Source of the DNA: Amycolatopsis tolypomycina
GTDB taxonomy: Bacteria; Actinomycetota; Actinomycetes; Mycobacteriales; Pseudonocardiaceae
Length of the DNA stretch: 64,000 nt
Assembly (NCBI RefSeq): GCF_900105945.1
Contig: NZ_FNSO01000002.1
Span: 372,001-436,000 of the forward strand
Reading direction: 5' to 3'
A model generated the notes under the pieces. That model did not search any database and was not told the origin of the DNA. It saw only the letters and a program-made list of their open reading frames with translations. The position numbers and the translations under genes are program-made. Below, in pieces: positions 1-64,000 of this stretch (position 1 is the first letter of the stretch; every line of letters begins with the position of its first letter).

Positions 1-144
1 GCCGTCGCGGGCGTCCGACAGCAGGCCCGCCACGTCGTCGTCCGCGGCCGCCTGCAGGGCCAGGTGCTCGTACAGCGGCGAGACCCCGCGGGCCTCCACT
101 TCCGCGAACGTGCGGAGTATCCCCTTGATCGCGTCCAGGTCCAT
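1..144 (-). CDS. DUF2332 family protein, N-terminal part
   Basis: Only the first 48 codons are in the window; the gene continues past base 1. The ATG at 142-144 is followed by a peptide beginning MDLDAIKGILRTFAEVEARG and then SPLYEHLALQAAADDDVAGLL. This resembles the start of actinobacterial DUF2332 proteins, whose function is unknown. It lies 7 bp downstream of the MaoC gene on the same strand, so the two are probably co-transcribed. The family call rests on a short fragment. Confidence 0.6.
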   Translation of the reverse strand, partial: MDLDAIKGILRTFAEVEARGVSPLYEHLALQAAADDDVAGLLSDARDG

Positions 145-151
145 CAGAGCC

Positions 152-655
152 TCATTCGTGCGGCACCGGCCGGCCCGGCTGCTCCCCGCCCCGAGTCTCC
201 CCGTACGACCGCTTCGGCACCATCACCTTCCGCCGGAAGGTGCACACGATCAGGCCGTCCTGCTTGTAGCCGCGCGTCTCGACGTACACCACGCCGCGGT
301 CGTCCTTGGACTTCGACGGCGTCTTGTCGAGCACCTCGGTCTCGCCGTAGATCGTGTCGCCGTGGAACGTCGGCTTCACGTGCTTGAGCGATTCGACCTC
401 GAGGTTCGCGATGGCCTTGCCGGAGACGTCGGGCACCGACATCCCGAGCAGCAGCGAGTAGATGTAGTTCCCGACCACGACGTTCTTGCCGAAGTCGGTG
501 GTCTCCTCGGCGTAGTGCGCGTCCATGTGCAGCGGATGGTGGTTCATGGTGAGCAGGCAGAACATGTGGTCGTCGTATTCGGTGACCGTTTTGCCCGGCC
601 AGTGCTTGTAGACCGCACCGACCTCGAACTCCTCGTAGTACCGACCGAACTGCAC
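152..655 (-). CDS. MaoC family (hot-dog fold) dehydratase
   Basis: The 167-residue protein has the size and look of a single hot-dog MaoC-like hydratase acting on 2-enoyl-CoA or related thioesters. It begins MQFGRYYEEFEVGAVYKHWPG, typical of the family N-terminus, and carries NHHPLHMDAHYAEE at about residues 38-51, the segment that normally holds the catalytic Asp/His region. The start is GTG, preceded by GGAGATG. The substrate cannot be told from sequence; close relatives act in acyl-CoA degradation or C-methyl dicarboxylyl-CoA metabolism. DUF2332 follows 7 bp downstream. Confidence 0.8.
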   Translation of the reverse strand: MQFGRYYEEFEVGAVYKHWPGKTVTEYDDHMFCLLTMNHHPLHMDAHYAEETTDFGKNVVVGNYIYSLLLGMSVPDVSGKAIANLEVESLKHVKPTFHGDTIYGETEVLDKTPSKSKDDRGVVYVETRGYKQDGLIVCTFRRKVMVPKRSYGETRGGEQPGRPVPHE

Positions 656-798
656 TCGTCATCTCCCTGTCCGCGTAACACCGCGTGAGGCTGGTACGAC
701 ACGCATCCGTAGTGAGGAGTACCCTCAACCATCGGTGTTCGCGCGTCAACGCGAGCCCCACCACTGTCACTCCCGGCCCGAAGGAGGTGAGGAACCCG

Positions 799-867
799 AT
801 GAGTAGTGGCGATAGTCCGCTCCCTAGTAGTCCCAGCGTTCCCACCTCTCGGGTCGTCTCCAGGTAG
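799..867 (+). CDS. Proline-containing leader ORF upstream of corA
   Basis: The perfect ribosome-binding site AAGGAGGTGA (781-790) is followed 8 bp later by ATG and 22 sense codons ending in TAG. The peptide begins MSSGDSPLPSSPSVPTSR and has four prolines, one after an acidic-Ser pair. Codons 12-15 form the left arm of a perfect hairpin (833-843 pairing with 882-892). The layout of short ORF, overlapping hairpin and downstream Mg2+ transporter gene parallels known Mg2+-responsive leader peptides such as MgtL of Salmonella. Its expression and role are inferred. It is too short for database support and could be chance, but the Shine-Dalgarno match is the best in this neighbourhood. Confidence 0.5.
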   Translation: MSSGDSPLPSSPSVPTSRVVSR

Positions 868-922
868 GCCTTCTCAACTCCGGGAACGCTGGTGTGTCGC
901 CGGGCGGACGTCTTTTCCGCCC
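833..922 (+). promoter_or_regulatory. Structured 5' leader of corA (two hairpins)
   Basis: CCAGCGTTCCC (833-843) pairs perfectly with GGGAACGCTGG (882-892) around a 38-nt loop. A second stem, GGGCGGA (902-908) with TCCGCCC (916-922), follows. The 312-bp gap between the MaoC gene and corA therefore holds the leader ORF plus two stems. The arrangement could act as an attenuator or translational switch. I could not match it to the M-box consensus. Confidence 0.45.
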
Positions 923-967
923 CTGGTCCGTCGTCTCGCACGACCACGCACGACACCAGGAGATCCC

Positions 968-2050
968 ATGCCTGCCATTCCCTCGCTCGGCGGCCTCCGC
1001 GGCCGCGGCAACAAGGGCGCCGTCCCGGTCCGCCCGGTTCCGGTGCCGCTGTCCGCGTACGTCGTCGACTGCGCCGTGTACGTCGCCGGTGAGCGCCTGC
1101 CCGGCCGCTGGACGCACTCCGAGGCCATCAAGGAGGTCCGGAAGCGGCACGAGGGGTTCGTCTGGATCGGGCTGCACGAGCCGGACGCCCAGCAGATCCA
1201 GGGCGTCGCCGACACGTTCGGGCTGCACGAGCTGGCGGTCGAGGACGCGCTCGAAGCGCACCAGCGGCCGAAGCTGGAGCGCTACGACGACACGCTGTTC
1301 CTGGTGGTCAAGACCGTGCGGTACGTCGAGCACGAGTCACCGACGACGGCCAACGAGATCGTCGAAACCGGCGAACTCATGGTGTTCCTCGGCCGCGACT
1401 TCGTGATCACCGTGCGGCACGGGAACCACTCGGGGCTGGCGCGGCTGCGGCGTGAGCTGGACGACGACCCGGAGCGGCTGCAGCTGGGGCCGTCCGCGGT
1501 GGTGCACGCCATCACCGACCACGTCGTCGACCACTACCTGGACGTCACCGGGCGGATCGAGACCGACATCGACGAGATGGAGGCGCAGGTCTTCGCGCCC
1601 CGCTCGCAGGTCAGTGCCGAGCAGATCTACCTGATGAAGCGGGAGGTCCTCGAGCTGCGCCGGGCGGTGATGCCGCTGGCGACGCCGATCCAGCGCCTGG
1701 CCGAGGGCTACACGCGGCTGGTGCCGGACGAGGTCCGCTCCTACTTCCGCGACGTCGCCGACCACCTCACGACCGTGTCCGAGCGGGTCGCGGCGTTCGA
1801 CGAACTGCTGTCCACCCTGGTCGACGCGACCGTCGCGAAGATCTCGCTCCAGCAGAACACCGATATGCGCAAGATCACGTCGTGGGCGGCGATCATCACC
1901 GTGCCGACGATGATCGCCGGTATCTACGGGATGAACTTCGACTACATGCCCGAGCTGCACTGGCAGTTCGGCTACCCGCTGGTGATCACCCTGATCCTCG
2001 GGATCTGCCTGTTGCTGTACCGAATATTCCGGAAGAACGGCTGGCTCTAG
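968..2050 (+). CDS. corA: Magnesium/cobalt transport protein CorA
   Basis: This 360-residue protein belongs to the CorA family of pentameric inner-membrane Mg2+/Co2+ channels. The long N-terminal part is the cytoplasmic funnel domain. The C-terminus has two membrane segments, the first ending in the selectivity motif YGMNF at about residues 320-324, followed by a periplasmic loop and a short basic tail ending RKNGWL. The ATG at 968 has AGGAG 5 bp upstream. The frame is open further upstream to about 806, but that stretch overlaps the leader hairpin and has no ribosome-binding site. M. tuberculosis corA (Rv1239c) lies next to sugC; here extra genes separate the two. Confidence 0.95.
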   Translation: MPAIPSLGGLRGRGNKGAVPVRPVPVPLSAYVVDCAVYVAGERLPGRWTHSEAIKEVRKRHEGFVWIGLHEPDAQQIQGVADTFGLHELAVEDALEAHQRPKLERYDDTLFLVVKTVRYVEHESPTTANEIVETGELMVFLGRDFVITVRHGNHSGLARLRRELDDDPERLQLGPSAVVHAITDHVVDHYLDVTGRIETDIDEMEAQVFAPRSQVSAEQIYLMKREVLELRRAVMPLATPIQRLAEGYTRLVPDEVRSYFRDVADHLTTVSERVAAFDELLSTLVDATVAKISLQQNTDMRKITSWAAIITVPTMIAGIYGMNFDYMPELHWQFGYPLVITLILGICLLLYRIFRKNGWL

Positions 2051-2089
2051 TCCCCTTCCTCCCCACCGGATTCTTCGGAGAACCTCCTC

Positions 2090-2206
2090 ATGTCCAAGAT
2101 GCTGTCCAACCTGAAGTTCTGGGCGCTCGCGCTCAGCGTGCTGTGGATCGTCGTCATCACTTTCGTCATCGCCGCCGACCCGGGGTTCGCGCACGGGATG
2201 AAGTGA
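2090..2206 (+). CDS. Small single-span membrane protein
   Basis: A 38-residue ORF begins ATG with GGAG 6 bp upstream and reads MSKMLSNLKFWALALSVLWI followed by VVITFVIAADPGFAHGMK. One hydrophobic helix spans about residues 10-29. It starts 39 bp after the corA stop and could share its transcript. No family is recognised. A regulatory or accessory role for CorA is only a possibility from the position. Confidence 0.5.
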   Translation: MSKMLSNLKFWALALSVLWIVVITFVIAADPGFAHGMK

Positions 2207-2231
2207 CGCCCCGGGGTCGTACCCTGGGCGC

Positions 2232-2882
2232 ATGCCGAAAGCGCTGGTCGTCTCCGACGAGGTCGACGAGCGGCTGTGGACCGACGCGGTCCGCGCCGTC
2301 TCCGTCGACCTGGTCATCGGCGCCGGCGACCTGCCCTACGACTACCTGGCGTTCCTGGCGAGCGCGCTCGACGTGCCGTGCGTGTTCGTGCCCGGCAACC
2401 ACGACCCCGACCTGAGCGGCTACACCCGCTACGGCGGGCTGTCCATGAAGGACGGTTTCCCGACGGTCTGGCCCGGCCCGGCGGGCGGCATCAACGCCGA
2501 CGGACGGCTCGTCGACGTCGCCGGCCTGCGGTTCGCCGGGCTCGGCGGCTCGGTCCGCTACAACGACGGGCCGAACCAGTGGACGCAGCGCCAGCAGGCC
2601 CGGCGGGCCCGCGGGCTGGTCCGGCGCGCCCGCTTCCGGCGGTGGCGCGACGGGCGCGACGTCGACGTCCTGCTGACGCACGCGCCGCCGCGGGGCCTCG
2701 GCGACCGCGAGGACCCGCCGCACCGCGGGTTCGCGTGCCTGCACCGCACGATCGAGGCACTGCGCCCGAAGTGGCTGCTGCACGGGCACATCCACCCCCA
2801 CGGCGAGCCGGTGCCGGACCGCGTCGCCGGCACGACCCGGATCCGCAACGTGGTGGGCCACCGGATCATGGAGTTCGGATGA
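2232..2882 (+). CDS. Calcineurin-like metallophosphoesterase
   Basis: The 216-residue protein shows the conserved blocks of the family: an N-terminal Asp in VVSDEVDERLW in place of the usual DxH, GAGDLP, PGNHDPD, THAPPRG, and HGHIHPHG near residue 182. These normally bind a dinuclear metal centre and hydrolyse phosphoesters. It is probably cytoplasmic because no signal peptide is seen. The stop overlaps the start of the downstream ParB-like gene (ATGA), so the two are co-translated. The substrate is unknown. Confidence 0.85.
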   Translation: MPKALVVSDEVDERLWTDAVRAVSVDLVIGAGDLPYDYLAFLASALDVPCVFVPGNHDPDLSGYTRYGGLSMKDGFPTVWPGPAGGINADGRLVDVAGLRFAGLGGSVRYNDGPNQWTQRQQARRARGLVRRARFRRWRDGRDVDVLLTHAPPRGLGDREDPPHRGFACLHRTIEALRPKWLLHGHIHPHGEPVPDRVAGTTRIRNVVGHRIMEFG

Positions 2883-3718
2883 AAGAGACGGGATTCCCCC
2901 GCGCCGACGCGGAAAACGACTTCCTCCGCGCGCGCCGCGGCCAGGTGCTCTCGCGGCTTTCGACGTGGCTGCGCCGCGAGCCCGACGACGTCAACATCAT
3001 GCTGCCGTTCCACGAGGTCGTGGAGGCGCTCGGCTACCTCGGCGAGCACCGGATCGGGCTGCGGGTGATCAAGCTGGAGTCGATCGTCGGCACGGTCGAC
3101 CGCAGCCGCGACTTCGACCGCCGCTTCCGCCCGACGTCCGCCCGCGTCCGCGAGCGCTGGGAACGGCTGGCCCTGGCCGCCCGCCGCGGCGAGGAGATCC
3201 CGCCGATCGAGGTCTACCGCGTCGGCGAGCTGCACTTCATCATCGACGGCCACCACCGCGTCTCGGTGGCGATCGCCCAGGGACTGTCCACAATAGAGGC
3301 GTCGGTGACGGCGGTGCGGACCAAACTGGACCCGAGCGGCATCCGCCACCGCGGCGACCTGATCGTCAAGGACTACCGCCGCCTGTTCCTCGAGCGCGTC
3401 CCGCTGACCGGCCACGCCCGCGCGTCGGTGATCGTGTCGGACCCGTGGGACTACGCGAAGCTGGGCGAGCACGTGGAGGCGTGGGGCTTCCGCCTGATGC
3501 AGGACGAGGGCAAGTTCTGCGACCGGGCGAGCGTGGCGCAGCGCTGGTTCGAAGAGGAGTTCGTCCCGGTGGTGGGCATGCTGCGGCAGGCGGGCCTGAT
3601 CGGCGACCGCACGGACGCCGAGGCGTACATGTGGGTGGCGGCGGAGCGGTACCGCCTGATCCGCACGCACCGCTGGGACGACGACGTCATCGAGACGCTG
3701 AGGTCACGGCGTCACTAG
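2879..3718 (+). CDS. ParB/sulfiredoxin-fold nuclease-like protein
   Basis: This 279-residue protein has a ParB N-terminal-like module at about residues 50-135. It contains RRGEEIPPIEVYRVGELHFI followed by IDGHHRVSVAIAQG; the GHHR motif is the typical ParB-box signature. The C-terminal half is helical and unrecognised. It is not the chromosomal ParB: there is no neighbouring parA and no second HTH is evident. Start and stop overlap the upstream phosphoesterase (ATGA), suggesting functional pairing. The 3' end overlaps the convergent regulator by 15 bp. Confidence 0.75.
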   Translation: MKETGFPRADAENDFLRARRGQVLSRLSTWLRREPDDVNIMLPFHEVVEALGYLGEHRIGLRVIKLESIVGTVDRSRDFDRRFRPTSARVRERWERLALAARRGEEIPPIEVYRVGELHFIIDGHHRVSVAIAQGLSTIEASVTAVRTKLDPSGIRHRGDLIVKDYRRLFLERVPLTGHARASVIVSDPWDYAKLGEHVEAWGFRLMQDEGKFCDRASVAQRWFEEEFVPVVGMLRQAGLIGDRTDAEAYMWVAAERYRLIRTHRWDDDVIETLRSRRH

Positions 3719-4465
3719 GTGGTAGACCACCAGGGTCTGCTCGGGCCGCTCGGCCACGTGGAACGCCGCGTGCGCCACGGTGACCGGGCCCAGCCGGGGG
3801 TGGCGCAGGCGCTTGTGCCCCGCGTGGCTGAACTGGACGTCGTACTGCGGCCACCACGCGCGCACCTCGGGGCTGGCCTCGGTCAGCTCGGCCACGAGCC
3901 GGGTCACGCGGGGGTGGCCGGGGTGGCGGCCCGCGATCGCGCGCAGCCGGGCCAGGACGCCGCGCGCTTCCCGCTCCCAGTCGAGGAGCACCTCGCGGGC
4001 GGCCGCATCGGTGAACAGCCAGCGCACGACGTTGCCGCCGAGCCCGATCCCCCGGAACAGCTCCTCGGCGGCGGCGTTGAGCGCGAGGACGTCGTAGCAG
4101 ATCCCGGTGACGTACGCGGGGTTGTCACCCAGCAACGCCGGGACGCCCGCGACCTCGGGCGCAGCTTCCTCGGCGGCGCTCTCCCCGGACGTCGCCCGGC
4201 CGCCGGCGAGGCGGTGCAGGTGCTCCTGCTCGGCGCCGGTCAGCCGCAGCGCCCGGGCCAGCGCGTCCAGCACCTGGCCGGAGGGCCGCACGTCGCGGCC
4301 CTGCTCGAGGTAGGTGAGCCAGGTGGCGCTGATCCCGGCCAGCAGGGCCAGTTCCTCGCGGCGCAGCCCGGGCGTCCGCCGTCGTCCGGTGGCCGGCAGG
4401 CCCGCGTCGGCCGGGGCCAGCCGCTCCCGGCGGCTGCGCAGGAAGGCGCCCAGTTCGGTGCTCAC
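3704..4465 (-). CDS. MmyB-like XRE transcriptional regulator
   Basis: The 253-residue protein has an N-terminal helix-turn-helix (about residues 10-80, including RREELALLAGISATWLTYLE and a QGRDVRPS recognition-helix region). It continues into a long C-terminal ligand-sensing domain typical of MmyB-type regulators. The start is GTG with GGAGG 8 bp upstream. It is divergent from an oxidoreductase gene, and the 68-bp gap contains two related inverted-repeat operators. Members of this family commonly control an adjacent dehydrogenase gene, so control of the oxidoreductase and autoregulation are likely. Confidence 0.88.
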   Translation of the reverse strand: MSTELGAFLRSRRERLAPADAGLPATGRRRTPGLRREELALLAGISATWLTYLEQGRDVRPSGQVLDALARALRLTGAEQEHLHRLAGGRATSGESAAEEAAPEVAGVPALLGDNPAYVTGICYDVLALNAAAEELFRGIGLGGNVVRWLFTDAAAREVLLDWEREARGVLARLRAIAGRHPGHPRVTRLVAELTEASPEVRAWWPQYDVQFSHAGHKRLRHPRLGPVTVAHAAFHVAERPEQTLVVYHLVTP

Positions 4466-4479
4466 CCTGGAACCTCCAG

Positions 4480-4530
4480 TACCAGAATAACGCGATTCTG
4501 GATACCAGCTTAACGCGCGGCAAAGCTGGT
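4480..4530. promoter_or_regulatory. Tandem operator pair between regulator and dehydrogenase
   Basis: A direct repeat TACCAGAATAACGCG (4480-4494) and TACCAGCTTAACGCG (4503-4517) matches at 13 of 15 bases. Each copy begins an inverted repeat: CCAGAAT/ATTCTGG (4482-4488, 4495-4501) and ACCAGCTT/AAGCTGGT (4504-4511, 4523-4530). The pair fills the divergent promoter gap, as expected for a dimeric MmyB-like regulator binding twice. Confidence 0.7.
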
Positions 4531-4533
4531 GCC

Positions 4534-5580
4534 ATGCAAGCTTGGATCGCGACCGCAGAAGACGTACGCCTGTCCGAAGTGCCGGAGCCCACGCTCAAGG
4601 GCGGTGGCGTGCTCGTGGAGGTGCTCGCCGCGCACGTCCCGGCGTACACGAACGCCGTGGTGCGGGGAAACCGCGGCGGCCTGCCGGTTCCCCTGGTCCT
4701 CGGACCGTCCTGCGTCGGGCGCGTGCTCGCCGTCGCGCCGGACGTGTTCCACGTCGAGCCGGGCGACCTCGTGCTGGACACCGCGCTGCTCGACGCGGGC
4801 GGCGGCGACGAGGTCCTGGTGGGCTGGGTCGGGCTGGGCGGCTCCGGCGCCGGCAGCGAGCGCACGGATCGCATGCGCGCGGTGTGGCGCGACGGCGTCT
4901 TCGCGGAGAAAGCCCTGTGCGCCAAGGAAACGCTGGTCAAGCTGCCCGGCGCCGGGACGTACCCGGACCCGGCCCGCCTGGCGTTCCTGCCGTGGCTCTG
5001 CATCGCCGCCTCGGGGCTGCACGCGGCGGGCCCGGTGGCCGGCCGCGACGTCGCGGTGGTCGGGGCGACCGGTCAGCTGGGCGGCGCGGCGGTGCTGACC
5101 GCGCTGGCGGAAGGCGCGGCGACGGTGACGGCGGTGGGCCGCAACGAGGAGGCGCTCGGCCGGCTGGCGAAGCTCGACCCGCGCGTCCGCACCCACCGGC
5201 TGACCGGCGACCGCGCGACGGACGCGGCGGGCATCGGCCCGGTGGACGTGGCCCTCGACACGCTCGGCGCCACGCCGTCGGCGGACGCGACCATGGCCGC
5301 CTACGACAGCCTGCGGGTGCGCGGCACCCTGGTGCTCGTCGGCGGCGTGCGCCAGGACCTGCCCGTCCCGTACGGCGACCTGATGCACCGACGGCTCACC
5401 CTGCGCGGCTCCTGGATGAGCGATCAAGACACGGTGACCACGGTCTGGAACCTGGTCCGGTCCGGGGTGCTCGACCTCGCCGCGGTCGAGCTGCTGACGG
5501 CGGGCCTGGCCGACCCGGCGGCCGCCCTCGACCTGGCGGAGCGCACGACGGGCCTCGGGTTCGTCGCCCTCGTCCCCTAG
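4534..5580 (+). CDS. MDR-superfamily oxidoreductase (alcohol dehydrogenase-like)
   Basis: The 348-residue protein has a medium-chain dehydrogenase/reductase layout: a GroES-like N-terminal domain (about residues 1-150) and a Rossmann domain with a dinucleotide-binding loop VGATGQLGG at about residues 175-183. The GATG loop favours NADP(H). The structural-zinc cysteine cluster is not evident, so it may be a zinc-independent quinone-reductase-like enzyme. It is transcribed divergently from the MmyB-like gene and probably controlled by it. Its TAG stop overlaps the convergent gene's stop. Confidence 0.82.
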   Translation: MQAWIATAEDVRLSEVPEPTLKGGGVLVEVLAAHVPAYTNAVVRGNRGGLPVPLVLGPSCVGRVLAVAPDVFHVEPGDLVLDTALLDAGGGDEVLVGWVGLGGSGAGSERTDRMRAVWRDGVFAEKALCAKETLVKLPGAGTYPDPARLAFLPWLCIAASGLHAAGPVAGRDVAVVGATGQLGGAAVLTALAEGAATVTAVGRNEEALGRLAKLDPRVRTHRLTGDRATDAAGIGPVDVALDTLGATPSADATMAAYDSLRVRGTLVLVGGVRQDLPVPYGDLMHRRLTLRGSWMSDQDTVTTVWNLVRSGVLDLAAVELLTAGLADPAAALDLAERTTGLGFVALVP

Positions 5581-6287
5581 AAGGCCAGCTCCGGCGTCAA
5601 CGCCACCTGCCGCACCTGGTCGAGGGTCAGCGTGGGCTCGGGCCGCTGGGACGGCGTGTGCAGGTCCTTCCGCTCGGGCTCCCCGCTGTCGCTCGACGAA
5701 ACCGCCACATAGCCCCAAGGCGCCGACAGCGCCGCCCGGTGGACGAGCGCCCCGGTCGACTGGTCCGTCGTCAGCTGCAGCGTTCCCTGCGGCAGCCGCT
5801 CCACCGAGCACGAGATCAGGTCGTCCGGGACGCAGGAGGGGGTGGCCGAGTTCGGCGTCGGGTACAGCACCACCGTCACCGAGCCCGTCCCTCGCGCATC
5901 CGTCACCCGGACGTGCGTGCGGAAATCCGCCTCTCGAGGCGCATCGCCCACCGGGTCCGCGACGACCGCGAACGAGCCCGGCGAGAGCCGCGCGTCCGGC
6001 GCCAGCAGCGGACGCACCGCCCCGGCCACCACGCAGCTCAAGCGCTCCACCAAAGCCTCGCGCGTCGACCCGGACGGGCAGGACGGCCCCGCCACCGGAC
6101 CCCGGTTCGGCAGCACCACCACCGCCAGCCCGAGCGCCAGCACCACCACGGCCACCGCCGCCGCCCCCGTGAGCAGGTGCTGACGACGCGACCGCCGGGC
6201 CGCCGCGAGCACCCGGTCCCCGTCGAGGCCGAGCGGGGGCTCGTCTTCGGTCACGTACGCCGTCAGCAAGGACCGGACGTCTTCCAT
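5577..6287 (-). CDS. Membrane protein, putative anti-sigma factor
   Basis: The 236-residue protein has a short N-terminal cytoplasmic part, one membrane helix at about residues 38-61 preceded by RRSRRQ, and a long extracytoplasmic C-terminal domain with paired cysteines. This is the topology of many anti-sigma factors, but no zinc-binding HxxxCxxC motif is visible. Its ATG overlaps the TGA of the upstream ECF sigma gene (TGATG), the usual arrangement of sigma/anti-sigma pairs. The anti-sigma role is inferred from this coupling alone. Confidence 0.6.
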   Translation of the reverse strand: MEDVRSLLTAYVTEDEPPLGLDGDRVLAAARRSRRQHLLTGAAAVAVVVLALGLAVVVLPNRGPVAGPSCPSGSTREALVERLSCVVAGAVRPLLAPDARLSPGSFAVVADPVGDAPREADFRTHVRVTDARGTGSVTVVLYPTPNSATPSCVPDDLISCSVERLPQGTLQLTTDQSTGALVHRAALSAPWGYVAVSSSDSGEPERKDLHTPSQRPEPTLTLDQVRQVALTPELAF

Positions 6288-6775
6288 CACGACTCCTCCG
6301 TCGTCGGCGCAGGCAGAGCCACGCGCAAGGCCTCGACCCCGCGGGCCGTCTGGGACTTGACCGTTCCTTCCGCGACGCCGAGCAGCGCCGCGACCTCGCT
6401 CACCGGGAGGTCCTCGAGGAACCGCAGGACCACCATCGCGCGCTGCCGGGGCGTCAACCCGGCCAGCGCGCGCTCCACGTCGAGCCGCAACGACGGGTCG
6501 CGGCCGGGCGGCGACTCCCGATCCGGCACCGAAGACGTCACGTGCTCGCGCCCGGCGCCCCGCCGTCCGGCGAGGAACAGGTTCAGCAGGATGCGGCGCG
6601 CGTAGGCGTCGGCCGTGGCCGGGCGCACCCGCCGCCAGCGCCGGTACAGCTGGACGAACATGGCCTGGACCAGGTCTTCCGCCGCGTGCCATTCCCCACA
6701 GAGCGCGAACGCCACCCGGCGGAACCGCTGGACCCGCGCGGCGAAGTACTCGCTGAAATCGACGTCTCGTGCCAC
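6287..6775 (-). CDS. ECF RNA polymerase sigma factor, SigE-family type
   Basis: The 162-residue protein contains sigma region 2 (FSEYFAARVQRFRRVAFALC onward, with AEDLVQAMFVQLYRRW) and region 4 (LTPRQRAMVVLRFLEDLPVS, then VAALLGVAEGTVKSQTARGV). This resembles the compact sigma-70 subgroup often labelled SigE family in Streptomyces. It is distinct from the sigE/rseA pair at 30 kb. The start is GTG at 6773-6775. It is translationally coupled to the membrane protein downstream and divergent from the CPBP protease gene. Confidence 0.88.
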   Translation of the reverse strand: MARDVDFSEYFAARVQRFRRVAFALCGEWHAAEDLVQAMFVQLYRRWRRVRPATADAYARRILLNLFLAGRRGAGREHVTSSVPDRESPPGRDPSLRLDVERALAGLTPRQRAMVVLRFLEDLPVSEVAALLGVAEGTVKSQTARGVEALRVALPAPTTEES

Positions 6776-6932
6776 GCCCCTATTAGTGCGCGGGGGCCAC
6801 GAAAGGTTCAAGCGTCCCCCGTGCGAGCTACAAGCAGGTGTCCGCTCCGAGGGGACGCTTCCCGCCCGCCCGATCCCTAGCGTTCCTCGCAGAGCCGCGG
6901 GACCAGGCCGCGGACGGGACGAAGGGGTCGTC

Positions 6933-7766
6933 ATGAGGGTCGTCTGGCAGCTGCTGACGGTGGCCGCGATCGCGTTCGCCGGGCAGCAAGCGGTCGCCGT
7001 GGCCGACGGGAATCCGTGGCTCACGCTGCTCGCCGGCGGGCTGACCGCCGTGCTCGCGGTGGCCGGCTACCGGTGGGTGGTGCGGAAGACCGAGCACCGC
7101 CCGGTCACCGAGCTGAGTGGCCCGGGCGCCGGGCTCGCGCTCGGCCGGGGGACCCTGGCCGGGGTCGCGCTCTTCGCGGCCGTCATCCTCAACATCGCCC
7201 TCCTCGGCGACTACGAAATCCGGGGCTGGGGCACGGTTTCCGGCGCGATCGGGCTCCTCGGCTTCATGGCCGCCGCCGCGGTGACGGAGGAGCTGCTGTT
7301 CCGCGGCATCCTGTTCCGGTTCGTCGAAAAGTGGACCGGCACGTGGATCGCGCTGGTGGCCACCGGCCTGCTGTTCGGTCTTTCGCACCTGTTCAACGAG
7401 CACGCGAGCCTGTGGGGCGCGATCGCCATCGCCATCGAGGCCGGTGGCCTGCTGACCGGCGCGTACATCGCGACCCGCAAGCTGTGGGTGCCGATCGGCG
7501 TGCACTTCGGCTGGAACTTCGCCGCGGCGGGCATCTTCGGCACGGAGGTCTCCGGCAACGGCACCCCGCAGGGCCTGCTCGACGCCGTGACGTCGGGGCC
7601 GTCGGCCATCACCGGCGGGAGCTTCGGCCCGGAGGGCAGCCTCTACTCGGTGCTGTTCTGCCTCCTGGCGACGGGCGGGTTCCTGTGGCTGGCCCACCGG
7701 CGCGGCCGCCTGGTGCCGCGCCGCCGCGCCGAGCGGGTCGACGACGTCACTACACTTTCCCGGTGA
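6933..7766 (+). CDS. CPBP family intramembrane metalloprotease
   Basis: The 277-residue polytopic membrane protein carries the CPBP/Abi signature TEELLFRGILFRF (about residues 114-126), followed by FGLSHLFNE and HFGWNFAAAG, the histidine and Asn motifs of the family. These proteases cleave membrane substrates, but the target is unknown. Its TGA overlaps the GTG start of a sensor kinase gene, giving a three-gene unit of protease, kinase and response regulator. The start ATG follows a weak GGGACGAAGGGG ribosome-binding region. Confidence 0.87.
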   Translation: MRVVWQLLTVAAIAFAGQQAVAVADGNPWLTLLAGGLTAVLAVAGYRWVVRKTEHRPVTELSGPGAGLALGRGTLAGVALFAAVILNIALLGDYEIRGWGTVSGAIGLLGFMAAAAVTEELLFRGILFRFVEKWTGTWIALVATGLLFGLSHLFNEHASLWGAIAIAIEAGGLLTGAYIATRKLWVPIGVHFGWNFAAAGIFGTEVSGNGTPQGLLDAVTSGPSAITGGSFGPEGSLYSVLFCLLATGGFLWLAHRRGRLVPRRRAERVDDVTTLSR

Positions 7767-8881
7767 TCGAGCTCCGGGCGGCTCTGGCGCGGTGGCGCCG
7801 GCTCGACGTCGTGGTCCGGGACCTCCCGCTCGGGCTGCTGTTCCTGGCCGGGTCGTTCGTGCCCTGGTTGCAGAGCCACGGGACGCAGGTCGGCGGCGTG
7901 CCGGAGCGCCCCTTCGACGCGCTGGCCGTCGTGGTGGTCGTCGTCGAAAGCCTCCCGCTCGCCGTGCGGCGGCGGTGGCCGGCCCTGTGCCTGACCCTGG
8001 TGGCGCTCGGGTTCGCCGTCGACCAGCTCCGCGGCTACCACTCGGTCGCCGGGACCGCGCTCGGCTTCGCGCTGGTGAGCGCCGGAGCCCACCTGGAGCG
8101 ACGCCGGGGTCTCACGGCCCTCCTGCTCTCCGCGGCGTACGCGGGCTTGGCGATCGCGCTGTCCCGCTTCGGGACGGAGCCGCCTAGCGAGTACGTCACG
8201 TTCTTCCTGCTGCTGGTGTTCGCGTGGGGCATCGGGTCGTGGCTGCGCACCACCCGTGCCGCGGAAGCGGGACGCCGCCGCCGCGTCGCCGAGGACACCC
8301 GGGCCGCCGAACGCGCCACCATCGCCCGCGAGCTCCACGACGTCGTCACCCACCACGTGACGGCGATGGTCGTGCAGGCCGAGGCCGCCCGGTACCTCAC
8401 CGCCGCGCCCGATCGGCTCGACGGGACGCTGACCGCGATCAGTGACACCGGCCGTCGGGCCATCACCGACCTGCGGCACCTGCTCGACCTGCTCAACCCC
8501 GAGCACGAGACGCCTGCCCCCGGCGGGCTCGGCTCCCTCGTGGAGCAGGCCCGCCAGGCCGGGCAGCCGGTGGAGTTCACCGAGGAAGGCGCCCCCGCGG
8601 AATCGGCGGGCAGCGCCGATCTGGTGGCCTACCGGGTCGTGCAGGAAGCACTGACGAACGCCCTCAAGCACGCCCGCGGCAGCCGCACCGAGGTCGAGGT
8701 GCACCACGGCGACCGGGACATCACCGTGGCGGTCCGGACGGCCGGATCCGAAAGCGTGTCCCCCGGCGGCAGCGGCCGCGGCCTGGCAGGACTGCGGGAG
8801 CGCGTCGGCCTGCTGGGCGGCGACTTCAGCGCGGGCCGCGACGGCGCCGGTTTCACCGTGTGCGCGCGGATTCCCACGTGA
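7763..8881 (+). CDS. NarL/DesK-type sensor histidine kinase
   Basis: The 372-residue protein has four to five N-terminal membrane segments (to about residue 165), then a HisKA_3 dimerisation domain with RATIARELHDVVTHHVTAMV; the His in LHDVV is the phosphoacceptor. A HATPase domain follows with VVQEALTNALKHA (N-box) and GRGLAGLRERV (G-box). Start and stop overlap both neighbours (GTGA), so it is co-translated with the CPBP protease and its cognate LuxR-type regulator. The stimulus is unknown. Confidence 0.92.
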   Translation: MIELRAALARWRRLDVVVRDLPLGLLFLAGSFVPWLQSHGTQVGGVPERPFDALAVVVVVVESLPLAVRRRWPALCLTLVALGFAVDQLRGYHSVAGTALGFALVSAGAHLERRRGLTALLLSAAYAGLAIALSRFGTEPPSEYVTFFLLLVFAWGIGSWLRTTRAAEAGRRRRVAEDTRAAERATIARELHDVVTHHVTAMVVQAEAARYLTAAPDRLDGTLTAISDTGRRAITDLRHLLDLLNPEHETPAPGGLGSLVEQARQAGQPVEFTEEGAPAESAGSADLVAYRVVQEALTNALKHARGSRTEVEVHHGDRDITVAVRTAGSESVSPGGSGRGLAGLRERVGLLGGDFSAGRDGAGFTVCARIPT

Positions 8882-9537
8882 GCGCACCGATCCGGGTCCT
8901 CGTCTGCGACGACCAGATGCTCATCCGCACCGGCCTGGTGACGATCATCGGCGCCCAGCCGGACTTCGAGGTGGCAGGCGAGTGCGGCGACGGGCGCACC
9001 GCGGTCGACCTGGCCGCCCGGCTGCGCCCGGACGTCGTCGTGATGGACGTGCGGATGCCGGTGCTCGACGGCATCGAGGCCACCCGCCTGCTGGCCGGGG
9101 CGGGGGTGCCGCACCCGGTCAAGGTGCTCGTGCTGACGACGTTCAACCTCGACGAGTACGTCTACGAGGCCCTGCGCGCGGGCGCGAGCGGGTTCCTGCT
9201 CAAGGACGCGCCGCCGGACCGGCTGCTGCACGGCATCCGGACCGTCGCCACGGGCGCGGCGCTGCTCGACCCGGAGGTGACGCGCAAGCTGGTCGGACGG
9301 CACGCGGCGCGGATCCGGCCGGCGCCGGACGCCGCCCCGGACGTCCCGCTGACCCCGCGCGAGCTGGAGGTCCTGCGCCTGCTCGCGGACGGCCTGTCCA
9401 ACAGCGAGATCGCGGAGCGGCTGGTGATCAGCCAGGAGACGGTCAAGACGTTCGTTTCGCGCATCCTGACCAAACTGGACCTGCGCGACCGCGTCCAGGC
9501 GGTCGTCTACGCCTACCGGCACGGGTTGGTGACGTGA
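8878..9537 (+). CDS. LuxR/NarL-type response regulator
   Basis: The 219-residue protein has an N-terminal receiver domain (IRVLVCDDQMLIRTGLV, phospho-acceptor Asp in DVVVMDVRMP, conserved Lys in FLLKDAPPDRL). Its C-terminal LuxR helix-turn-helix reads LTPRELEVLRLLADGLSNSE followed by IAERLVISQETVKTFVSRIL. The GTG start overlaps the TGA of the sensor kinase. A perfect hairpin begins inside its last codons and probably terminates the operon. Confidence 0.94.
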   Translation: MSAPIRVLVCDDQMLIRTGLVTIIGAQPDFEVAGECGDGRTAVDLAARLRPDVVVMDVRMPVLDGIEATRLLAGAGVPHPVKVLVLTTFNLDEYVYEALRAGASGFLLKDAPPDRLLHGIRTVATGAALLDPEVTRKLVGRHAARIRPAPDAAPDVPLTPRELEVLRLLADGLSNSEIAERLVISQETVKTFVSRILTKLDLRDRVQAVVYAYRHGLVT

Positions 9538-9560
9538 CCGGGAAACCCGGTCACGTCACC
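9528..9560. terminator. Bidirectional hairpin terminator
   Basis: GGTGACGTGACCGGG (9528-9542) and its exact reverse complement (9546-9560) are separated by AAA. This 15-bp perfect stem sits between the convergent response-regulator and MFS genes and includes the regulator's stop codon. Confidence 0.8.
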
Positions 9561-9565
9561 AGGGA

Positions 9566-11065
9566 CTACATGTGCACGGCGCCCGGCGCCGCTTCGCCCT
9601 TCGGGACGCCCGGGCGCAGCAGCAGGCCGCTGAGCACCGCGCCGGCCACGAAGATCACCGCGGCCCACGTGAACGCCGTCGTGTAGCTCTCGATGGCCGC
9701 CTCGGCCGCCAGCTGCGGCGTCGGGGTCTTGCCCGCGAGGTAGGCCGTGGCCGCGTTGCCGGCCAGCGTCGACAGCAGCGCCGTGCCGATCGAACCGCCG
9801 ACCTGCTGCGCGGTGTTCACCGCCGCCGACGCGACGCCCGAGTCGTGCGCCTCGACGCCGAAGGTCGCGACGCTCATCGCCGGCGCCATGGCCAGGCCGA
9901 TGCCGAGGCCCATCACCAGCAGCGGGCCGAGGACGCCGGAGACGTACGTGCTGCCGAGGTCGATGCCGCTCAGCCAGAACAGGCCGGCCGCGGCGATCGC
10001 CATCCCGGTCGGCACCAGCGGCCGCGGGCCGAACCGCGGCAGCAGCACGGCCGTCGCCGACGTGGCCGACAGCATCAGCGTCGCCACCATCGGCAGGAAG
10101 CCGACGCCGCTCTGGATCGGCGTGAACTGCAGGTTCTGCTGCACGTAGAACGTCAGGAACAGGAAGATCGCGAACATCCCGATGGCGAGCAGGAACATCG
10201 CCAGGTAGGAGCCGCCGCGGTCGCGGTCGAGCAGCACGCGCAGCGGCAGCAGCGGGTGTTCGACGCGCTGCTGCAGCCACACGAACACGCCCAGCAGCAC
10301 CACGCCGCCGGCCAGGAAACCCCAGACCGACGCCGACGACCACGAGTCCGACTCGGCGTTCGCGAAGCCGTAGACCAGCGCGAACAGACCGGCCGACGCG
10401 GTGATCGTGCCCGGCAGGTCGAGCTTCGGCCGCGGCCCCTCGTCCTTCTGGTTGCGCAGCAGGACCGAGCTGCCGGCGAACGCGACGACGGCGAAGATGA
10501 TGTTCACGAACATGCACCAGCGCCAGTCGAGGTACTCGGTGAGCACGCCGCCGAGCAGCAGCCCGACCGCCGCGCCGCCACCGCCGATGGCGCCGAACAC
10601 ACCGAACGCGCGGCCGCGTTCCTTCGGGTCGGTGAACGTCGTGGTCAGCAGCGAAAGCGTGGCGGGCGCGAGCAGCGCGCCGAACACGCCCTGTGCCGCC
10701 CGGGCGACCAGCAGCATCTCGATGTTGGTCGCGAAGCCGCCGAGCGCCGACACCGCGGCGAAGCCGGCCAGGCCGACGAGGAGGGCGTTCTTGCGGCCGA
10801 AGAGGTCCGCGAGCCGCCCGCCGAGCAGCAGCAGGCTGCCGAACGCGAGCGCGTAGGCCGTGACGACCCACTGCCGGGCGTCGTTGGAAAAGCCCAGGTC
10901 GACCTGGGCGGAGGGCAGCGCGATGTTCACGACGGTCGCGTCCAGCACGACCATCAGCTGTGCGATGCCGATCATCACCAGGATCAGCCAGCGTCTGGAG
11001 TGGTGCGGGTTCTCGGCGGCGCGCGTGTCCCCCGACGGCGCGACGGCGAGTGTGGACTCGGACAT
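9566..11065 (-). CDS. DHA2-type MFS drug exporter (14 TM)
   Basis: The 499-residue protein is the size of 14-helix DHA2 proton-driven multidrug exporters. It shows motif D1 near LDATVVNIALP (about residues 42-52) and motif A as GGRLADLFGRKNAL (about residues 82-95). Two extra helices lie in the centre. It probably sits in the cytoplasmic membrane and exports toxic compounds. It is divergent from a TetR regulator with a 118-bp gap, the usual regulator/pump arrangement. The substrate is unknown. Confidence 0.9.
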   Translation of the reverse strand: MSESTLAVAPSGDTRAAENPHHSRRWLILVMIGIAQLMVVLDATVVNIALPSAQVDLGFSNDARQWVVTAYALAFGSLLLLGGRLADLFGRKNALLVGLAGFAAVSALGGFATNIEMLLVARAAQGVFGALLAPATLSLLTTTFTDPKERGRAFGVFGAIGGGGAAVGLLLGGVLTEYLDWRWCMFVNIIFAVVAFAGSSVLLRNQKDEGPRPKLDLPGTITASAGLFALVYGFANAESDSWSSASVWGFLAGGVVLLGVFVWLQQRVEHPLLPLRVLLDRDRGGSYLAMFLLAIGMFAIFLFLTFYVQQNLQFTPIQSGVGFLPMVATLMLSATSATAVLLPRFGPRPLVPTGMAIAAAGLFWLSGIDLGSTYVSGVLGPLLVMGLGIGLAMAPAMSVATFGVEAHDSGVASAAVNTAQQVGGSIGTALLSTLAGNAATAYLAGKTPTPQLAAEAAIESYTTAFTWAAVIFVAGAVLSGLLLRPGVPKGEAAPGAVHM

Positions 11066-11183
11066 GGAGGGTCCTCACAGGAAGTGATCAGAAGACTATG
11101 TGGAGTAGGTATCTCCCCTTACTCGGCCCAAGGTACACAAGAACCGGAGATGGCGCCTCTACTTCAGCGGTTAGACTGGGGTC

Positions 11184-11849
11184 ATGGCACGGGACGCTGG
11201 TCCCGCCGCACCGGCGCGGCCGCTGCGGCGTGACGCTGAACTCAACCGCCGTCGCATCCTGGCGTCGGCCCGCGAAGTGTTCGGCCGGCGCGGGCTCGAG
11301 GCCACGCTGGACGACATCGCCCACCACGCCGGCCTCGGCGTCGGCACGGTCTACCGCCGCTTCCCCAGCAAGGAACACCTGGTCGAGGCCATGTTCGCCG
11401 AGCGGATGGAGGAACTCGGCGACCTCGCCGCGAAGTCACTGAAGGCCGAAGACGCATGGCAGGCGTTCGTCGACTTCACCTGGCAGGCGGCCGAGCTGCA
11501 CTCCGCCGACCGCGGACTGCGCGAGATCATGCTGTCCAACAAGTTCGGCCACGAGCACGTCGCCGAAGAGAAAGCCCGCATGGTGCCGTTGATCACACAG
11601 CTGATCGAGCGAGCCCAGGCGGCGGGCGGCCTGCGCCCGGACTTCGCCCCCACGGACATGGCACTGGTCCACATGATGGTGGGCTCGGTGGTGGAGTTCA
11701 CGTGCGCGGTGGACCCGGACCTCTGGCGGCGTTCGCTCGCCATGCTGCTCGACGGCCTCCGCGCCCAGCCCGGCAAGCCGTCCGAGCTGCCCCACCCACC
11801 GCTGGACGAGCAGGAGATCGAGGAAGCGATGTCCTGCTGGCGTCCCTGA
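11184..11849 (+). CDS. TetR family regulator
   Basis: The 221-residue protein has a TetR_N helix-turn-helix at about residues 16-63 (RRRILASAREVFGRRGLEAT, then LDDIAHHAGLGVGTVYRRFP). A helical C-terminal ligand-binding domain follows. It is divergent from the DHA2 exporter and probably represses it, with the drug as inducer. The 118-bp gap holds the imperfect dyad AGTAGG(N6)CCTTACT at about 11106-11125 as a possible operator. Confidence 0.92.
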   Translation: MARDAGPAAPARPLRRDAELNRRRILASAREVFGRRGLEATLDDIAHHAGLGVGTVYRRFPSKEHLVEAMFAERMEELGDLAAKSLKAEDAWQAFVDFTWQAAELHSADRGLREIMLSNKFGHEHVAEEKARMVPLITQLIERAQAAGGLRPDFAPTDMALVHMMVGSVVEFTCAVDPDLWRRSLAMLLDGLRAQPGKPSELPHPPLDEQEIEEAMSCWRP

Positions 11850-11904
11850 CGCACAGCCGAGCGCCGGTGATCGCCTCGGGATCACCGGCGCTTCGAAAAA
11901 CGCG

Positions 11905-12099
11905 TTACTCGGAGGGGATCACCGCCCACAGCACGATGTAGGCCACGAACTGCGGCCCGGGCAGCAGGCAGGACAGCACGGCCAGCAGCCGCACGGTGCC
12001 GGGCTTCATGCCGTACCGCTGGGCCAGGCCCGCGCAGACGCCGCCGATCATGCGGCCGTGGCGCGGGCGGGACAGCCGTCGAGTGACCGGTGCGCTCAT
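11905..12099 (-). CDS. PspC domain protein
   Basis: The 64-residue protein is almost entirely a PspC domain: a basic N-terminus, then MIGGVCAGLAQRYGMKPGTV and a hydrophobic helix ending AYIVLWAVIPSE. PspC proteins are small membrane proteins linked to envelope stress. The ATG at 12097-12099 has a GAGGAAAGGGA region upstream. It is a stand-alone gene, convergent with the TetR gene. Confidence 0.88.
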   Translation of the reverse strand: MSAPVTRRLSRPRHGRMIGGVCAGLAQRYGMKPGTVRLLAVLSCLLPGPQFVAYIVLWAVIPSE

Positions 12100-12352
12100 C
12101 GTCGTTTCCCTTTCCTCGAAGTTCCGATACCTCCACTTCACCACCGGAGTACCCGTTTCCGCATCGCCCGCGCGATGGACCGACCCCTTAGGGGGCGGCA
12201 AAGGCGAAAATCGTTCAAGTGACCGGGGAACCGCGGGAAAACCCGGCCGGAATCCGATGACCTGCGCGTTGTGCCCGCGGCCGGGGAAAAATAGTGAGAG
12301 ATGTCCCCGTCAGGGCTGGTTTTTCGGCCCGATGTGGTGATACTTGCACCCC

Positions 12353-13258
12353 GTGAACCCGCGTCCGAAAAGCTTGGCCGTCGCGATGCTCTGCGCCCTG
12401 CTGACCGCCGGCTGCGCCACCACCCAGGCCGCCCCCGAGCGGGATTCCGGACCCACGCCGCTGACCGCCGTCGACGCGCTCGGCGACTTCGGCAGCATCG
12501 ACTACTGCAGCCTGCTGGACGTGCCCAAGGTGGCACCCGGCGCGGTCGCCGTCCCGACGTTCGAAAGCTGCCGGGCCGAAGCCGGGCCGCGGACGATCCT
12601 CGTCGGGCCGCTCGCCTTCGACTCCGACCCGAACATCAAGCCCTACGACTACGCCGGCCCGGTGCCCGACGGCGTCGCGGTCCAGCAGTCGATGTTCAAC
12701 GACCGCAGCGCGTGCACCCGCGCGATCACCTTCGCCGACGGCACCCGGCTCGACCTGTCGGTCACCGACGGCGGCGGCGACCAGGACGCCCGCTGCACCG
12801 TCGCGGACGCCGCCGTCGGCTCGGCGCTGACCGCGATCACCGCGCGCAAGGTCGGCAGGCTGACGTTCCCGGACGGCTCGTGGGGCCGGGTCGCCCCGTG
12901 CGTCCCGCTCGACAACCACGACCTCGACGCCGCGGCCGGCGCAGGCAGCCAGCCGACGGCGGGCCTGTCCGGGCACAGCTGCATCCGCGGCAAGGTCAGC
13001 TTCAAGCTGACCGTGGAAACGGTGGAGCCGGCCGGCCCGGTCGAGACGCTCGGCGGGCGCGAGGCGCGCGTCCGGGTCGCCGGCGCGTTCTGCCTGGTCG
13101 ACGCCACCCAGCCGGCACCCGGCCTGCCCGGCCGCCGCGAACTGGCGGAGATCAGCGTGGTCGAGACGGCCGGCACGGCGGGCGACGGCACCTGCACGCT
13201 CGCCCGCGGGGCGGCCAACGCGATCCTCCCCCGCCTCCCCACGCCCGGAAAGCCGTGA
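12353..13258 (+). CDS. Secreted lipoprotein of unknown function
   Basis: The 301-residue protein starts MNPRPKSLAVAMLCALLTAG followed by the lipobox Cys, so it should be exported and lipid-anchored at about Cys-20. The mature part contains an early DYCSLLD segment and several cysteines, somewhat like actinobacterial DUF3558 lipoproteins, but the match is weak. An in-frame TTG lies 9 bp upstream of the GTG chosen here. A strong hairpin overlaps the stop codon. The 253-bp gap before it (12100-12352) shows no clear element. Confidence 0.7.
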   Translation: MNPRPKSLAVAMLCALLTAGCATTQAAPERDSGPTPLTAVDALGDFGSIDYCSLLDVPKVAPGAVAVPTFESCRAEAGPRTILVGPLAFDSDPNIKPYDYAGPVPDGVAVQQSMFNDRSACTRAITFADGTRLDLSVTDGGGDQDARCTVADAAVGSALTAITARKVGRLTFPDGSWGRVAPCVPLDNHDLDAAAGAGSQPTAGLSGHSCIRGKVSFKLTVETVEPAGPVETLGGREARVRVAGAFCLVDATQPAPGLPGRRELAEISVVETAGTAGDGTCTLARGAANAILPRLPTPGKP

Positions 13259-13290
13259 AGGCCACCCCGGTCGCCCGGGATGGCCTTCAC
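13255..13290. terminator. Hairpin terminator between lipoprotein and sugC
   Basis: GTGAAGGCCA (13255-13264) pairs with TGGCCTTCAC (13281-13290), and the inner bases CCCCGG/CCCGGG extend the stem. It lies between convergent genes. The sequence style is shared with other intergenic palindromes in this window. Confidence 0.75.
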
Positions 13291-13301
13291 GAACCCGCGG
13301 C

Positions 13302-14477
13302 TCAGTCCTCGTAGGTGAGGTTCTTGCCGTTGGCGGGGTCGAACAGCTTGATCTTGTCCGCGTCGAACCAGACTTCGAGGTCGGCGTTCTCCGCCGCCGA
13401 CGACTCCGCCGACAGCCGCGCCACGATCTGGGACTCCGCGCCCGGGACGTCCGAGGACCCGCTGTCCGCGGCGAGCTCGGCCAGCTCCTGGGCCGTGGCG
13501 GCCTCGCCCTCCACCGTGAAGTGGGCGAACTTCTCCGAACCCATCGACTCGAGCACGTCGATGTGCGCGGTGAACGTCCCCCCGCCGCTCTTGTCCGCGA
13601 CCAGCGCCGCGTCCTCGAAGTGCTCCGGCCGGATGCCGACGATGACGTCGCGGGGCGCGTTCGCCCGCTCCACCAGCTGCCGGACGCGGTCGGTCAGCGG
13701 CGTCGTGCCCAGTGCGCTGCGCAGCTCGTTGTTCTCCAGCGTCGCCGGGACGAAGTTCATCGACGGCGAGCCGATGAACCCGGCCACGAACAGGTTCGCC
13801 GGGTTGTCGTAGAGGAACTGCGGCGAGCCGATCTGCTGGACGTACCCGGCCCGCAGCACCACGACCCGGTCGCCCAGCGTCATGGCCTCGGTCTGGTCGT
13901 GCGTCACGTACAGCGTGGTCGTGCCGAGCTGCTTCTGGATCTTCGACACCGACGTCCGCATCTGGCCGCGCAGCTTGGCGTCCAGGTTGGACAGCGGCTC
14001 GTCCATCAGGAACGCCTTCGGGCTGCGGACGATCGCCCGGCCCATCGCGACGCGCTGGCGCTGGCCACCGGAGAGGTTGGCCGGCTTGCGATCCAGGTGC
14101 GCGGTCAGGTCGAGGATCTTCGCGGCCTCCTCCACCTTCGCCCGCACGGTCTTGTCGTCGACCTTGGCCAGCCGCAGCGGGAAGGCCATGTTCTCCCGGA
14201 CGCTCATGTGCGGGTAGAGCGCGTAGGACTGGAACACCATGGCGATGTCCCGGTCCTTCGGGGCCTTCTCGTTGACGCGCTTGCCGTCGATGCGCAGCTC
14301 CCCGGAGGAGATGTCCTCCAGGCCGGCCACCATGTTCAGCGTCGTCGACTTCCCGCAGCCGGACGGGCCGACCAGGATGATGAACTCGCCGTCGGCGATG
14401 GTGATGTCCACTTCGGACACGGCGAGGGCACCGTCGGGGTACTTCTTCGACACCTTGTCGAGCACGATCTCTGCCAT
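13302..14477 (-). CDS. sugC: Trehalose ABC transporter ATP-binding protein SugC
   Basis: The 391-residue ATPase belongs to the MalK/UgpC-type importers: Walker A GPSGCGKST (about residues 37-45), Q-loop VFQSYALYPHM, signature LSGGQRQR (about 135-142), Walker B AFLMDEP, and a C-terminal OB-fold regulatory domain beyond about residue 240. It is the last gene of a lpqY-sugA-sugB-sugC operon and lies 4 bp after sugB. It should energise uptake of trehalose by SugAB. The order equals that of M. tuberculosis Rv1235-Rv1238. Confidence 0.93.
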   Translation of the reverse strand: MAEIVLDKVSKKYPDGALAVSEVDITIADGEFIILVGPSGCGKSTTLNMVAGLEDISSGELRIDGKRVNEKAPKDRDIAMVFQSYALYPHMSVRENMAFPLRLAKVDDKTVRAKVEEAAKILDLTAHLDRKPANLSGGQRQRVAMGRAIVRSPKAFLMDEPLSNLDAKLRGQMRTSVSKIQKQLGTTTLYVTHDQTEAMTLGDRVVVLRAGYVQQIGSPQFLYDNPANLFVAGFIGSPSMNFVPATLENNELRSALGTTPLTDRVRQLVERANAPRDVIVGIRPEHFEDAALVADKSGGGTFTAHIDVLESMGSEKFAHFTVEGEAATAQELAELAADSGSSDVPGAESQIVARLSAESSAAENADLEVWFDADKIKLFDPANGKNLTYED

Positions 14478-14481
14478 AGCG

Positions 14482-15321
14482 CTACCCCTTCACCGCACCG
14501 GAGGTCAGCCCCGCCACGATGCGACGCTGGAAGAACAACACGAACACAATGATCGGGATGGTGATCACGACCGCGGCCGCGCTCACCTGCCCGGTCGGGT
14601 CCTCGAACTGCGACGACCCGGTGAAGAACGACAGCGCCGCCGGCACCGTGCGCGACGCCGTGGTCGACGTCAGCGAGATGGCGAACAGGAAGTCGTTCCA
14701 GCAGAAGATGAACACCAGGATCGCCGTGGTGAACACGCCCGGCGCGGCCAGCGGCGCGATCACCTTCCGGAACGCCTGGGCCGGCGTCGCGCCGTCCATC
14801 TTCGCCGCCTTCTCCAGCTCCCACGGGATCTCCCGGAAGAACGCCGACAGCGTGTAGATCGACAGCGGCAGCGCGAACGTGATGTAGGGCAGGATCAGCC
14901 CCGGCCACGTGTCGAACAGCGCCAGGTTCCGCTCGATGTTGAACAGCGGCGTCACCAGCGACACCTGCGGGAACATCGCGATCAGCAGCGAGAGCCCGAC
15001 CAGCAGCTGCTTGCCGGGGAAGTCCAGCCGCGCGATCGCGTACGCGGCCATCGTGCCCAGCACCACCGCGATCACGGTCGAGATGATCGCGATGCCGATG
15101 GAGTTCACCAGCGCCAGCAGGAACTCCGACGTCTGGAAGATGTCCGCGTAGTTCTGCCAGGTCCACGACCGCGGGATGAAGTTCCCGTCGGTCAGCGTGT
15201 CCTTGGTCTTGAACGACAGCGACACCACCCAGAGCACCGGCACCAGCGCGAACACCAGCACGAGGATGTCGACCAGGCCCCACCTGACCTTGCGGCCCGT
15301 CGTGACGGTTCCCATCACCAT
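14482..15321 (-). CDS. sugB: Trehalose ABC transporter permease SugB
   Basis: The 279-residue inner-membrane permease has six predicted helices and the EAA loop typical of carbohydrate CUT1 permeases ([20 protein letters not shown], then IAPLAAPG). It forms a heterodimer with SugA and is driven by SugC. Its ATG overlaps the sugA TGA by one base; a second in-frame ATG two codons later is also possible. Confidence 0.92.
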
Positions 15322-16283
15322 CAGCGCTTACCCCCGTTGTCCGAGCCCGGCGCCGCGGTGCCGAACACCTTGATGAAGATGAACGCGATGATCGCCACCG
15401 TGATGAAGATCAGCACCGCCATCGTCGACCCGATCCCCAGGTTGAGGCCCTTGACCAGGTTGTTGTAGGTCTGCATGGACACCGAACCGGTGTCCTGCGC
15501 GCCGCCGGTGAGGACGTAGATGTTGTCGAAGATGCGGAACGCGTCCAGCGTGCGGAACAGCAGCGCCACCAGGATCGCCGGCTTCATCACCGGCAGCATC
15601 ACCTTCGTGAACCGCTGCCACGCGCTCGCGCCGTCCATCGCCGCGGCCTTGAGGAGGTCGTCCGGCACCAGCGCCAGGCCTGCCATCAGCAGCAGCGCCA
15701 TGAACGGCGTGGTCTTCCACACCTCGGCGCCGATGATGATGAACATCGACGGCCACTGCTCGGTCAGCGGGGCCGCGCCGTCGGCGAGGAAGTTCGCCAG
15801 GTAGCCGGTCTTCGGCGTCCAGGCGTAGTACCACGAGAACGCCGCGACGACGGTGACGATGCCGTACGGGATCAGCGCGACCGTGCGGACCAGGCCGCGG
15901 CCGACCAGCGTCCGGTGCATCACCAGCGCCAGCGCCATGCCGAGGACGAACTCGATCGCCACCGACACCACGGTGAGGAACATCGTGGTCCCGAACGCGG
16001 TCCACCAGTACGAATTGGACAGCACGGCCGCGTAGTTGTCGAACCCGACGAACTCCTGCTGCGCCGGGAACCGCAGGTCGTACCGCTGCAGCGACAGCCA
16101 GATCGAGTAGACGATCGGGTAGCCGGTGACCGCGACCATGACGAGGAACGCGGGCGCGCACAGCCAGAGCCCGAGTCGTCTCTCGGCCTTCTTCCCTTCG
16201 GAAAGCGCCGGCTTGCCCTTTTTGGCCGGTGCCGCCTGTTCGGCGGCGGTCGCCCCGGCCGGGGTCGAGTCCTGGACGGTCAC
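15321..16283 (-). CDS. sugA: Trehalose ABC transporter permease SugA
   Basis: The 320-residue permease strongly resembles mycobacterial SugA, with [40 protein letters not shown] and [20 protein letters not shown] as near-identical blocks recalled from Rv1236. It has six helices and the EAA loop [19 protein letters not shown]. The GTG start overlaps the lpqY TGA (GTGA). It pairs with SugB in the membrane to import trehalose. Confidence 0.94.
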
Positions 16284-17602
16284 GGGATCACTCCCTTCGA
16301 CTGGAGCGCGTCACCGAGCTGTTCGCGCAGCTGGGCCGCGGTCGCCTGCGGATCGATTTCGGCCGGCGGCGAAAGGATCTTCGACATCACCGTCGACATG
16401 TTCTGGTAGGCCGGGGTCAGCGGCCGCACCGCGGCGTCCTTCAGCGCGTCCAGGATGGAGTCGCGCATCGGGTACTTGATCGCCATGTTCGGGTTGTCGT
16501 CGCCCGCCGGCTTCGCCGGGTCGAGCGGCGTGTCGTTGTGGTACACCGATTCGATGGTCGGCGGCACGCCGTCGTTGATCGCCGAGAACTTCTGGTTCTC
16601 CGCGCTCCGCAGGCACAGCGCCGCCTCGTACGCCTCCGGCTTGTGCGCCGACAACGAGCTGACCGCGAGGTCGTAGCCGCCGATCGTGGTCTTGGCAGGC
16701 GTGCCCGGTTTCGCCTCGGGGTACACCGCCCACTTCATGTGCGAGACGTCCTGCGGCTTGTCCTTGGCGTAGGAGGCGTAGACGAACGGCCAGTTCAGCT
16801 CGAACGCGGCGTCACCGCGCTGGAACGTCTGCCGGACGTCGTCCTCCTTCGAGTTGGTCAGCGACGGGTCGGTGATCCCCGACGACGTGATCTCCTTCAG
16901 CAGCGCGAGCGCCTGGACCGCGCCGTCGTCCATCACCACGGACTTGCCGTCCTCGGACAGGATGTGCCCGCCCATCGACTCCACCAGCGTGTTGTAGAAG
17001 ACGACGAGGCCTTCGTACTGCGCGCCGGTGAACACGATGCTGTAGGGCTTGCCCTGCGCCTTCAGCTCCTTCGACTCGGCGATCATGTCCTGCCACGTCT
17101 TCGGCGGCGTCGGCGTGATCCGGTCGTCGTACCAGAGCAGCTGGACGTTCGTGTTCTTCGGAGCGGCGTAGAGCTTCCCGTTGTAGGTCGCCGTTTCCAG
17201 CGGTCCCTCCAGGACACCTTGCGACGCCGCGGTCTTGTTCTCGCCCGTCCACTCGTCGATCCACCCGGCTTCGGCGAACTCCGAAACCCAGGTGACGTCG
17301 AGCCCGAGGACGTCCATCGCGGTGTCGCCCGCGGCCAGCCGCCGCGCCATCTGCAGGCGCTGGTCGTCCGAACCGCGCTGCAGTTTGTTGTAGACGATTT
17401 CGTAGCGCCCGTTCGCCGCCTTGGTGCAGTTGTCGACGACTTTCTGGAAGCTGTCCTCGGGCGCGTAGTAGACGTTGATCTTCAGTCCGCCGCCCGAGCC
17501 GCAACCGGCCAGCATGCCGGTCACCAATGCCCCTGCCCCCAGCAGGACGGCGGTGCGGCCGGGCGAACGTCCTCGTTTGCCCGAGCCGATCCTCTTCCCC
17601 AT
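16280..17602 (-). CDS. lpqY: Trehalose-binding lipoprotein LpqY
   Basis: The 440-residue extracellular solute-binding protein has a basic N-terminus and a lipobox ending LAGCG (Cys at about residue 34), so it is lipid-anchored. Blocks resembling M. tuberculosis LpqY are QRLQMARRLAAGD, DVTWVSEFAEAGW, LYAAPKNTNVQLLWY, NWPFVYAS, TTIGGYDLAV and EIDPQATAAQL. In mycobacteria LpqY-SugABC recycles trehalose released from trehalose mycolates. In an organism without mycolates it more likely scavenges free trehalose. It is the first gene of the operon, with a 245-bp upstream gap containing a dyad. Confidence 0.93.
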   Translation of the reverse strand: MGKRIGSGKRGRSPGRTAVLLGAGALVTGMLAGCGSGGGLKINVYYAPEDSFQKVVDNCTKAANGRYEIVYNKLQRGSDDQRLQMARRLAAGDTAMDVLGLDVTWVSEFAEAGWIDEWTGENKTAASQGVLEGPLETATYNGKLYAAPKNTNVQLLWYDDRITPTPPKTWQDMIAESKELKAQGKPYSIVFTGAQYEGLVVFYNTLVESMGGHILSEDGKSVVMDDGAVQALALLKEITSSGITDPSLTNSKEDDVRQTFQRGDAAFELNWPFVYASYAKDKPQDVSHMKWAVYPEAKPGTPAKTTIGGYDLAVSSLSAHKPEAYEAALCLRSAENQKFSAINDGVPPTIESVYHNDTPLDPAKPAGDDNPNMAIKYPMRDSILDALKDAAVRPLTPAYQNMSTVMSKILSPPAEIDPQATAAQLREQLGDALQSKGVIP

Positions 17603-17789
17603 AAGGCCTCCTCACCCGCGTGCACGCCGGATGCCGTGACGCCCGGAGGGCACCACGACGCGATGAGGCGAAACCGCGCCAGCACCCCGACGTGCTAGTG
17701 CTCGGGCCGCCGCGCTGGTGGGGCGAGGCCGCCCGACTGGTGTCGGCCAACTTATGCCGGGCGATCACACCCCGCAAGCAGTATCGGTA

Positions 17790-17818
17790 ACGATTCAGCG
17801 CACCGCGCGCCGAATCGT
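17790..17818. promoter_or_regulatory. Candidate operator upstream of lpqY
   Basis: ACGATTC (17790-17796) and GAATCGT (17812-17818) form a perfect 7-bp inverted repeat with a 15-bp spacer. The adjoining ATCGGTAACGAT (17783-17794) is a smaller dyad. It lies in the gap shared by lpqY and the upstream stress-protein gene. A sugar-responsive repressor could bind here; no regulator gene is adjacent. Confidence 0.35.
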
Positions 17819-17847
17819 GATTTTTCCCTGGTAAGGCTGGGGTTTTG

Positions 17848-18372
17848 CTAGGGGTTCGCCGACGGCGGCTTCAGCGCCAGCTTGGCGAGCAGCTCCCGGC
17901 CCCGTTCCGCCGAGCGCGGCTGGCACAGGACGTCGTACCGGCCGGCGACGAGCTGGCTCGCCGAGGAGAAGTCCCGGCGGCCGCGCGACATGCTGTACCC
18001 GATCGCGGCGAACATCAGCCCGGACAGCACCCCGAGCACCAGCCCGGTGAGCACCTGCAGCGCGAACCCCTGGTTGACGAACAACCCGAGCAGCAGCCCC
18101 GCGAACAGGCCGAACCAGGCACCGGACACCGCGCCGGTGCCGAGCACGCGGCCCCAGGACAGCTTCCCGATCACGCGCTCGACGAGCATCAGGTCGACAC
18201 CGACGATCGTGACGTCGCCGACGGCGAACTCGCTGTCGGCGAGGAAGTCGACCGCCTGCTGCGCCTCGCCGTAGGTCGCGTACGACCCGATCGGCCAGCC
18301 GGTCGGCGGGGTCGGCAGCCGCGGCAGGCCACCGGGCGCCCGCCCCCCGCCAAAGGGACTACTCACCATCAT
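17848..18372 (-). CDS. General stress protein 17M-like membrane protein
   Basis: The 174-residue protein has a GSP17M-like N-terminal domain (YATYGEAQQAVDFLADSEFA, then VGDVTIVGVDL). Two hydrophobic helices follow with glycine-rich segments (VLGTGAVSGAWFGLFAGLLL and VLGVLSGLMFAAIGYSM), then a short cytoplasmic tail. The ATG at 18370-18372 follows AGGTG; an ATG and a GTG directly after it are alternative starts. Its position upstream of lpqY matches Rv1234 in M. tuberculosis. The function is unknown. Confidence 0.75.
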   Translation of the reverse strand: MMVSSPFGGGRAPGGLPRLPTPPTGWPIGSYATYGEAQQAVDFLADSEFAVGDVTIVGVDLMLVERVIGKLSWGRVLGTGAVSGAWFGLFAGLLLGLFVNQGFALQVLTGLVLGVLSGLMFAAIGYSMSRGRRDFSSASQLVAGRYDVLCQPRSAERGRELLAKLALKPPSANP

Positions 18373-18464
18373 CACCTGCGCACTCGTGGGTCCGGGCGTC
18401 CATCTTGTCAAGAACGCCCGGACCGTGCGAGCCGCTTACCCCGAAAGGCCCGGCACGCCGGGCG

Positions 18465-18520
18465 CCGACGTCATGAAAGGGTCGTTCATGACGTCGGACG
18501 CACTGAAAGAGTCGTTCATG
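18465..18520. repeat. Intergenic TTCATGAC palindrome array
   Basis: CCGACGTCATGAA (18465-18477) pairs perfectly with TTCATGACGTCGG (18485-18497). A partial second copy, GTCGTTCATGACATCCGACG, follows at 18501-18520. A further stem GTTTGTCG/CGACAAAC lies at 18540-18561. The same TCATGAAAG/CTTTCATGA core recurs near 28.99 kb, suggesting a dispersed intergenic element. Confidence 0.7.
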
Positions 18521-18573
18521 ACATCCGACGCCCGGCACTGTTTGTCGACAGAGCGACAAACCCCGACCCGGGA

Positions 18574-18597
18574 GGGCACTTTCACGTGAAAGTGCCC
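18574..18597. terminator. Perfect palindrome downstream of acyl-CoA dehydrogenase
   Basis: GGGCACTTTCAC (18574-18585) is followed directly by its reverse complement (18586-18597). It lies just beyond the acyl-CoA dehydrogenase stop codon. A closely related 36-bp palindrome occurs at 58470-58505. Confidence 0.7.
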
Positions 18598-18598
18598 C

Positions 18599-19795
18599 TC
18601 AGGACCGCGATTTGTACTCCCGCAGCAGGCCGCGGCTGATGATCGTCTTCTGGATCTCGCTGGTGCCCTCGCCGATCAGCAGGAACGGCGCCTCGCGCAT
18701 CAGGCGCTCGATCTCGTACTCCTTCGAGTAGCCGTAGCCGCCGTGGATGCGGAAGGCGTCCTGGGTGACCTCGGCGCAGTACTCGGACGCGATCAGCTTC
18801 GCCATCCCGGCTTCGACGTCGTTGCGCGCGCCGGAGTCCTTCAGGCGGGCCGCGTTCACCATCATCAGGTGCGCGGCCTCGACCTTGGTCGCCATCTCGG
18901 CCAGCTTGAACGCGACCGCCTGGTGCTCGGCGATGGCCTTGCCGAACGTCTTGCGCTGCTGCGCGTACTCCACCGCCAGCTCGAACGCCCGGATCGCGAT
19001 GCCGCAGGCGCGGGCGGCGACGTTCACGCGGCCGACCTCGACACCGTCCATCATGTACGCGAAGCCCTTGCCCGGCGCCTCGCCGAGGACCATGTCGGCG
19101 CCGATCTCGTAGCCGTCGAAGACCGCTTCGGTCGTGTCGACGCCCTTGTAGCCCATCTTGTCGATCTTGCCGGGGATGGTGAGCCCGGGCGCCACCTCGC
19201 CGAAGCCCTCCGGCTTCTCGACCAGGAAGGTCGTCAGGTTCTGGTGGGGCTTCTCGGCGCCTTCGTCGGTCTTGACCAGCAGCGCGATCAGGTTGGACGA
19301 ACCACCGTTCGTCAGCCACATCTTCGAGCCGTCGATGACGTAGCCGTCGCCGGTCTTGCGGGCGCGAGTCTTGATGGCGGCGACGTCCGAGCCGAGGTCG
19401 GGCTCGGACATCGAGAAGGAGCCGCGGACCTCGCCGGTGGCCATCCGCGGCAGGAAGTGCTGCTTCTGCGCCTCGGTGCCGTGGCGGGAGATCATGTGCG
19501 CCACGATGAAGTGCGTGTTGATCACGCCGGACACGCTCATCCAGCCCCGCGCGATCTCCTCGACGACCAGCGCGTAGGTCAGCAGCGACTCGCCGAGCCC
19601 GCCGTACTCCTCCGGGATGGTGATCCCGAACAGGCCCATCTCCTTCATCCCCGCGACGATGTCGGCGGGGTAGGTGTCGGCGTGCTCGAGCTCCTGCGCG
19701 TGCGGGATGACCTCCTTGTCCACGAACTGGCGGACGGTGGCGAGGATCTCCGACTGCACGTCGGTCAGGCCGGCGGTCTGGGCGAGACGGGCCAT
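18599..19795 (-). CDS. Acyl-CoA dehydrogenase
   Basis: The 398-residue FAD enzyme has the family layout: helical N-terminal domain, beta domain with GSFSMSEPDLGSDVAAIKTR (FAD/substrate motif), and C-terminal four-helix domain with RIHGGYGYSKEYEIERLMRE and a LIGEGTSEIQKTIISRGLL ending. Such enzymes oxidise acyl-CoA to 2-enoyl-CoA. The chain-length specificity cannot be read. The ATG at 19793-19795 has AAAGGGAG upstream; a GTG one codon earlier is possible. It is monocistronic, bounded by a palindromic terminator. Confidence 0.93.
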   Translation of the reverse strand: MARLAQTAGLTDVQSEILATVRQFVDKEVIPHAQELEHADTYPADIVAGMKEMGLFGITIPEEYGGLGESLLTYALVVEEIARGWMSVSGVINTHFIVAHMISRHGTEAQKQHFLPRMATGEVRGSFSMSEPDLGSDVAAIKTRARKTGDGYVIDGSKMWLTNGGSSNLIALLVKTDEGAEKPHQNLTTFLVEKPEGFGEVAPGLTIPGKIDKMGYKGVDTTEAVFDGYEIGADMVLGEAPGKGFAYMMDGVEVGRVNVAARACGIAIRAFELAVEYAQQRKTFGKAIAEHQAVAFKLAEMATKVEAAHLMMVNAARLKDSGARNDVEAGMAKLIASEYCAEVTQDAFRIHGGYGYSKEYEIERLMREAPFLLIGEGTSEIQKTIISRGLLREYKSRS

Positions 19796-19935
19796 CACGG
19801 CTCCCTTTCCGGAGTACGACGCCGCTCCCGGCGCTGGGTTACCGGTGAGTATGACCCGAAAGCCCCCAGGCTGCTATGAGGGCGCTCACGCTGTGCGGGG
19901 CCAGGCCCGTAAAGTGCGCCGGGAGGGGAGAAATC

Positions 19936-20319
19936 ATGACTGATCCGCAGGATCCCTACGGCGGGCCACCACCCCCTGGCGGCTACCAGCAGCCCGGTCA
20001 CGGGCCGCAGTACCCGCCGGGCGGCTATCCGCAGTACCCGCCGTACGGGGGCTATCCCGGGATGCCGGGCCCGCCGGCCGCAGGTTCGGGGCTCGCGGTC
20101 GGCGCGCTCGTCTGCTCGATCTTCGGCGTCGTCCTGTGCTTCCTGGTGGGCATCCCCGGCATCATCATGGGCCACATCGCCCACGGCAAGGCGAAGCGCG
20201 GCGAAGCCGACGGCCAGGGCATCGCGATGGCGGCGATCATCGTGGGGTACGTCGGGATCGCGCTCAACATCGCGCTCTTCGCCCTCGGCGCCGCCCTCGG
20301 CTTCCTGGGCTACGCGTGA
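19936..20319 (+). CDS. DUF4190 membrane protein, short paralogue
   Basis: The 127-residue protein has a Pro/Gly/Tyr-rich N-terminal tail (about residues 1-50, PPPPGGYQQPGHGPQYPPGG style). Two membrane helices with the DUF4190 pattern follow: LAVGALVCSIFGVVLCFLVG, the loop IIMGHIAHGKAKRGEADGQG and IAMAAIIVGYVGIALNIALF. The ATG has GGGAGGGGAG upstream. It precedes a larger paralogue by 109 bp. Rv1233c is the likely positional counterpart of one of the two. Confidence 0.85.
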   Translation: MTDPQDPYGGPPPPGGYQQPGHGPQYPPGGYPQYPPYGGYPGMPGPPAAGSGLAVGALVCSIFGVVLCFLVGIPGIIMGHIAHGKAKRGEADGQGIAMAAIIVGYVGIALNIALFALGAALGFLGYA

Positions 20320-20428
20320 GCAGGCCGCCGGGGCGCCCCCCGTTTTCGACTCTACCGGCGACCACCGACAATTCCGTCGCACCGGCGGCCGCGACACCGG
20401 CCTCCCGCCCGCACCGAGGGGATCCGTC

Positions 20429-21355
20429 ATGACCGACCCGACCGGCGACAAGGACCGCCCGGCCGCCGACCCGACCGCGGCGTCGTACGACCCGCCGACG
20501 GCCGCGGAACCCGCGCCGTACGAGCCGGAGAACTACGACCCGCCGCCGGCCGACGCCACGATCGCCACGTCGGTGCCCGCGGACAACGCAACCACCACGA
20601 CCACGACGGCCGCCACGACGGCCGCTGAGGTGCCGCGGGGTGGGGCGCAGGCCGCCGAGCAGCCGGGCCAGCTGCCGCCCGGGGCCTACGAGACGGCCGC
20701 GGCCTCCGCGCCCTACCAGCCGGAGAACTACGACCCGCCGGCCGACACGACCACGACGGCCGCTGCCCAGGTCCCGGCCGCCGAGGCCACGACGGCCGCC
20801 GCGCAGTTCCCGGCCGACGCGACCACGACGGCGGCCGAGGTGCCGCCGGGTGCCACGACGGCCGCCGCGGTGCCGCCCGGTTGGACGCAGGCCGCCGAGC
20901 AGCCGACCATCGCCGAGCAGCCGGGCCAGCTGCCGCCCGGGGCCTACGAAACCCCGGCCGCCTACATCCCCGGTACGCCCTACGCGCCGCCGGGGCAGCC
21001 GATCCCGCAGGCCTACCAGCAGCAGTACCCGCCTCCCTACGGCCAGCCGTACGCGACACCGGCGCCGTACGGGCAGCCCGTGCCCTACGGGCAGCCGTAC
21101 ACCACTCCACAGCGGCAGGACAACGCGCTGGCGATCGGCGCGCTCGTGTGCTCGATCCTCGGCTTCTGCTCCGGCCTCACCGCGATCGCCGGGCTGGTCA
21201 TGGGCCACATCGCGCTCGCCAAGACCAACCGCGGCGAGGCGGGCGGCCGCGGGCTGGCGACGGCCGCCGTGATCGTCGGCTACGTCGTCATCGCGCTGTG
21301 GGTCGGCTTCTTCACCACCCTGATCATCCTGGGCACGAACGGCTACCTCCGCTAG
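20429..21355 (+). CDS. DUF4190 membrane protein with long Pro/Ala/Thr tail
   Basis: The 308-residue protein has a disordered N-terminal region to about residue 230 with internal repeats: PGQLPPGAYET occurs twice, and PY(E/Q)PENYDPP twice. A DUF4190 two-helix domain follows, with IGALVCSILGFCSGLTAIAG and VMGHIALAKTNRGEAGGRGL, homologous to the gene just upstream. The tail presumably extends into the cytoplasm. The function is unknown. Its stop overlaps the convergent SPFH gene stop. Confidence 0.85.
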   Translation: MTDPTGDKDRPAADPTAASYDPPTAAEPAPYEPENYDPPPADATIATSVPADNATTTTTTAATTAAEVPRGGAQAAEQPGQLPPGAYETAAASAPYQPENYDPPADTTTTAAAQVPAAEATTAAAQFPADATTTAAEVPPGATTAAAVPPGWTQAAEQPTIAEQPGQLPPGAYETPAAYIPGTPYAPPGQPIPQAYQQQYPPPYGQPYATPAPYGQPVPYGQPYTTPQRQDNALAIGALVCSILGFCSGLTAIAGLVMGHIALAKTNRGEAGGRGLATAAVIVGYVVIALWVGFFTTLIILGTNGYLR

Positions 21356-22209
21356 TCCGCCGACGGCAGCACCGCGTCCCCGGGGCTGCGCGGCGACGGC
21401 GTCGCGTGGCCGTTCACCTCGGGCTTCGCCTCGGGTTGCGGCGACGGCGCAGGAACCCGAGGCGTCTGCGCGTCCAGGAACCGCAGCAGCTCCACCGGGA
21501 ACGGCAGCACCAGCGTCGAGTTCTTCTCCGACGACACCTGGACCACGGTCTCCAGCAGCCGCAGCTGCAGCGCCGAGGGCGTGTCGGCCATCGTCGCCGC
21601 GGCCTGCGCGAGCTTGTGCGACGCCTGCAGCTCGCCGTCGGCGGAGATGACGCGCGCGCGCCGTTCCCGCTCCGCCTCGGCCTGCCGCGACATCGAGCGC
21701 TTCATCGCCTCCGGCAGCGCGACGTCCTTGATCTCGACGCGGTCGATGTGGATGCCCCAGTCGAGCGCCGGGCTGTCGATCATCAGCTCCAGGCCCTCGT
21801 TGAGGCGCTCGCGGTTGGAGAGCAGGTCGTCGAGGTCGCTCTTGCCGATGATCGAGCGCAGCGACGTCTGCGCGACCTGGCCCACCGCCGACCGGTAGTC
21901 CTGCACGTTGACCGCGGCGACGACCGGGTCGATGACCTTGAAGTAGACGACCGCGTCGACCCGGACCGTGACGTTGTCGCGGGTGATGCCGTCCTGGGCC
22001 GGGATCGGCATCGTGACGATCTGCATGTTGACCTTCTGGAGCCGGTCCGCGAACGGCACGAGCACCGCCAGCCCGGGTTCGCGCACCCGGGCCCGCACCC
22101 GCCCGAACCGGTAGATCAGCCCGCGTTCGTACTGCTTCACGACGCGCACGCTCGACGCGAGCCAGACCCCGCCCGCGAGGAGGACGGCACCGAGAATCTC
22201 CACCACCAT
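21352..22209 (-). CDS. SPFH/Band 7 (stomatin-like) membrane protein
   Basis: The 285-residue protein begins with one membrane anchor (MVVEILGAVLLAGGVWLASS) and continues into a band-7 domain: VKQYERGLIYRFGRVRARVR, DGITRDNVTVRVDAVVYFKV, and LPEAMKRSMSRQAEAERERR at the start of the flotillin/stomatin helix. It probably forms oligomers at the membrane. A Pro-rich tail ends the protein. The ATG is preceded by GGGAGCAGCC. It is divergent from the kinase gene at 22306. No NfeD-like partner is next to it. Confidence 0.88.
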   Translation of the reverse strand: MVVEILGAVLLAGGVWLASSVRVVKQYERGLIYRFGRVRARVREPGLAVLVPFADRLQKVNMQIVTMPIPAQDGITRDNVTVRVDAVVYFKVIDPVVAAVNVQDYRSAVGQVAQTSLRSIIGKSDLDDLLSNRERLNEGLELMIDSPALDWGIHIDRVEIKDVALPEAMKRSMSRQAEAERERRARVISADGELQASHKLAQAAATMADTPSALQLRLLETVVQVSSEKNSTLVLPFPVELLRFLDAQTPRVPAPSPQPEAKPEVNGHATPSPRSPGDAVLPSAD

Positions 22210-22305
22210 GGCTGCTCCCGGGGTTATGGTTTTCCCCTGAAACCCCAGCGTACGCCCGTGTCGACGCCGACGAAACGCACTGGACAGGGGCACCAGACTG
22301 AGGTG

Positions 22306-23214
22306 GTGAACGATCTCCGCGTACCCCCGCTGTTCGCCGCCAGGGCCCCGCAGGTGCTCGGCCCCGAAGCCGTCCCGTGGCTGGCCGCGCTGCCCGAGCT
22401 CGCCGCGGCCTACGCCCGGAAGTGGGGCCTGACGTTCGAGGGCGAGGCGATGCACGGCTACGTCGGCGTGGTGCAGCCCGCGCGCCTGCCCGACGGCACG
22501 CCGGTGGTGCTGAAGCTCGGCTGGCGGGACGGCGAGTCCGCCGACGAGCCGCTCGCACTGTCCACATGGGCCGGTCGGGGTGCGGTGCTGCTGCTGGAGT
22601 CCGCGCCCGGAGACGGCGTCCTGCTGCTCGAACGGCTCGACGCGGGCCGCACCCTCGACGACCTCCCGCTGCGTTCGGCGATCCCGCTCATCGGCGGCCT
22701 GGCGCGGCGGCTGGCCGTCCCGGCACCCGCGTCGATGCGGCGGCGGCTGGCCGCCGAGGCGGAACGGCTGGCCGAGGAGCTCCCCCGCCGCTGGGCCGAA
22801 CTCGGCGAGCCGTTCGAAAGGCGGCTGGTCGACGACGCCGTCGCGATCTGCCGGGAACTCGGGCCGTCGGCGGGTGAGCTGCTGGTGAACGAGGACCTGC
22901 ACTTCGAGAACGTCCTGGCCGGCACGCGCGAGCCGTGGCTGGTGATCGACCCCAAGCCACTGGCCGGCGACCTCGAGTGGGGTGTCATCCCGCTGTTCTG
23001 GAACCGCTTCACCGAGTCCACACTGGACGAACGGTTCGCCATGATCGTCGCTTCGCAGGAACTGGACGCCGCGAAGGCGCGCGCCTGGACGCTCGTGCGC
23101 GCGGTGCAGAACTGGATCTGGATGGTCGAGGAGTTTCAGGAGTTCGGCGAAGAAAGCGAAGATCCCGCCTTCGTCACAGTGGCGGAAATCGCCCCCTGGG
23201 CAGCCAGCCGATAG
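22306..23214 (+). CDS. APH(6)/hydroxyurea-type antibiotic phosphotransferase
   Basis: The 302-residue protein resembles aminoglycoside 6-phosphotransferases and hydroxyurea kinases. The key block is LLVNEDLHFENVLAGTREPW followed by LVIDPKPLAGDLEW (about residues 189-222): the catalytic loop with Asp and Asn, then the Mg-binding IDPK motif. It may phosphorylate a streptomycin-like drug or an unrelated small hydroxylated molecule. A GTG directly upstream (22303) is an alternative start. It lies 10 bp before the MgtE_N gene and may be in the same transcript. Confidence 0.78.
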   Translation: MNDLRVPPLFAARAPQVLGPEAVPWLAALPELAAAYARKWGLTFEGEAMHGYVGVVQPARLPDGTPVVLKLGWRDGESADEPLALSTWAGRGAVLLLESAPGDGVLLLERLDAGRTLDDLPLRSAIPLIGGLARRLAVPAPASMRRRLAAEAERLAEELPRRWAELGEPFERRLVDDAVAICRELGPSAGELLVNEDLHFENVLAGTREPWLVIDPKPLAGDLEWGVIPLFWNRFTESTLDERFAMIVASQELDAAKARAWTLVRAVQNWIWMVEEFQEFGEESEDPAFVTVAEIAPWAASR

Positions 23215-23224
23215 TGTCAGCGGC

Positions 23225-24502
23225 ATGGCCGGGGTCAACAGGGTTTTCGCAGCTCAGCTGTCCGGGTTGCCGGTTTTCGGCCCGGACGGCGAGTCCATCG
23301 GCCGCGTCCGCGACCTGGTCGCCGGGCTGCGCCTGGACGCCCAGCCGCCGCGGATCCTCGGCCTGGTCGTCGAACTCTCGACGCGGCGGCGCGTCTTCGT
23401 CCCGATGCTGCGGGTGACCTCGATCGAGCCGACCGCGGTGACGCTCGCCACCGGCTCGGTCAACATGCGCCAGTTCAACCAGCGCCCCAACGAGGTCCTG
23501 GTGCTCGGCCAGCTCCTCGACGCGCACGCCACGCTGGCCGGCTCCGGCACCCGGATAACCGTCGTCGACGCCGGGATGGAGCCGACCCGCACCCGCGACT
23601 GGGTGCTGGCGAAGCTGGCCATCCGGGAGCGGCGGGTCGGGCTGGGCCGGCGCCGGTCGGCGATGCAGGTGCTGGGCTGGTCCGAGGTGTCCGGGCTCAG
23701 CCTGACCGACCTCACCGGCCAGCCCCAGGGCGCCGGCCAGCTGCTCATGCTGTTCGACACCATGCGCCCGGCCGACATCGCCGCGACGGTCCGCGACCTG
23801 CCGCTCAAGCGGCGGCACGAGGTCGCCGACGCGATGGACGACGAGCGCCTCGCCGACGTCATCGAAGAGCTGCCGGACGACGACCAGAAGGAGCTGCTGG
23901 CCTACCTGGCCGAGGAGCGCGCCGCCGACGTCCTGGAGGCGATGAACCCCGACGACGCGGCCGACCTGCTGGCCGAGCTCGCGCCGGCCGACCAGAGCCG
24001 GCTGCTGGAGCTGATGGAGCCGGAGGAGTCGGCGCCGGTCCGGCGGCTGCTGGAGTACTCGTCGGACACCGCGGGCGGCCTGATGACGCCCGAGCCGGTG
24101 GTGCTGACCCCGGACACGACGATCGCCGAGGCGCTGGCCCACATCCGCAACGCCGAGCTGCCGCCGGCGCTGGCCAGCATGGTGTTCGTCTGCCGCCCGC
24201 CGACCGCGACGCCGACCGGGCGCTACGTCGGCGTCGTCCACTTCCAGCGGCTGCTGCGGGAGCCGCCGGCGGAGCTGGTCGCCAGCGCCGTCGACACCGG
24301 CCTGCCGCCGCTCAAGCCGGGCGCGCCGCTGGCCGAGGTCACGCGGTACTTCGCGGCCTACAACCTGACCTGCGGACCGGTCGTCGACACCGAAGACCAC
24401 CTCATCGGCGCGGTGACCGTCGACGACGTCCTCGACCACCTGCTGCCGGAGGACTGGCGGGAGACCGGCCTGCACGACACCTTGGAGGAAGACCGTGCCT
24501 GA
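23225..24502 (+). CDS. PRC-barrel / MgtE N-terminal / CBS domain protein
   Basis: The 425-residue soluble protein has a PRC-barrel-like start (about residues 8-80), an MgtE intracellular N domain (MRPADIAATVRDLPLKRRHE through AADLLAELAPADQSRLLELM, about 180-270) and a tandem CBS pair (GGLMTPEPVVLTPDTTIAEA onward). The five-helix MgtE transport domain is absent, so it is not itself a channel. It may sense Mg2+ or nucleotides for another protein. It overlaps the DUF1003 gene by 8 bp. The order matches Rv1232c-Rv1231c-mrp. Confidence 0.88.
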   Translation: MAGVNRVFAAQLSGLPVFGPDGESIGRVRDLVAGLRLDAQPPRILGLVVELSTRRRVFVPMLRVTSIEPTAVTLATGSVNMRQFNQRPNEVLVLGQLLDAHATLAGSGTRITVVDAGMEPTRTRDWVLAKLAIRERRVGLGRRRSAMQVLGWSEVSGLSLTDLTGQPQGAGQLLMLFDTMRPADIAATVRDLPLKRRHEVADAMDDERLADVIEELPDDDQKELLAYLAEERAADVLEAMNPDDAADLLAELAPADQSRLLELMEPEESAPVRRLLEYSSDTAGGLMTPEPVVLTPDTTIAEALAHIRNAELPPALASMVFVCRPPTATPTGRYVGVVHFQRLLREPPAELVASAVDTGLPPLKPGAPLAEVTRYFAAYNLTCGPVVDTEDHLIGAVTVDDVLDHLLPEDWRETGLHDTLEEDRA

Positions 24503-24995
24503 GCTGATTTCGGGACGGCGGCTCGACCAGCCCCGCGGCCAGAACCGGTTCAGGCTGAACATCGACCCGGACACCTTCGGCCGGTTCACCGAGCGGATCG
24601 CGCGGTTCCTGGGCACCGGGAAGTACCTGTTCTGGCAGACGCTCGTCGTCGTCGTGTGGATCGTGCTGAACATCACGGCGGTGTCGCTGCAATGGGACCC
24701 GTACCCGTTCATCCTGCTCAACCTGGCGTTTTCGACGCAGGCGGCGTACGCGGCGCCGCTGATCCTGCTCGCGCAGAACCGCCAGGACGACCGCGACCGC
24801 GTCTCCCTGGAAGAGGACCGCAACCGGGCGGCCCAGACGAAGGCGGACACGGAGTACCTGGCCCGGGAGCTGGCGGCGCTGCGGCTGGCGATCGGCGAGG
24901 TGGCGACGCGCGACTACCTCCGCAGCGAGCTCGACCGGCTGCGGGAGGACCTGTCCGTCCAGCCCAGGAAGTCCCGCACCCCTACCGGCTCGTAA
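24495..24995 (+). CDS. DUF1003 membrane protein
   Basis: The 166-residue protein has the DUF1003 core: FTERIARFLGTGKYLFWQTL, two membrane helices, and WDPYPFILLNLAFSTQAAYA with APLILLAQNRQDDRDR. A coiled helical C-terminus follows. The start is GTG inside the end of the upstream gene (8-bp overlap), so the two are translationally coupled. Linkage with an MgtE_N/CBS protein suggests a joint function, possibly Mg2+-related. Confidence 0.9.
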   Translation: MPELISGRRLDQPRGQNRFRLNIDPDTFGRFTERIARFLGTGKYLFWQTLVVVVWIVLNITAVSLQWDPYPFILLNLAFSTQAAYAAPLILLAQNRQDDRDRVSLEEDRNRAAQTKADTEYLARELAALRLAIGEVATRDYLRSELDRLREDLSVQPRKSRTPTGS

Positions 24996-25005
24996 CATGG
25001 GGTGG

Positions 25006-26151
25006 GTGACCAGCACCCAGCAGCTCCCCAGCGTCGACGACGTCCGCAGCGCGCTGAAGAGCGTGCAAGACCCCGAGATCCGGAAACCCATCACGGACCT
25101 GGGGATGGTCAAGGACGTGGTCGTCGGCGACGACGGCGTCGTGACGGTCGGGATCTACCTGACGGTGGCGGGCTGCCCCCTGAAGGCGACGCTGACCAAC
25201 GACACCAAGGCGGCCGTCTCGAAGCTCCCTGGCGTGGCCGACGTCAAGGTCGAGCTGGACGTGATGAGCGACGAGCAGCGCACGGAGCTGCGGAAGTCCC
25301 TGCGCGGCGACGCGGCGGAGCCGGTGATCCCGTTCGCGCAGCCGGGCTCGATGACGCGGGTGTACTGCGTGGCCTCGGGCAAGGGCGGCGTGGGCAAGTC
25401 CTCGGTGACGGTCAACCTGGCCGCGGCGATGGCGGCCCGCGGGCTGTCGGTGGGCGTGGTGGACGCGGACATCTACGGCCACTCGATCCCCCGCATGCTG
25501 GGCGCCCGCGAGAAGCCGACCAAGGTCGACACGATGATCATGCCGCCGCAGTCCCACGGCGTGAAGGTGATCTCGATCGGCATGTTCACCCCGGGCAACA
25601 CCCCGGTGGTGTGGCGCGGCCCGATGCTCCACCGCGCGCTGCAGCAGTTCCTGGCGGACGTGTTCTGGGGCGACCTGGACATCCTGCTGCTGGACCTGCC
25701 GCCGGGCACGGGTGACATCGCGATCTCGGTGGCCCAGCTGATCCCGAACGCGGAGATCCTCGTGGTGACCACGCCCCAGCAGGCGGCGGCCGAGGTGGCC
25801 GAGCGGGCCGGGGCGATCGCGCTGCAGACGCGGCAGCGCGTGGCCGGGGTCATCGAGAACATGTCGTGGCTGGAGCAGGCCGACGGCTCTCGGCTGGAGA
25901 TCTTCGGCTCCGGCGGCGGCCGGACGGTGGCCGATTCGCTGACGAAGTCGATCGGCTCCGAGGTGCCGCTGCTCGGCCAGGTCCCGATGGACCCGCGCGT
26001 GGTCGCCCAGGGCGACGCGGGCACGCCGATCGTGCTGTCCGAGCCGGAAGCCCCGGCCTCGGTGGTGCTGAGCGACGTGGCGAAGAAGCTCTCGGTCCGG
26101 GCCCGCGGGCTGGCCGGGATGATGCTGAACGTGACGCCGGCGGGCCGCTGA
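25006..26151 (+). CDS. mrp: Mrp/NBP35-type iron-sulfur cluster carrier ATPase
   Basis: The 381-residue protein has an N-terminal MIP18/DUF59 domain (VRSALKSVQDPEIRKPITDL, about residues 8-100). A P-loop NTPase with the deviant Walker A GKGGVGKSS follows (about 125-133), then DADIYGHSIPRMLG, LDLPPGTGDI and VVTTPQQAA. These proteins carry Fe-S clusters to apo-targets. An in-frame ATG at 24997 is possible; the GTG is preferred because GGGGTGG precedes it. It closes the MgtE_N-DUF1003-mrp unit. Confidence 0.92.
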   Translation: MTSTQQLPSVDDVRSALKSVQDPEIRKPITDLGMVKDVVVGDDGVVTVGIYLTVAGCPLKATLTNDTKAAVSKLPGVADVKVELDVMSDEQRTELRKSLRGDAAEPVIPFAQPGSMTRVYCVASGKGGVGKSSVTVNLAAAMAARGLSVGVVDADIYGHSIPRMLGAREKPTKVDTMIMPPQSHGVKVISIGMFTPGNTPVVWRGPMLHRALQQFLADVFWGDLDILLLDLPPGTGDIAISVAQLIPNAEILVVTTPQQAAAEVAERAGAIALQTRQRVAGVIENMSWLEQADGSRLEIFGSGGGRTVADSLTKSIGSEVPLLGQVPMDPRVVAQGDAGTPIVLSEPEAPASVVLSDVAKKLSVRARGLAGMMLNVTPAGR

Positions 26152-26208
26152 GCGTCACGCGCCCGAAAAAAATCCGCGCGGCGTTGTCGGATCGGCGCGT
26201 GGCTGTTC

Positions 26209-26673
26209 GTGGCAGGGGTGCGGCCGTCATCGCTCCGCATGGTGCTCGGGGCCACGACGTACTCGTCGAACGCGCCGTTCCTCGCGGCGGGCTTCGACCG
26301 CGGCGGGTTCGACACGTGGATCACGCGCATGTTCGCGTCCCCGGTCACGGTGGTTTCCGGCCACCTGACCGAGCCGCTCGACTGGCCGGGCACGACGATC
26401 GAGGCGGGTGACCCGGTCGAGGTCGTCACGCGCCTCAAGGCCGAATCCGAGGTGCCGCTGCGCTCCCACGGCAGCTTGACGCTCAACCGCGCGCTGCTGA
26501 ACGCGGGCCTCGTCGACACGATCGAGCTGACGATCTTCCCCGTGCTTTCCGGCGACACGGGCGTGGACCGCGTCTTCGACGGCGTGGCCGACTTCGACCT
26601 CGAACTGCTGGCGGCCCGGACCTTCGACGGCAACACGCAGGTGCTGACCTACCGGCCGGCCCGGCACGCTTGA
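26209..26673 (+). pseudogene. N-terminally truncated RibD_C/dihydrofolate reductase-like gene
   Basis: From MVLGATTYSSNAPFLAAGFD onward the translation matches the middle and end of RibD C-terminal-like reductases (SPVTVVSGHLTEPLDW, HGSLTLNRALLNAGLVDTIE, FPVLSGDTGVDRVF). The usual first 45-55 residues, including the KLVxxxxxSLDG strand and part of the NADPH site, are missing. No remnant of them is readable between the mrp stop (26151) and here. The frame itself is intact. It is probably a decayed gene whose 5' end was deleted. Confidence 0.65.
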
Positions 26674-26700
26674 AGCCGGCGGCGCGGCACGACCGTGGCC

Positions 26701-27123
26701 CTAGGTCGCGTCGGGGTCGATCGGCGGGCGCTCGCCCGGCTTGAGCGGCTCCGGCGCGGACTGGGTCTGGCCGGCCAGGTAGCCGTTCGAGCCGTTGGTG
26801 CCGTTCGCCGGGGTGCTGCTGCCGTTCGTGATGCCCTTCAGGCCGAGCGGGTCGGCGTCGCCGTCGAAGAGGTGCTGCGTCACGACCCGCTTGGGGTCGA
26901 AGTTGCGCAGTCCGCGGAGATCCTCCAGCGGCTTGCGCAGCTGGTCGAACTCCGGGCCCATCTCCTCGCGGAGCTGCTCCTTCGCGCCGGTCGCGAAGTC
27001 GCGGACCTTGCGCACGCTCTTCGCGAGCCAGGACGCCGCCTCGGGCAGCCGTTCCGGGCCGAGGATGAACAGACCGGCGATGATGAGGACGAGGATCTCC
27101 CCCCATCCGACACTCTCGAACAC
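26701..27123 (-). CDS. tatB: Sec-independent translocase subunit TatB
   Basis: The 140-residue protein starts [20 protein letters not shown] and continues [20 protein letters not shown]. This is the single membrane helix, the conserved Gly-Pro hinge and the amphipathic helix of TatB. The C-terminal third is disordered (Asn/Gly/Pro-rich). It works with TatA and TatC, encoded elsewhere, to export folded proteins. It lies after htrA on the same strand, as in the M. tuberculosis sigE-rseA-htrA-tatB cluster. Confidence 0.93.
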
Positions 27124-27200
27124 CCGTCTACCTCCACTCGGAACCTACCCGCCCAGGGTACCCGCCGCCCGCCGCGCTCCGGCAGGCCGAACGCGGGAAC

Positions 27201-28718
27201 TCAGTCGGAAGCCAGGGTTACGTCCACGACGAAACTGGCGCCGTCGCGGGCCAGCTGCACCGGGACGACTTCGCCGACGTCGTGCGCGCGGACCGCGACC
27301 GTCAGTTCCGCGGAGTCGCGGACGAGGCGGGTGCCGATCTTCGTGATCACGTCGCCCTCCTTGATGCCCGCGTTCGCGGCCGGGCCGCCGGGCGCGACGT
27401 TCTTCACCTGGGCGCCCATCGTGGACGAGCCGGCGACCGTCGAGGACGCGTTGATGCCGATGTCGGCGTGGTGGACCTTGCCGTCCTTGATCAGCGCCTT
27501 CGCGATCTTGACCGCGTAGTCGCTGGGAATGGCGAAGCCGATGCCGATGCTGCCGCCGTCGGCGCCGGACGAGCGGATCGACGAGTTGATGCCGACCAGC
27601 GCGCCGGTGGAGTCGACGAGCGCACCGCCCGAGTTGCCGTGGTTGATCGCCGCGTCGGTCTGGATGGCCTCGTAGGTGACCGGCGGGGCGCCGTTGTCGC
27701 CGCCCGCGGTGATCGGCCGGTTCAGCGCGCTGACGATGCCGGCGGTCACCGAGTTCTGCAGCGCCAGCGGCGAGCCGATCGCCATCACGGTGTCGCCGAC
27801 CTGCAGGTCGGCGGACTTGCCGATCTGCAGCACGGTCGGGTTGGTGACGTTGACCTTCACGACGGCGAGGTCGGTCTTCTGGTCGGCGCCGACGAGCTTG
27901 GCCTCGGTGCGGGTGCCGTCGATGAAGACGGCGGTGACCTTGACGTTCGGGTCCGCGGCGGCGGAGGCGATGACGTGCTCGTTGGTGAGGATGTAGCCCT
28001 GCGGGTCGATCATGACCCCGGAGCCCTGCTCACCGGATTCGGCGCCGGGCTTGTACACCTCGAGCGAGACGACGGCGGGCGCGACGCGCTTGGCGATGTC
28101 GGCGACCGAACCGGCGGGCCGTTCCTTGCCGACCTCGGCTTCGGAGATGGTGGCGGCGCCGGTGAGCTCGGAGCCGGTGTCACCGGCCCACCAGCCGACG
28201 AAGCCCCCGGCGGCGCCGATGAGCAGCGCGACGACACCGAGCAGCACGAGCGCCTTCGGCTGCACACGCCGTCCGAAGAGCACCTCGGGCAGGCTGAGGA
28301 GGGCACCGGGCGGCCGTTTGGCGGGCTTTTCTTCGTCTTCGGCGGGCAGGGCGGGCCCGGCGAGCACGGCGGCGGCCCCGGGATCCCGCCACGGATCACG
28401 GGTCCCCGTCCACAACGGCGGTTCGGCGGCCGGCGAGTCACCGGTGGCCTCCCGCGGCCGTTCGAGCAGCACACCTTCGGCCCCGGGCGGCCGCCGGAAG
28501 GCCTCGGCGAGCGATTCGGGCGCGGGCGGGGCGAGGTTGACACCGTTGGTTTTCTGCGGGCTGTAGAGCTTGTCGAACGCCCCGTCAACGCCCTGCGGCC
28601 TGCCGAAGACGGCGGCCTGCGCCGGATCGACGGCCGGCCGCGCGAGCGGCCGCGGGCCCAGCCTGTCGGCATCACGCGCGCCGGGCTGCTCGGGATTCAC
28701 GTTCGGCTCGGTCATCAT
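27201..28718 (-). CDS. htrA: HtrA-like membrane serine protease
   Basis: The 505-residue protein has a long cytoplasmic N-terminal region (about 175 residues, Pro-rich), one membrane helix (ALVLLGVVALLIGAAGGFVG), an S1C trypsin-like domain and a C-terminal PDZ domain. The triad is visible: His in ILTNEHVIAS, Asp in KTDLAVVKV, Ser in NHGNSGGALVD. It should degrade or process misfolded proteins outside the membrane. Synteny with rseA and sigE implies a part in envelope-stress signalling. Two adjacent ATG codons (28718, 28715) are possible starts after GGGGA. Confidence 0.92.
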   Translation of the reverse strand: MMTEPNVNPEQPGARDADRLGPRPLARPAVDPAQAAVFGRPQGVDGAFDKLYSPQKTNGVNLAPPAPESLAEAFRRPPGAEGVLLERPREATGDSPAAEPPLWTGTRDPWRDPGAAAVLAGPALPAEDEEKPAKRPPGALLSLPEVLFGRRVQPKALVLLGVVALLIGAAGGFVGWWAGDTGSELTGAATISEAEVGKERPAGSVADIAKRVAPAVVSLEVYKPGAESGEQGSGVMIDPQGYILTNEHVIASAAADPNVKVTAVFIDGTRTEAKLVGADQKTDLAVVKVNVTNPTVLQIGKSADLQVGDTVMAIGSPLALQNSVTAGIVSALNRPITAGGDNGAPPVTYEAIQTDAAINHGNSGGALVDSTGALVGINSSIRSSGADGGSIGIGFAIPSDYAVKIAKALIKDGKVHHADIGINASSTVAGSSTMGAQVKNVAPGGPAANAGIKEGDVITKIGTRLVRDSAELTVAVRAHDVGEVVPVQLARDGASFVVDVTLASD

Positions 28719-29531
28719 TCCCCGGTGCAGAAGATCAGGTGGCTGGGCGTGACGATACCCAAGCCCAGTGGTCCGAGTCTGCCGGTCCACGGGTGAAGTG
28801 GCTGTTTCTTGAGCCCTGATCCACAGGGTGGCGACGATGTGGACAAAACGGCCGTGTGGGGCTGTGAGCGGCGGGTTTTGTCGGTCTGGGTCGATACGCT
28901 GGACCCGGGGGGCGCCCCCAGGGGCCCGGCAAAGTTGTCCGAGCAGCCGCGCTGCTGGGCTCAGCCGGGCGTGGCAGCGGGTTCGAACGTCATGAAAGTG
29001 TCTTTCATGACGTCTGGCGCAGTGAACGAGTCGTTCACTGCATCGGCGACAGCTCCACCGGCCTTCGGCCACCCGGTGAAGGGTCACTCAGCGATCGACT
29101 TTGCCGGAACCCTGGGGGGCGCCCCCGGGGTGTCGGTGCAGGTTGCCCACCACCCCGAAGCTCGATTGTCACTACGGACGGTGGTACCGCGTCAAGGCGG
29201 GAAAGCGTGCCTTGACCCGGCACCACCGTCCGCGTGCAGGCTTCGGATCGGGGTGGCGGGGGAGGGCTGGGTGGGGTGCCGGTCCGCCAGGCCCCGCAGG
29301 CCTGCGATCAAAGCCAGATCAAGCCACGGCCCTACCCGGCCGTTGCGCCGTGCCACCGAAGGCCCACAGGCCAGATCAAGCCGCCGGCTTGCCTCGGACA
29401 CGAAGGCCCGCCGTCCGGATCACGCCGCCGTGCCCGGCTGCGCCGGACACAACGAAGGCCCGCCCCCGCACACACCGAACGCCGCCCTCCGGATCACGCC
29501 ACCGCCCCGCCCGGGCGTGCCCTAACACACC
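28719..29531. other. Non-coding gap with palindromes and repeats
   Basis: No convincing gene lies in this stretch of about 800 bp between htrA and rseA. It holds the promoter side of htrA, the inverted-repeat element at 28906-29131, and a low-complexity run from 29300 to 29500 in which GAAGGCC-type and GATCACGCC-type words recur several times. Open frames here have no ribosome-binding site or family resemblance. Confidence 0.6.
28906..29131. repeat. Composite element: inverted ends with two inner palindromes
   Basis: Bases 28906-28939 and 29098-29131 are near-matching inverted copies sharing the core CTTTGCCGG, CCCTGGGGG and CGCCCCC. Between them are two perfect stems: ACGTCATGAAAG/CTTTCATGACGT (28987-28998, 29002-29013) and GCAGTGAACGA/TCGTTCACTGC (29019-29029, 29031-29041). 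It looks like a small non-coding mobile or dispersed element. No ORF is inside. Confidence 0.55.
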
Positions 29532-29565
29532 GAAGGCCGCCGCGAGAAAGCTCGCAGCGGCCTTC
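29532..29565 (-). terminator. Hairpin terminator after rseA
   Basis: GAAGGCCGC-C-GCGAG (29532-29546) pairs with CTCGC-A-GCGGCCTTC (29551-29565) apart from one internal mismatch, with an AAAG loop. It lies 10 bp beyond the rseA stop on the minus strand. It implies that htrA is transcribed separately or by read-through. Confidence 0.7.
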
Positions 29566-29575
29566 AAAAGTCAGC

Positions 29576-30226
29576 TCAGCGGATGCCCGCCGGTACCGCC
29601 ACCGGGGTCGTGCTCGCCGGGGTCGAAATCGGGGCCGGTTGCTGGGGGACCGCCATCTGGGCCGGCAGGAGGTTCGCCGGCTGCGGGGCTCCGCCGCCCG
29701 TCTCCGGGGTTCCGTCGCCGTCCGCCGACGTTCCGACCAGGGCCAGTGCGCTCAGCACCAGGCCCGACACCACGACCCCCGCTCCCTGTGCCGCGCGGCG
29801 CTTGAAGCGGCCGCCGCCGAGGACGTTCGGGGACTGGCCCAACGGGGCCGATGATCCCAACGGCGCCACACCACCCAGCACGCCCGCGTCGCGCAGGCCC
29901 GCCACCCGGTCGGGGCGCTGGACCGCGACCAGCTGGCCGTCGGCGGTGATCGCCAGGTTGTCCGGGGTGCTCGGCAGCTCCGTGTGCTGCGGGATCGACT
30001 GCAGGCTCGCCAGGAACCCGGCCGACATCGACGGCGCGCCCGCGCGGCGGATCGCCTCGACCGTCTGGCGCTGTGCGCGCACTTCGGCCGCGCACGCCGT
30101 GCAGCGGGTGATGTGGGACGCGGCGCGGTCGCGCGCGCTGTGGGACAGCTCGCCGTCGACGAACGCCACCACGACGTCCGGCAGCAGGTGCGACTCGGGA
30201 AGTGCCCAGCCTCGCGGTGCGGTCAT
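29576..30226 (-). CDS. rseA: Zinc-type anti-sigma factor RseA
   Basis: The 216-residue protein begins with a ZAS domain: [20 protein letters not shown], then [12 protein letters not shown], giving the HxxxCxxC motif at about residues 38-45. A membrane helix lies near residues 145-165 ([20 protein letters not shown]). A Pro-rich extracytoplasmic tail follows. It should hold SigE inactive until stress. Its ATG overlaps the sigE TGA (ATGA), so the pair is co-translated. In mycobacteria RseA is released by phosphorylation and ClpC1P2 proteolysis; whether that holds here is unknown. Confidence 0.92.
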
Positions 30227-30834
30227 ACCGTCACCTTCGCAGACTGCGGTGCGTAAGCGCGCCGACGCTCGAGCGACGCGCGCAGCGCCTGACGCCCGCG
30301 GTGGATCCGGCTGCGGACCGTGCCCAGCTTGACACCCAGCGTCGCACCGATCTCCTCGTACGACAGCCCTTCGACGTCGCACAGCACCACGGCGGCGCGG
30401 AACTCCGGGGGCAGCTCGTCGAGCGCCGCCTGCAGGTCGGGGTCCAGGTGGGTGTCCGAGTAGACCTGCTCGGGGCTCGGGTCGTCGCCCACGATGCGGT
30501 CGGTGTCCTCGGGCAGGCCTTCCATCCGCACGCGCGAGCGGCGGCGGGCCATGTCCAGGAAGAGGTTGGTGGTGATCCGGTGCAGCCAGCCTTCGAACGT
30601 GCCGGGCTTGTAGGACGCCAGCGAGCGGAAGACCCGGATGAAGGTCTCCTGCGTGAGGTCCTCGGCGTCGTGGGTGTTACCGGTCAGGCGGTAGGCGAGC
30701 CGGTAGACCCGGTCACCGTGTTCGCGCACGACCTCGTCCCAGGACGGCGGCGTCCAAGCGGCCTCGTCCAGGGTCACGGGCTGGGCCCCGGCGTCGGCAA
30801 CGGCGTTCTGCATCGCGGGAGCAGGCACCTCCAT
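30223..30834 (-). CDS. sigE: ECF sigma factor SigE
   Basis: The 203-residue sigma factor is very close to mycobacterial SigE. Region 2 reads [40 protein letters not shown] and [20 protein letters not shown]; region 4 includes [40 protein letters not shown]. The ATG at 30832-30834 has AGGAG 8 bp upstream. An upstream in-frame GTG (30858) lacks a ribosome-binding site and would sit at the predicted transcription start. SigE directs envelope and surface-stress responses and is controlled by RseA. Confidence 0.94.
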
Positions 30835-30860
30835 CTGCGTATCTCCTGTCTGCTCCACCC

Positions 30861-30886
30861 AACGCGGGCTGTGGCCACGGTGTTCC
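30861..30886 (-). promoter_or_regulatory. ECF-type promoter upstream of sigE
   Basis: On the minus strand GGAAC (30886-30882) and CGTT (30864-30861) are separated by 17 bp, the SigE-type -35/-10 pattern. Transcription would start about 20 nt before the ATG at 30834. This predicts autoregulation and explains the choice of start codon. Confidence 0.6.
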
Positions 30887-31024
30887 CGTGTGTTCGGATT
30901 TCAGTCTCTCCGGGCTCCTTATGGTTCTAGTGAGACTGGACTGAGAGCAGGCTGAGAACTTCTTCCCGGGTGCTTACCAGGGAGCCTGCGCGGATTTATC
31001 GACAACCAACGCTAACCTCCGTGC

Positions 31025-31669
31025 GTGAACACGCCCACCCCTGCGGCCGCACCGGCCGATTCCGGGTTCGTCGACGGGTACCTGCCCGACGACGAGGTGC
31101 TGTCTTCGGCGCGGGCACGGGCCGAGGACCTGGGCTGCACCCCGCTCAGCGCGGGTGCGGGCGCGACGCTGCGGTTCCTGGCCGCGACGCTGTGCGCCAA
31201 GGCCGTCGTCGAGGTCGGCACGGGCGCGGGCGTGAGCGGGCTGAGCCTGCTGCGCGGCATGGCCCCCGACGGCGTCCTGACGTCGATCGACGTCGAGCCG
31301 GAGTACCAGCGGGCGGCGCGCACGACGTTCCGCGAGGCGGGTTTCGCGCCGGGCCGCACCCGGCTGATCATCGGGCGCGCGCTGGACGTGCTGCAGCGCC
31401 TGACGCCGGGCGGCTACGACCTGGTGTTCGTCGATTCGGCGCACATCGAGTACCCGGGCTGCTACGAGCTGGGCGTGTCGCTGCTGCGGCGCGGCGGGAT
31501 CATCGCGTTCCACAACGTGCTGGCCGGCGGCCGGGTGATCGACCCGGCCCACCGCGATCCGGAGACCCTCGCCCTGCGCGAGGTGGCACGGGCGTTCCGC
31601 GAGGACGAACGCCTGGTCCCGGCGCTGCTCCCGGTGGGCGGCGGACTGCTGGTCGGCGCGGCTACCTGA
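31025..31669 (+). CDS. SAM-dependent O-methyltransferase, Rv1220c-like
   Basis: The 214-residue class I methyltransferase has the glycine-rich SAM loop VVEVGTGAGVSGLSLLRG (about residues 61-78), the acidic residue SIDVEPEYQR and VFVDSAHIEYPGCYELG. It belongs to the COMT-like methyltransferase_3 family. The start is GTG. It is divergent from sigE exactly as Rv1220c is from sigE in M. tuberculosis. The substrate is unknown. It overlaps the convergent MFS gene by 8 bp. Confidence 0.9.
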   Translation: MNTPTPAAAPADSGFVDGYLPDDEVLSSARARAEDLGCTPLSAGAGATLRFLAATLCAKAVVEVGTGAGVSGLSLLRGMAPDGVLTSIDVEPEYQRAARTTFREAGFAPGRTRLIIGRALDVLQRLTPGGYDLVFVDSAHIEYPGCYELGVSLLRRGGIIAFHNVLAGGRVIDPAHRDPETLALREVARAFREDERLVPALLPVGGGLLVGAAT

Positions 31670-32843
31670 GCGCGTTCACCAGCTCACGCCGCTCGGCCCG
31701 CACCCGGGTCCCGAAACCCACCGCGGCCACCGCGAGCAGCAGCCACACCGCCACCACCGCGACCAGCCACGTCCACCCGGCGTGCCCGTACACCCACGCC
31801 CCCGCGGCTCCCCCGACGCTGCTGCCCAGGTAGTACGCCGCCGTGTACGTCCCGCCCACCTGGCCGCGGGCGCTCTCCGGGGCGTCCGCCGCCGCCCAGC
31901 CGTTCGCCACCGCGTGGGCCGCGAAGAACGCGCACGTCAGCACCAGGAACCCCGTGATCACCAACGGCAGCGAGTCCGGCAACGTCAGCGCCGCACCCAA
32001 AGCCGTCAGCAGCAGCGCTCCCACCAACGCGCGACGGCGACCGACCCGCGCCACCAGACGTCCCGCCGCCGCCGAGGACACCGAGCCCGTCGCGTACGCC
32101 AGGAAGACCAGCGACGCGACCGCCGGCGACAGCTCCAACGGCGCACCGGTCAGCCGGAACCCGGCCGCGTTGTACAGCGCCACGAACGAGCCCATCGCCA
32201 GCAGCGCCACGCCGTACTGGGCCAGCAGCACCGGCCTGCTCAGCGCCGTCAGCAGCCCCCGGCCGACGCCGTGGGTGCGGCCGGGGCGGGTGCCCGGTGG
32301 CAGCGTCACCACCGTCACCGCGGAACACACCGCGCCCACCACGGCCACCACCAGCAGCGCACCGCGCCAGCCGAGCGGGCCCGCGGTGAACCCGCTGGCC
32401 AGCCTGCCGAGCATGCCGCCGACCGTGTTGCCCGCGATCATCGCGCCGACCGCCGCCGCGACGCCCGCGCGGCCCAGGCGTTCGGCCAGGTACGCCGCCG
32501 CCACCCCGGGGAAGCCCGCGATCGCGACGCCCTGCAGCGCGCGCACGACCAGCAACGCCGGGTACGTCGGCATCAGCGGCACCAGCACGCCGAAGACCAC
32601 CGACGCGACGACCGACGTCAGGATCACCGGCCGCCGTCCGACCACTTCGGACAGTGCCGCGATCGGCAGGACCGCGATGGCGAGGGCGCCGGTCGCGACG
32701 CTGACCGCGAGCGCCGCGCCGCCGGGGTCGAGGTGGTACTGCGCGGCGAGCTGCGGCAGCACCGGCTGCGGCGCGTAGAGCAGGGCGAACGAGGAGATCC
32801 CGGCCGCGGCGACGGCGGTCTTGACCCGACGGGTGGAAGTCAC
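31662..32843 (-). CDS. MFS transporter (12 TM)
   Basis: The 393-residue protein is a typical 12-helix major facilitator, with motif A as ALSEVVGRRPVIL near residue 65 and LLYAPQPVLPQLAAQYHL at the first helix. It resembles the DHA1/YnfM-like drug or arabinose-type exporters. The GTG start lies inside a perfect AGGAGGTGA, so the ribosome-binding site and start codon overlap; leaderless or atypical initiation is likely. It is divergent from a LysR gene that probably controls it. Confidence 0.86.
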   Translation of the reverse strand: MTSTRRVKTAVAAAGISSFALLYAPQPVLPQLAAQYHLDPGGAALAVSVATGALAIAVLPIAALSEVVGRRPVILTSVVASVVFGVLVPLMPTYPALLVVRALQGVAIAGFPGVAAAYLAERLGRAGVAAAVGAMIAGNTVGGMLGRLASGFTAGPLGWRGALLVVAVVGAVCSAVTVVTLPPGTRPGRTHGVGRGLLTALSRPVLLAQYGVALLAMGSFVALYNAAGFRLTGAPLELSPAVASLVFLAYATGSVSSAAAGRLVARVGRRRALVGALLLTALGAALTLPDSLPLVITGFLVLTCAFFAAHAVANGWAAADAPESARGQVGGTYTAAYYLGSSVGGAAGAWVYGHAGWTWLVAVVAVWLLLAVAAVGFGTRVRAERRELVNALR

Positions 32844-32905
32844 CTCCTGAAAGTAAGCAGGCCTAATCAATACGTCTAATGCACGAAGATGGCAGAATCG
32901 ATGCG

Positions 32906-33805
32906 GTGACGTATGACTCCCTGTCCGCGCAGGTCGCACCGCACCTGCCGCTGCTCGCCGCGCTCCGCGAGACGAGGAACGTCACACGCGCGGCCGAACT
33001 GCTGGGTGTGCCCCAGCCCACGGTGAGCCGGCGGCTCGCGGCACTGGCGGACGCGCTGGGCGCCCCGCTGACCGTCCCGGACGGCCGCGGCATCCGGCTG
33101 ACGCGCGCGGCGGAACTCCTGTCCGAGGCGGCCGAACGCGGACTGGCGGCGCTCGACACCGGCGTCCGGCTGGCGCGCGAGGAGGTTTCGCCGGAGTCGG
33201 GGCACGTCGTGCTCGGGTTCCTGCACCTGCTCGGGCGGTCGCTGGTGCCGTCGCTGCTGCGCGGCCACCGCGCGCGGCACCCGGGCGTGCGGTTCACGCT
33301 GGTGCAGGGTTCGCGGCAGGACATGGTCGACCGGCTGACCGGCGGCGAGCTGGACCTGGCACTGGTCGCGCCGCTGCCGGACGTGCCGGCGCTGGCCTGC
33401 GCGGGCCTGGTGGACGAGGAGATCCTGCTGTCGGTCCCGGCTGGCCACCGGCTGGCGGGGCGCCGCGAAGTGCGCGTGGCGGAGCTGGCGGAGGAGGAGT
33501 TCGTGCTGCTGGAGCAGGGCTACGGCGTCCGCACGCTGACGGACGAGCTCTGCGCGGCGGCGGGCTTCACGCCGCGGATCGCGTTCGAGGGCCAGGAGTC
33601 GGACACCGTGCGCGGCCTGGTGGCGGCGGGACTGGGAGTGGCGCTGCTGCCACGGTTCGGGCCGGGCAGCCCGGCGGGGGTGGCGGAGGTGCCGCTGGCA
33701 CCGCCGCCCTACCGGACGATCGGGCTGGTGTGGCGGGCGGAGGAGCCGATGACGCCGGCGGTGGCGGGCTTCCTCGACCACGTGCTCGCGGCGGCCAGGG
33801 GCTGA
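32906..33805 (+). CDS. LysR family regulator
   Basis: The 299-residue protein has an N-terminal winged helix (LPLLAALRETRNVTRAAELL, then GVPQPTVSRRLAALADALGA, about residues 15-60) and a periplasmic-binding-fold effector domain. It is divergent from the MFS gene and presumably regulates it. An in-frame ATG at 32879 would add nine residues; the GTG gives a normal family N-terminus. The gap holds AT-rich TAATCAATACGTCTAATGC (32863-32881), a possible LysR binding site. Confidence 0.88.
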   Translation: MTYDSLSAQVAPHLPLLAALRETRNVTRAAELLGVPQPTVSRRLAALADALGAPLTVPDGRGIRLTRAAELLSEAAERGLAALDTGVRLAREEVSPESGHVVLGFLHLLGRSLVPSLLRGHRARHPGVRFTLVQGSRQDMVDRLTGGELDLALVAPLPDVPALACAGLVDEEILLSVPAGHRLAGRREVRVAELAEEEFVLLEQGYGVRTLTDELCAAAGFTPRIAFEGQESDTVRGLVAAGLGVALLPRFGPGSPAGVAEVPLAPPPYRTIGLVWRAEEPMTPAVAGFLDHVLAAARG

Positions 33806-33874
33806 CCCGCCAGGGTTCCGGCTATTCCTGTTCCTTGGACGCGCTTACCGCCGCCCGCGTCGGCTACCACGCAG

Positions 33875-34891
33875 TCAGTGGGTATGGCCAATACCTGCAC
33901 TGGCTGCTGCGTCGCTGTTGGGCTGCCAGCCGATGCCGTAGGACCGCGCCGGCCGCAGGTCGCGGAAACCACTGCGCACTTCACCAGCGTTGTCGAGGAA
34001 CAGTGGCTTACGCGCCAGCAGGGGGTCATCCGCGTCCTTGGAAAGGTCGCCGTCGATGCGCCAGACGCGAGACGGCGGTTTCCGCCGGTCAAACCGAACA
34101 TTAAGGTCGAAACTCTCGCACGGGAATTCCGGTGTGCAGCAGTAGAACGGCGCACGCATGGCGTCCACTCGGATACGGAAGAAGAACTCGTGCTCGTCGC
34201 CGGCGTCCAGCGGCTGCGGCGGCCGGAGGCTGAAGGCCACCCGGGAAGAGCTGACCAGCCGCACGGAATGCACTTCGCCGCCGGCGACGACGTCGATACC
34301 GACATCCGAAAGGTCAAGCTGCCCGGTACTGGCCGGGCGGGCGAAGGAGACGGCGTGCTCGACCTCGACGAGCCCGGCGACGTGGCTGACCACCCGCCGG
34401 GTCTCGAACACCTCAGCGCCGCCGTCACTTAGGGTCAGCCGGACAGCCAAGGCCGACGTGTGCCAAGGTCCCAGCCCACTCGTCGCCGCAGCGCCGCCGA
34501 ACGGCGACGGCGCCCCGTACGCGGCTTCGGCGATCAGGTAGATGACGTCGTCGGCGCGCCGCTGCATCGTGCGCACGTTGCGGTCGGCGCCCATGCTCAG
34601 CAGTTCGAGGCGCTGGGTGTAGCGCTCGTTCGCGCCGGTACCGAAACCAAGGACGATCCGCGCCGTTTCCCGGTGCGATTCGGGCAGCTTTTCGATCAAC
34701 CGGCGAAGCGTTTCGACGACCTTGCCCCGCATCGTTCCCGGGCTGTCGTCGTTGTGGACATCGCACACTTCGCGCAGGCCCTCGCCTACGACGTCAGACA
34801 AGTTCTTTGTCTGGATACCCAGTCCCCTGCGGAGCAGTTTCAGCTCCACCGAGAGAGCGTTGACCTTCGCCTTACGAGCTTCCTGTGCCAT
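33875..34891 (-). CDS. Unrecognised two-domain protein with putative N-terminal DNA-binding region
   Basis: The 338-residue protein is not assigned to a named family. Residues about 8-110 are helical (LSVELKLLRRGLGIQTKNLS, VVGEGLREVCDVHNDDSPGT, NVRTMQRRADDVIYLIAEAA). From memory, this resembles a helical module repeated in many actinomycete hypothetical proteins. Residues about 130-320 are beta-rich, with paired charged and aromatic segments (HEFFFRIRVDAMRAPFYCCT, SRVWRIDGDLSKDADDPLLA). No membrane helix or catalytic motif is visible. The ATG at 34889-34891 has GAGG upstream. Base composition is lower in GC than its neighbours, suggesting transfer. Confidence 0.65.
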   Translation of the reverse strand: MAQEARKAKVNALSVELKLLRRGLGIQTKNLSDVVGEGLREVCDVHNDDSPGTMRGKVVETLRRLIEKLPESHRETARIVLGFGTGANERYTQRLELLSMGADRNVRTMQRRADDVIYLIAEAAYGAPSPFGGAAATSGLGPWHTSALAVRLTLSDGGAEVFETRRVVSHVAGLVEVEHAVSFARPASTGQLDLSDVGIDVVAGGEVHSVRLVSSSRVAFSLRPPQPLDAGDEHEFFFRIRVDAMRAPFYCCTPEFPCESFDLNVRFDRRKPPSRVWRIDGDLSKDADDPLLARKPLFLDNAGEVRSGFRDLRPARSYGIGWQPNSDAAASAGIGHTH

Positions 34892-34913
34892 CACGAACCT
34901 CGGTGCGCTCGAC

Positions 34914-34986
34914 GCCGTGCATGAGACATCAGCCGAGCTTGCAGGGGATACAAGCTCGGAGCCAGCTCGGATGCCTCATGCACGGC
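34914..34986. repeat. Large nested inverted repeat (possible terminator or structured RNA)
   Basis: The outer arms 34914-34930 and 34970-34986 match at 16 of 17 positions (core CCGTGCATGAG/CTCATGCACGG). The inner arms CCGAGCTTG (34933-34941) and CAAGCTCGG (34951-34959) match perfectly. The 73-bp cruciform ends 9 bp short of the stop of the weak ORF at 34995 and begins 22 bp before the start of the unrecognised gene. Confidence 0.65.
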
Positions 34987-34994
34987 TGTCGCCC

Positions 34995-35312
34995 TCAGGC
35001 CAGTCGATCGCGGAACCGCAGCCGGCCGGCAATCCGCGTGCTCTCGTGCGCGAGGACGACCGTTGCACTACTGGCCGCCAGCGCAGCTTCCACCGGGTAT
35101 CCGCGGATGATCAAGAATCCAGCGAACGCCTGGATGGTGATCACGAGAATGATCTTTTCTCGAGCCCGCCGGACCGGCCAGGCCTGATCGAGCTCGGGCG
35201 TGCTGCATGGGGGTAACGCCGCCGCGGTGACATAAAGACGCCTTCCTACGTGGTCCAGGTGGGATTTGATGCAGTGGAGCAGTCCTCCGCACCCGAGTTG
35301 CACCTCGATCAC
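34995..35312 (-). CDS. Possible small membrane protein (weak)
   Basis: This 105-codon frame ends with a plausible two-helix segment: REKIILVITIQAFAGFLIIR followed by GYPVEAALAASSATVVLAHE and a basic tail RIAGRLRFRDRLA. The N-terminal half does not look coding, and no good internal start codon exists, so the gene may be frameshifted or not real. The large nested hairpin lies directly after its stop on the same strand, which would suit a terminator. Confidence 0.3.
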   Translation of the reverse strand: MIEVQLGCGGLLHCIKSHLDHVGRRLYVTAAALPPCSTPELDQAWPVRRAREKIILVITIQAFAGFLIIRGYPVEAALAASSATVVLAHESTRIAGRLRFRDRLA

Positions 35313-35441
35313 GGAGGGCTTGATTGTTGCCTACAGACACCGGAAAGGCGAGGTTTACTACGCTGAGCAACCAACCGTTGGCACAACGAAGGGGCCGCCG
35401 GTGCAACGGCGACCCCTTCACCCGCGAACCCACCTGGACCA
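35251..35441. repeat. 13-bp inverted repeat bounding a 191-bp segment
   Basis: TGGTCCAGGTGGG (35251-35263) and CCCACCTGGACCA (35429-35441) are exact reverse complements. Inside lies another stem, AAGGGG-C-CGCCG / CGGCG-A-CCCCTT (35389-35400, 35407-35418), resembling a terminator. The segment could be a folded RNA or a small inserted element. Confidence 0.5.
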
Positions 35442-35621
35442 GCAGGGACGCTCGGGGCGTTCAAGGCTTGAACCTTGAGCGCAAGCAGTCTACGAAGGCT
35501 AGGGCCACGCAAGAGGGGGCCGTCATGCTCTTGTCCAGACTTTGTCAACTTGACATAGCGGTTGTCATCTGACCTACGCACCTGCACGAGCAGGCGTTTT
35601 GTCACGTCCCTGCGTCAGGAC

Positions 35622-35647
35622 ATCCCTATACTTGACAGTATAGGGAT
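35622..35647. promoter_or_regulatory. Perfect palindrome ATCCCTATAC(N6)GTATAGGGAT
   Basis: Ten-bp perfect arms (35622-35631, 35638-35647) flank TTGACA, itself a -35 consensus hexamer. It looks like a regulator-controlled promoter, but no convincing gene starts downstream on the plus strand before pepA's convergent 3' end. It may be the leftover control region of a lost element. Confidence 0.5.
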
Positions 35648-35730
35648 AGTGCCGAATCAAGGAGAGCCCTCCGAACTTCGGACTCGCACATCAGCCGTCC
35701 ACCGGCCCAGCCGAACTGTGGACAACCTCG

Positions 35731-37182
35731 TCAGGCCAGCGAAGCCGCCAGCTCCACCAGTGTTCGCGCCGCGAAGCCCGTTGCGCCCGGGACCACCTCG
35801 TCGTAGTTCTTCTCCGACCTCGCCGGGCCCGCGATGTCCAGGTGCGCCCATGGCAGTCCCGACGTGAACTCGCGCAGGAACAGCGCCGCCGCGATGCCGC
35901 CGGGGCCGCCCGGCATCTGGCGGACGTCGCCGAACTCGCCGCGGACGCTCTCCGCGTAGTCCTCCACCAGTGGCATCCGCCACCACGCCTCGCCCACCCG
36001 CGAGCCCGCCGCGGCAACCAGTGCCGCCAGCGTGTCGTCCGAGGCGAACAGGCCGCCCGTGCGCAGGCCCAGCGAGACCTTCATCGCGCCGGTCAACGTC
36101 GCCGCGTCGACCACGTAGTCCGGGGTGAACCGCTTGATCCCGTAGACCAGCGCGTCCGCCAGGACCATGCGGCCCTCCGCGTCCGTGTTGTCCACCTCGG
36201 TCGTCTTGCCGCCGTAGTGCCGGACGATGTCGCCCGGGCGGTACGACGAACCCGAGACGTGGTTCTCCGCGCACGGCACCAGCGCCGTCACGCGGACGCC
36301 GAGCCCGAGTGCCGCGATGCCGCGGATCGCCGCGATCACCGCCGCGCCGCCCGCCATGTCCGTGCGCATCAGGTGCATCCCGTCGGCCGGCTTGATCGAC
36401 AGGCCGCCCGTGTCGAACGTGATGCCCTTGCCGACCAGCAGCAGGTGCCGGGACGCCCCCGCCGGCTTGTACGTCATCTCCAGCAGCCGCGGCGGCCGCG
36501 CGGAACCGCCGCCGACCGCCAGGACGCCGCCGAAGCCCTCCGCCGCGAGCCACTTCTCGTCCCGCACCGTCACCTCGACGCGCGGGCCCGCCACGCGGGC
36601 CGCCGTGTCGGCCAGCCAGGCGGGGGTCTTCACGTTGGACGGCGTGTTCGCGAGATCACGCGTCAGCGCCGTCGCCGCGGCCAGCACCGCGGCGCGATCG
36701 ACGAGCGAAGCCAGCGCGGGGTCGTCGCCCACGAGCCGGATCGTCCGCACCGACGGCTTGGGGTCCTCGCCGGTCACCTTGTACCGGTAGCCGCCGAGCA
36801 GGAGGCCCAGCGCCAGCTCGGTGACGTGCTCGCCGGACGCCTCCTCGGGCAGCTCCAGCTGCACCGCGCGGAACGCCTTGCCCCCGTGGTCGACGTCGTC
36901 CGCGAGCGCCGCGTTGATCCCGCGGACCAGCGCCGCGCCGGTCTTGCGGTACTCCTTCGGCTCGCCGCCGCCGATGCCTGCGATCCACCGCGGCCCGGTG
37001 CCGGGCACCGTCTGCACGTCGCCCGCCTTGCCGGTGATCCGGACGCCCTCGATCTCCAGGGGCTCGACGTCATCGTTGTCGGGCGCGGCCACCAGCCGGG
37101 CCGTCGGGACGCCGCGGCGGAGTTCGCCCGCGACCTCGATGTCGAGCAGAGTAGCCGGAACGGGCGGTAGCGGATTACGCAC
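35731..37182 (-). CDS. pepA: Leucyl aminopeptidase (M17)
   Basis: The 483-residue cytosolic enzyme has the M17 layout: a variable N-terminal macro-like domain and a C-terminal catalytic domain. Metal and catalytic motifs are clear: LLVGKGITFDTGGLSIKP, MRTDMAGGAAV, and VDNTDAEGRMVLADAL. It removes N-terminal residues from peptides using two divalent metals and forms hexamers. GTG at 37180-37182 is preferred, with GAAGG 9 bp upstream; a TTG three codons earlier is the alternative. DUF3117 lies about 90 bp upstream on the same strand. Confidence 0.94.
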   Translation of the reverse strand: MRNPLPPVPATLLDIEVAGELRRGVPTARLVAAPDNDDVEPLEIEGVRITGKAGDVQTVPGTGPRWIAGIGGGEPKEYRKTGAALVRGINAALADDVDHGGKAFRAVQLELPEEASGEHVTELALGLLLGGYRYKVTGEDPKPSVRTIRLVGDDPALASLVDRAAVLAAATALTRDLANTPSNVKTPAWLADTAARVAGPRVEVTVRDEKWLAAEGFGGVLAVGGGSARPPRLLEMTYKPAGASRHLLLVGKGITFDTGGLSIKPADGMHLMRTDMAGGAAVIAAIRGIAALGLGVRVTALVPCAENHVSGSSYRPGDIVRHYGGKTTEVDNTDAEGRMVLADALVYGIKRFTPDYVVDAATLTGAMKVSLGLRTGGLFASDDTLAALVAAAGSRVGEAWWRMPLVEDYAESVRGEFGDVRQMPGGPGGIAAALFLREFTSGLPWAHLDIAGPARSEKNYDEVVPGATGFAARTLVELAASLA

Positions 37183-37272
37183 AGTGAGCAACCTTCGGGC
37201 GCAGAGGAACCGCGACCCCGGCCTCCACAGGGAGACCGGGGTGCGACGGAAGGACGGTTCGAGGGGGCCGGG

Positions 37273-37440
37273 TCAGCCGGTGACCTCCGCCAAAGCGGCG
37301 CCGAGGTCCTTCGCTTCTTCCGCGGAGAGCTCGACGACGAGTCGCCCACCACCCTCGAGCGGTACGCGCATCACGAGGCCCCGCCCCTCCTTAGTCACTT
37401 CGAGGGGACCATCTCCGGTCCGGGGCTTCATGGCCGCCAT
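37273..37440 (-). CDS. DUF3117 small conserved protein
   Basis: The 55-residue protein MAAMKPRTGDGPLEVTKEGR continues GLVMRVPLEGGGRLVVELSA and ends ALAEVTG. It is a very conserved actinobacterial family of unknown function; M. tuberculosis Rv1211 is the counterpart. The ATG at 37438-37440 is preceded by GGAGGGAG. It lies near tag and the DivIVA-like gene, as in M. tuberculosis. Confidence 0.92.
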   Translation of the reverse strand: MAAMKPRTGDGPLEVTKEGRGLVMRVPLEGGGRLVVELSAEEAKDLGAALAEVTG

Positions 37441-37638
37441 AGCGTGCTCCCTCCGTCTCAACCGGCGCGCCCGGGTCGCGCTCGCGTGAAAGCCAGCCGG
37501 GTCTGCTGTCCATTGTCCCTCATCAGCGGCCGGGCGCATCAGCGGACCGATCTTTTGCCGCCGTATCGGTGCTGGTATGCGGCCCGCGCGAGGTGAAAGA
37601 CTCTCGGCCGACCGAAGTTTTCCGCGCAAGGAGAAGAC

Positions 37639-38433
37639 GTGACCACATCCGACGTCCTGTTGACCGCCGACGCCGACGGGGTGCGCACCCTCACCCTGAA
37701 CCGGCCGCAGGCGTACAACTCGCTGACCGTCGAGCTGAAGGAAGCACTGCTCGCGGCGCTGCGCGAGGCGGCGGACGACGAAGCCGTCCGCGCGGTCGTG
37801 CTGACCGGTTCGGGCAAGGCGTTCTGCGCCGGCCAGGACCTGAAGGAGCACGTGGGGCTGCTGCAAGCGGGTGACCCCGCTCCGCTACACACGGTGAAGG
37901 AGCACTACAACCCGATCGTCAAGACGATCGTGGGCATGCCGAAGCCGGTGATCGCGGCCGTCAACGGCACCGCCGCCGGCGCCGGGGCCGCCTTCGTGTA
38001 CGCCAGTGACCTGCGGATCGCCGCCGAGTCGTCGTCGTTCCTGATGGCGTTCGCCAACGTCGGGCTCGGCCCCGACTCGGGGGCGTCCTGGACGCTGCAG
38101 CGGCTGGTCGGCTACGGCCGCGCCGCCGAGCTGATGCTGCTGGCCCGCACCGTCGACGCGGCCGAGGCGCTGCGCCTCGGCCTGGTCGGCGAGGTCGTGC
38201 CGGACGCCGAACTCGCCGCCCGCGCCCAGCAGGTGGCGGCGAAGCTCGCGGCCGGCCCGACCGTCGCCTACGCGAAGATCAAGAGCGTGCTGAACCTGGC
38301 CGCGCAGTCGACGTTCGACGAGGCGCTCGACGCCGAGGACGCCGCCCAGACGGCGCTCGGCGCGACGGCCGACCACACCGAGGCCGTCGAGGCCTTCGTC
38401 AGCAAGCGCAAGCCGGACTTCCAGGGCAAGTGA
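37639..38433 (+). CDS. Enoyl-CoA hydratase/isomerase family protein
   Basis: The 264-residue crotonase-fold protein shows the oxyanion-hole motifs TGSGKAFCAGQDLKEH (about residues 55-70) and NGTAAGAGAAFVYASDLRIA (about 107-126). Glu residues used by classical hydratases are not evident; VGLGPDSGASWTLQRLVG has Asp in the position used by PaaG-type isomerases. It may be a PaaG-like 2,3-dehydroadipyl-CoA hydratase/isomerase, but no paa genes are adjacent. The start is GTG with AAGGAG upstream. Confidence 0.88.
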   Translation: MTTSDVLLTADADGVRTLTLNRPQAYNSLTVELKEALLAALREAADDEAVRAVVLTGSGKAFCAGQDLKEHVGLLQAGDPAPLHTVKEHYNPIVKTIVGMPKPVIAAVNGTAAGAGAAFVYASDLRIAAESSSFLMAFANVGLGPDSGASWTLQRLVGYGRAAELMLLARTVDAAEALRLGLVGEVVPDAELAARAQQVAAKLAAGPTVAYAKIKSVLNLAAQSTFDEALDAEDAAQTALGATADHTEAVEAFVSKRKPDFQGK

Positions 38434-38453
38434 CGCCGCGGCTGCTTCCGGGC

Positions 38454-39017
38454 TCAGGCAGCCCGGAAGCAGCCCGCGACGTGGTCGTCGACCATGCCGG
38501 TGGCCTGCATCAGCGCGTAGCACGTTGTCGGGCCGAGGAAGGCGAAGCCGCGCTTCTTGAGCTCCTTCGCCATCGCCTTGGACTCGTCCGTGATGGCCGG
38601 GACGTCCGCCATGGTGCGCGGGCGCCGGTGCGAAGCGGGCGCGAACGACCACAGCAGCTCGTCCAGCGGGGTGTCCAGGGCGGCGATCGCCTGCGCGTTC
38701 TTGATCGCGGCCAGGATCTTCGCCCGGTTCCGCACGATCGACGCGTCCTGCATCAGCCGCTCGACGTCGGCTTCGCCGAACTTCGCCACCTTCGCCGGCT
38801 TGAACTGCTTGAACGCCTTCCGGAAGCCCTCCCGCTTGCGCAGGATCGTGATCCACGACAGCCCGGACTGGAACGACTCGAGGCACAGCCGCTCGTACAG
38901 CTCGTCCTGCCCGTGGAGCGGCCGCCCCCACTCCTCGTCGTGGTACACCGCGTAGTCCGGGGTCGAATTACCCCAGCTGCAGCGGGCGACGCCGTCGGCG
39001 CCGATCAGCTCACTCAT
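38454..39017 (-). CDS. tag: DNA-3-methyladenine glycosylase I
   Basis: The 187-residue protein matches Tag: RCSWGNSTPDYAVYHDEEWG near the N-terminus, LCLESFQSGLSWITILRKRE in the middle, and FAFLGPTTCYALMQATGMVD followed by DHVAGCF at the end. The conserved Cys and His of the Zn site are present. It excises 3-methyladenine from alkylated DNA. The ATG overlaps the end of the SRPBCC gene by 8 bp. It matches Rv1210 (tagA) in position. Confidence 0.94.
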   Translation of the reverse strand: MSELIGADGVARCSWGNSTPDYAVYHDEEWGRPLHGQDELYERLCLESFQSGLSWITILRKREGFRKAFKQFKPAKVAKFGEADVERLMQDASIVRNRAKILAAIKNAQAIAALDTPLDELLWSFAPASHRRPRTMADVPAITDESKAMAKELKKRGFAFLGPTTCYALMQATGMVDDHVAGCFRAA

Positions 39018-39468
39018 CCCCACCCACCGAATAGTTCTCCGCGAACCGCGCGAACCGCCGCAGCGACTGGCGCACCCCCAGCGCGAACACCGGCCGCACC
39101 AGCGGCCAGCCGAGCCTGCCCAGCGGGCCGAACGGCAGCCGCAGGTGCTCGGCCCAGACGAACGTCGAGCGCGCCGGGCCCTTCGGCACCACCTGGAACA
39201 CGCCGGTGCCCTGGACGAAGCTGCCGAGGTGCCGGACGCCGCACCGGACCGGCGGCTCCCAGCTGGTGATCTCCATGGTGTCGGTGAAGCCGACGCCGGC
39301 CACGCCGGTGAACGCCGACAGCCGCGAACCGACGCTGCGGCCGTTGCCCTCGACCACCTCGACCTCGGTGCCGAGCATCCACTCGCCCTGGCGCGCCCAG
39401 TCCGTCAGCGCGAGCCAGGTCGTCCCCGCCGGGGCGCGGACGTCGACCGAGAGGATCAGGTCCGTCAC
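39010..39468 (-). CDS. SRPBCC/polyketide-cyclase-like protein
   Basis: The 152-residue protein has a START-like fold pattern: ILSVDVRAPAGTTWLALTDW at the N-terminus, alternating strands, and a long C-terminal helix (GVRQSLRRFARFAENY). Such proteins bind small hydrophobic ligands. It sits in a chain of overlapping genes from PadR to tag (4-8 bp overlaps), so it is co-translated with them. The ligand is unknown. Confidence 0.82.
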   Translation of the reverse strand: MTDLILSVDVRAPAGTTWLALTDWARQGEWMLGTEVEVVEGNGRSVGSRLSAFTGVAGVGFTDTMEITSWEPPVRCGVRHLGSFVQGTGVFQVVPKGPARSTFVWAEHLRLPFGPLGRLGWPLVRPVFALGVRQSLRRFARFAENYSVGGDE

Positions 39469-39788
39469 GGGGAGGCCTCGGGCGAGCTCTCCCGCTCTCG
39501 TTCGCGCTCCTCCAGTTCGGCGACGCGGGCCCGCAGGTCGTCGAGCTCGACGCCCAGCCGGCGCATCACCCAGTCCACTTCGGACATCTTGTAGCCACGC
39601 AGCACCATCTGGAAGCGGACCTCGGCCAGGTCCTCGCCGGTGATGTCCTCGGCGGGCAGCCGCGTGGGCGAGCTGCCCGGCGGCAGCGGGGCGAGCTCCT
39701 CACCCCGGCCGAACACCACCGCGGCGAGCAGGAACACCACGGCCGCCACCAGCAGCATGACTACGAGGTAGATCAGCGCGGTCGTCAC
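39465..39788 (-). CDS. DivIVA-domain membrane protein, Rv1209-like
   Basis: The 107-residue protein has one N-terminal membrane helix (LIYLVVMLLVAAVVFLLAAV). A DivIVA-like segment follows: EDLAEVRFQMVLRGYKMSEV, then DWVMRRLGVELDDLRARVAE, continuing as a coiled coil. It may sense membrane curvature or help polar growth. The GTG start overlaps the upstream TGA. It corresponds to Rv1209, which also lies between gpgS and tagA. Confidence 0.88.
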   Translation of the reverse strand: MTTALIYLVVMLLVAAVVFLLAAVVFGRGEELAPLPPGSSPTRLPAEDITGEDLAEVRFQMVLRGYKMSEVDWVMRRLGVELDDLRARVAELEERERERESSPEASP

Positions 39789-40453
39789 GCGACGATCGTG
39801 GCATACCCACCCCATGACCGTCTCGCGAGCACGACGAGCCGGACCGAAAGCGCCACCCAGGCGAACATCAACAGGGCACACGGGACGCTGAGGAACAGTC
39901 TCGAGACGTCGACGACACCGGTCGCCGCGATGAGCAGCCCGATGGAGCCGATGTTGACGCCGACCGCGAGCGCGATCAGGACCCCGCAGAACCGGGCGAG
40001 CCCGGTGCCGTCGATGCGGCGGCTCAGCCAGCGGATGCCGAGCAGCGCGACCAGGCCGATCACCGGCACGAGGAACACCGCGCCGTGGGAGACGCGGGTG
40101 ATCACCATGTACCACTCGGGCGACGGCGTCGACAGCTTCGTCCACTCGCCGAAGGTGAGGATCCGCGCGTAGTCCCACGCGATCTGCATGGCCGGGACAC
40201 CCAGCACCAGTTTCCACAGCGTGCGGACGCCGCTGAGCATGCCCAGCTCGGCCTGGTAGTCACGGGCGACGACCGCGGCCGGCCCGAAGTCGGCGACGGC
40301 CCGGCGTTCGGCTTCCGCGTCGTCCCAGCCGCCGGCGCGGTAGGCGTCGGCGGCGTCGTGCAGCCCGCCGCGGGCCTCCTCCAGCAGGTCGGCTTTGAAG
40401 CGGCCGCAGCCGTGCAGCCTGCGGTCCAGCTCCCCCAGGTATTCGTCGATCAT
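39785..40453 (-). CDS. Membrane protein with permease-prefix-like N-terminal domain
   Basis: The 222-residue protein starts with a helical domain (MIDEYLGELDRRLHGCGRFK, then DLLEEARGGLHDAADAYRAG and AERRAVADFGPAAVVARDYQ). Such domains frequently follow PadR regulators and precede membrane domains. Four or so membrane helices follow. The ATG overlaps the PadR TGA (ATGA). It is probably the PadR-controlled membrane target of the pair. The function is unknown. Confidence 0.8.
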   Translation of the reverse strand: MIDEYLGELDRRLHGCGRFKADLLEEARGGLHDAADAYRAGGWDDAEAERRAVADFGPAAVVARDYQAELGMLSGVRTLWKLVLGVPAMQIAWDYARILTFGEWTKLSTPSPEWYMVITRVSHGAVFLVPVIGLVALLGIRWLSRRIDGTGLARFCGVLIALAVGVNIGSIGLLIAATGVVDVSRLFLSVPCALLMFAWVALSVRLVVLARRSWGGYATIVA

Positions 40454-40767
40454 GTCCCCAGCACTCCCCCGATGACCGTGGTGAACTCCCGCCACTCGGC
40501 GCGCTCCGCCGCCAGGGCCTGCTCGCCGGAGCGGGTGAGGCGGTAGGTGCGGCGCTTGCGGCCGGACACGACGTCCCATTCGCTGGCCAGCCAGCCGGCC
40601 CGCTCCAGCCGGCGCAGGGCCGGGTACACGGTGCCGGTGGGCAGGTCGAGCGCGCCGTCGCTGCGCAGCTGGAGCGCCTCGATGATCGCGTAGCCGTGGA
40701 GTTTCCGGCCGTCGAGCACGGCCAGCAGCAACGCGTCGAGGTGTCCGCGCAGGGTGTCCGCCTTCAT
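40450..40767 (-). CDS. PadR family regulator
   Basis: The 105-residue protein is a PadR winged-helix: LRGHLDALLLAVLDGRKLHG, LDLPTGTVYPALRRLERAGW, then SGRKRRTYRLTRSGEQALAA. Small PadR proteins usually repress their own operon. It is divergent from cydA with a 60-bp gap containing several TGTAG/CTACA half-sites, so it may also control the cytochrome bd operon. It is translationally coupled to the membrane gene downstream. Confidence 0.92.
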   Translation of the reverse strand: MKADTLRGHLDALLLAVLDGRKLHGYAIIEALQLRSDGALDLPTGTVYPALRRLERAGWLASEWDVVSGRKRRTYRLTRSGEQALAAERAEWREFTTVIGGVLGT

Positions 40768-40776
40768 GGGTACGCA

Positions 40777-40829
40777 GTCTACACGTCGGCTCGCTACATG
40801 TAGGCAGACTATGTGTAGCCTGTCTACAT
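40777..40829. promoter_or_regulatory. PadR-type operator cluster in the padR/cydA gap
   Basis: The gap contains AGTCTACAC (40777-40785), the palindrome CTACATGTAG (40794-40803) and TGTAG(N5)CTACA (40814-40828). The last ends at the cydA ATG. No Shine-Dalgarno sequence precedes cydA, so its message may be leaderless and the operator may overlap the transcription start. Confidence 0.6.
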
Positions 40830-41994
40830 GAACGCTCTTCCGATCGCGAGACTCCAGTTCGCGACGACGACTTCGTTCCACTTCCTGTTCGTGCTGCTCA
40901 CACTGGGGCTGGTCACGCTGGTGGCCGTGATGCAGACGCGCTGGACGCTCGGCGGCAAGCCCGAGCTCCTGCGGATGACCCGCTTCTGGGGCCGCCTGTA
41001 CGTGATCAACTACGCGCTCGGGATCGCCACCGGCATCGTGATGGAGTTCCAGTTCGGGCTGACCTGGACCGGCCTGTCCGCCTTCGCCGGCGACGTCTTC
41101 GGCGCACCGCTGGCCATCGAGACGCTGGTCGCGTTCTTCCTCGAGTCGACGTTCCTCGGCCTGTGGATCTTCGGCTTCGGGCGGATGAGCAAGTGGCTGC
41201 ACCTGACGCTGCTCTGGCTGGTCACGCTGACCGCCTACGCGTCGGCGCTGTTCATCATGCTGGCCAACTCGTTCCTGCAGAACCCGGTCGGCAGCCGCGT
41301 CGAGAACGGCACGCTGCGCCTCGACGACTTCGGCGCGCTGTTCTCGAACCCCGCGCTGGTCGCGTCCCTGCCGCACGTCGTGGGCGCGGCGATCGTGACC
41401 GGCGGCTTCTTCGTCGTCGGCGTCAGCGCCTGGCACTTCCTCAAGCGCACCACCGAGATCGAGTTCTTCCGCCGGTCGATGCGCCTCGGCGTGGTGGCGG
41501 CGCTGGCCGGCTCGATCTTCGTGATCAACCAGGGCTTCGCGCAGTTCGGCGAGCTGGCGAAGTACCAGCCGGACAAGCTGGACAAGGCCGGCGTCGGCGT
41601 CGGCCTGCCGCTCGGCCTGATGATCCTGCTCGGGTTCGCCATGTTCCTGTGCGCACTGCTGGGCGCGTTGCTGCTGGTCCGTAACTGGATCACCAAGGCG
41701 CGGTTCCTGCACTACCTGATGGTCGCGGCGATCCCGCTGCCGTTCGTCGCGGCGATCATGGGCTGGCTGGTGCGCGAAATCGGCCGCCAGCCGTGGCTGG
41801 TCTGGGGGAAGCTGCGCACCGCCGACGCGATCGCCGACGTCCCGGCCGGCCAGATCCTGTTCTCCTTCATCGCCTTCACACTGCTGTTCGCCGCGCTCGC
41901 GGTGGCCGACTGGGTGCTCATGGCGCGCGTCGCCAAGCGCGGCCCGGACCCCGTCGAGCAGCCCGCCGAACTGCCCGTCCTGAGCGGAGTCTGA
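40828..41994 (+). CDS. cydA: Cytochrome bd oxidase subunit I, short Q-loop-less form
   Basis: The 388-residue polytopic protein keeps key CydA residues: His-18 (FHFLF), both Glu residues of GAPLAIETLVAFFLEST, His in LPHVVGAAIVTGGFF, a Met in GLPLGLMILLG that aligns with the E. coli heme b558 ligand Met-393, and GRQPW. The periplasmic Q-loop of about 130 residues, which carries the quinol-binding Lys/Glu in E. coli CydA (522 residues), is almost gone. Only KYQPDKLDKAGVG joins the two helices. The electron donor may differ from ubiquinol/menaquinol, or the site may be rebuilt. It is followed 3 bp later by cydB. Confidence 0.88.
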   Translation: MNALPIARLQFATTTSFHFLFVLLTLGLVTLVAVMQTRWTLGGKPELLRMTRFWGRLYVINYALGIATGIVMEFQFGLTWTGLSAFAGDVFGAPLAIETLVAFFLESTFLGLWIFGFGRMSKWLHLTLLWLVTLTAYASALFIMLANSFLQNPVGSRVENGTLRLDDFGALFSNPALVASLPHVVGAAIVTGGFFVVGVSAWHFLKRTTEIEFFRRSMRLGVVAALAGSIFVINQGFAQFGELAKYQPDKLDKAGVGVGLPLGLMILLGFAMFLCALLGALLLVRNWITKARFLHYLMVAAIPLPFVAAIMGWLVREIGRQPWLVWGKLRTADAIADVPAGQILFSFIAFTLLFAALAVADWVLMARVAKRGPDPVEQPAELPVLSGV

Positions 41995-41997
41995 CCG

Positions 41998-42960
41998 ATG
42001 GTGACCTTCTGGTGGTGCGTGCTGGGCCTGCTGACCTGCGGGTACTTCGCGCTGGCGGGCTACGACTACGGCGTCGGCATGCTGTTGCCCGCGTTCGAGG
42101 CCGACGAGCGGAAGCGGCGGCAGACGCTCGGCGCGCTCGGGCCGTTCTTCCTGGCCAACGAGGTGTGGCTGGTGGCCGCCGTCGGCCTGCTCTTCGGGGC
42201 GTTCCCGCACCTGGAGGGCAAGGTGTTCGCCGGGGCGTACGTCCTGGTCGTGGTCCTCCTGCTCGGCCTGGTGACGTTCACGGCGTCGATGCAGCTGCGC
42301 AGCCGCCGCCCGGACGCCCGGCGCGGCGCGTGGACGGCGGGCATCGTCGGCGGCGCGCTCGTGACGGCGCTGGCGTGGGGCCTGTTCCTCGGCAACCTCG
42401 TCGTCGGGTTGCCGCCCGTCGGCGACGTGCCCGGCCTGTTCACCCCGTATGCGGTGCTGTGGGGCCTCGGGTTCGTTGCGCTGTTCTGCCTGCAGGGCGC
42501 GGCCTTCCTGGCCGTGCGGGCGCCGGTCGAGCTGACGGGCCGCGCGGTGCGGCTGGCCCGGGCGTTCTCGGCGCCGGTGCTGGCTTTCCTGGTGATCGCC
42601 GCGGTGTGGGGGTACTTCGCGCTCGACGGCGTTTCCGCGCTCGGCGTGGGAGCGGTCGTCCTGGCCTTCGCGGCTTTCGCCGGCGTCTACCTGGGGCTGG
42701 CGACGCGGCGGTACCGGCTCGCGCTCGTCGGGTCGATGACGCTTTCGGCCTGTCCGGCGCTGCTCGCCGGGACGCTGCGGTTCCCCACCGTGCTGGCTTC
42801 CCCGGCGTTGACGCTCGACGACGCGGCGACGGCACCGGAGACGTTCGCGGTGCTGGCCTGGTTCGCGCCGCCCGCGGTGGTGGTGTTGCTGGTGGTGCAG
42901 TGGCTGACCTGGCGCGCGCACCGCCGTCCCGTCGACCAGCGCTCGCTGCTGCACTTCTAG
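41998..42960 (+). CDS. cydB: Cytochrome bd oxidase subunit II
   Basis: The 320-residue protein has about eight or nine membrane helices and the CydB pattern: LAGYDYGVGMLLPAFEADER, GPFFLANEVWLVAAVGLLFG (family form GNEVWLV), FAGAYVLVVVLLLGL and VLWGLGFVALFCLQGAAFLA. It assembles with CydA to reduce O2 to water. It lies 3 bp after cydA and 9 bp before cydD, in one operon. Confidence 0.92.
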   Translation: MVTFWWCVLGLLTCGYFALAGYDYGVGMLLPAFEADERKRRQTLGALGPFFLANEVWLVAAVGLLFGAFPHLEGKVFAGAYVLVVVLLLGLVTFTASMQLRSRRPDARRGAWTAGIVGGALVTALAWGLFLGNLVVGLPPVGDVPGLFTPYAVLWGLGFVALFCLQGAAFLAVRAPVELTGRAVRLARAFSAPVLAFLVIAAVWGYFALDGVSALGVGAVVLAFAAFAGVYLGLATRRYRLALVGSMTLSACPALLAGTLRFPTVLASPALTLDDAATAPETFAVLAWFAPPAVVVLLVVQWLTWRAHRRPVDQRSLLHF

Positions 42961-42969
42961 GGGGACGTC

Positions 42970-44523
42970 GTGCCCGCACTGCCCGGACTCCGGCGGTACT
43001 TGCTGTTCTTGAGCCTGCTCGGCGTGTTCACCGCCTTTTCGGTGCTCCTCCAGGCCGAAGGGCTCGCCACGCTGCTCACCGGCGGCGGGGTTTCGCTGTT
43101 CCTCGTCGTGGCCGTCGGTGCCCGCGTGGCACTGTCGTGGGGTCAGTCCGTCCTCAGTGGACGGTTCGCCGCGTCGGTTCGCGGCGCGCTGCGGCTTCGG
43201 CTGCTCGAGTCCGCGTCGGACCGGGCGGGCGTCGTCGCGACGCAGATCACGCGCGGTGTCGACGCCACGGACAGCTACCTGACCGGCTACCTGCCCTCGC
43301 TGGTCGTGTCGGTCGTGGTCCCGGTCGCGGTGATCGCGCGGCTCTTCACGACGGATCTGACGTCGGCGGTCGTCGTGGTGGTCACGCTGCCGCTGATCCC
43401 GGTGTTCGCGATCCTGGTCGGGAAGCAGGCGAAGGCGTCGGCCCAGTGGGAGCTGCTGACGAAGCTGGGCGGGCACTTCCTGGACGTCGTCCGCGGGCTC
43501 GGGACGCTGAAGGTGTTCGGCCGGGCGACGGCACAGGCGGCGACGGTCCGGTCGATGGCGAACGCGCACGCCGACGCGACCATGAAGACGCTGCGGGTGG
43601 CGTTCCTGTCGGCGCTGGTGCTGGAGCTGGTCGCGACGTTGTCGGTGGCGCTGGTCGCGGTGCCGATCGGGTTCCGGCTGCTGTCGGGCGGGCTGGACGC
43701 GCGGACCGGGCTGCTGATCCTGTTGCTGACGCCCGAGGCGTACCTCCCCCTGCGGGCGGCGGGCGCGAAGTTCCACGCGGCGGCGGAGGGGTTGACGGCG
43801 TTGCGGGAGGCCCTCTCCGTGCCGGTGGTTTCGGTGGCTTCCGGGGCAAAGTGCCGTCGCCGGGGCGCGCCTTCGGTGGTTTTCGAACGGGTTTCGGTGG
43901 CTTACGACGGAGTTCCAGCACTGTCCGATGTGGACTTGACGGTGCCGTCCGGTTCGCGGCTGGCGCTGGTCGGGCCGAGCGGCTCGGGGAAGAGCACGCT
44001 GCTGGCGGTGCTCCTGGGGTTCGTGCCGCCTTCGGCGGGCCGGGTGCTGGTGGACGGGGTGGACCTGCGTTCGCTGTCGTCGCCGGACTGGCTGGCCGAA
44101 GTGGCGTGGGTCCCCCAGCGGCCGACCCTGTTCCGGGGGTCGCTGGCCGCGAACATCGCCCTGGGGTCACCGGCCGACGTCCCGGCGGCGGCCCGGGCGG
44201 CGGCGCTGGACTCGGTGGCGGCCGGGCTGCCGGCGGGTTACGAGACACCCGTTGGCGAGCTGGGGTCGCCCTTGTCGGCGGGACAGCGGCAGCGGGTGGG
44301 CCTGGCCCGGGCGCTGGCCCGGACGTCGGCCGGGCTGGTCCTGCTGGACGAGCCGACAGCACGCCTGGACTCGCGCACGGAGGAGGCGGTGTTGTCGGCG
44401 GCACGGCGGTTGCTGCCCGGCCGGACGGCGGTGCTGGTGGCCCACCGCCCGGCGATGGTGGCGCTGGCCGACCGGGTGGTCGAGCTCCGCGACGGCCGGG
44501 TCTGTGCGGAGGTGGCGGCGTGA
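42970..44523 (+). CDS. cydD: Thiol reductant ABC exporter subunit CydD
   Basis: The 517-residue protein fuses a six-helix membrane domain (to about residue 290) to an ABC ATPase: Walker A GPSGSGKST (about 338-346), signature LSAGQRQRVGLARAL, Walker B LVLLDEP. CydDC exports cysteine/glutathione and is needed for cytochrome bd assembly. The start is GTG after GGGGACGTC. Its last codons lie in the first copy of a 59-bp tandem duplication. It has no His at the usual switch position except in VLVAHRPAMV. Confidence 0.92.
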   Translation: MPALPGLRRYLLFLSLLGVFTAFSVLLQAEGLATLLTGGGVSLFLVVAVGARVALSWGQSVLSGRFAASVRGALRLRLLESASDRAGVVATQITRGVDATDSYLTGYLPSLVVSVVVPVAVIARLFTTDLTSAVVVVVTLPLIPVFAILVGKQAKASAQWELLTKLGGHFLDVVRGLGTLKVFGRATAQAATVRSMANAHADATMKTLRVAFLSALVLELVATLSVALVAVPIGFRLLSGGLDARTGLLILLLTPEAYLPLRAAGAKFHAAAEGLTALREALSVPVVSVASGAKCRRRGAPSVVFERVSVAYDGVPALSDVDLTVPSGSRLALVGPSGSGKSTLLAVLLGFVPPSAGRVLVDGVDLRSLSSPDWLAEVAWVPQRPTLFRGSLAANIALGSPADVPAAARAAALDSVAAGLPAGYETPVGELGSPLSAGQRQRVGLARALARTSAGLVLLDEPTARLDSRTEEAVLSAARRLLPGRTAVLVAHRPAMVALADRVVELRDGRVCAEVAA

Positions 44524-44596
44524 ACATATCCACAAAGGTCGAACTCCGCGACGGCCGGGTCCGTGCGGAGGTGGCGGCGTGAACGTCTCCACGAAG
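44479..44596 (+). repeat. 59-bp tandem duplication across the cydD-cydC junction
   Basis: Units 44479-44537 and 44538-44596 match at 54 of 59 positions. Each contains the cydD C-terminal codons (ELRDGRVxAEVAA), the TGA stop and a GTG-AAC-xTx-TCC-ACx-AAG cydC start. The duplication has left two potential cydC starts and a 20-codon fossil ORF. Confidence 0.9.
44520..44582 (+). CDS. 20-residue fossil ORF made by the tandem duplication
   Basis: Starting at the GTG overlapping the cydD stop, this frame reads MNISTKVELRDGRVRAEVAA and stops at TGA. It fuses a copy of the CydC N-terminus (MN(V/I)STK) to a copy of the CydD C-terminus. GCGGAGGTGGCG upstream serves as ribosome-binding region for both this and cydC. 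It may be translated as a coupling relay between cydD and cydC; any protein function is doubtful. Confidence 0.45.
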   Translation: MNISTKVELRDGRVRAEVAA

Positions 44597-46162
44597 GACC
44601 TCTTCCGCCTCCTCCGCGCCGCGCTCCTCGGCGCGGCCGCCGAACTCGCCGCGCTGGCGCTCATGGCCACCGCCGCCTGGCTGCTCCTGCGGGCCGCCGA
44701 ACGGCCCCCGCTCGCGGCGCTCACCGTCGCCATCGTGGCCGTCCGGACCCTCGCCCTCCTCCGCGGTGGTCTCCGGTACGCCGAGCGCCTTGCCGGGCAC
44801 GACGTCGTCCTCCGGTGGCTCGGCTCGCTGCGGACGCGCGTCTACCAGGCCCTCATCCCCGGGACCCGGTACTCCGGCGGCGACCTCGTCACCCGGCTGG
44901 TGTCCGATGTGGACGCTCTGCAGGACGCCGTCCTGCGGTGGCTGCTGCCCGCCGGGGTCGCCGCGCTCGTGGGCACCACCGCCGTCGCCGTCACCGCCGC
45001 GACCTCGGTGCCCGCCGCCGCGGTGCTGGCCGGCGGGCTGCTCGTGGCGGGCGGGTTCCTGCCGTGGCTGGTCATCCGCGGCACCGCCGCGGCCGCGCGG
45101 GAGAACGCCCCGAAACGGGCCGAACTCGCCGAGCGAGCCGTCGAACTCGTCACCGGCCGCCGGGAGCTCGTCGCCGCGGGTGCCCACGGCGAACACCGCG
45201 CGCGGGCGGCCGAGGTCGTCGGCGACCTCGCGCGGAGCGAGCGGGCGGCCTCGGCCACGACCGCCCTGCTCGGCGCCGCCGGGGTGCTCGTCCAGCTGGG
45301 CACCGCCGTCGCCGTCGGACTGCTCGCCCACGCCTCCGTGCCCTGGACCGCCGCGCTCACCCTCGCCGCCGTGACCGCCTTCGAGGTCGTTCTCCCGCTG
45401 ATCGGCGCCGCGCGGCGCGTGCCCGAAATCCGCGCGTCCGTCGCCCGGGTGCGGGCCGTGCTCACCGAACCGGCCTCGCCGGAAGGCACCCGCGTCGCGT
45501 CTACCGGGCACTTCCGGCTCGAGAACGCCGGCGTCCGCCACCCCGGCCGGGCACCCGCGCTGCAGGGCATCGACCTCGACCTCCCGCCCGGCAGGCGGGT
45601 CGGGATCCTCGGCCCCAGCGGCGCCGGGAAGACGACCCTCCTCCGGCTCCTGCTCGGCAGCCAGTCCCCCACCTCGGGCCGGGTCACCCTCGACGGCCAC
45701 CCCCTCGGCGAGTACCGGGACCTGCCGAAGCTCATCTCGGGCGCCGAAGCCGACGCCCACGTCTTCCACACGACCGTCCGCGAGAACCTGCTGCTCGCCA
45801 AGCCGGACGCGACCGACGAAGAGCTGCGCGAAGCCTGCGAAACCGCCGGGTTCGACCTGGACCTCGACCGCGACACCGGCCCGGACGGCGAGTCGCTCTC
45901 CGGCGGTCAGCGGCAGCGGCTCGTCCTCGCCAGGGCGGTCCTGGCCGCGCCCGAGGTCCTGGTGCTCGACGAGCCCGTCGAAGGTCTGGACCCGGCCCAC
46001 GGCGACGCCGTCCTGAAGCGGGTCCTAGCCCGAGCGCGAGGCAGCGTGGTCCTCGTCACCCACCGCCCCGAGCACCTCGTGGGCTTCGACGAAGTGCTCA
46101 CCCTCGAGGACGGGCGAGCACTTCCCGCATCGGCGGCCGATCGGCGACCCGGACGTTCGTGA
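44579..46162 (+). CDS. cydC: Thiol reductant ABC exporter subunit CydC
   Basis: The 527-residue protein has six membrane helices and an ABC domain: Walker A GPSGAGKTT (about residue 345), signature LSGGQRQRLVLARAV, Walker B VLVLDEPVEGLD, and VTHRPEHL. It pairs with CydD to export cysteine/glutathione for cytochrome bd maturation. The start is the GTG in the second duplication unit, overlapping the stop of the fossil ORF. Its last 65 bp overlap the convergent gpgS gene. Confidence 0.92.
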   Translation: MNVSTKDLFRLLRAALLGAAAELAALALMATAAWLLLRAAERPPLAALTVAIVAVRTLALLRGGLRYAERLAGHDVVLRWLGSLRTRVYQALIPGTRYSGGDLVTRLVSDVDALQDAVLRWLLPAGVAALVGTTAVAVTAATSVPAAAVLAGGLLVAGGFLPWLVIRGTAAAARENAPKRAELAERAVELVTGRRELVAAGAHGEHRARAAEVVGDLARSERAASATTALLGAAGVLVQLGTAVAVGLLAHASVPWTAALTLAAVTAFEVVLPLIGAARRVPEIRASVARVRAVLTEPASPEGTRVASTGHFRLENAGVRHPGRAPALQGIDLDLPPGRRVGILGPSGAGKTTLLRLLLGSQSPTSGRVTLDGHPLGEYRDLPKLISGAEADAHVFHTTVRENLLLAKPDATDEELREACETAGFDLDLDRDTGPDGESLSGGQRQRLVLARAVLAAPEVLVLDEPVEGLDPAHGDAVLKRVLARARGSVVLVTHRPEHLVGFDEVLTLEDGRALPASAADRRPGRS

Positions 46163-47015
46163 CGTCCGGCACCCACTCCTCGTCCACCGGCACGAACTGC
46201 GTGAACGGCGCGTCGGCGGCCGGAACACCGCAGCGGTCCAGCGCCGTGCCGAGGATCTGGCGGGCCATCACGCCGAGCTGGCTCAGCGACCGGTTGCGGT
46301 GCTTGCGGACGCCCAGGTTGACCTGCGCCAGCCCGGCGAGCCCGTACCGCGCCTCGGCGTCGAGCAGCAGCCCGATCTCGACGCCGTACCCCGCCGCGAA
46401 CGGCACCGACTCGAGGAACTCGCGCGTGCCCGCGTACTCGCCGCCGAGGGGCTGGACCAGGCCGCCGAGCGCCGGGCGCAGCGCCGAGAGCACCGGCCGC
46501 GCCAGCAGCTCGGTGACGCGCCCGCCGCCGCTGCTCTCCAGCCGCAGCGGGCGGCGGTAGAAGCCCTTGACCAGGTGGACGCCGCTTTCGGTGACCAGCG
46601 GGCCGAGCAGCGACGGCACGAACGCCGGGTCCGGGTCGACCAGGTCGGAGTCGAGGAAGACGACGAAGTCGCCGCTGGTCGCGGCCAGCGAGCGCCACAG
46701 CACCTCGCCCTTGCCGGGCACCGGCGGCAGGTCCGCCACGACGTCCTCGCGGCGGACGACCCGCGCGCCGGCGGCCTCGGCTGTTGCGGCGGTCGCGTCG
46801 GTGGAACCCGAGTCCATGACGACCAGCTCGTCGACGACCGTGCCGAGCAGCGGCCGCACCGACGCGACGACGTCGCCCACGGTCCGCTCCTCGTCGAGGG
46901 CCGGTAGCACGACCGAAACCGTCCGGTCACCCTTCGCGGCCACGATGTCCGCGGGGGTCCAACCGGGCTCCTGCCACGTACGCCGCTCGAACCAACTCAC
47001 GAGTAACGATCGTGC
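46098..47015 (-). CDS. gpgS: Glucosyl-3-phosphoglycerate synthase
   Basis: The 305-residue GT81-type glycosyltransferase has TVSVVLPALDEERTVGDVVA, MDSGSTDATAATAEAAGARV, GKGEVLWRSLAATSGDFVVF, the metal-binding LDSDLVDP, and LQ/VQPLGGEYAGTREFLES. These closely follow M. tuberculosis GpgS (Rv1208). It transfers glucose from NDP-glucose to 3-phosphoglycerate, the first step to glucosylglycerate and methylglucose lipopolysaccharide. The matching phosphatase gpgP is not in the window. The 3' end overlaps cydC by 65 bp on the opposite strand. Confidence 0.94.
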   Translation of the reverse strand, partial: ARSLLVSWFERRTWQEPGWTPADIVAAKGDRTVSVVLPALDEERTVGDVVASVRPLLGTVVDELVVMDSGSTDATAATAEAAGARVVRREDVVADLPPVPGKGEVLWRSLAATSGDFVVFLDSDLVDPDPAFVPSLLGPLVTESGVHLVKGFYRRPLRLESSGGGRVTELLARPVLSALRPALGGLVQPLGGEYAGTREFLESVPFAAGYGVEIGLLLDAEARYGLAGLAQVNLGVRKHRNRSLSQLGVMARQILGTALDRCGVPAADAPFTQFVPVDEEWVPDVTNVRVADRPPMREVLARPRG

Positions 47016-47051
47016 CATGCTGGTGGCACCGCACCCGAGGAGGAGGACCAC

Positions 47052-47726
47052 TTGATCGCGCTGCTTGTCCGGTTCGTGCTGGGACCGCTGGTCAGGGCGG
47101 TGTACCGGCCCGAAGTGCACGGCGTGGAGAACGTGCCGCCCACCGGCCCGGTGTTGCTGGCGGCCAACCACCGCGCCGCCCTCGACACCGGCGTGATCAC
47201 GTTCGCGACCCCGCGGCAGGTCAAGTTCCTCGGCAAGGCGGAGTACTTCGTCGGCAAGGGCCTCAAGGGCAAGGCACTGGCCGGCTTCCTCGGCGGCCTC
47301 GGCTACGTCCCGGTCGAGCGCGGCAACGCCCAGGCCGGGCTCGCCGCCCTGGAGGCGGCCCGCAAGGTGCTCGACGCGGGCGGCGTCTTCGCGATCTACC
47401 CGGAGGGCACCCGCTCCCTGGACGGCCGGCTGCACCGCGGCCACACCGGCGTCGCGGCCCTCGCACTGGCCACGGGGGCGAAGGTGGTGCCGGTCGCGCT
47501 GACCGGCACCGAAAACCTCCAGCCGAAGGGCGCGAAGATCCCGCGGCCGGCGAAGATCGCCATCACGTTCGGCAAGCCCCTCGACTTTTCGCGGTACGAG
47601 GGCCAGGACAACGCCCCGGCCATCCGCCGGTCGGTCACCGACGAGGTGATGTACGCCATCCTGGAGATCTCCGGCCAGGAGTACGTGGACACCTACCACA
47701 AGCGGCCGAGCGAGGGTGTCGCCTAG
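47052..47726 (+). CDS. 1-acyl-sn-glycerol-3-phosphate acyltransferase (PlsC family)
   Basis: The 224-residue protein carries the acyltransferase motifs: LLAANHRAALDTGVI (HxxxxD form: H-R-A-A-L-D, about residues 39-45), and IYPEGTRSLDGRLHRGHTGV (EGTR). It should acylate lysophosphatidate or a related acceptor at the membrane. The start is TTG at 47052-47054 with AGGAGG 5 bp upstream, which decides it. It is divergent from gpgS with a gap of 36 bp. Confidence 0.9.
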   Translation: MIALLVRFVLGPLVRAVYRPEVHGVENVPPTGPVLLAANHRAALDTGVITFATPRQVKFLGKAEYFVGKGLKGKALAGFLGGLGYVPVERGNAQAGLAALEAARKVLDAGGVFAIYPEGTRSLDGRLHRGHTGVAALALATGAKVVPVALTGTENLQPKGAKIPRPAKIAITFGKPLDFSRYEGQDNAPAIRRSVTDEVMYAILEISGQEYVDTYHKRPSEGVA

Positions 47727-48307
47727 ATACCCGGTGGCTCCTTCGCCCACTTCGGCGGCGCCGGCGGCTCGTACGTCTCGAACTTGTCCAGCAACGCGGC
47801 CGGGTCGGGGTCGGTGAGCAGGAGCTGCCGGTAGCCGTCCTTGAGGAAGCCCTCGGCGACCATGTGGTCGGCGAACGTCATCAGCGGCTCGTAGTACCCG
47901 TCGACGTCGACCAGGCCGATCGGCTTGCCGTGCAGGCCGAGCTGGGCCCACGTCCAGACCTCGAACAGCTCCTCCAGGGTGCCCGCGCCGCCCGGGAGCG
48001 CCACGAAACCGTCGGACAGGGCCGCCATCTTGGCCTTGCGCTCGTGCATGTCCGCGACGACGTGCAGCTCGGTCAGCCCGGCGTGGGCGATCTCGACCGA
48101 CGAGAGCGCCTCCGGGATCACGCCGATCACCTCGCCGCCCGCCGCGAGGGCCGCGTCGGCCACCACGCCCATCGTGCCGACGCTCGCGCCGCCGTAGACC
48201 AGGCCGATGCCGCGCTGGGCCAGCAGCTTGCCGAGCGCGGCCGCCTGCTCCGCGTACCGCGGCGAGAAGCCCATCGCCGAGCCGCAGAAGACACAGATGC
48301 GCCGCAT
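47723..48307 (-). CDS. LOG family (TIGR00730) nucleoside 5'-monophosphate phosphoribohydrolase
   Basis: The 194-residue Rossmann-fold protein has CVFCGSAMGFSPRYAEQAAA, VYGGASVGTMGVVADAAL, and the catalytic motifs ADMHERKAKM and ALPGGAGTLEELFEVWTW (PGGxGTxxE). LOG proteins release cytokinin bases; in bacteria they act on nucleoside monophosphates. The ATG overlaps the stop of a second, longer LOG-like gene, so they are coupled. Rv1205 is the counterpart. Confidence 0.92.
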   Translation of the reverse strand: MRRICVFCGSAMGFSPRYAEQAAALGKLLAQRGIGLVYGGASVGTMGVVADAALAAGGEVIGVIPEALSSVEIAHAGLTELHVVADMHERKAKMAALSDGFVALPGGAGTLEELFEVWTWAQLGLHGKPIGLVDVDGYYEPLMTFADHMVAEGFLKDGYRQLLLTDPDPAALLDKFETYEPPAPPKWAKEPPGI

Positions 48308-49092
48308 CAGTGCGTGTCCTCCCACGCCTGGTAGGACTCCTGCACCACGCGGACGGCGTCGTCGATGTCGTCGGTGACGTGCAGCAGGTCGAGGTCGTGC
48401 GGGCTGATCTTGCCCTCGGCCATCACCGAGTTCTTGATCCAGTCGTAGAGCCCGCCCCAGTAGTCGCTGCCGAACAGCACCACCGGGAACTTCGTGACCT
48501 TCTTCGTCTGCACCAGGGTCAGCGCCTCGAACAGCTCGTCGAGCGTGCCGAACCCGCCGGGCAGGCAGATGAAGGCCTGCGAATACTTGATGAACATCGT
48601 CTTGCGGGCGAAGAAGTAGCGGAAGTTGACGCCGAGGTCGACCCACGGGTTCAGGCCCTGCTCGAACGGCAGCTCGATGCCGAGCCCGACGGAGAAGCCG
48701 CCGGCCTCGGCCGCGCCGCGGTTGACCGCCTCCATCGCGCCCGGTCCGCCGCCCGTCATCACCGCGAACCCGGCGTTGGCCAGCGCCCCGCCGATCTTGC
48801 GGCCCAGCTCGTACTCCGGGTTGTCGCGCTTGGTGCGGGCCGAGCCGAACACCGTGACCGCGCGCGGGACCTCGGCCAGCGCGCCGAACCCTTCGACGAA
48901 CTCGGCCTGGATCCGCAGCACGCGCCACGGGTCGGTGTGCACCCAGTCGCTCGGGCCGCGCGAGTCCAGGAGCCGCTGGTCGGTGGTGCTGCCCTGGTCG
49001 CGGCGGTCGCGGCGCAGCACGACCGGGCCCTTGTGCCGCTCCACCGGGCGTTCGGGGTACTGGCCGTCCGGCCATTCAGACTGTTCGCTCAC
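48307..49092 (-). CDS. TIGR00730-type LOG-like protein, long form
   Basis: The 261-residue protein is a second LOG-like Rossmann protein with TVFGSARTKRDNPEYELGRK, VMTGGGPGAMEAVNRGAAEA, and FICLPGGFGTLDELFEALTL (PGGxGTxxE). The usual R-K-x-x-M is present as FARKTMFIKYSQ. It has about 60 extra N-terminal residues rich in charged amino acids. It ends in TGATG overlap with the shorter LOG gene. It may act on the same or a related nucleotide. Confidence 0.9.
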   Translation of the reverse strand: MSEQSEWPDGQYPERPVERHKGPVVLRRDRRDQGSTTDQRLLDSRGPSDWVHTDPWRVLRIQAEFVEGFGALAEVPRAVTVFGSARTKRDNPEYELGRKIGGALANAGFAVMTGGGPGAMEAVNRGAAEAGGFSVGLGIELPFEQGLNPWVDLGVNFRYFFARKTMFIKYSQAFICLPGGFGTLDELFEALTLVQTKKVTKFPVVLFGSDYWGGLYDWIKNSVMAEGKISPHDLDLLHVTDDIDDAVRVVQESYQAWEDTH

Positions 49093-49101
49093 TACGCCAT
49101 G

Positions 49102-50934
49102 CTACGGCCTCGCCGCCAGCGAGAATGCCAGCAACGCTGTAGACGTGAAGTCGATGGCGGGCTCGTTACTGGGCCATGAACTCAGGTCGTCGGCGTAGCG
49201 GCTTCCCTGCCCGTCGAAGGATTCATACGGACGGGTGCATTCCTTCGCACCCGCCGGGAACGGCAGATCGGCGAAGTTGTCCGCGCCGTTGGGGCCGTTG
49301 ACGACCGCGCCGTACAGCACTTTCGAAGGGCCGGCGAGGTTCGCGGCCTGGTGGTGCGGGCACTGCGGGGACGTCGTGCCGACGCCGACCACGAGCGACA
49401 CGCCCCAGGCGTTGGCCCCGAGGGTGAAGTTCCGTTGCTGCGCGCCGAAGGCGGCGTACCGCGTGTCCCCGGTGACGCGCTGGTACAGCCGCGCGGTCGC
49501 GGCGAAGCCGAAGCTCTTGCTGGCCGCGTCGAAGTCGGTGACGGCCACGGCCGTCCGGAATGGACTCGTCTTCGCCGACGCGACACCTTCGTCCAGTTGC
49601 CGCCGCAGGTCCGCGGCCAGGTCGCGAACGCCGAGCTCCGCGCCCGGGACGCCGGTGCGCAGCAGGCCGGCCAGGTCGGCGTGGGCGAGCGCGCTCGTGT
49701 CGTAGAGGTTCAACGTGCTCGTGTCGCCGCCGCCGATGTAGGCCTTCGCCCACTTCGCCGCGTCGCGGGCCCACCCGTTCGCGCGTGGGTCCTTCAGCGC
49801 TCTCGCAGCGAGGGCGAGTTGCGTCGCGCCCAGCTCCAGGTCGTCCGCCCACGACGATTCCGGGTAGTAGGCGTGCGGGAACGCGGTGACGAGCTCGCCG
49901 ACGCCGGTCGTCTTGGCCTGCGCGAAGACGGCCGCCGCCTCGGCGAGGTAGTGCCGGGCCAGCCGCGGGTCGCGGTGGGCCTGCACCTGCGCGCCGAGCG
50001 CGAACGCGGCCGCGACCCGGCCGGCGAGGTTCGGCGACAACGGCGCACCCGCCGGAGCCGCGGGGAACACCGGCCGGTACTTGACGAAGTAGGCCGGGTC
50101 GCCGGGCTTGACGTCGAGGGCGTCGTCGTCCTGCGGGTTGCGCCAGACGTCGTGGTCGCCGAGGAAGCCGAACTCCTCGCTGCCGGTGCCGATGCCGACC
50201 TGGGCGTAGAGCGTCCTGGTTTTGCCGTCCCAGACCTTGTCGAGCCAGTCGAGGCCGAAGCGGACCTCCTCGGCCAGCACCGGATCGGGGTCCTCGCGCA
50301 GCACGAAACCCAGTTCGGCCAGCGAGTACGCGGTGTTGGAGGTGAACTTGACGAAGTCGCCGGCGTCGACCCAGCCGCCTTCGACGTCGACCGGGCCGCC
50401 CTGCGGCTTCAGGGGTTCGACGATCTCGTCGCCGCCTTCGCCGGCGAACTTGGGCTCGGCGTAGACGGTCGCCGTCCGGTCGGCCAGGTGCGACGGCCTG
50501 CGGTCGAGGCGGCCGGGGATGACGTCGTGGCCGTCGCGCTGGGCCTGGAAGAACTCGGTGGTCGCGCGCACGAGCGGGCGGAACAGCCGGCGCGCGGTGT
50601 CGATCCGGAACGGCGGCGACGTCGCGCCTGCCGCCTTGATCCGGTAGGTGCCCGGTCTCTCCAAAGTGGACAGGTCGAGGTCGAACACCGCCGGGTAGCG
50701 CGCGTTCCAGGCCCCGAGGCTCGCGCTCGTGCGGCCTTCGCGGACCGTGCGGCCGCGTTCGTCGACGACGGCGAACTTCCCGGGCGCGCCGCCGAGCAGG
50801 TACGCGTGCTTCGCCTCGCCCAGCGCGTAGCCGACCTGGTCGACGCGCACTTCGGCCGGCGTCGCGGCTTCGGCGGGGGACGCGGCGAGCGGGACGGCGA
50901 GCGCGGCCGCCGTCACGACGGGAAGCAGGCGCAT
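49102..50934 (-). CDS. Secreted glycoside hydrolase family 9 endoglucanase
   Basis: The 610-residue protein has a signal peptide (MRLLPVVTAAALAVPLAASP, cleavage near AEA), an N-terminal Ig-like CelD_N domain (about residues 28-110) and a GH9 (alpha/alpha)6 barrel. Catalytic Asp residues lie in GGWVDAGDFVKF and the general-acid Glu in SNEPAIDFTSTALLAFSLA near the C-terminus. GH9 enzymes hydrolyse cellulose or other beta-1,4-glucans by inversion. No cellulose-binding module is present. A TAGGAAA-G-TTTCCTA palindrome lies just upstream. Confidence 0.92.
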   Translation of the reverse strand: MRLLPVVTAAALAVPLAASPAEAATPAEVRVDQVGYALGEAKHAYLLGGAPGKFAVVDERGRTVREGRTSASLGAWNARYPAVFDLDLSTLERPGTYRIKAAGATSPPFRIDTARRLFRPLVRATTEFFQAQRDGHDVIPGRLDRRPSHLADRTATVYAEPKFAGEGGDEIVEPLKPQGGPVDVEGGWVDAGDFVKFTSNTAYSLAELGFVLREDPDPVLAEEVRFGLDWLDKVWDGKTRTLYAQVGIGTGSEEFGFLGDHDVWRNPQDDDALDVKPGDPAYFVKYRPVFPAAPAGAPLSPNLAGRVAAAFALGAQVQAHRDPRLARHYLAEAAAVFAQAKTTGVGELVTAFPHAYYPESSWADDLELGATQLALAARALKDPRANGWARDAAKWAKAYIGGGDTSTLNLYDTSALAHADLAGLLRTGVPGAELGVRDLAADLRRQLDEGVASAKTSPFRTAVAVTDFDAASKSFGFAATARLYQRVTGDTRYAAFGAQQRNFTLGANAWGVSLVVGVGTTSPQCPHHQAANLAGPSKVLYGAVVNGPNGADNFADLPFPAGAKECTRPYESFDGQGSRYADDLSSWPSNEPAIDFTSTALLAFSLAARP

Positions 50935-50952
50935 GATCGGCCTCCACTTTGT

Positions 50953-50967
50953 TAGGAAAGTTTCCTA
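50953..50967. promoter_or_regulatory. Palindromic operator upstream of GH9 gene
   Basis: TAGGAAA-G-TTTCCTA is a perfect 15-bp palindrome, 18 bp before the GH9 ATG. It is unlike the CebR site (TGGGAGCGCTCCCA), the usual cellulase operator in Streptomyces. A ROK- or MarR-type regulator is possible. It lies in the 119-bp gap shared with the divergent XRE-TPR gene. Confidence 0.55.
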
Positions 50968-51053
50968 TTTAGCGGAGAACGCTATCCGGCACGGCCGGGG
51001 GCGTCAATATGTCCGTTTCCGTGGCGGCGGCGGTGATGACCTAACGTGGGGAG

Positions 51054-52325
51054 ATGACCGAACCGCTCGGCGCGCGGATCCGGCGGCTGCGCACCGGCCG
51101 CGGCTGGACCCAGCGCGAGCTGGCCGAGCCGGGCTACGACCGGGGCTTCCTGGCGAAGGTCGAGACCGGCAGCCGCCCGCCGTCGGAGGAGATGCTGGCC
51201 TACCTGGCGGGACGGCTCGGGCTGACCGTCGACGAGCTGCGGTTCGGCCGGCCGCCCGGCGTCGCCGACGAGCTGCGCGCGGCGCTGGACGAGGGCTACC
51301 GCGACCTGGAGCAGGGCCGGACCGCCACGGCGGAGGAGCGGTTCGCCGCCGTGGGCAAGGAGGCGGCGGGCTACCACCTCGGCGACGTCGAGTGCTACGC
51401 GCGGTTCTGCCAGGCCGAGGTGAAGTGGCAGCTCTTCGACGTCTCGGGGGCGCAGCGGGCGCTGGAGCACGCGGACGAGCTGGCCGGCTCGGCGCCGCCG
51501 TGGCTGCGGGCGATGATCGTGCACCGGTGGGCGGGCTGCCGGTTCCAGAGCGGCGACCCGGGCCCGGCGATCGCGCGGATCGAGGCCGAGCTGGCGGCCG
51601 GACCGGCCGACCCGGATGCCGAGTTGTGCCTGCTCACGGCGTTGATCCACCCGCTGATGGAGATGGGCGGCCTGCACCGGGCCCGTCGCGCGGCCGAGGA
51701 CGGGCGGCGGCTGGCGCGGGCGGCGACGCGGCCGGACTTCGTCGCGCGCTTCCACCGGCAGGCGTCGCAGGTGTGGCAGGCGACGGGGCACGCGGACCGG
51801 GCCGACGAGGACCTGACCGAGGCGTGCCGGCTGTTCGCTTCGGTGGGGTTCGACCGGGACGCGGCCCGCTGCCGCTGGGCCCGCGGCTACCTGCTGCGGC
51901 GGCTGGGGCGGCTCGACGAGGCCCGCGCGGAGCTGACGGCGGCCCGCGACCAGCTGCGGGCGATCGGCGCGGAGGAGGGCTTCGCCGGGGCGACGCTCGA
52001 ACTGGCCGAGGTCCGGCTCCGGCAGGGAGCGCCCGCCGAAGCCGCGTCGCTCGTCGCCGAAGTCCGGGAACTGCTGTCCCGCGACGTCGAGTCGCTGGGC
52101 GAGGCGACGAGCCTGCTGGGCCAGGTCGCCCGGGCGCGCGGCGACCTGGAGGCGGCGACCCGGCTGCTGCGCGAGGCCTTCGAGATCCAGACGGGGGCAT
52201 CGCTGCACGGCGCGGCGGTGTCGACGGCCCTGCGGCTCGGCGACGCGCTCCGACAACGTGGTCATCTCGACGCGGCCGTCGAGGCGTACCGCCGCGGCCT
52301 CGACTCGGCGGCCGGCGCCGTGTAG
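51054..52325 (+). CDS. XRE regulator with C-terminal TPR-like repeats (cassette 1)
   Basis: The 423-residue protein has an N-terminal HTH_3 domain (IRRLRTGRGWTQRELAEPGY, then DRGFLAKVETGSRPPSEEML, about residues 8-65). Roughly 350 residues of helical TPR-like repeats follow (for example RQASQVWQATGHADRADEDL, ARGDLEAATRLLREAFEIQT). The fold recalls peptide-sensing regulators such as those of the RRNPP type. It lies upstream of an M4 protease gene, and the same pairing recurs at 54.6 kb. Control of the protease is inferred. Confidence 0.85.
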   Translation: MTEPLGARIRRLRTGRGWTQRELAEPGYDRGFLAKVETGSRPPSEEMLAYLAGRLGLTVDELRFGRPPGVADELRAALDEGYRDLEQGRTATAEERFAAVGKEAAGYHLGDVECYARFCQAEVKWQLFDVSGAQRALEHADELAGSAPPWLRAMIVHRWAGCRFQSGDPGPAIARIEAELAAGPADPDAELCLLTALIHPLMEMGGLHRARRAAEDGRRLARAATRPDFVARFHRQASQVWQATGHADRADEDLTEACRLFASVGFDRDAARCRWARGYLLRRLGRLDEARAELTAARDQLRAIGAEEGFAGATLELAEVRLRQGAPAEAASLVAEVRELLSRDVESLGEATSLLGQVARARGDLEAATRLLREAFEIQTGASLHGAAVSTALRLGDALRQRGHLDAAVEAYRRGLDSAAGAV

Positions 52326-52362
52326 CGGACCAGCGGGCCCGGTGGTCCGAACCAGCGCGCTT

Positions 52363-52515
52363 TCCTACGAAAGTCTGTGAATTGGTTCAGACCAGTCTGG
52401 CACCCCGCCGCGACCTGCGGTTTTGCTTGACTGCTGCCGATCACGGGCGCGGACCGCTGCTCCGTTCGGCCCATTGACCCCCTCAGGGGCGGAACCTTTA
52501 CTCGGACGCGTCCGG
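52363..52515 (+). promoter_or_regulatory. Conserved promoter block of M4 cassette 1
   Basis: Three words are shared with the other M4 gene: TCCTACGAAAGTC (52363-52375), TCCGTTCGGCCCATTGACCCCC (positions 52461-52482), and CCTTTACTCGGACGCGTCCGG (52495-52515). The last two are exactly 34 bp apart in both copies. They lie 50-200 bp before the ATG. Confidence 0.7.
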
Positions 52516-52565
52516 CGCAATAACAGCAGTTATTCCGCGGGTCACACCCACCGGAAAGGCTCCCC

Positions 52566-54584
52566 ATGAGATCCCCACGTGGGCTGGCGGCGATCGCCGG
52601 CCTGGTCCTCACCTTCGCGGTGCCGGCGATCCCGGCCGCCGCCGCTTCCGCACCTCCCGCCGCCACCCCGCCCGAGGCGCTCGCCGCCCGCGCCGCCGAT
52701 CAGGCCGCCCTCAGCGGCGCCGACCGGCTCGCGAAGGGTGCCGGGGAGGCCTTCGTCCGCACCGGAGTCACCCCGGGTGGCGGCGGGCTCTACTTCGCCT
52801 CCTACGCACGCACGTACCACGGCCTGCCGGTGATCGGCGGGGACGCCGTGGTCGTCGCCGACGGCGCCGGGCGCGTCCGCGGCACCGAGGCCGCGCACAC
52901 CGCGCCGATCACCGTCGGCACGCACGCCGCGCTGAACGCCGAGCAGGCCGCGAAGATCGCCGCAGCCAGAGTGTCCACAGTAGACAGGACTGAGACACCC
53001 AAGCTGGTCGTGCTGGCCGGGGACGCGCCGAAGCTCGCCTACGAAGTCGTCGTCGGCGGCCGCACGAACGGCAAGCCGACCCGCCTGCACGTTTTCGTCG
53101 ACAGCGCCACGGGGAAGGTCCTCGACACGCGCGACGACGTCCGCGAAGCCGGCACCGGCAACTCCTACTACGCCGGGACGGTCTCCATCGACACCTCCGG
53201 CTCCGGCAGCTCGTACTCGATGACCGACCCCGGCCGCCGCGGGATCTCCTGCGGCCGCGAGGGCGGTTCGATCTTCACCAAGAGCACCAACACCTGGGGC
53301 ACCGGCTCCGGCACCGACCTCGAAACGGCCTGCGTCGACACGCTCTACAGCGTGCAGACCGAGTGGAAGATGCTTTCCGAGTGGCTCGGCCGCAACGGCA
53401 TCGACGGGGCGGGCGGCGGGTTCCGCGCGAGCGTCGGCCTCAACGACGTCAACGCCTACTGGGACGGCTCTTCGACGCACTTCGGGCACTCGCAGGACAA
53501 CCGCCGCCAGGCGACGCCGATGGACGTCGTCGGGCACGAGTACGGCCACGCCATCTTCCAGACCACACCGGGCGGCGCCGGCTCGGGCAACGAGAACGGC
53601 GGGCTCAACGAGTCCACCGGCGACATCTTCGGCGCGCTGACCGAGTACTACGCCAACAACCCGAAGGACACCCCGGACTTCAGCGTCGGCGAGGGCGTCA
53701 ACCTCGTCGGCCAGGGCCCGATCCGCTACATGGACAACCCGTCGAAGGTGGGCGACCCGAACTGCTACTCGGCGTCGATCCCGAGCACCGAGGTGCACGC
53801 CGCCGCGGGCCCGCAGAACCACTGGTTCTACCTCCTGTCCCAGGGCAGCGCGGCCAGCCCGACGTGCAACAACTCGACCGTCACCGGCGTCGGCATCCAG
53901 AAGGCGGGCAAGATCTTCTACAACGGCCTGCTGAAGAAGACGTCGTCGTGGAACCACCGCGCGGCCCGCAAGGCCACCCTGGAAGCCGCGATCGCGCTTT
54001 TCCCCGGTAGCTGCACCGAGTTCGCCAGCACCAAGGCCGCGTGGGACGCGGTGAGCGTGCCCGCGGTCAGCGGTGAGCCGACCTGCACCGGCCAGCCGCC
54101 GGCCGGCAACGACTACTCGCTGACGCTGTCGCCGACGTCGGCGTCCGTCCAACCCGGACAGACCGCGACCACCACGGTGACCACCCGGATCACCTCGGGC
54201 AACGCGCAGACCGTGCAGCTGGAGGCCACCGGCCTGCCCGAGGGCGCGAAGGCGACCTTCAGCCCGGCGAGCATCTCCTCCGGCGGCACCGCGACGCTGA
54301 CCATCACCACCTCGGCGACCACGCCGGAGGGCACCAGCCAGGTGACGGTCGCCGGCGACGGCACCGACGCCGACCACACCGCGCAGTTCTCGCTCACCGT
54401 CGGCACCGGCACCCCGCCGACCGGCTGCGACGGGCTCGCCGAGTGGGACGCCGCCAAGGCCTACGTGCCGAACGACGTCGTCGGGCACAACGGTCACAAG
54501 TGGACGTCGCTGTGGTATTCGACCGGCGCCGAACCGGGCGCGCCCACCTCGTGGGCCGTCTGGAGCGACGGCGGCGCGTGCTGA
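52566..54584 (+). CDS. Secreted M4 metalloprotease with Ig-like and chitin-binding domains
   Basis: The 672-residue protein has a signal peptide, an FTP/PepSY propeptide (about residues 50-195) and a thermolysin-type catalytic domain with VVGHEYGHAI (HExxH) and GGLNESTGDIFGAL (third zinc ligand Glu). An Ig-like domain (YSLTLSPTSASVQPGQTATT onward) follows, then a CBM5/12 chitin-binding module (CDGLAEWDAAKAYVPNDVVG, then HKWTSLWYSTGAEPGAP). It probably degrades proteins embedded in chitin. It follows the XRE-TPR gene and shares a promoter block with its paralogue at 56.2 kb. Confidence 0.92.
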   Translation: MRSPRGLAAIAGLVLTFAVPAIPAAAASAPPAATPPEALAARAADQAALSGADRLAKGAGEAFVRTGVTPGGGGLYFASYARTYHGLPVIGGDAVVVADGAGRVRGTEAAHTAPITVGTHAALNAEQAAKIAAARVSTVDRTETPKLVVLAGDAPKLAYEVVVGGRTNGKPTRLHVFVDSATGKVLDTRDDVREAGTGNSYYAGTVSIDTSGSGSSYSMTDPGRRGISCGREGGSIFTKSTNTWGTGSGTDLETACVDTLYSVQTEWKMLSEWLGRNGIDGAGGGFRASVGLNDVNAYWDGSSTHFGHSQDNRRQATPMDVVGHEYGHAIFQTTPGGAGSGNENGGLNESTGDIFGALTEYYANNPKDTPDFSVGEGVNLVGQGPIRYMDNPSKVGDPNCYSASIPSTEVHAAAGPQNHWFYLLSQGSAASPTCNNSTVTGVGIQKAGKIFYNGLLKKTSSWNHRAARKATLEAAIALFPGSCTEFASTKAAWDAVSVPAVSGEPTCTGQPPAGNDYSLTLSPTSASVQPGQTATTTVTTRITSGNAQTVQLEATGLPEGAKATFSPASISSGGTATLTITTSATTPEGTSQVTVAGDGTDADHTAQFSLTVGTGTPPTGCDGLAEWDAAKAYVPNDVVGHNGHKWTSLWYSTGAEPGAPTSWAVWSDGGAC

Positions 54585-54621
54585 GGCCTACCCTGGACGT
54601 CCACGGCGGAAAGGCACCCGG

Positions 54622-55887
54622 GTGAGCGAGAGCGTCGGCGAACGCCTGCGTGAGCTGCGCACCGAACGCGGCCTCACGCAGCGCGAGCTCGCCGGGCCGC
54701 AGTACTCCGCGGCGTACGTGTCGTCGGTCGAAACCGGCGCGCGGACGCCGTCGGGGGACGCCCTGCGGTTCTTCGCCCAGCAGCTCGGCATCGATCCCGA
54801 CGAGCTGCTGGGCGGCCGCTCCCCGCGGGAGCTGATCGAGCTCGACCTCGAGCTGATCGAGACGGCGGAACGGTTCCTGGCCGGCGACGCCCGGCGCGCG
54901 ACCCCGCGGATGCAGCGGATCCGGCGCCGGGCCGAGCGCCTGGACCGGCCGCGGCAGGCGGGGATCGCGCTGCTGTGGCTGGCCGGGTACTCGACCGGCG
55001 ACGTCCGCACGAAGTACGTCTCGGACGCCGAGACGGCTCTCTCGGGCGAGCCGCCGCCGGTGCGGGCGATGGTCGTGCCGCTGCGCGCGGCGGTGCTGAC
55101 CGCATGGGGCGAAGTGCAGTATTCGGTGCACCTGCTGGAAACCTGCCACGCCGAGCTGCTGCGCGACGGCTACCCGCAGCCGTCGATGCTGCTGACGCTG
55201 CGGGCCTGCCTGGCCGAGCGGCACCTGCGCCAGGGCGACCTCGAGCGGGCGGCCGAGTACGCGGAATCGGCGTTGCGGCTCACCCGGGGCAGCCCGGCGG
55301 TGCTCGCGGAACTCACCCGCAGCCACGTCGAGGTGTGCCGCAGCCACCTCGCGGCGGACCGGTTCGCCGACGCCGCCGCGTCGGTCGCCGCGGCCTACGA
55401 CCTGATGCAGGAACGGGCCCTGCACCCGGCGATGGCCTACTGCCTGCTGGCGAGGGCCCGGGTCCGCGGCCGGGCGGGTGACGCCGAAGGCGCGCTGGCC
55501 GACCTGGCCGCGGCGCGCGAGACGGCGTGGCCGGACGACGTTCCGGCGATCACGGTCGAGCTCGCCGGGGAGTACCTCGCGGCGGGCCGGCTGGAGACGG
55601 CGGCGGCGCTGCTCGACCAGATCCGCCCGGCCGTCGTGGCGGGCACGCCGCTGGCCGCCGAACTGCGGCTGCAGCTCGGGTCGCTGGCCAAGGCCCGCGG
55701 CGACGCCCGCCGCGCGGCCGAGGACCTGCGGGCCGCCGTCGACCTGGCCACCGGCCTGGGCGCGCGTGGGGTGCTCGTGCGCGCGCTGCGGCCGTTGAGC
55801 GAGCTGCTCGGCGAGACCGGGAAGCAGGCGGAGGCGGCTGACGTGCTGCGGAACGGCCTGCTCGCGCTGGGTGCGGAGGACGGGTAA
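54622..55887 (+). CDS. XRE regulator with C-terminal TPR-like repeats (cassette 2)
   Basis: The 421-residue protein matches the cassette 1 regulator in length and layout: HTH (LRELRTERGLTQRELAGPQY, AYVSSVETGARTPSGDALRF, about residues 8-62), then helical TPR-like repeats (CLAERHLRQGDLERAAEYAE, AKARGDARRAAEDLRAAVDL). GTG start with an upstream GGCGGAAAGG. It lies between the two M4 genes, 37 bp after the first, and could act on both promoters. An extracellular peptide released by the proteases is an attractive but unproven signal. Confidence 0.85.
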   Translation: MSESVGERLRELRTERGLTQRELAGPQYSAAYVSSVETGARTPSGDALRFFAQQLGIDPDELLGGRSPRELIELDLELIETAERFLAGDARRATPRMQRIRRRAERLDRPRQAGIALLWLAGYSTGDVRTKYVSDAETALSGEPPPVRAMVVPLRAAVLTAWGEVQYSVHLLETCHAELLRDGYPQPSMLLTLRACLAERHLRQGDLERAAEYAESALRLTRGSPAVLAELTRSHVEVCRSHLAADRFADAAASVAAAYDLMQERALHPAMAYCLLARARVRGRAGDAEGALADLAAARETAWPDDVPAITVELAGEYLAAGRLETAAALLDQIRPAVVAGTPLAAELRLQLGSLAKARGDARRAAEDLRAAVDLATGLGARGVLVRALRPLSELLGETGKQAEAADVLRNGLLALGAEDG

Positions 55888-56197
55888 CCGTTTTCTGAGC
55901 AGTACTAACGAATCCCGGTGATCGAGATCGACCGGCGTTCGGATGGTGTCGCCGACAATCCCTACGAAAGTCGTTCCGACGCGGAACGCGGCGAGAATGC
56001 CCTGCTGCAGCGGGGTTTGTACGAATTGATCCGAGAATCCCGAACGTTCCGTTGGTCCGTTCGGCGCATTGACGCCCAGATCGGCTGATCCTTTACTCGG
56101 ATGCGTCCGGACGCATACCTGCTGTTAGCACGCCGGACACGTCCCCCTCATTCCCCTTACCGGACCTCGATTCTGCCTTCATGGAAGGAAGACCTCG
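55888..56197 (+). promoter_or_regulatory. Promoter region of M4 cassette 2
   Basis: This 310-bp gap has no gene. It contains CCTACGAAAGTC (55961-55972), TCCGTTCGGCGCATTGACGCCC (positions 56056-56077) and CCTTTACTCGGATGCGTCCGG (56090-56110), the same three words in the same order and nearly the same spacing as upstream of the first M4 gene. The dyad TGCGTCCGGACGCA (56102-56115) is perfect. Confidence 0.7.
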
Positions 56198-58462
56198 ATG
56201 ACCCATCGTGGGTTCAGCACGGGCTTGGCGGCTGCCGCCGGGCTCGCCATGACGCTCGCGTTACCGGTGACCCCGGCGAGCGCAGCGCCCCAAGCACAGC
56301 CCGCCGCCCCGGAAGCGGCCGCCGCCCGCGCCGCCGACCAGGCGGCCGCCAGCGGTCTCGACGCCCTGCGCCGCGGCGCGGGCGAATCGTTCCAGCGCAT
56401 CGGCCTCACCCCCGGTGGCGCCGGCCTCTTCTACGGCGCCTACCAGCGCACCTACCAGGGCCTGCGGGTCGTGGGCGGGGACGCGGTCGTCGTCGCCGAC
56501 GGTGCCGGGCGCGTCCGCGGCACCAGCGCCGCGGAGACCGCGCCGATCAGCGTCGGGACGCAGGCGCTGGTCGACGCGGCCAAGGCCGCCGCCACCGCGC
56601 GCGCTCAACTGCCCACTGTGGACAGTGTGAGCACGCCGGAGAAGGTGGTGCTGGCCGGGGCGAGCCCCAAGCTGGCCTACGAGGTCGTCGTCGCCGGGCG
56701 CACCGCCACGGCGCCGAGCAACCTGCACGTGTTCGTCGACGCGGCCACCGGCGCGGTCCTCGACAAGCGGGACGACGTCCGCACGTTCGACTCCGGCGTG
56801 AAGCGGCAGGCCCAGCCCGCCACGGTGAACGTGGCCGGTACCGGCAACAGCTACTACGTCGGCAACGTCTCCATCGACACGACGCAGTCCGGCAGCACGT
56901 ACACCATGCGCGACCCCGCCCGCACCAACCTGAGCTGCGGCCGCGAAGGCGGTTCCGTCTACAGCGGCCCGGACAACAACTGGGGCAACGGCTCCGGCAC
57001 CGACCTGGAAACCGCCTGCGTCGACACGCTGTTCGGCTCCCAGACCGAGTGGAAGATGCTAGGCGACTGGCTGGGCCGCAACGGCATCAACGGCAACGGC
57101 GGCGGCTACCCGGCCTCGGTCGGCCTCTCCGACGTCAACGCCTACTGGAACGGTTCGTCGACGCACTTCGGCCACTCGCAGGACAACCAGCGCCAGGCCA
57201 CCTCGATCGACGTCGTCGCCCACGAGTACGGGCACGCCATCTTCCAGACCACCCCGGGTGGCGCGGGTTCCGGCAACGAGAACGGCGGCCTCAACGAGTC
57301 CACCGGTGACATCTTCGGCGCGCTGACCGAGGCGTACGCCAACAACGCGAAGGACACCCCGGACTACGAGGTCGGCGAGGGCGTCAACCTGGTCGGCCAG
57401 GGCCCGATCCGCTACATGTACCAGCCGTCGAAGGCCGGCGACCCGAACTGCTACTCGTCGTCGATCCCGAGCACCGAGGTGCACGCGGCGGCCGGCCCGC
57501 AGAACCACTGGTTCTACCTGCTGGCCGAGGGCTCGAACCCGGGTGGCGGCAAGCCCGCCAGCCCGACCTGCAACAGCTCGACCGTGACCGGCATCGGCAT
57601 CCAGAAGGCCGGCAAGATCTTCTACAACGGCCTGCTGAAGAAGACCTCGTCGTGGAACCACAAGGCCGCCCGCAAGGCGACCCTCGAAGCCGCGATCGCG
57701 CTCTTCCCCGGCAGCTGCGCCGAGTACAACGCGACCAAGGCCGCGTGGGACGCCGTCTCCGTCACCACGGCGACCGGTGAGCCGACCTCGTGCAGCGGCG
57801 GCGGGCCGGACTTCTCGGTCGCGCTGAACCCGGCTTCGGGTTCCGTGCAGCCGGGCGCCTCGGCGACCACGACGATCAGCACCGCGATCACCTCCGGCGC
57901 GGCGCAGTCGATCACGCTGTCCGCCTCGGGCCTGCCCGCCGGCGCGACCGCCACGTTCAACCCGGCCACCATTCAGTCCGGTGGCTCCTCGACGCTGACC
58001 ATCGCGACGTCCGCGTCGACCCCGACCGGCAGCTACCCCGTCACCATCACCGCCGACGGGGCCAGCACCGACCACACCGCGACGTACACGCTGTCCGTCG
58101 GCACCACCGGCTCGTGCGCCGCGGTGACCAACTCGACCCGCCTGAACATCCCGGACTACCCGGCGAGCGCGGTCAACAGCACCAACACCGTCTCCGGCTG
58201 TGCCCGCAACGCCTCGGGCACCACGAAGGTCGAGGTGCACATCGTCCACACCTACCGCGGTGACCTGGTCCTCGACCTCGTCGCCCCCGACGGCACGGCG
58301 TACCGGCTGAAGAACTCCAGCAGCGACTCCGCCGACAACATCGACACCACCTACACCGTCAACGCCTCCTCCGAGGCCGCCAACGGCAACTGGCAGCTCC
58401 GCATCCGCGACGTCGGCCCGGCCGACACCGGTTACCTGTCCTCCTGGACGCTGACCGTCTGA
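56198..58462 (+). CDS. Secreted M4 metalloprotease with Ig-like and P domains
   Basis: The 754-residue paralogue of the first protease has a signal peptide (MTHRGFSTGLAAAAGLAMTL), FTP/PepSY propeptide and M4 catalytic domain (VVAHEYGHAI; NESTGDIFGALTEAYANNAK). An Ig-like domain follows, then a C-terminal proprotein-convertase P domain ([20 protein letters not shown] to [11 protein letters not shown] region). The P domain replaces the chitin-binding module of the first copy. Its last 162 bp are identical to the end of the neighbouring M28 gene. It is followed by a strong terminator. Confidence 0.92.
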   Translation: MTHRGFSTGLAAAAGLAMTLALPVTPASAAPQAQPAAPEAAAARAADQAAASGLDALRRGAGESFQRIGLTPGGAGLFYGAYQRTYQGLRVVGGDAVVVADGAGRVRGTSAAETAPISVGTQALVDAAKAAATARAQLPTVDSVSTPEKVVLAGASPKLAYEVVVAGRTATAPSNLHVFVDAATGAVLDKRDDVRTFDSGVKRQAQPATVNVAGTGNSYYVGNVSIDTTQSGSTYTMRDPARTNLSCGREGGSVYSGPDNNWGNGSGTDLETACVDTLFGSQTEWKMLGDWLGRNGINGNGGGYPASVGLSDVNAYWNGSSTHFGHSQDNQRQATSIDVVAHEYGHAIFQTTPGGAGSGNENGGLNESTGDIFGALTEAYANNAKDTPDYEVGEGVNLVGQGPIRYMYQPSKAGDPNCYSSSIPSTEVHAAAGPQNHWFYLLAEGSNPGGGKPASPTCNSSTVTGIGIQKAGKIFYNGLLKKTSSWNHKAARKATLEAAIALFPGSCAEYNATKAAWDAVSVTTATGEPTSCSGGGPDFSVALNPASGSVQPGASATTTISTAITSGAAQSITLSASGLPAGATATFNPATIQSGGSSTLTIATSASTPTGSYPVTITADGASTDHTATYTLSVGTTGSCAAVTNSTRLNIPDYPASAVNSTNTVSGCARNASGTTKVEVHIVHTYRGDLVLDLVAPDGTAYRLKNSSSDSADNIDTTYTVNASSEAANGNWQLRIRDVGPADTGYLSSWTLTV

Positions 58463-60148
<1,686 letters not shown>

Positions 60149-60155
60149 CCGGCCG

Positions 60156-60188
60156 CTCGGGGGCGCCCGGTTGCCGGGCGCCCCCGAG
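60156..60188 (+). terminator. Hairpin terminator after M28 gene
   Basis: CTCGGGGGCGCCCGG (60156-60170) pairs perfectly with 60174-60188 around TTG, followed by TTGTCT. It lies 8 bp beyond the M28 stop codon and abuts the DasR-like site. Confidence 0.85.
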
Positions 60189-60202
60189 TTGTCTAGACCA
60201 CC
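60187..60202. promoter_or_regulatory. DasR-responsive element (dre) upstream of chitinase
   Basis: AGTTGTCTAGACCACC matches the Streptomyces dre consensus ACTGGTCTAGACCACT at 13 of 16 positions, including all of GTCTAGACCAC. It lies about 85 bp before the chitinase start. This predicts repression by the GntR-type regulator DasR and induction by glucosamine-6-phosphate. Confidence 0.75.
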
Positions 60203-60287
60203 CGTTCGTAGGTAGTCACCGGTTCCCCATGGCGCTTATGTTGGGCGGACACGCCGCGTTCGCCCCTCAACGACGATGGGAGCCGGT

Positions 60288-61325
60288 ATGTCCGGTCGCT
60301 TGTGCGCAACCCTGCTGGCCACGGTGCTGGCCCTGTTCGTCCCGGTCCCCGCGCAGGGGGCGGTGCAGGCGGACACGTGCGCGGTGAAGTCGCGGCCCGC
60401 CGGCAAGGTCCTCCAGGGCTACTGGGAGAACTGGGACGGCGCCGCGAACGGCGTCCACCCCGGCATGGGCTGGATCCCGATCACCGACAGCAGGATGGCC
60501 CAGCACGGCTACAACGTCGTCAACGCCGCCTTCCCGGTGATCCGGTCCGACGGGACCGTGTTGTGGGAGAACGGGATGGACGCCGGCGTGAAGGTGTCGA
60601 CGCCCGCCGAGATGTGCGCGGCGAAGGCCGCGGGCGCGACGATCCTGCTGTCCATCGGCGGCGCGGCCGCCGGGATCGACCTCTCGTCGTCGGCGGTGGC
60701 CGACCGGTTCGTCGCCACGGTCGTGCCCATTCTGAAGCAGTACAACTTCGACGGGATCGACATCGACATCGAGACCGGGCTGACGAACAGCGGCAACATC
60801 AAGACGCTCTCGGCGTCACAGAGCAACCTGATCCGGATCATCGACGGCGTGCTCGCGCAGATGCCGTCGAACTTCGGCCTCACGATGGCGCCGGAGACCG
60901 CGTACGTGACCGGCGGCAGCGTCGCCTACGGCTCGATCTGGGGCGCGTACCTGCCGATCATCAAGAAGTACGCGGACAACGGCCGGCTGTGGTGGCTGAA
61001 CATGCAGTACTACAACGGCTCGATGTACGGCTGCTCCGGCGACTCGTACCAGGCCGGAACCGTGCAGGGCTTCACCGTGCAGACGCAGTGCCTGAACAAC
61101 GGCCTGGTCGTGCAGGGCACGACGATCCGGGTGCCCTACGACAAGCAGGTCCCCGGCCTCCCCGCCCAGCCGGGCGCGGGCGGCGGGTACATGTCGCCGA
61201 GCCTGGTTTCCCAGGCGTGGCGCTCGGTTCCGGGCCTCAAGGGCCTGATGGACTGGTCGATCAACTGGGACGGCTCGAAGGGCTGGACGTTCGGCAACAA
61301 CGTCAAGGCGCTTCAGGGCCGCTGA
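60288..61325 (+). CDS. Secreted GH18 chitinase
   Basis: The 345-residue protein has a signal peptide (MSGRLCATLLATVLALFVPV, cleavage near AQG) and a single GH18 TIM barrel. The catalytic motif is FDGIDIDIETG (DxxDxDxE) near residue 155; other landmarks are ILLSIGGAAAG, MAPETAYV, and LMDWSINWDG. It cleaves chitin with retention. The ATG at 60288 has GGGAGCC upstream; the ATG at 60276 would lose it. No chitin-binding domain is attached. A DasR-like site precedes it. The end overlaps the convergent NADAR gene by 13 bp. Confidence 0.93.
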   Translation: MSGRLCATLLATVLALFVPVPAQGAVQADTCAVKSRPAGKVLQGYWENWDGAANGVHPGMGWIPITDSRMAQHGYNVVNAAFPVIRSDGTVLWENGMDAGVKVSTPAEMCAAKAAGATILLSIGGAAAGIDLSSSAVADRFVATVVPILKQYNFDGIDIDIETGLTNSGNIKTLSASQSNLIRIIDGVLAQMPSNFGLTMAPETAYVTGGSVAYGSIWGAYLPIIKKYADNGRLWWLNMQYYNGSMYGCSGDSYQAGTVQGFTVQTQCLNNGLVVQGTTIRVPYDKQVPGLPAQPGAGGGYMSPSLVSQAWRSVPGLKGLMDWSINWDGSKGWTFGNNVKALQGR

Positions 61326-62422
61326 GACCTCGCCAGCTCGGAACGGACGAGCTCGAGGAGCCGGCCCAGCCAGTTGGCGCCGCTCGAGCTCCAGTACTTC
61401 GAAGCCCAGTCGCTGTAGAGCAGCCGGGCGTCACCCGTGCCCAGCAACGTCTCCGCCATCGCCGGGTGGCGCTCGAACTTGTTCCGCAGCAACGCGGCCA
61501 TCACGCCCAGCCGGGCCGCCGGCCAGCCCGCCCGCCGGGGCGCTTCCACGCCGAGGCTCCGGGCGTCGAGGCCCCGGAAGGCGGCGGCGATCCGGTCGTG
61601 CCAACCGGCGTCGTCGGTGGACAGCGCCCAGTAGGCGTGCATGACGCTCGCGTACTCCCGGCCGTCGTGGGTCACCGCTGCCGGGTAGTCGGCCTGCAGG
61701 ACCTCCAGGCCCGCCGGCTCGGGCCAGCCGCTCGGGTAGACGGTACCGCCCACGACCAGCGGGACGGTCGCCTCCGGGCCGTCCGCCACCCGCCGCGCCT
61801 GTTCTCCGGCGACCCCGGCCTCGCTCCGGCGGAGGTAGCCGAGCGCCCACTCCCGGAGCTCCGGGGTCACCGTGAGGGTCTGGCCCTCGTTCCGGGCCGG
61901 GATCGTCTCGCCCACCTCGGCGAGCAGGATCCGCACCGGGACGTCGTTGTGGTCCATGTCGCCGAGCATGAAGATCCGGCGGTGCTCGGGCACCGCGTGG
62001 TACGCCGCGCGGACGAGCTCGAGGCGGGCCGCGGTCGGATCCGCGGCATACGCCACCAGCGTGTCCCGGCAGCGCCCGGAGGAGTCCGGCCGGTCGTTCA
62101 GCCTGTCGACCTCGTCGGCGAGCTCGCCGATCAGCAGCTCCGGAGTCAGCCACGACTCCAGTGCCGGCACGGTTCCCTTCGCCGTGCCGGTGATGATGAG
62201 CGGGACGCCCTCAGGCGGGGTCAGGGTCAGCGTGCCGTCGTCGAACGCGGCGCGGAGACCGGCGAAATCGGTTGTCTCGTAGCCCCAGAGGACGGCGCCG
62301 TCCGCGAAGACGCCGAGCGTGTCGAGCGTGTAGTAGTCGTTGTTGCGAAAGAAGACGAGGCGTTGCCGCCCCTCGACGACGTCACCGCCGGCCACGCGCG
62401 ACGTCGGGGTGCTGTCCGGCAT
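61313..62422 (-). CDS. NADAR-domain protein with unrecognised N-terminal domains
   Basis: The 369-residue protein ends in a NADAR (YbiA-like) domain at about residues 225-365: YPAAVTHDGREYASVMHAYW, then RNKFERHPAMAETLLGTGDA, LLYSDWASKYWSSSGANWLG, RLLELVRSEL. NADAR domains process ADP-ribose derivatives, and some reverse guanine ADP-ribosylation of DNA as antitoxins. The first 220 residues (RQRLVFFRNNDYYTLDTLGV; PELLIGELADEVDRLNDRPD) fit no family I know. No DarT-like toxin is adjacent. It is separated by 20 bp from the upstream DUF3152 gene. Confidence 0.78.
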   Translation of the reverse strand: MPDSTPTSRVAGGDVVEGRQRLVFFRNNDYYTLDTLGVFADGAVLWGYETTDFAGLRAAFDDGTLTLTPPEGVPLIITGTAKGTVPALESWLTPELLIGELADEVDRLNDRPDSSGRCRDTLVAYAADPTAARLELVRAAYHAVPEHRRIFMLGDMDHNDVPVRILLAEVGETIPARNEGQTLTVTPELREWALGYLRRSEAGVAGEQARRVADGPEATVPLVVGGTVYPSGWPEPAGLEVLQADYPAAVTHDGREYASVMHAYWALSTDDAGWHDRIAAAFRGLDARSLGVEAPRRAGWPAARLGVMAALLRNKFERHPAMAETLLGTGDARLLYSDWASKYWSSSGANWLGRLLELVRSELARSQRP

Positions 62423-62442
62423 GCCGGCGAGCCTAGCGGCGC

Positions 62443-63240
62443 TCAGGAGGTTCCTGTCGGGATCGGGTCGTCGTACTCGCCCGGGGGGCCGGTGTATTCG
62501 CGGCCACCGTCCGGGAACGGCCACGGGTTCGGCACGCAGCCGTGCAGGCCGAGCGTCTGCTGCTCCATCACCGGCGCGCGCTTGCCCGGCCCCGGGCACA
62601 GCTCGTGGCCCTGCCCCAGCCGGTGGCCGGTCTCGTGGGTGACCATGTACTGCCGGTAGACCTCGAGCGGCGCCCCGTAGTTCGGCACGGCGTTGGCCCA
62701 GCGGGCCACGTTGAGCACGACGTTGCTGCCGTTGCGGCAGGAGGTGTAGCTGTCGGGCGTGCCGCCGCAGAGCCGGTCGCGGCTGGACGGCGTGGCCAGG
62801 TAGAGGGTGAAGTCGGCGCTGTCGGCCGGGCCGACCTGCTGCAGCCGCCACTGCCCGCCGGCGGTCCAGCCGCGCGGGTCGCCGAGGATGGTGCGGATGT
62901 CCTTGGCGAACTCGGCGGGCCCGACGCCGTCGATGTCGGTCTCGATGGCGATCCGGTAGCGCATCAGCCGGCCCGACTTCCCGGCGACCTCGTCGCTGCC
63001 GGGGGTGAACATCCACTGGCCGGAGCCGGTCCGCGGGAAGGTGATGGCGGCCTCGACGGGCGCGCTCTGCGTCACCGGCTCGCGCTCGGCGGGCGGCGGC
63101 GGGATCGAGGTGGCCTCCCCGATCGCGGTGATGACCGGCCCGGCCGCGGGCGCGGCGACCGGCTGTCTTTCCCCGCCGCAGCCGCTCACCGCCAGGGCGA
63201 GCGCGGCCACGGCCGCGGCCCGTCTCGCGGTTTTCGGCAT
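62443..63240 (-). CDS. DUF3152 lipoprotein, putative zinc metallopeptidase
   Basis: The 265-residue protein has a lipobox (LAVSGCGG, Cys near residue 21), a Pro-rich linker and a DUF3152 domain with the zincin motif VTHETGHRLGQGHELC (HExxHxxGxxH) near residue 200. It is probably an anchored extracellular peptidase; DUF3152 activity has not been established as far as I know. A nearby methionine (PVMEQQTLGL) could be the met-turn. It lies upstream of the NADAR gene on the same strand. Confidence 0.87.
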   Translation of the reverse strand: MPKTARRAAAVAALALAVSGCGGERQPVAAPAAGPVITAIGEATSIPPPPAEREPVTQSAPVEAAITFPRTGSGQWMFTPGSDEVAGKSGRLMRYRIAIETDIDGVGPAEFAKDIRTILGDPRGWTAGGQWRLQQVGPADSADFTLYLATPSSRDRLCGGTPDSYTSCRNGSNVVLNVARWANAVPNYGAPLEVYRQYMVTHETGHRLGQGHELCPGPGKRAPVMEQQTLGLHGCVPNPWPFPDGGREYTGPPGEYDDPIPTGTS

Positions 63241-63361
63241 GGGTCCTCCCGGGGTGCGCGGCTTCAGAAGGACATACGGGCCGCGGCCGGGAAAAGTTGC
63301 GATGACCTGCGGTGGCGGAGCGTCACCGCAGCTCAGCGCATACAGGTGTGACGACCACCAC

Positions 63362-63448
63362 AGCGCCCCAATGTGGCGTTCGGTGCATCCAACGCACCCA
63401 ATGTGGCGTTCGGTGCGTCCAACGCAACCAACGCCACATTGGGGCGCT
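63362..63448. repeat. Tandem 30-bp repeats closed by a 19-bp inverted copy
   Basis: The unit beginning CCCAATGTGGCGTTCGGTGC occurs at 63367-63396 and 63397-63426 (29 of 30 identical). AGCGCCCCAATGTGGCGTT (63362-63380) is the exact reverse complement of 63430-63448. The array lies in the 214-bp gap after dapE and could terminate transcription. It looks like a dispersed intergenic element. Confidence 0.8.
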
Positions 63449-63454
63449 TGGGGC

Positions 63455-64000
63455 TCAGCCCAGGAACTTGCGCAGCACCTCGGTGACCTGGCGGATCTCC
63501 GCCGTCCGGACGTTCTCCTGCTGCGTGTGCGCCAACGTCGGGTTGCCCGGGCCGAAGTTCACCGCCGGCATGCCCCGGGCCGCGAAGCGCGCCACGTCCG
63601 TCCAGCCCAGCTTCGCCGCCGCGCGGCCGCCCGCCGCCGCCACCAGCTCTGCCGCCGCCGGGGCCGACAGGCCGGGGAGCGCGGCCGGCGACATGTCCAC
63701 AACGGACAGTTCGAAACCGTCGAAGACCTCGCGCAGGTGCTGTTCGGCCGCCGCCGGGTCGCGGTCCGGCGCGAAGCGGTGGTTGACCCTCAGCACCGCT
63801 TCGTCCGGGACAACGTTGCCCGCGACCCCGCCGCCGATCGAAATCGCCTGAAGTCCCTCGCGGTAGGTCAGCCCGTCGATGTCGACGATCCGCGGGGTGT
63901 ACTCCTTCAACCGCCGCAGCGGCTCGGCCAGCGCGTGGATCGCGTTCTCGCCCATCCACGCCCGCGCGGTGTGCGCCCGCTTGCCCGAAAACCGCAGCTC
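63455..64000 (-). CDS. dapE: Succinyl-diaminopimelate desuccinylase, C-terminal part
   Basis: The last 181 codons are present; the gene continues beyond base 64000. The frame begins [20 protein letters not shown], the typical DapE lid-domain motif (RRAHTARPW in relatives), and includes [20 protein letters not shown] and [17 protein letters not shown], whose His is a metal ligand. DapE releases succinate to give LL-diaminopimelate for lysine and peptidoglycan. Rv1202 is the counterpart and anchors the right end of the conserved block. Confidence 0.92.

What the first reader, a model, noticed from the sequence alone, without database searches (positions are those of the whole stretch)
781..967. 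Proline-rich leader ORF inside a structured corA leader
A 22-codon ORF with a perfect AAGGAGGTGA ribosome-binding site overlaps the left arm of an 11-bp perfect hairpin, and a second stem follows before corA. The peptide has a GDSPLP start and four prolines. Known Mg2+ leader peptides (MgtL, MgtP) use Asp/Glu-Pro runs that destabilise ribosomes at low Mg2+. This could be an actinobacterial corA switch of that kind.
Basis: partly seen in the sequence, partly recalled or inferred. Interest (0 to 1): 0.72.

Follow-up and report, generated by a model that had tools for sequence, protein, structure and literature searches.

The report
Magnesium-channel leader peptide with switch hairpin
A tiny conserved gene sits in front of the magnesium-channel gene corA in soil actinobacteria, can fold into two competing RNA shapes, and resembles a mysterious mini-gene that sits behind magnesium riboswitches in mycobacteria, so it is probably a ribosome-based control of magnesium uptake.

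Summary
A 22-codon ORF (799-867, MSSGDSPLPSSPSVPTSRVVSR) with a 10-nt Shine-Dalgarno precedes corA, and an 11-bp hairpin (833-843/882-892) overlaps it. It is a conserved leader: in 69 of 69 loci read from the genus and, by one or a few loci per genus, in 40 of 43 genera of the family that have a CorA orthologue. D5-S6-P7-L8(-P9) is fixed in the genus while the C-terminus drifts. The hairpin has double compensatory changes at 13 of 15 pairs.

First, the left arm (B, codons 12-15) has a second covarying partner, the uORF's own Shine-Dalgarno/spacer (A); A, B and the right arm C form a three-segment switch. Second, MSxxDSP uORFs with the same ribosome-binding site lie directly behind the M-box Mg2+ riboswitch in Mycobacterium, Nocardia and Rhodococcus (46 of 80 named loci; 30 precede corA). 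A 2026 paper calls this M-box uORF (Rv1805A) function-unknown and mycobacteria-specific.

Best reading: a ribosome-read attenuator of corA. Mg2+ as signal is inferred from context and peptide. The output (corA initiation region or Rho) is unresolved; one folding test did not support simple sequestration.

The parts
719..725 (+). Conserved -10-like GTACCCT; predicted promoter of the uORF-corA transcript
   Evidence: A loose GTA-type pattern is present in 52 of 62 leaders, mostly 51-77 nt before the uORF SD; no chance control was run
781..798 (+). Segment A: extended Shine-Dalgarno (781-790) and spacer of the uORF
   Evidence: GGAGGTGAGG in 69 of 69 genus loci read; GGAGGTGA in 56 and GGAGGTGG in 6 of 62 leaders, a set that was chosen to have GGAGGT; covaries with segment B
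799..867 (+). uORF, 22 codons, MSSGDSPLPSSPSVPTSRVVSR, stop TAG
   Evidence: D5, S6, P7, L8 in 59 of 59 and P9 in 57 of 59 genus leaders counted; a uORF in 40 of 43 genera
833..843 (+). Segment B: P1 left arm inside codons 12-15
   Evidence: Alternative partner of A and C
882..892 (+). Segment C: P1 right arm, 14 nt after the uORF stop
   Evidence: 13 of 15 pairs with changes on both sides, covariation 0.306 against 0.056-0.131 for slid registers
902..922 (+). P2 hairpin GGGCGGA/TCCGCCC
   Evidence: In the MFE; consensus fold of 26 genus leaders keeps only its base, 1 of 5 pairs with a double change: weak
951..970 (+). corA translation initiation region: SD AGGAG 958-962, ATG 968-970
   Evidence: Pairs best with the segment-C region by permutation (p 0.0004-0.013), but see evidence against
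968..2050 (+). corA, Mg2+ channel
   Evidence: Pfam PF01544 CorA, 217.8 bits

Best explanation
This is a cis-acting leader-peptide attenuator of corA, found in nearly all genera examined of one family (Pseudonocardiaceae, by the genus names). SHOWN by comparison: a short ORF with an extended SD; an N-terminal acidic/proline motif (DSPLP in the genus; DPHP, EPHP, DPAP or ADSALP in other genera); a variable C-terminus; and a segment B inside the ORF that can pair either with the ORF's own SD/spacer (A) or with a segment C beyond the stop (P1). INFERRED: the ribosome's progress is the signal. A ribosome that pauses or aborts at codons 5-9, which would be favoured at low Mg2+, does not reach B, so B pairs with C and corA is expressed. 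A ribosome that runs through the ORF occupies B and frees C, which pairs with the corA initiation region (or lets Rho act), so corA is lowered. The same kind of uORF stands behind M-box riboswitches in Mycobacterium, Nocardia and Rhodococcus, which ties the module to Mg2+.
For: Conservation: 80 of 80 genus genomes by BLAST, 69 of 69 loci read, 40 of 43 genera. Coding: D5-S6-P7-L8 in 59 of 59, synonymous changes at codons 2, 4, 5 and 8, ATG or GTG start, TAG/TGA stops; two 43-codon versions lengthened in frame. B:C: own duplex -26.9 against -23.1 kcal/mol across genera, 0 of 10,000 permutations as good (61 leaders); pair counts. A:B: own -17.5 against -15.7, 0 of 10,000 permutations; four shifted control windows p 0.04-1.0. 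Mg2+ link: 10 of 11 loci outside the family sit behind an M-box and none of 9 corA-type loci scanned in the same call does; 46 M-box and 30 corA contexts among 80 named loci. Acidic residue then proline within four positions in 54 of 62. Second corA copies without such a uORF: 3 of 3. Precedent: mgtQ (PMC8092293, passages), corL (PMC11552253, abstract, introduction, part of discussion).
Against: No expression or Mg2+ data. The MFE of the window leader shows A:B, not P1. With the ORF made single-stranded, the corA SD does not become consistently less accessible (38 genera: 0.334 stalled at codon 7 against 0.288 ORF covered, p 0.11; the other stalled-against-terminating comparisons p 0.68-0.85; the window leader goes the other way, 0.17 to 0.49). 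C:corA TIR pairing is modest, and shared ancestry inflates all the permutation tests. Five of 62 peptides lack an acidic residue in positions 2-10. Genera g4, g12 and g28 have corA without a uORF in the one locus read of each; in g36 the uORF runs into corA.
Confidence: 0.55

Rival explanations
1. Same translated attenuator, but it senses something other than Mg2+: slow decoding of Ser AGU/Pro codons, charged tRNA, or general translation stress, with corA as an output.
For: S6 is AGT in 59 of 59 and P7 CCG in 59 of 59, while corA itself uses AGT once among 13 Ser codons; MgtP responds to charged tRNA-Pro (PMC8092293 passages) and a TopAI uORF to ribosome-targeting antibiotics (PMC12121999, title and abstract start only). 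In one mycobacterial locus (L147) an MSPSDSP uORF without M-box precedes a gene with a K+-channel-like signature; L292 has a like uORF before what it holds of a near-identical gene.
Against: 46 of 80 named loci are behind an Mg2+ riboswitch and 30 before an Mg2+ channel gene; serine and proline are not tied to either.
Confidence: 0.2
2. The uORF is a constitutive spacer: its translation only keeps the leader open or blocks Rho, without sensing anything.
For: Very strong SD in the leaders read; Rho acts in the M. tuberculosis M-box leaders (PMC12810186).
Against: Does not explain a fixed N-terminal peptide in the genus or a B segment covarying with two partners.
Confidence: 0.13
3. The peptide works in trans as a small protein, as D'Halluin et al. 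suggest for Rv1805A (part of or partner to a transporter).
For: N-terminus shared between families with different codons at S3 (AGT against TCC).
Against: C-terminal half drifts and length runs from 19 to 43 codons; B lies in the coding sequence; D'Halluin et al. saw no visible biofilm difference with or without rv1805A.
Confidence: 0.1
4. Conserved DNA element (operator) that happens to be open in one frame.
For: Nucleotide conservation exceeds what the peptide needs.
Against: SD, start and in-frame stop are kept while codons change synonymously; length changes are in frame; RNA-type covariation.
Confidence: 0.02

Closest known systems
Mycobacterial M-box uORF2 peptides (Rv1805A/Rv1535A/Rv0115A; PMC12810186, parts 1-4 of 6 read)
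   Same: Short ORF, conserved SD, conserved N-terminus with proline 7; M-box relatives found here read MSxxDSP, 25 of 46 with V14
   Different: corA loci have no M-box, carry the A/B/C switch in the ORF, and lie outside mycobacteria, to which the paper confines the peptide. The text I read prints no peptide sequence, so that our M-box uORFs are uORF2 rests on position, SD and P7.
Enterobacterial corL-corA leader (PMC11552253)
   Same: uORF in a structured corA leader with alternative structures
   Different: Different peptide (conserved N-terminal region with a single proline, as that paper states); three-way junction; Rho role shown there, not here
MgtL of mgtA (EPDP destabilising motif; PMC11282234 passages)
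   Same: Early acidic/proline run before an Mg2+ transporter gene; MgtL as recalled has T6-P7-L8-P9, ours S6-P7-L8-P9 (recalled, not from a call)
   Different: Different leader RNA; no homology test was run on so short a peptide
mgtQ of mgtB (PMC8092293 passages)
   Same: Acidic codons 2 and 5 impede translation and shift alternative stems that hide the mgtB RBS; closest mechanistic model
   Different: Intergenic, 8 codons, different sequence

Membership tests
M-box-associated uORF2 (Rv1805A-type) | Extended SD and N-terminal motif with P7 | tested here: met
   GGAGGTGAGG in 69 of 69 genus loci, P7 in 59 of 59 counted; M-box loci 46 of 46 P7, though the search pattern allowed only P or A there. 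The published peptide letters were not seen.
M-box-associated uORF2 (Rv1805A-type) | Lies downstream of an M-box aptamer | tested here: not met
   No Rfam match in 600-1000 at E up to 5; none in 9 corA-type loci; no M-box in 6 of 6 genus genomes searched
M-box-associated uORF2 (Rv1805A-type) | Confined to Mycobacterium (as published) | tested here: not met
   M-box plus uORF also in Nocardia and Rhodococcus records and, loosely, in 3 of 11 M-box loci of the window's family
Mg2+-transporter leader-peptide attenuators (MgtL/CorL/MgtQ type) | Short translated ORF in the leader of an Mg2+ transporter gene | tested here: met
   Position and coding conservation; translation itself not measured
Mg2+-transporter leader-peptide attenuators (MgtL/CorL/MgtQ type) | Early acidic/proline residues | tested here: met
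   54 of 62 with D/E then P within four positions in residues 2-12; 5 of 62 with no acid in 2-10; no chance expectation computed
Mg2+-transporter leader-peptide attenuators (MgtL/CorL/MgtQ type) | Mutually exclusive RNA structures | tested here: met
   A:B and B:C both covary and share B; comparative evidence only
Mg2+-transporter leader-peptide attenuators (MgtL/CorL/MgtQ type) | Alternative structure controls access to the downstream RBS or Rho | tested here: inconclusive
   Permutation test favours C:corA TIR; ensemble accessibility does not; Rho not testable here
Mg2+-transporter leader-peptide attenuators (MgtL/CorL/MgtQ type) | Mg2+-dependent output | not testable with these tools
   Needs reporters or RNA-seq
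M-box riboswitch (RF00380) | Aptamer match | tested here: not met

The most novel reading that the evidence does not exclude
MSxxDSP uORFs are a portable, ribosome-based Mg2+ sensor of actinobacteria: used alone before corA in Pseudonocardiaceae, and stacked behind the M-box in Mycobacterium, Nocardia and Rhodococcus, so that one transcript reads Mg2+ twice, by aptamer and by ribosome. This would give the function-unknown Rv1805A family its role.
Probability: 0.4. Interest if true: 0.82.

Novelty: new variant of a known kind. Interest (0 to 1): 0.68.

Why it matters
The papers searched showed no leader-peptide control of corA in actinobacteria. This leader is nearly universal in the genera of one family that were examined, has an unusual switch whose middle segment lies in the uORF, and resembles a conserved mycobacterial uORF whose function was called opaque in 2026. 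That turns an open question (what does the Rv1805A-type peptide do?) into a simple test in a harmless soil bacterium.

Tried and rejected
M-box or another Rfam family in the leader: none. corA SD sequestration as the sole output: not supported by ensemble folding, so left open. P2/P3 as covarying stems: alignment gappy, weak. corA uORF in other families of the order: 20 genomes in 10 families, 19 with CorA, 25 loci read; only L238 (f9) has a related uORF. Spread beyond the order: the exact pattern was found in none of the 268 class genomes outside it; divergent uORFs like those of many family genera would be missed by that pattern. The supplement of PMC12810186 was not looked up (no look-ups allowed), so the published peptide letters were not seen.

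Limits of the counts: one search used 59 of 69 loci (ten with TCC as codon 2 were missed by its pattern). A first automatic selection placed only 35 leaders; for I listed 64 leaders by hand with their known peptides, and 62 were placed. That set holds only leaders with a uORF: g4, g12, g28 (none), g33 and g36 (uORF present, not included) are outside it. One search used 61 of 62. A few P1 arms were set in a wrong register by the script and were kept. Permutation tests ignore ancestry. In some searches the search pattern itself fixes residues 2, 5 and 6 and limits residue 7 to P or A. Of the 46 M-box loci, 26 were called by a core pattern (3 of these also by Rfam) and 20 by Rfam alone. Genus names come from record titles; family names are recalled.

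Full report
WHAT IS THERE. The window carries AAGGAGGTGA (781-790), an ATG at 799 and a TAG at 865-867, giving the 22-residue peptide MSSGDSPLPSSPSVPTSRVVSR; CCAGCGTTCCC (833-843) and GGGAACGCTGG (882-892) are perfect complements; a second stem lies at 902-922; corA (PF01544, 217.8 bits) starts at 968 behind AGGAG 958-962. The MFE of 770-975 does not use the 11-bp hairpin; it pairs the uORF SD/spacer with codons 14-20, with a moderate z-score of -1.97. So the hairpin had to be judged by comparison.

CONSERVATION IN THE GENUS. The leader DNA matches in 80 of 80 genomes of the genus. I read 69 loci from 69 of these genomes; all 69 carry the uORF behind GGAGGTGAGG (a 70th, L070, is a chance second hit). 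In 59 of the 69 counted (ten with TCC at codon 2 fell out of the pattern), residues D5, S6, P7 and L8 are constant, P9 is in 57, the start is ATG in 55 and GTG in 4, and the stop is TAG in 54 and TGA in 5. Codons change synonymously at positions 2, 4, 5 and 8, but S6 is AGT and P7 CCG in 59 of 59. The last third of the peptide varies; lengths run from 21 to 43. The genus is Amycolatopsis by the titles of matching records; L261, Amycolatopsis rifamycinica, has the same peptide and 99% identity over the short part of CorA it holds.

CONSERVATION IN THE FAMILY. A covariance model of the SD-to-P1 region hits 119 of 297 family genomes, in 24 of 46 genera (E up to 0.01). Searching by the CorA protein instead finds orthologues in 130 of 140 genomes, 43 of 46 genera. 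Reading upstream of one or a few per genus, 40 of 43 genera have a uORF with the extended SD; g4, g12 and g28 do not. Peptides diverge to MSSADSALPCSTNRIPAGE, MSNDPHPASTSRVL, MKNEPHPASTTRVL, MDPAPGSSTKRVPV, MSDPHGHDNATGCSSTRVP and so on (GTG/TTG starts written as M). In the 62 leaders placed (38 genera), 57 have D/E in residues 2-10, and 54 have D/E followed by P within four positions (no chance expectation computed). A GTA-type -10-like box lies upstream in 52 of 62 (no chance control). Second corA copies in three genomes show no such uORF. In 20 genomes of other families of the order (19 with CorA, 25 loci read), one CorA leader (L238) has a related uORF.

THE THREE-SEGMENT SWITCH. B, the V/I-P/L codons around positions 12-16, pairs with C beyond the stop. 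Own-pair duplex energy is -26.9 against -23.1 kcal/mol across genera, 0 of 10,000 permutations as good (61 leaders). On 61 arm pairs, 13 of 15 pairs have changes on both sides, with covariation score 0.306 against 0.173 shuffled and 0.056-0.131 for slid registers. Typical forms: GCGTTCCC/GGGAACGC, GCGTCCC/GGGACGC, GCATCCCC/GGGGATGC, GCGTTTCC/GGAAACGC. With a simple gapless 9-nt score and mononucleotide shuffles only 13 of 58 leaders reach p 0.01 on their own, so the case rests on the set, not on single sequences. The same B also pairs with A, the uORF SD and spacer: GGAACGC or GGACGC in A with GCGTTCC or GCGTCC in B, and GGGAT in A with ATCCC in B. Own -17.5 against -15.7, 0 of 10,000 permutations; four shifted windows give p from 0.04 to 1.0. 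A and C are therefore look-alikes competing for B. Related sequences are not independent, so these p-values are too small, but several double changes recur in different genera.

OUTPUT. The corA initiation region pairs better with its own C region than with other genera's C (windows ending from -10 to +10 of the arm, p 0.0004-0.013; of the other windows one, ending at -30, gives 0.01 and the rest 0.12-0.99; an earlier version of the test, agrees in tendency). Against this, when the ORF is forced single-stranded the corA SD does not become consistently less accessible, and in the window's own leader it becomes more accessible (0.17 to 0.49). The output step is open; Rho, which acts in M. tuberculosis M-box leaders and enterobacterial corA (PMC12810186 parts 1-4 of 6; PMC11552253 abstract, introduction, part of the discussion), is a fair alternative.

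THE M-BOX LINK. Outside the family, the model search, which has no knowledge of M-boxes, gave two hits at E<1e-4 in the order search of 298 genomes, and both uORFs lie just behind an M-box of 143 and 148 bits. A pattern search gave 12 matches in 10 genomes of family f8; of the 11 loci fetched, 10 have the M-box about 75 nt upstream, and 9 corA-type loci scanned in the same call have none. Genera on the M-box side include Mycobacterium, Mycolicibacter, Mycolicibacterium, Nocardia and Rhodococcus. Residues shared without being forced by the pattern: S3 (24 of 30 corA, 24 of 46 M-box), G4 (23, 26), P9 (23, 25), V14 (22, 25). S3 is AGT in most Amycolatopsis and TCC or TCT in the mycobacterial loci that have S3, which points to the peptide and not only the DNA. 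D'Halluin et al. 2026 describe the mycobacterial uORF2 (Rv1805A) with a conserved N-terminus and proline 7, call its role unclear and the peptide specific for mycobacteria. The peptide letters are not in the text I read, so that our M-box uORFs are that uORF2 is an inference from place, SD and P7.

MECHANISM. In Salmonella mgtQ, Asp2 and Glu5 impede translation and let an alternative stem free the mgtB RBS (PMC8092293 passages); in MgtL an EPDP run causes drop-off at low Mg2+ (PMC11282234 passages). Here the D/P motif lies just before B, so a ribosome that aborts there leaves B free to pair with C, while one that finishes removes B. That order of parts, and the Mg2+ company, make the ribosome-read Mg2+ attenuator my best explanation (0.55). 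Conserved translated leader: about 0.9. A/B/C competition: about 0.8. Mg2+ as the signal: about 0.6. Direction of control: about 0.5.

NOVELTY. In the library searched I saw no report of a corA leader peptide in actinobacteria; the library lacks most subscription journals. The kind (Mg2+ leader peptide) is known; the family, the switch architecture and the tie to the M-box uORF are a new variant.

Noticed in passing
window 2090-2206: 38-residue predicted membrane ORF right after corA (MSKMLSNLKFWALALSVLWIVVITFVIAADPGFAHGMK), no Pfam match, found again in 113 of 189 loci searched (duplicates and non-corA loci among the 189).
   Followed up: partly
L147 1-1364 minus strand; L292: In a mycobacterial locus (L147) an MSPSDSP uORF without M-box precedes a gene with a TTVGYGD K+-channel-like signature (motif recalled); L292 holds a like uORF and the start of a near-identical gene.
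   Followed up: partly
L175, L176 and L179: Three of 11 M-box loci in the window's family have loosely similar uORFs (VGSGDSP, MSPDGSSP, MSTEGSP) about 60-80 nt downstream.
   Followed up: partly
L257 (JOAA01000016.1): Record titled Rhodococcus rhodnii has a corA leader peptide like those of Kibdelosporangium records; the label may be wrong.
   Followed up: no
L136 2054-2227 and 1636-1809: Two M-boxes on opposite strands about 245 nt apart, one read toward the uORF, the other toward what by eye looks like a P-type ATPase.
   Followed up: no
L066 and L068: Two genus uORFs carry an in-frame insertion with several extra prolines, giving 43 codons.
   Followed up: no
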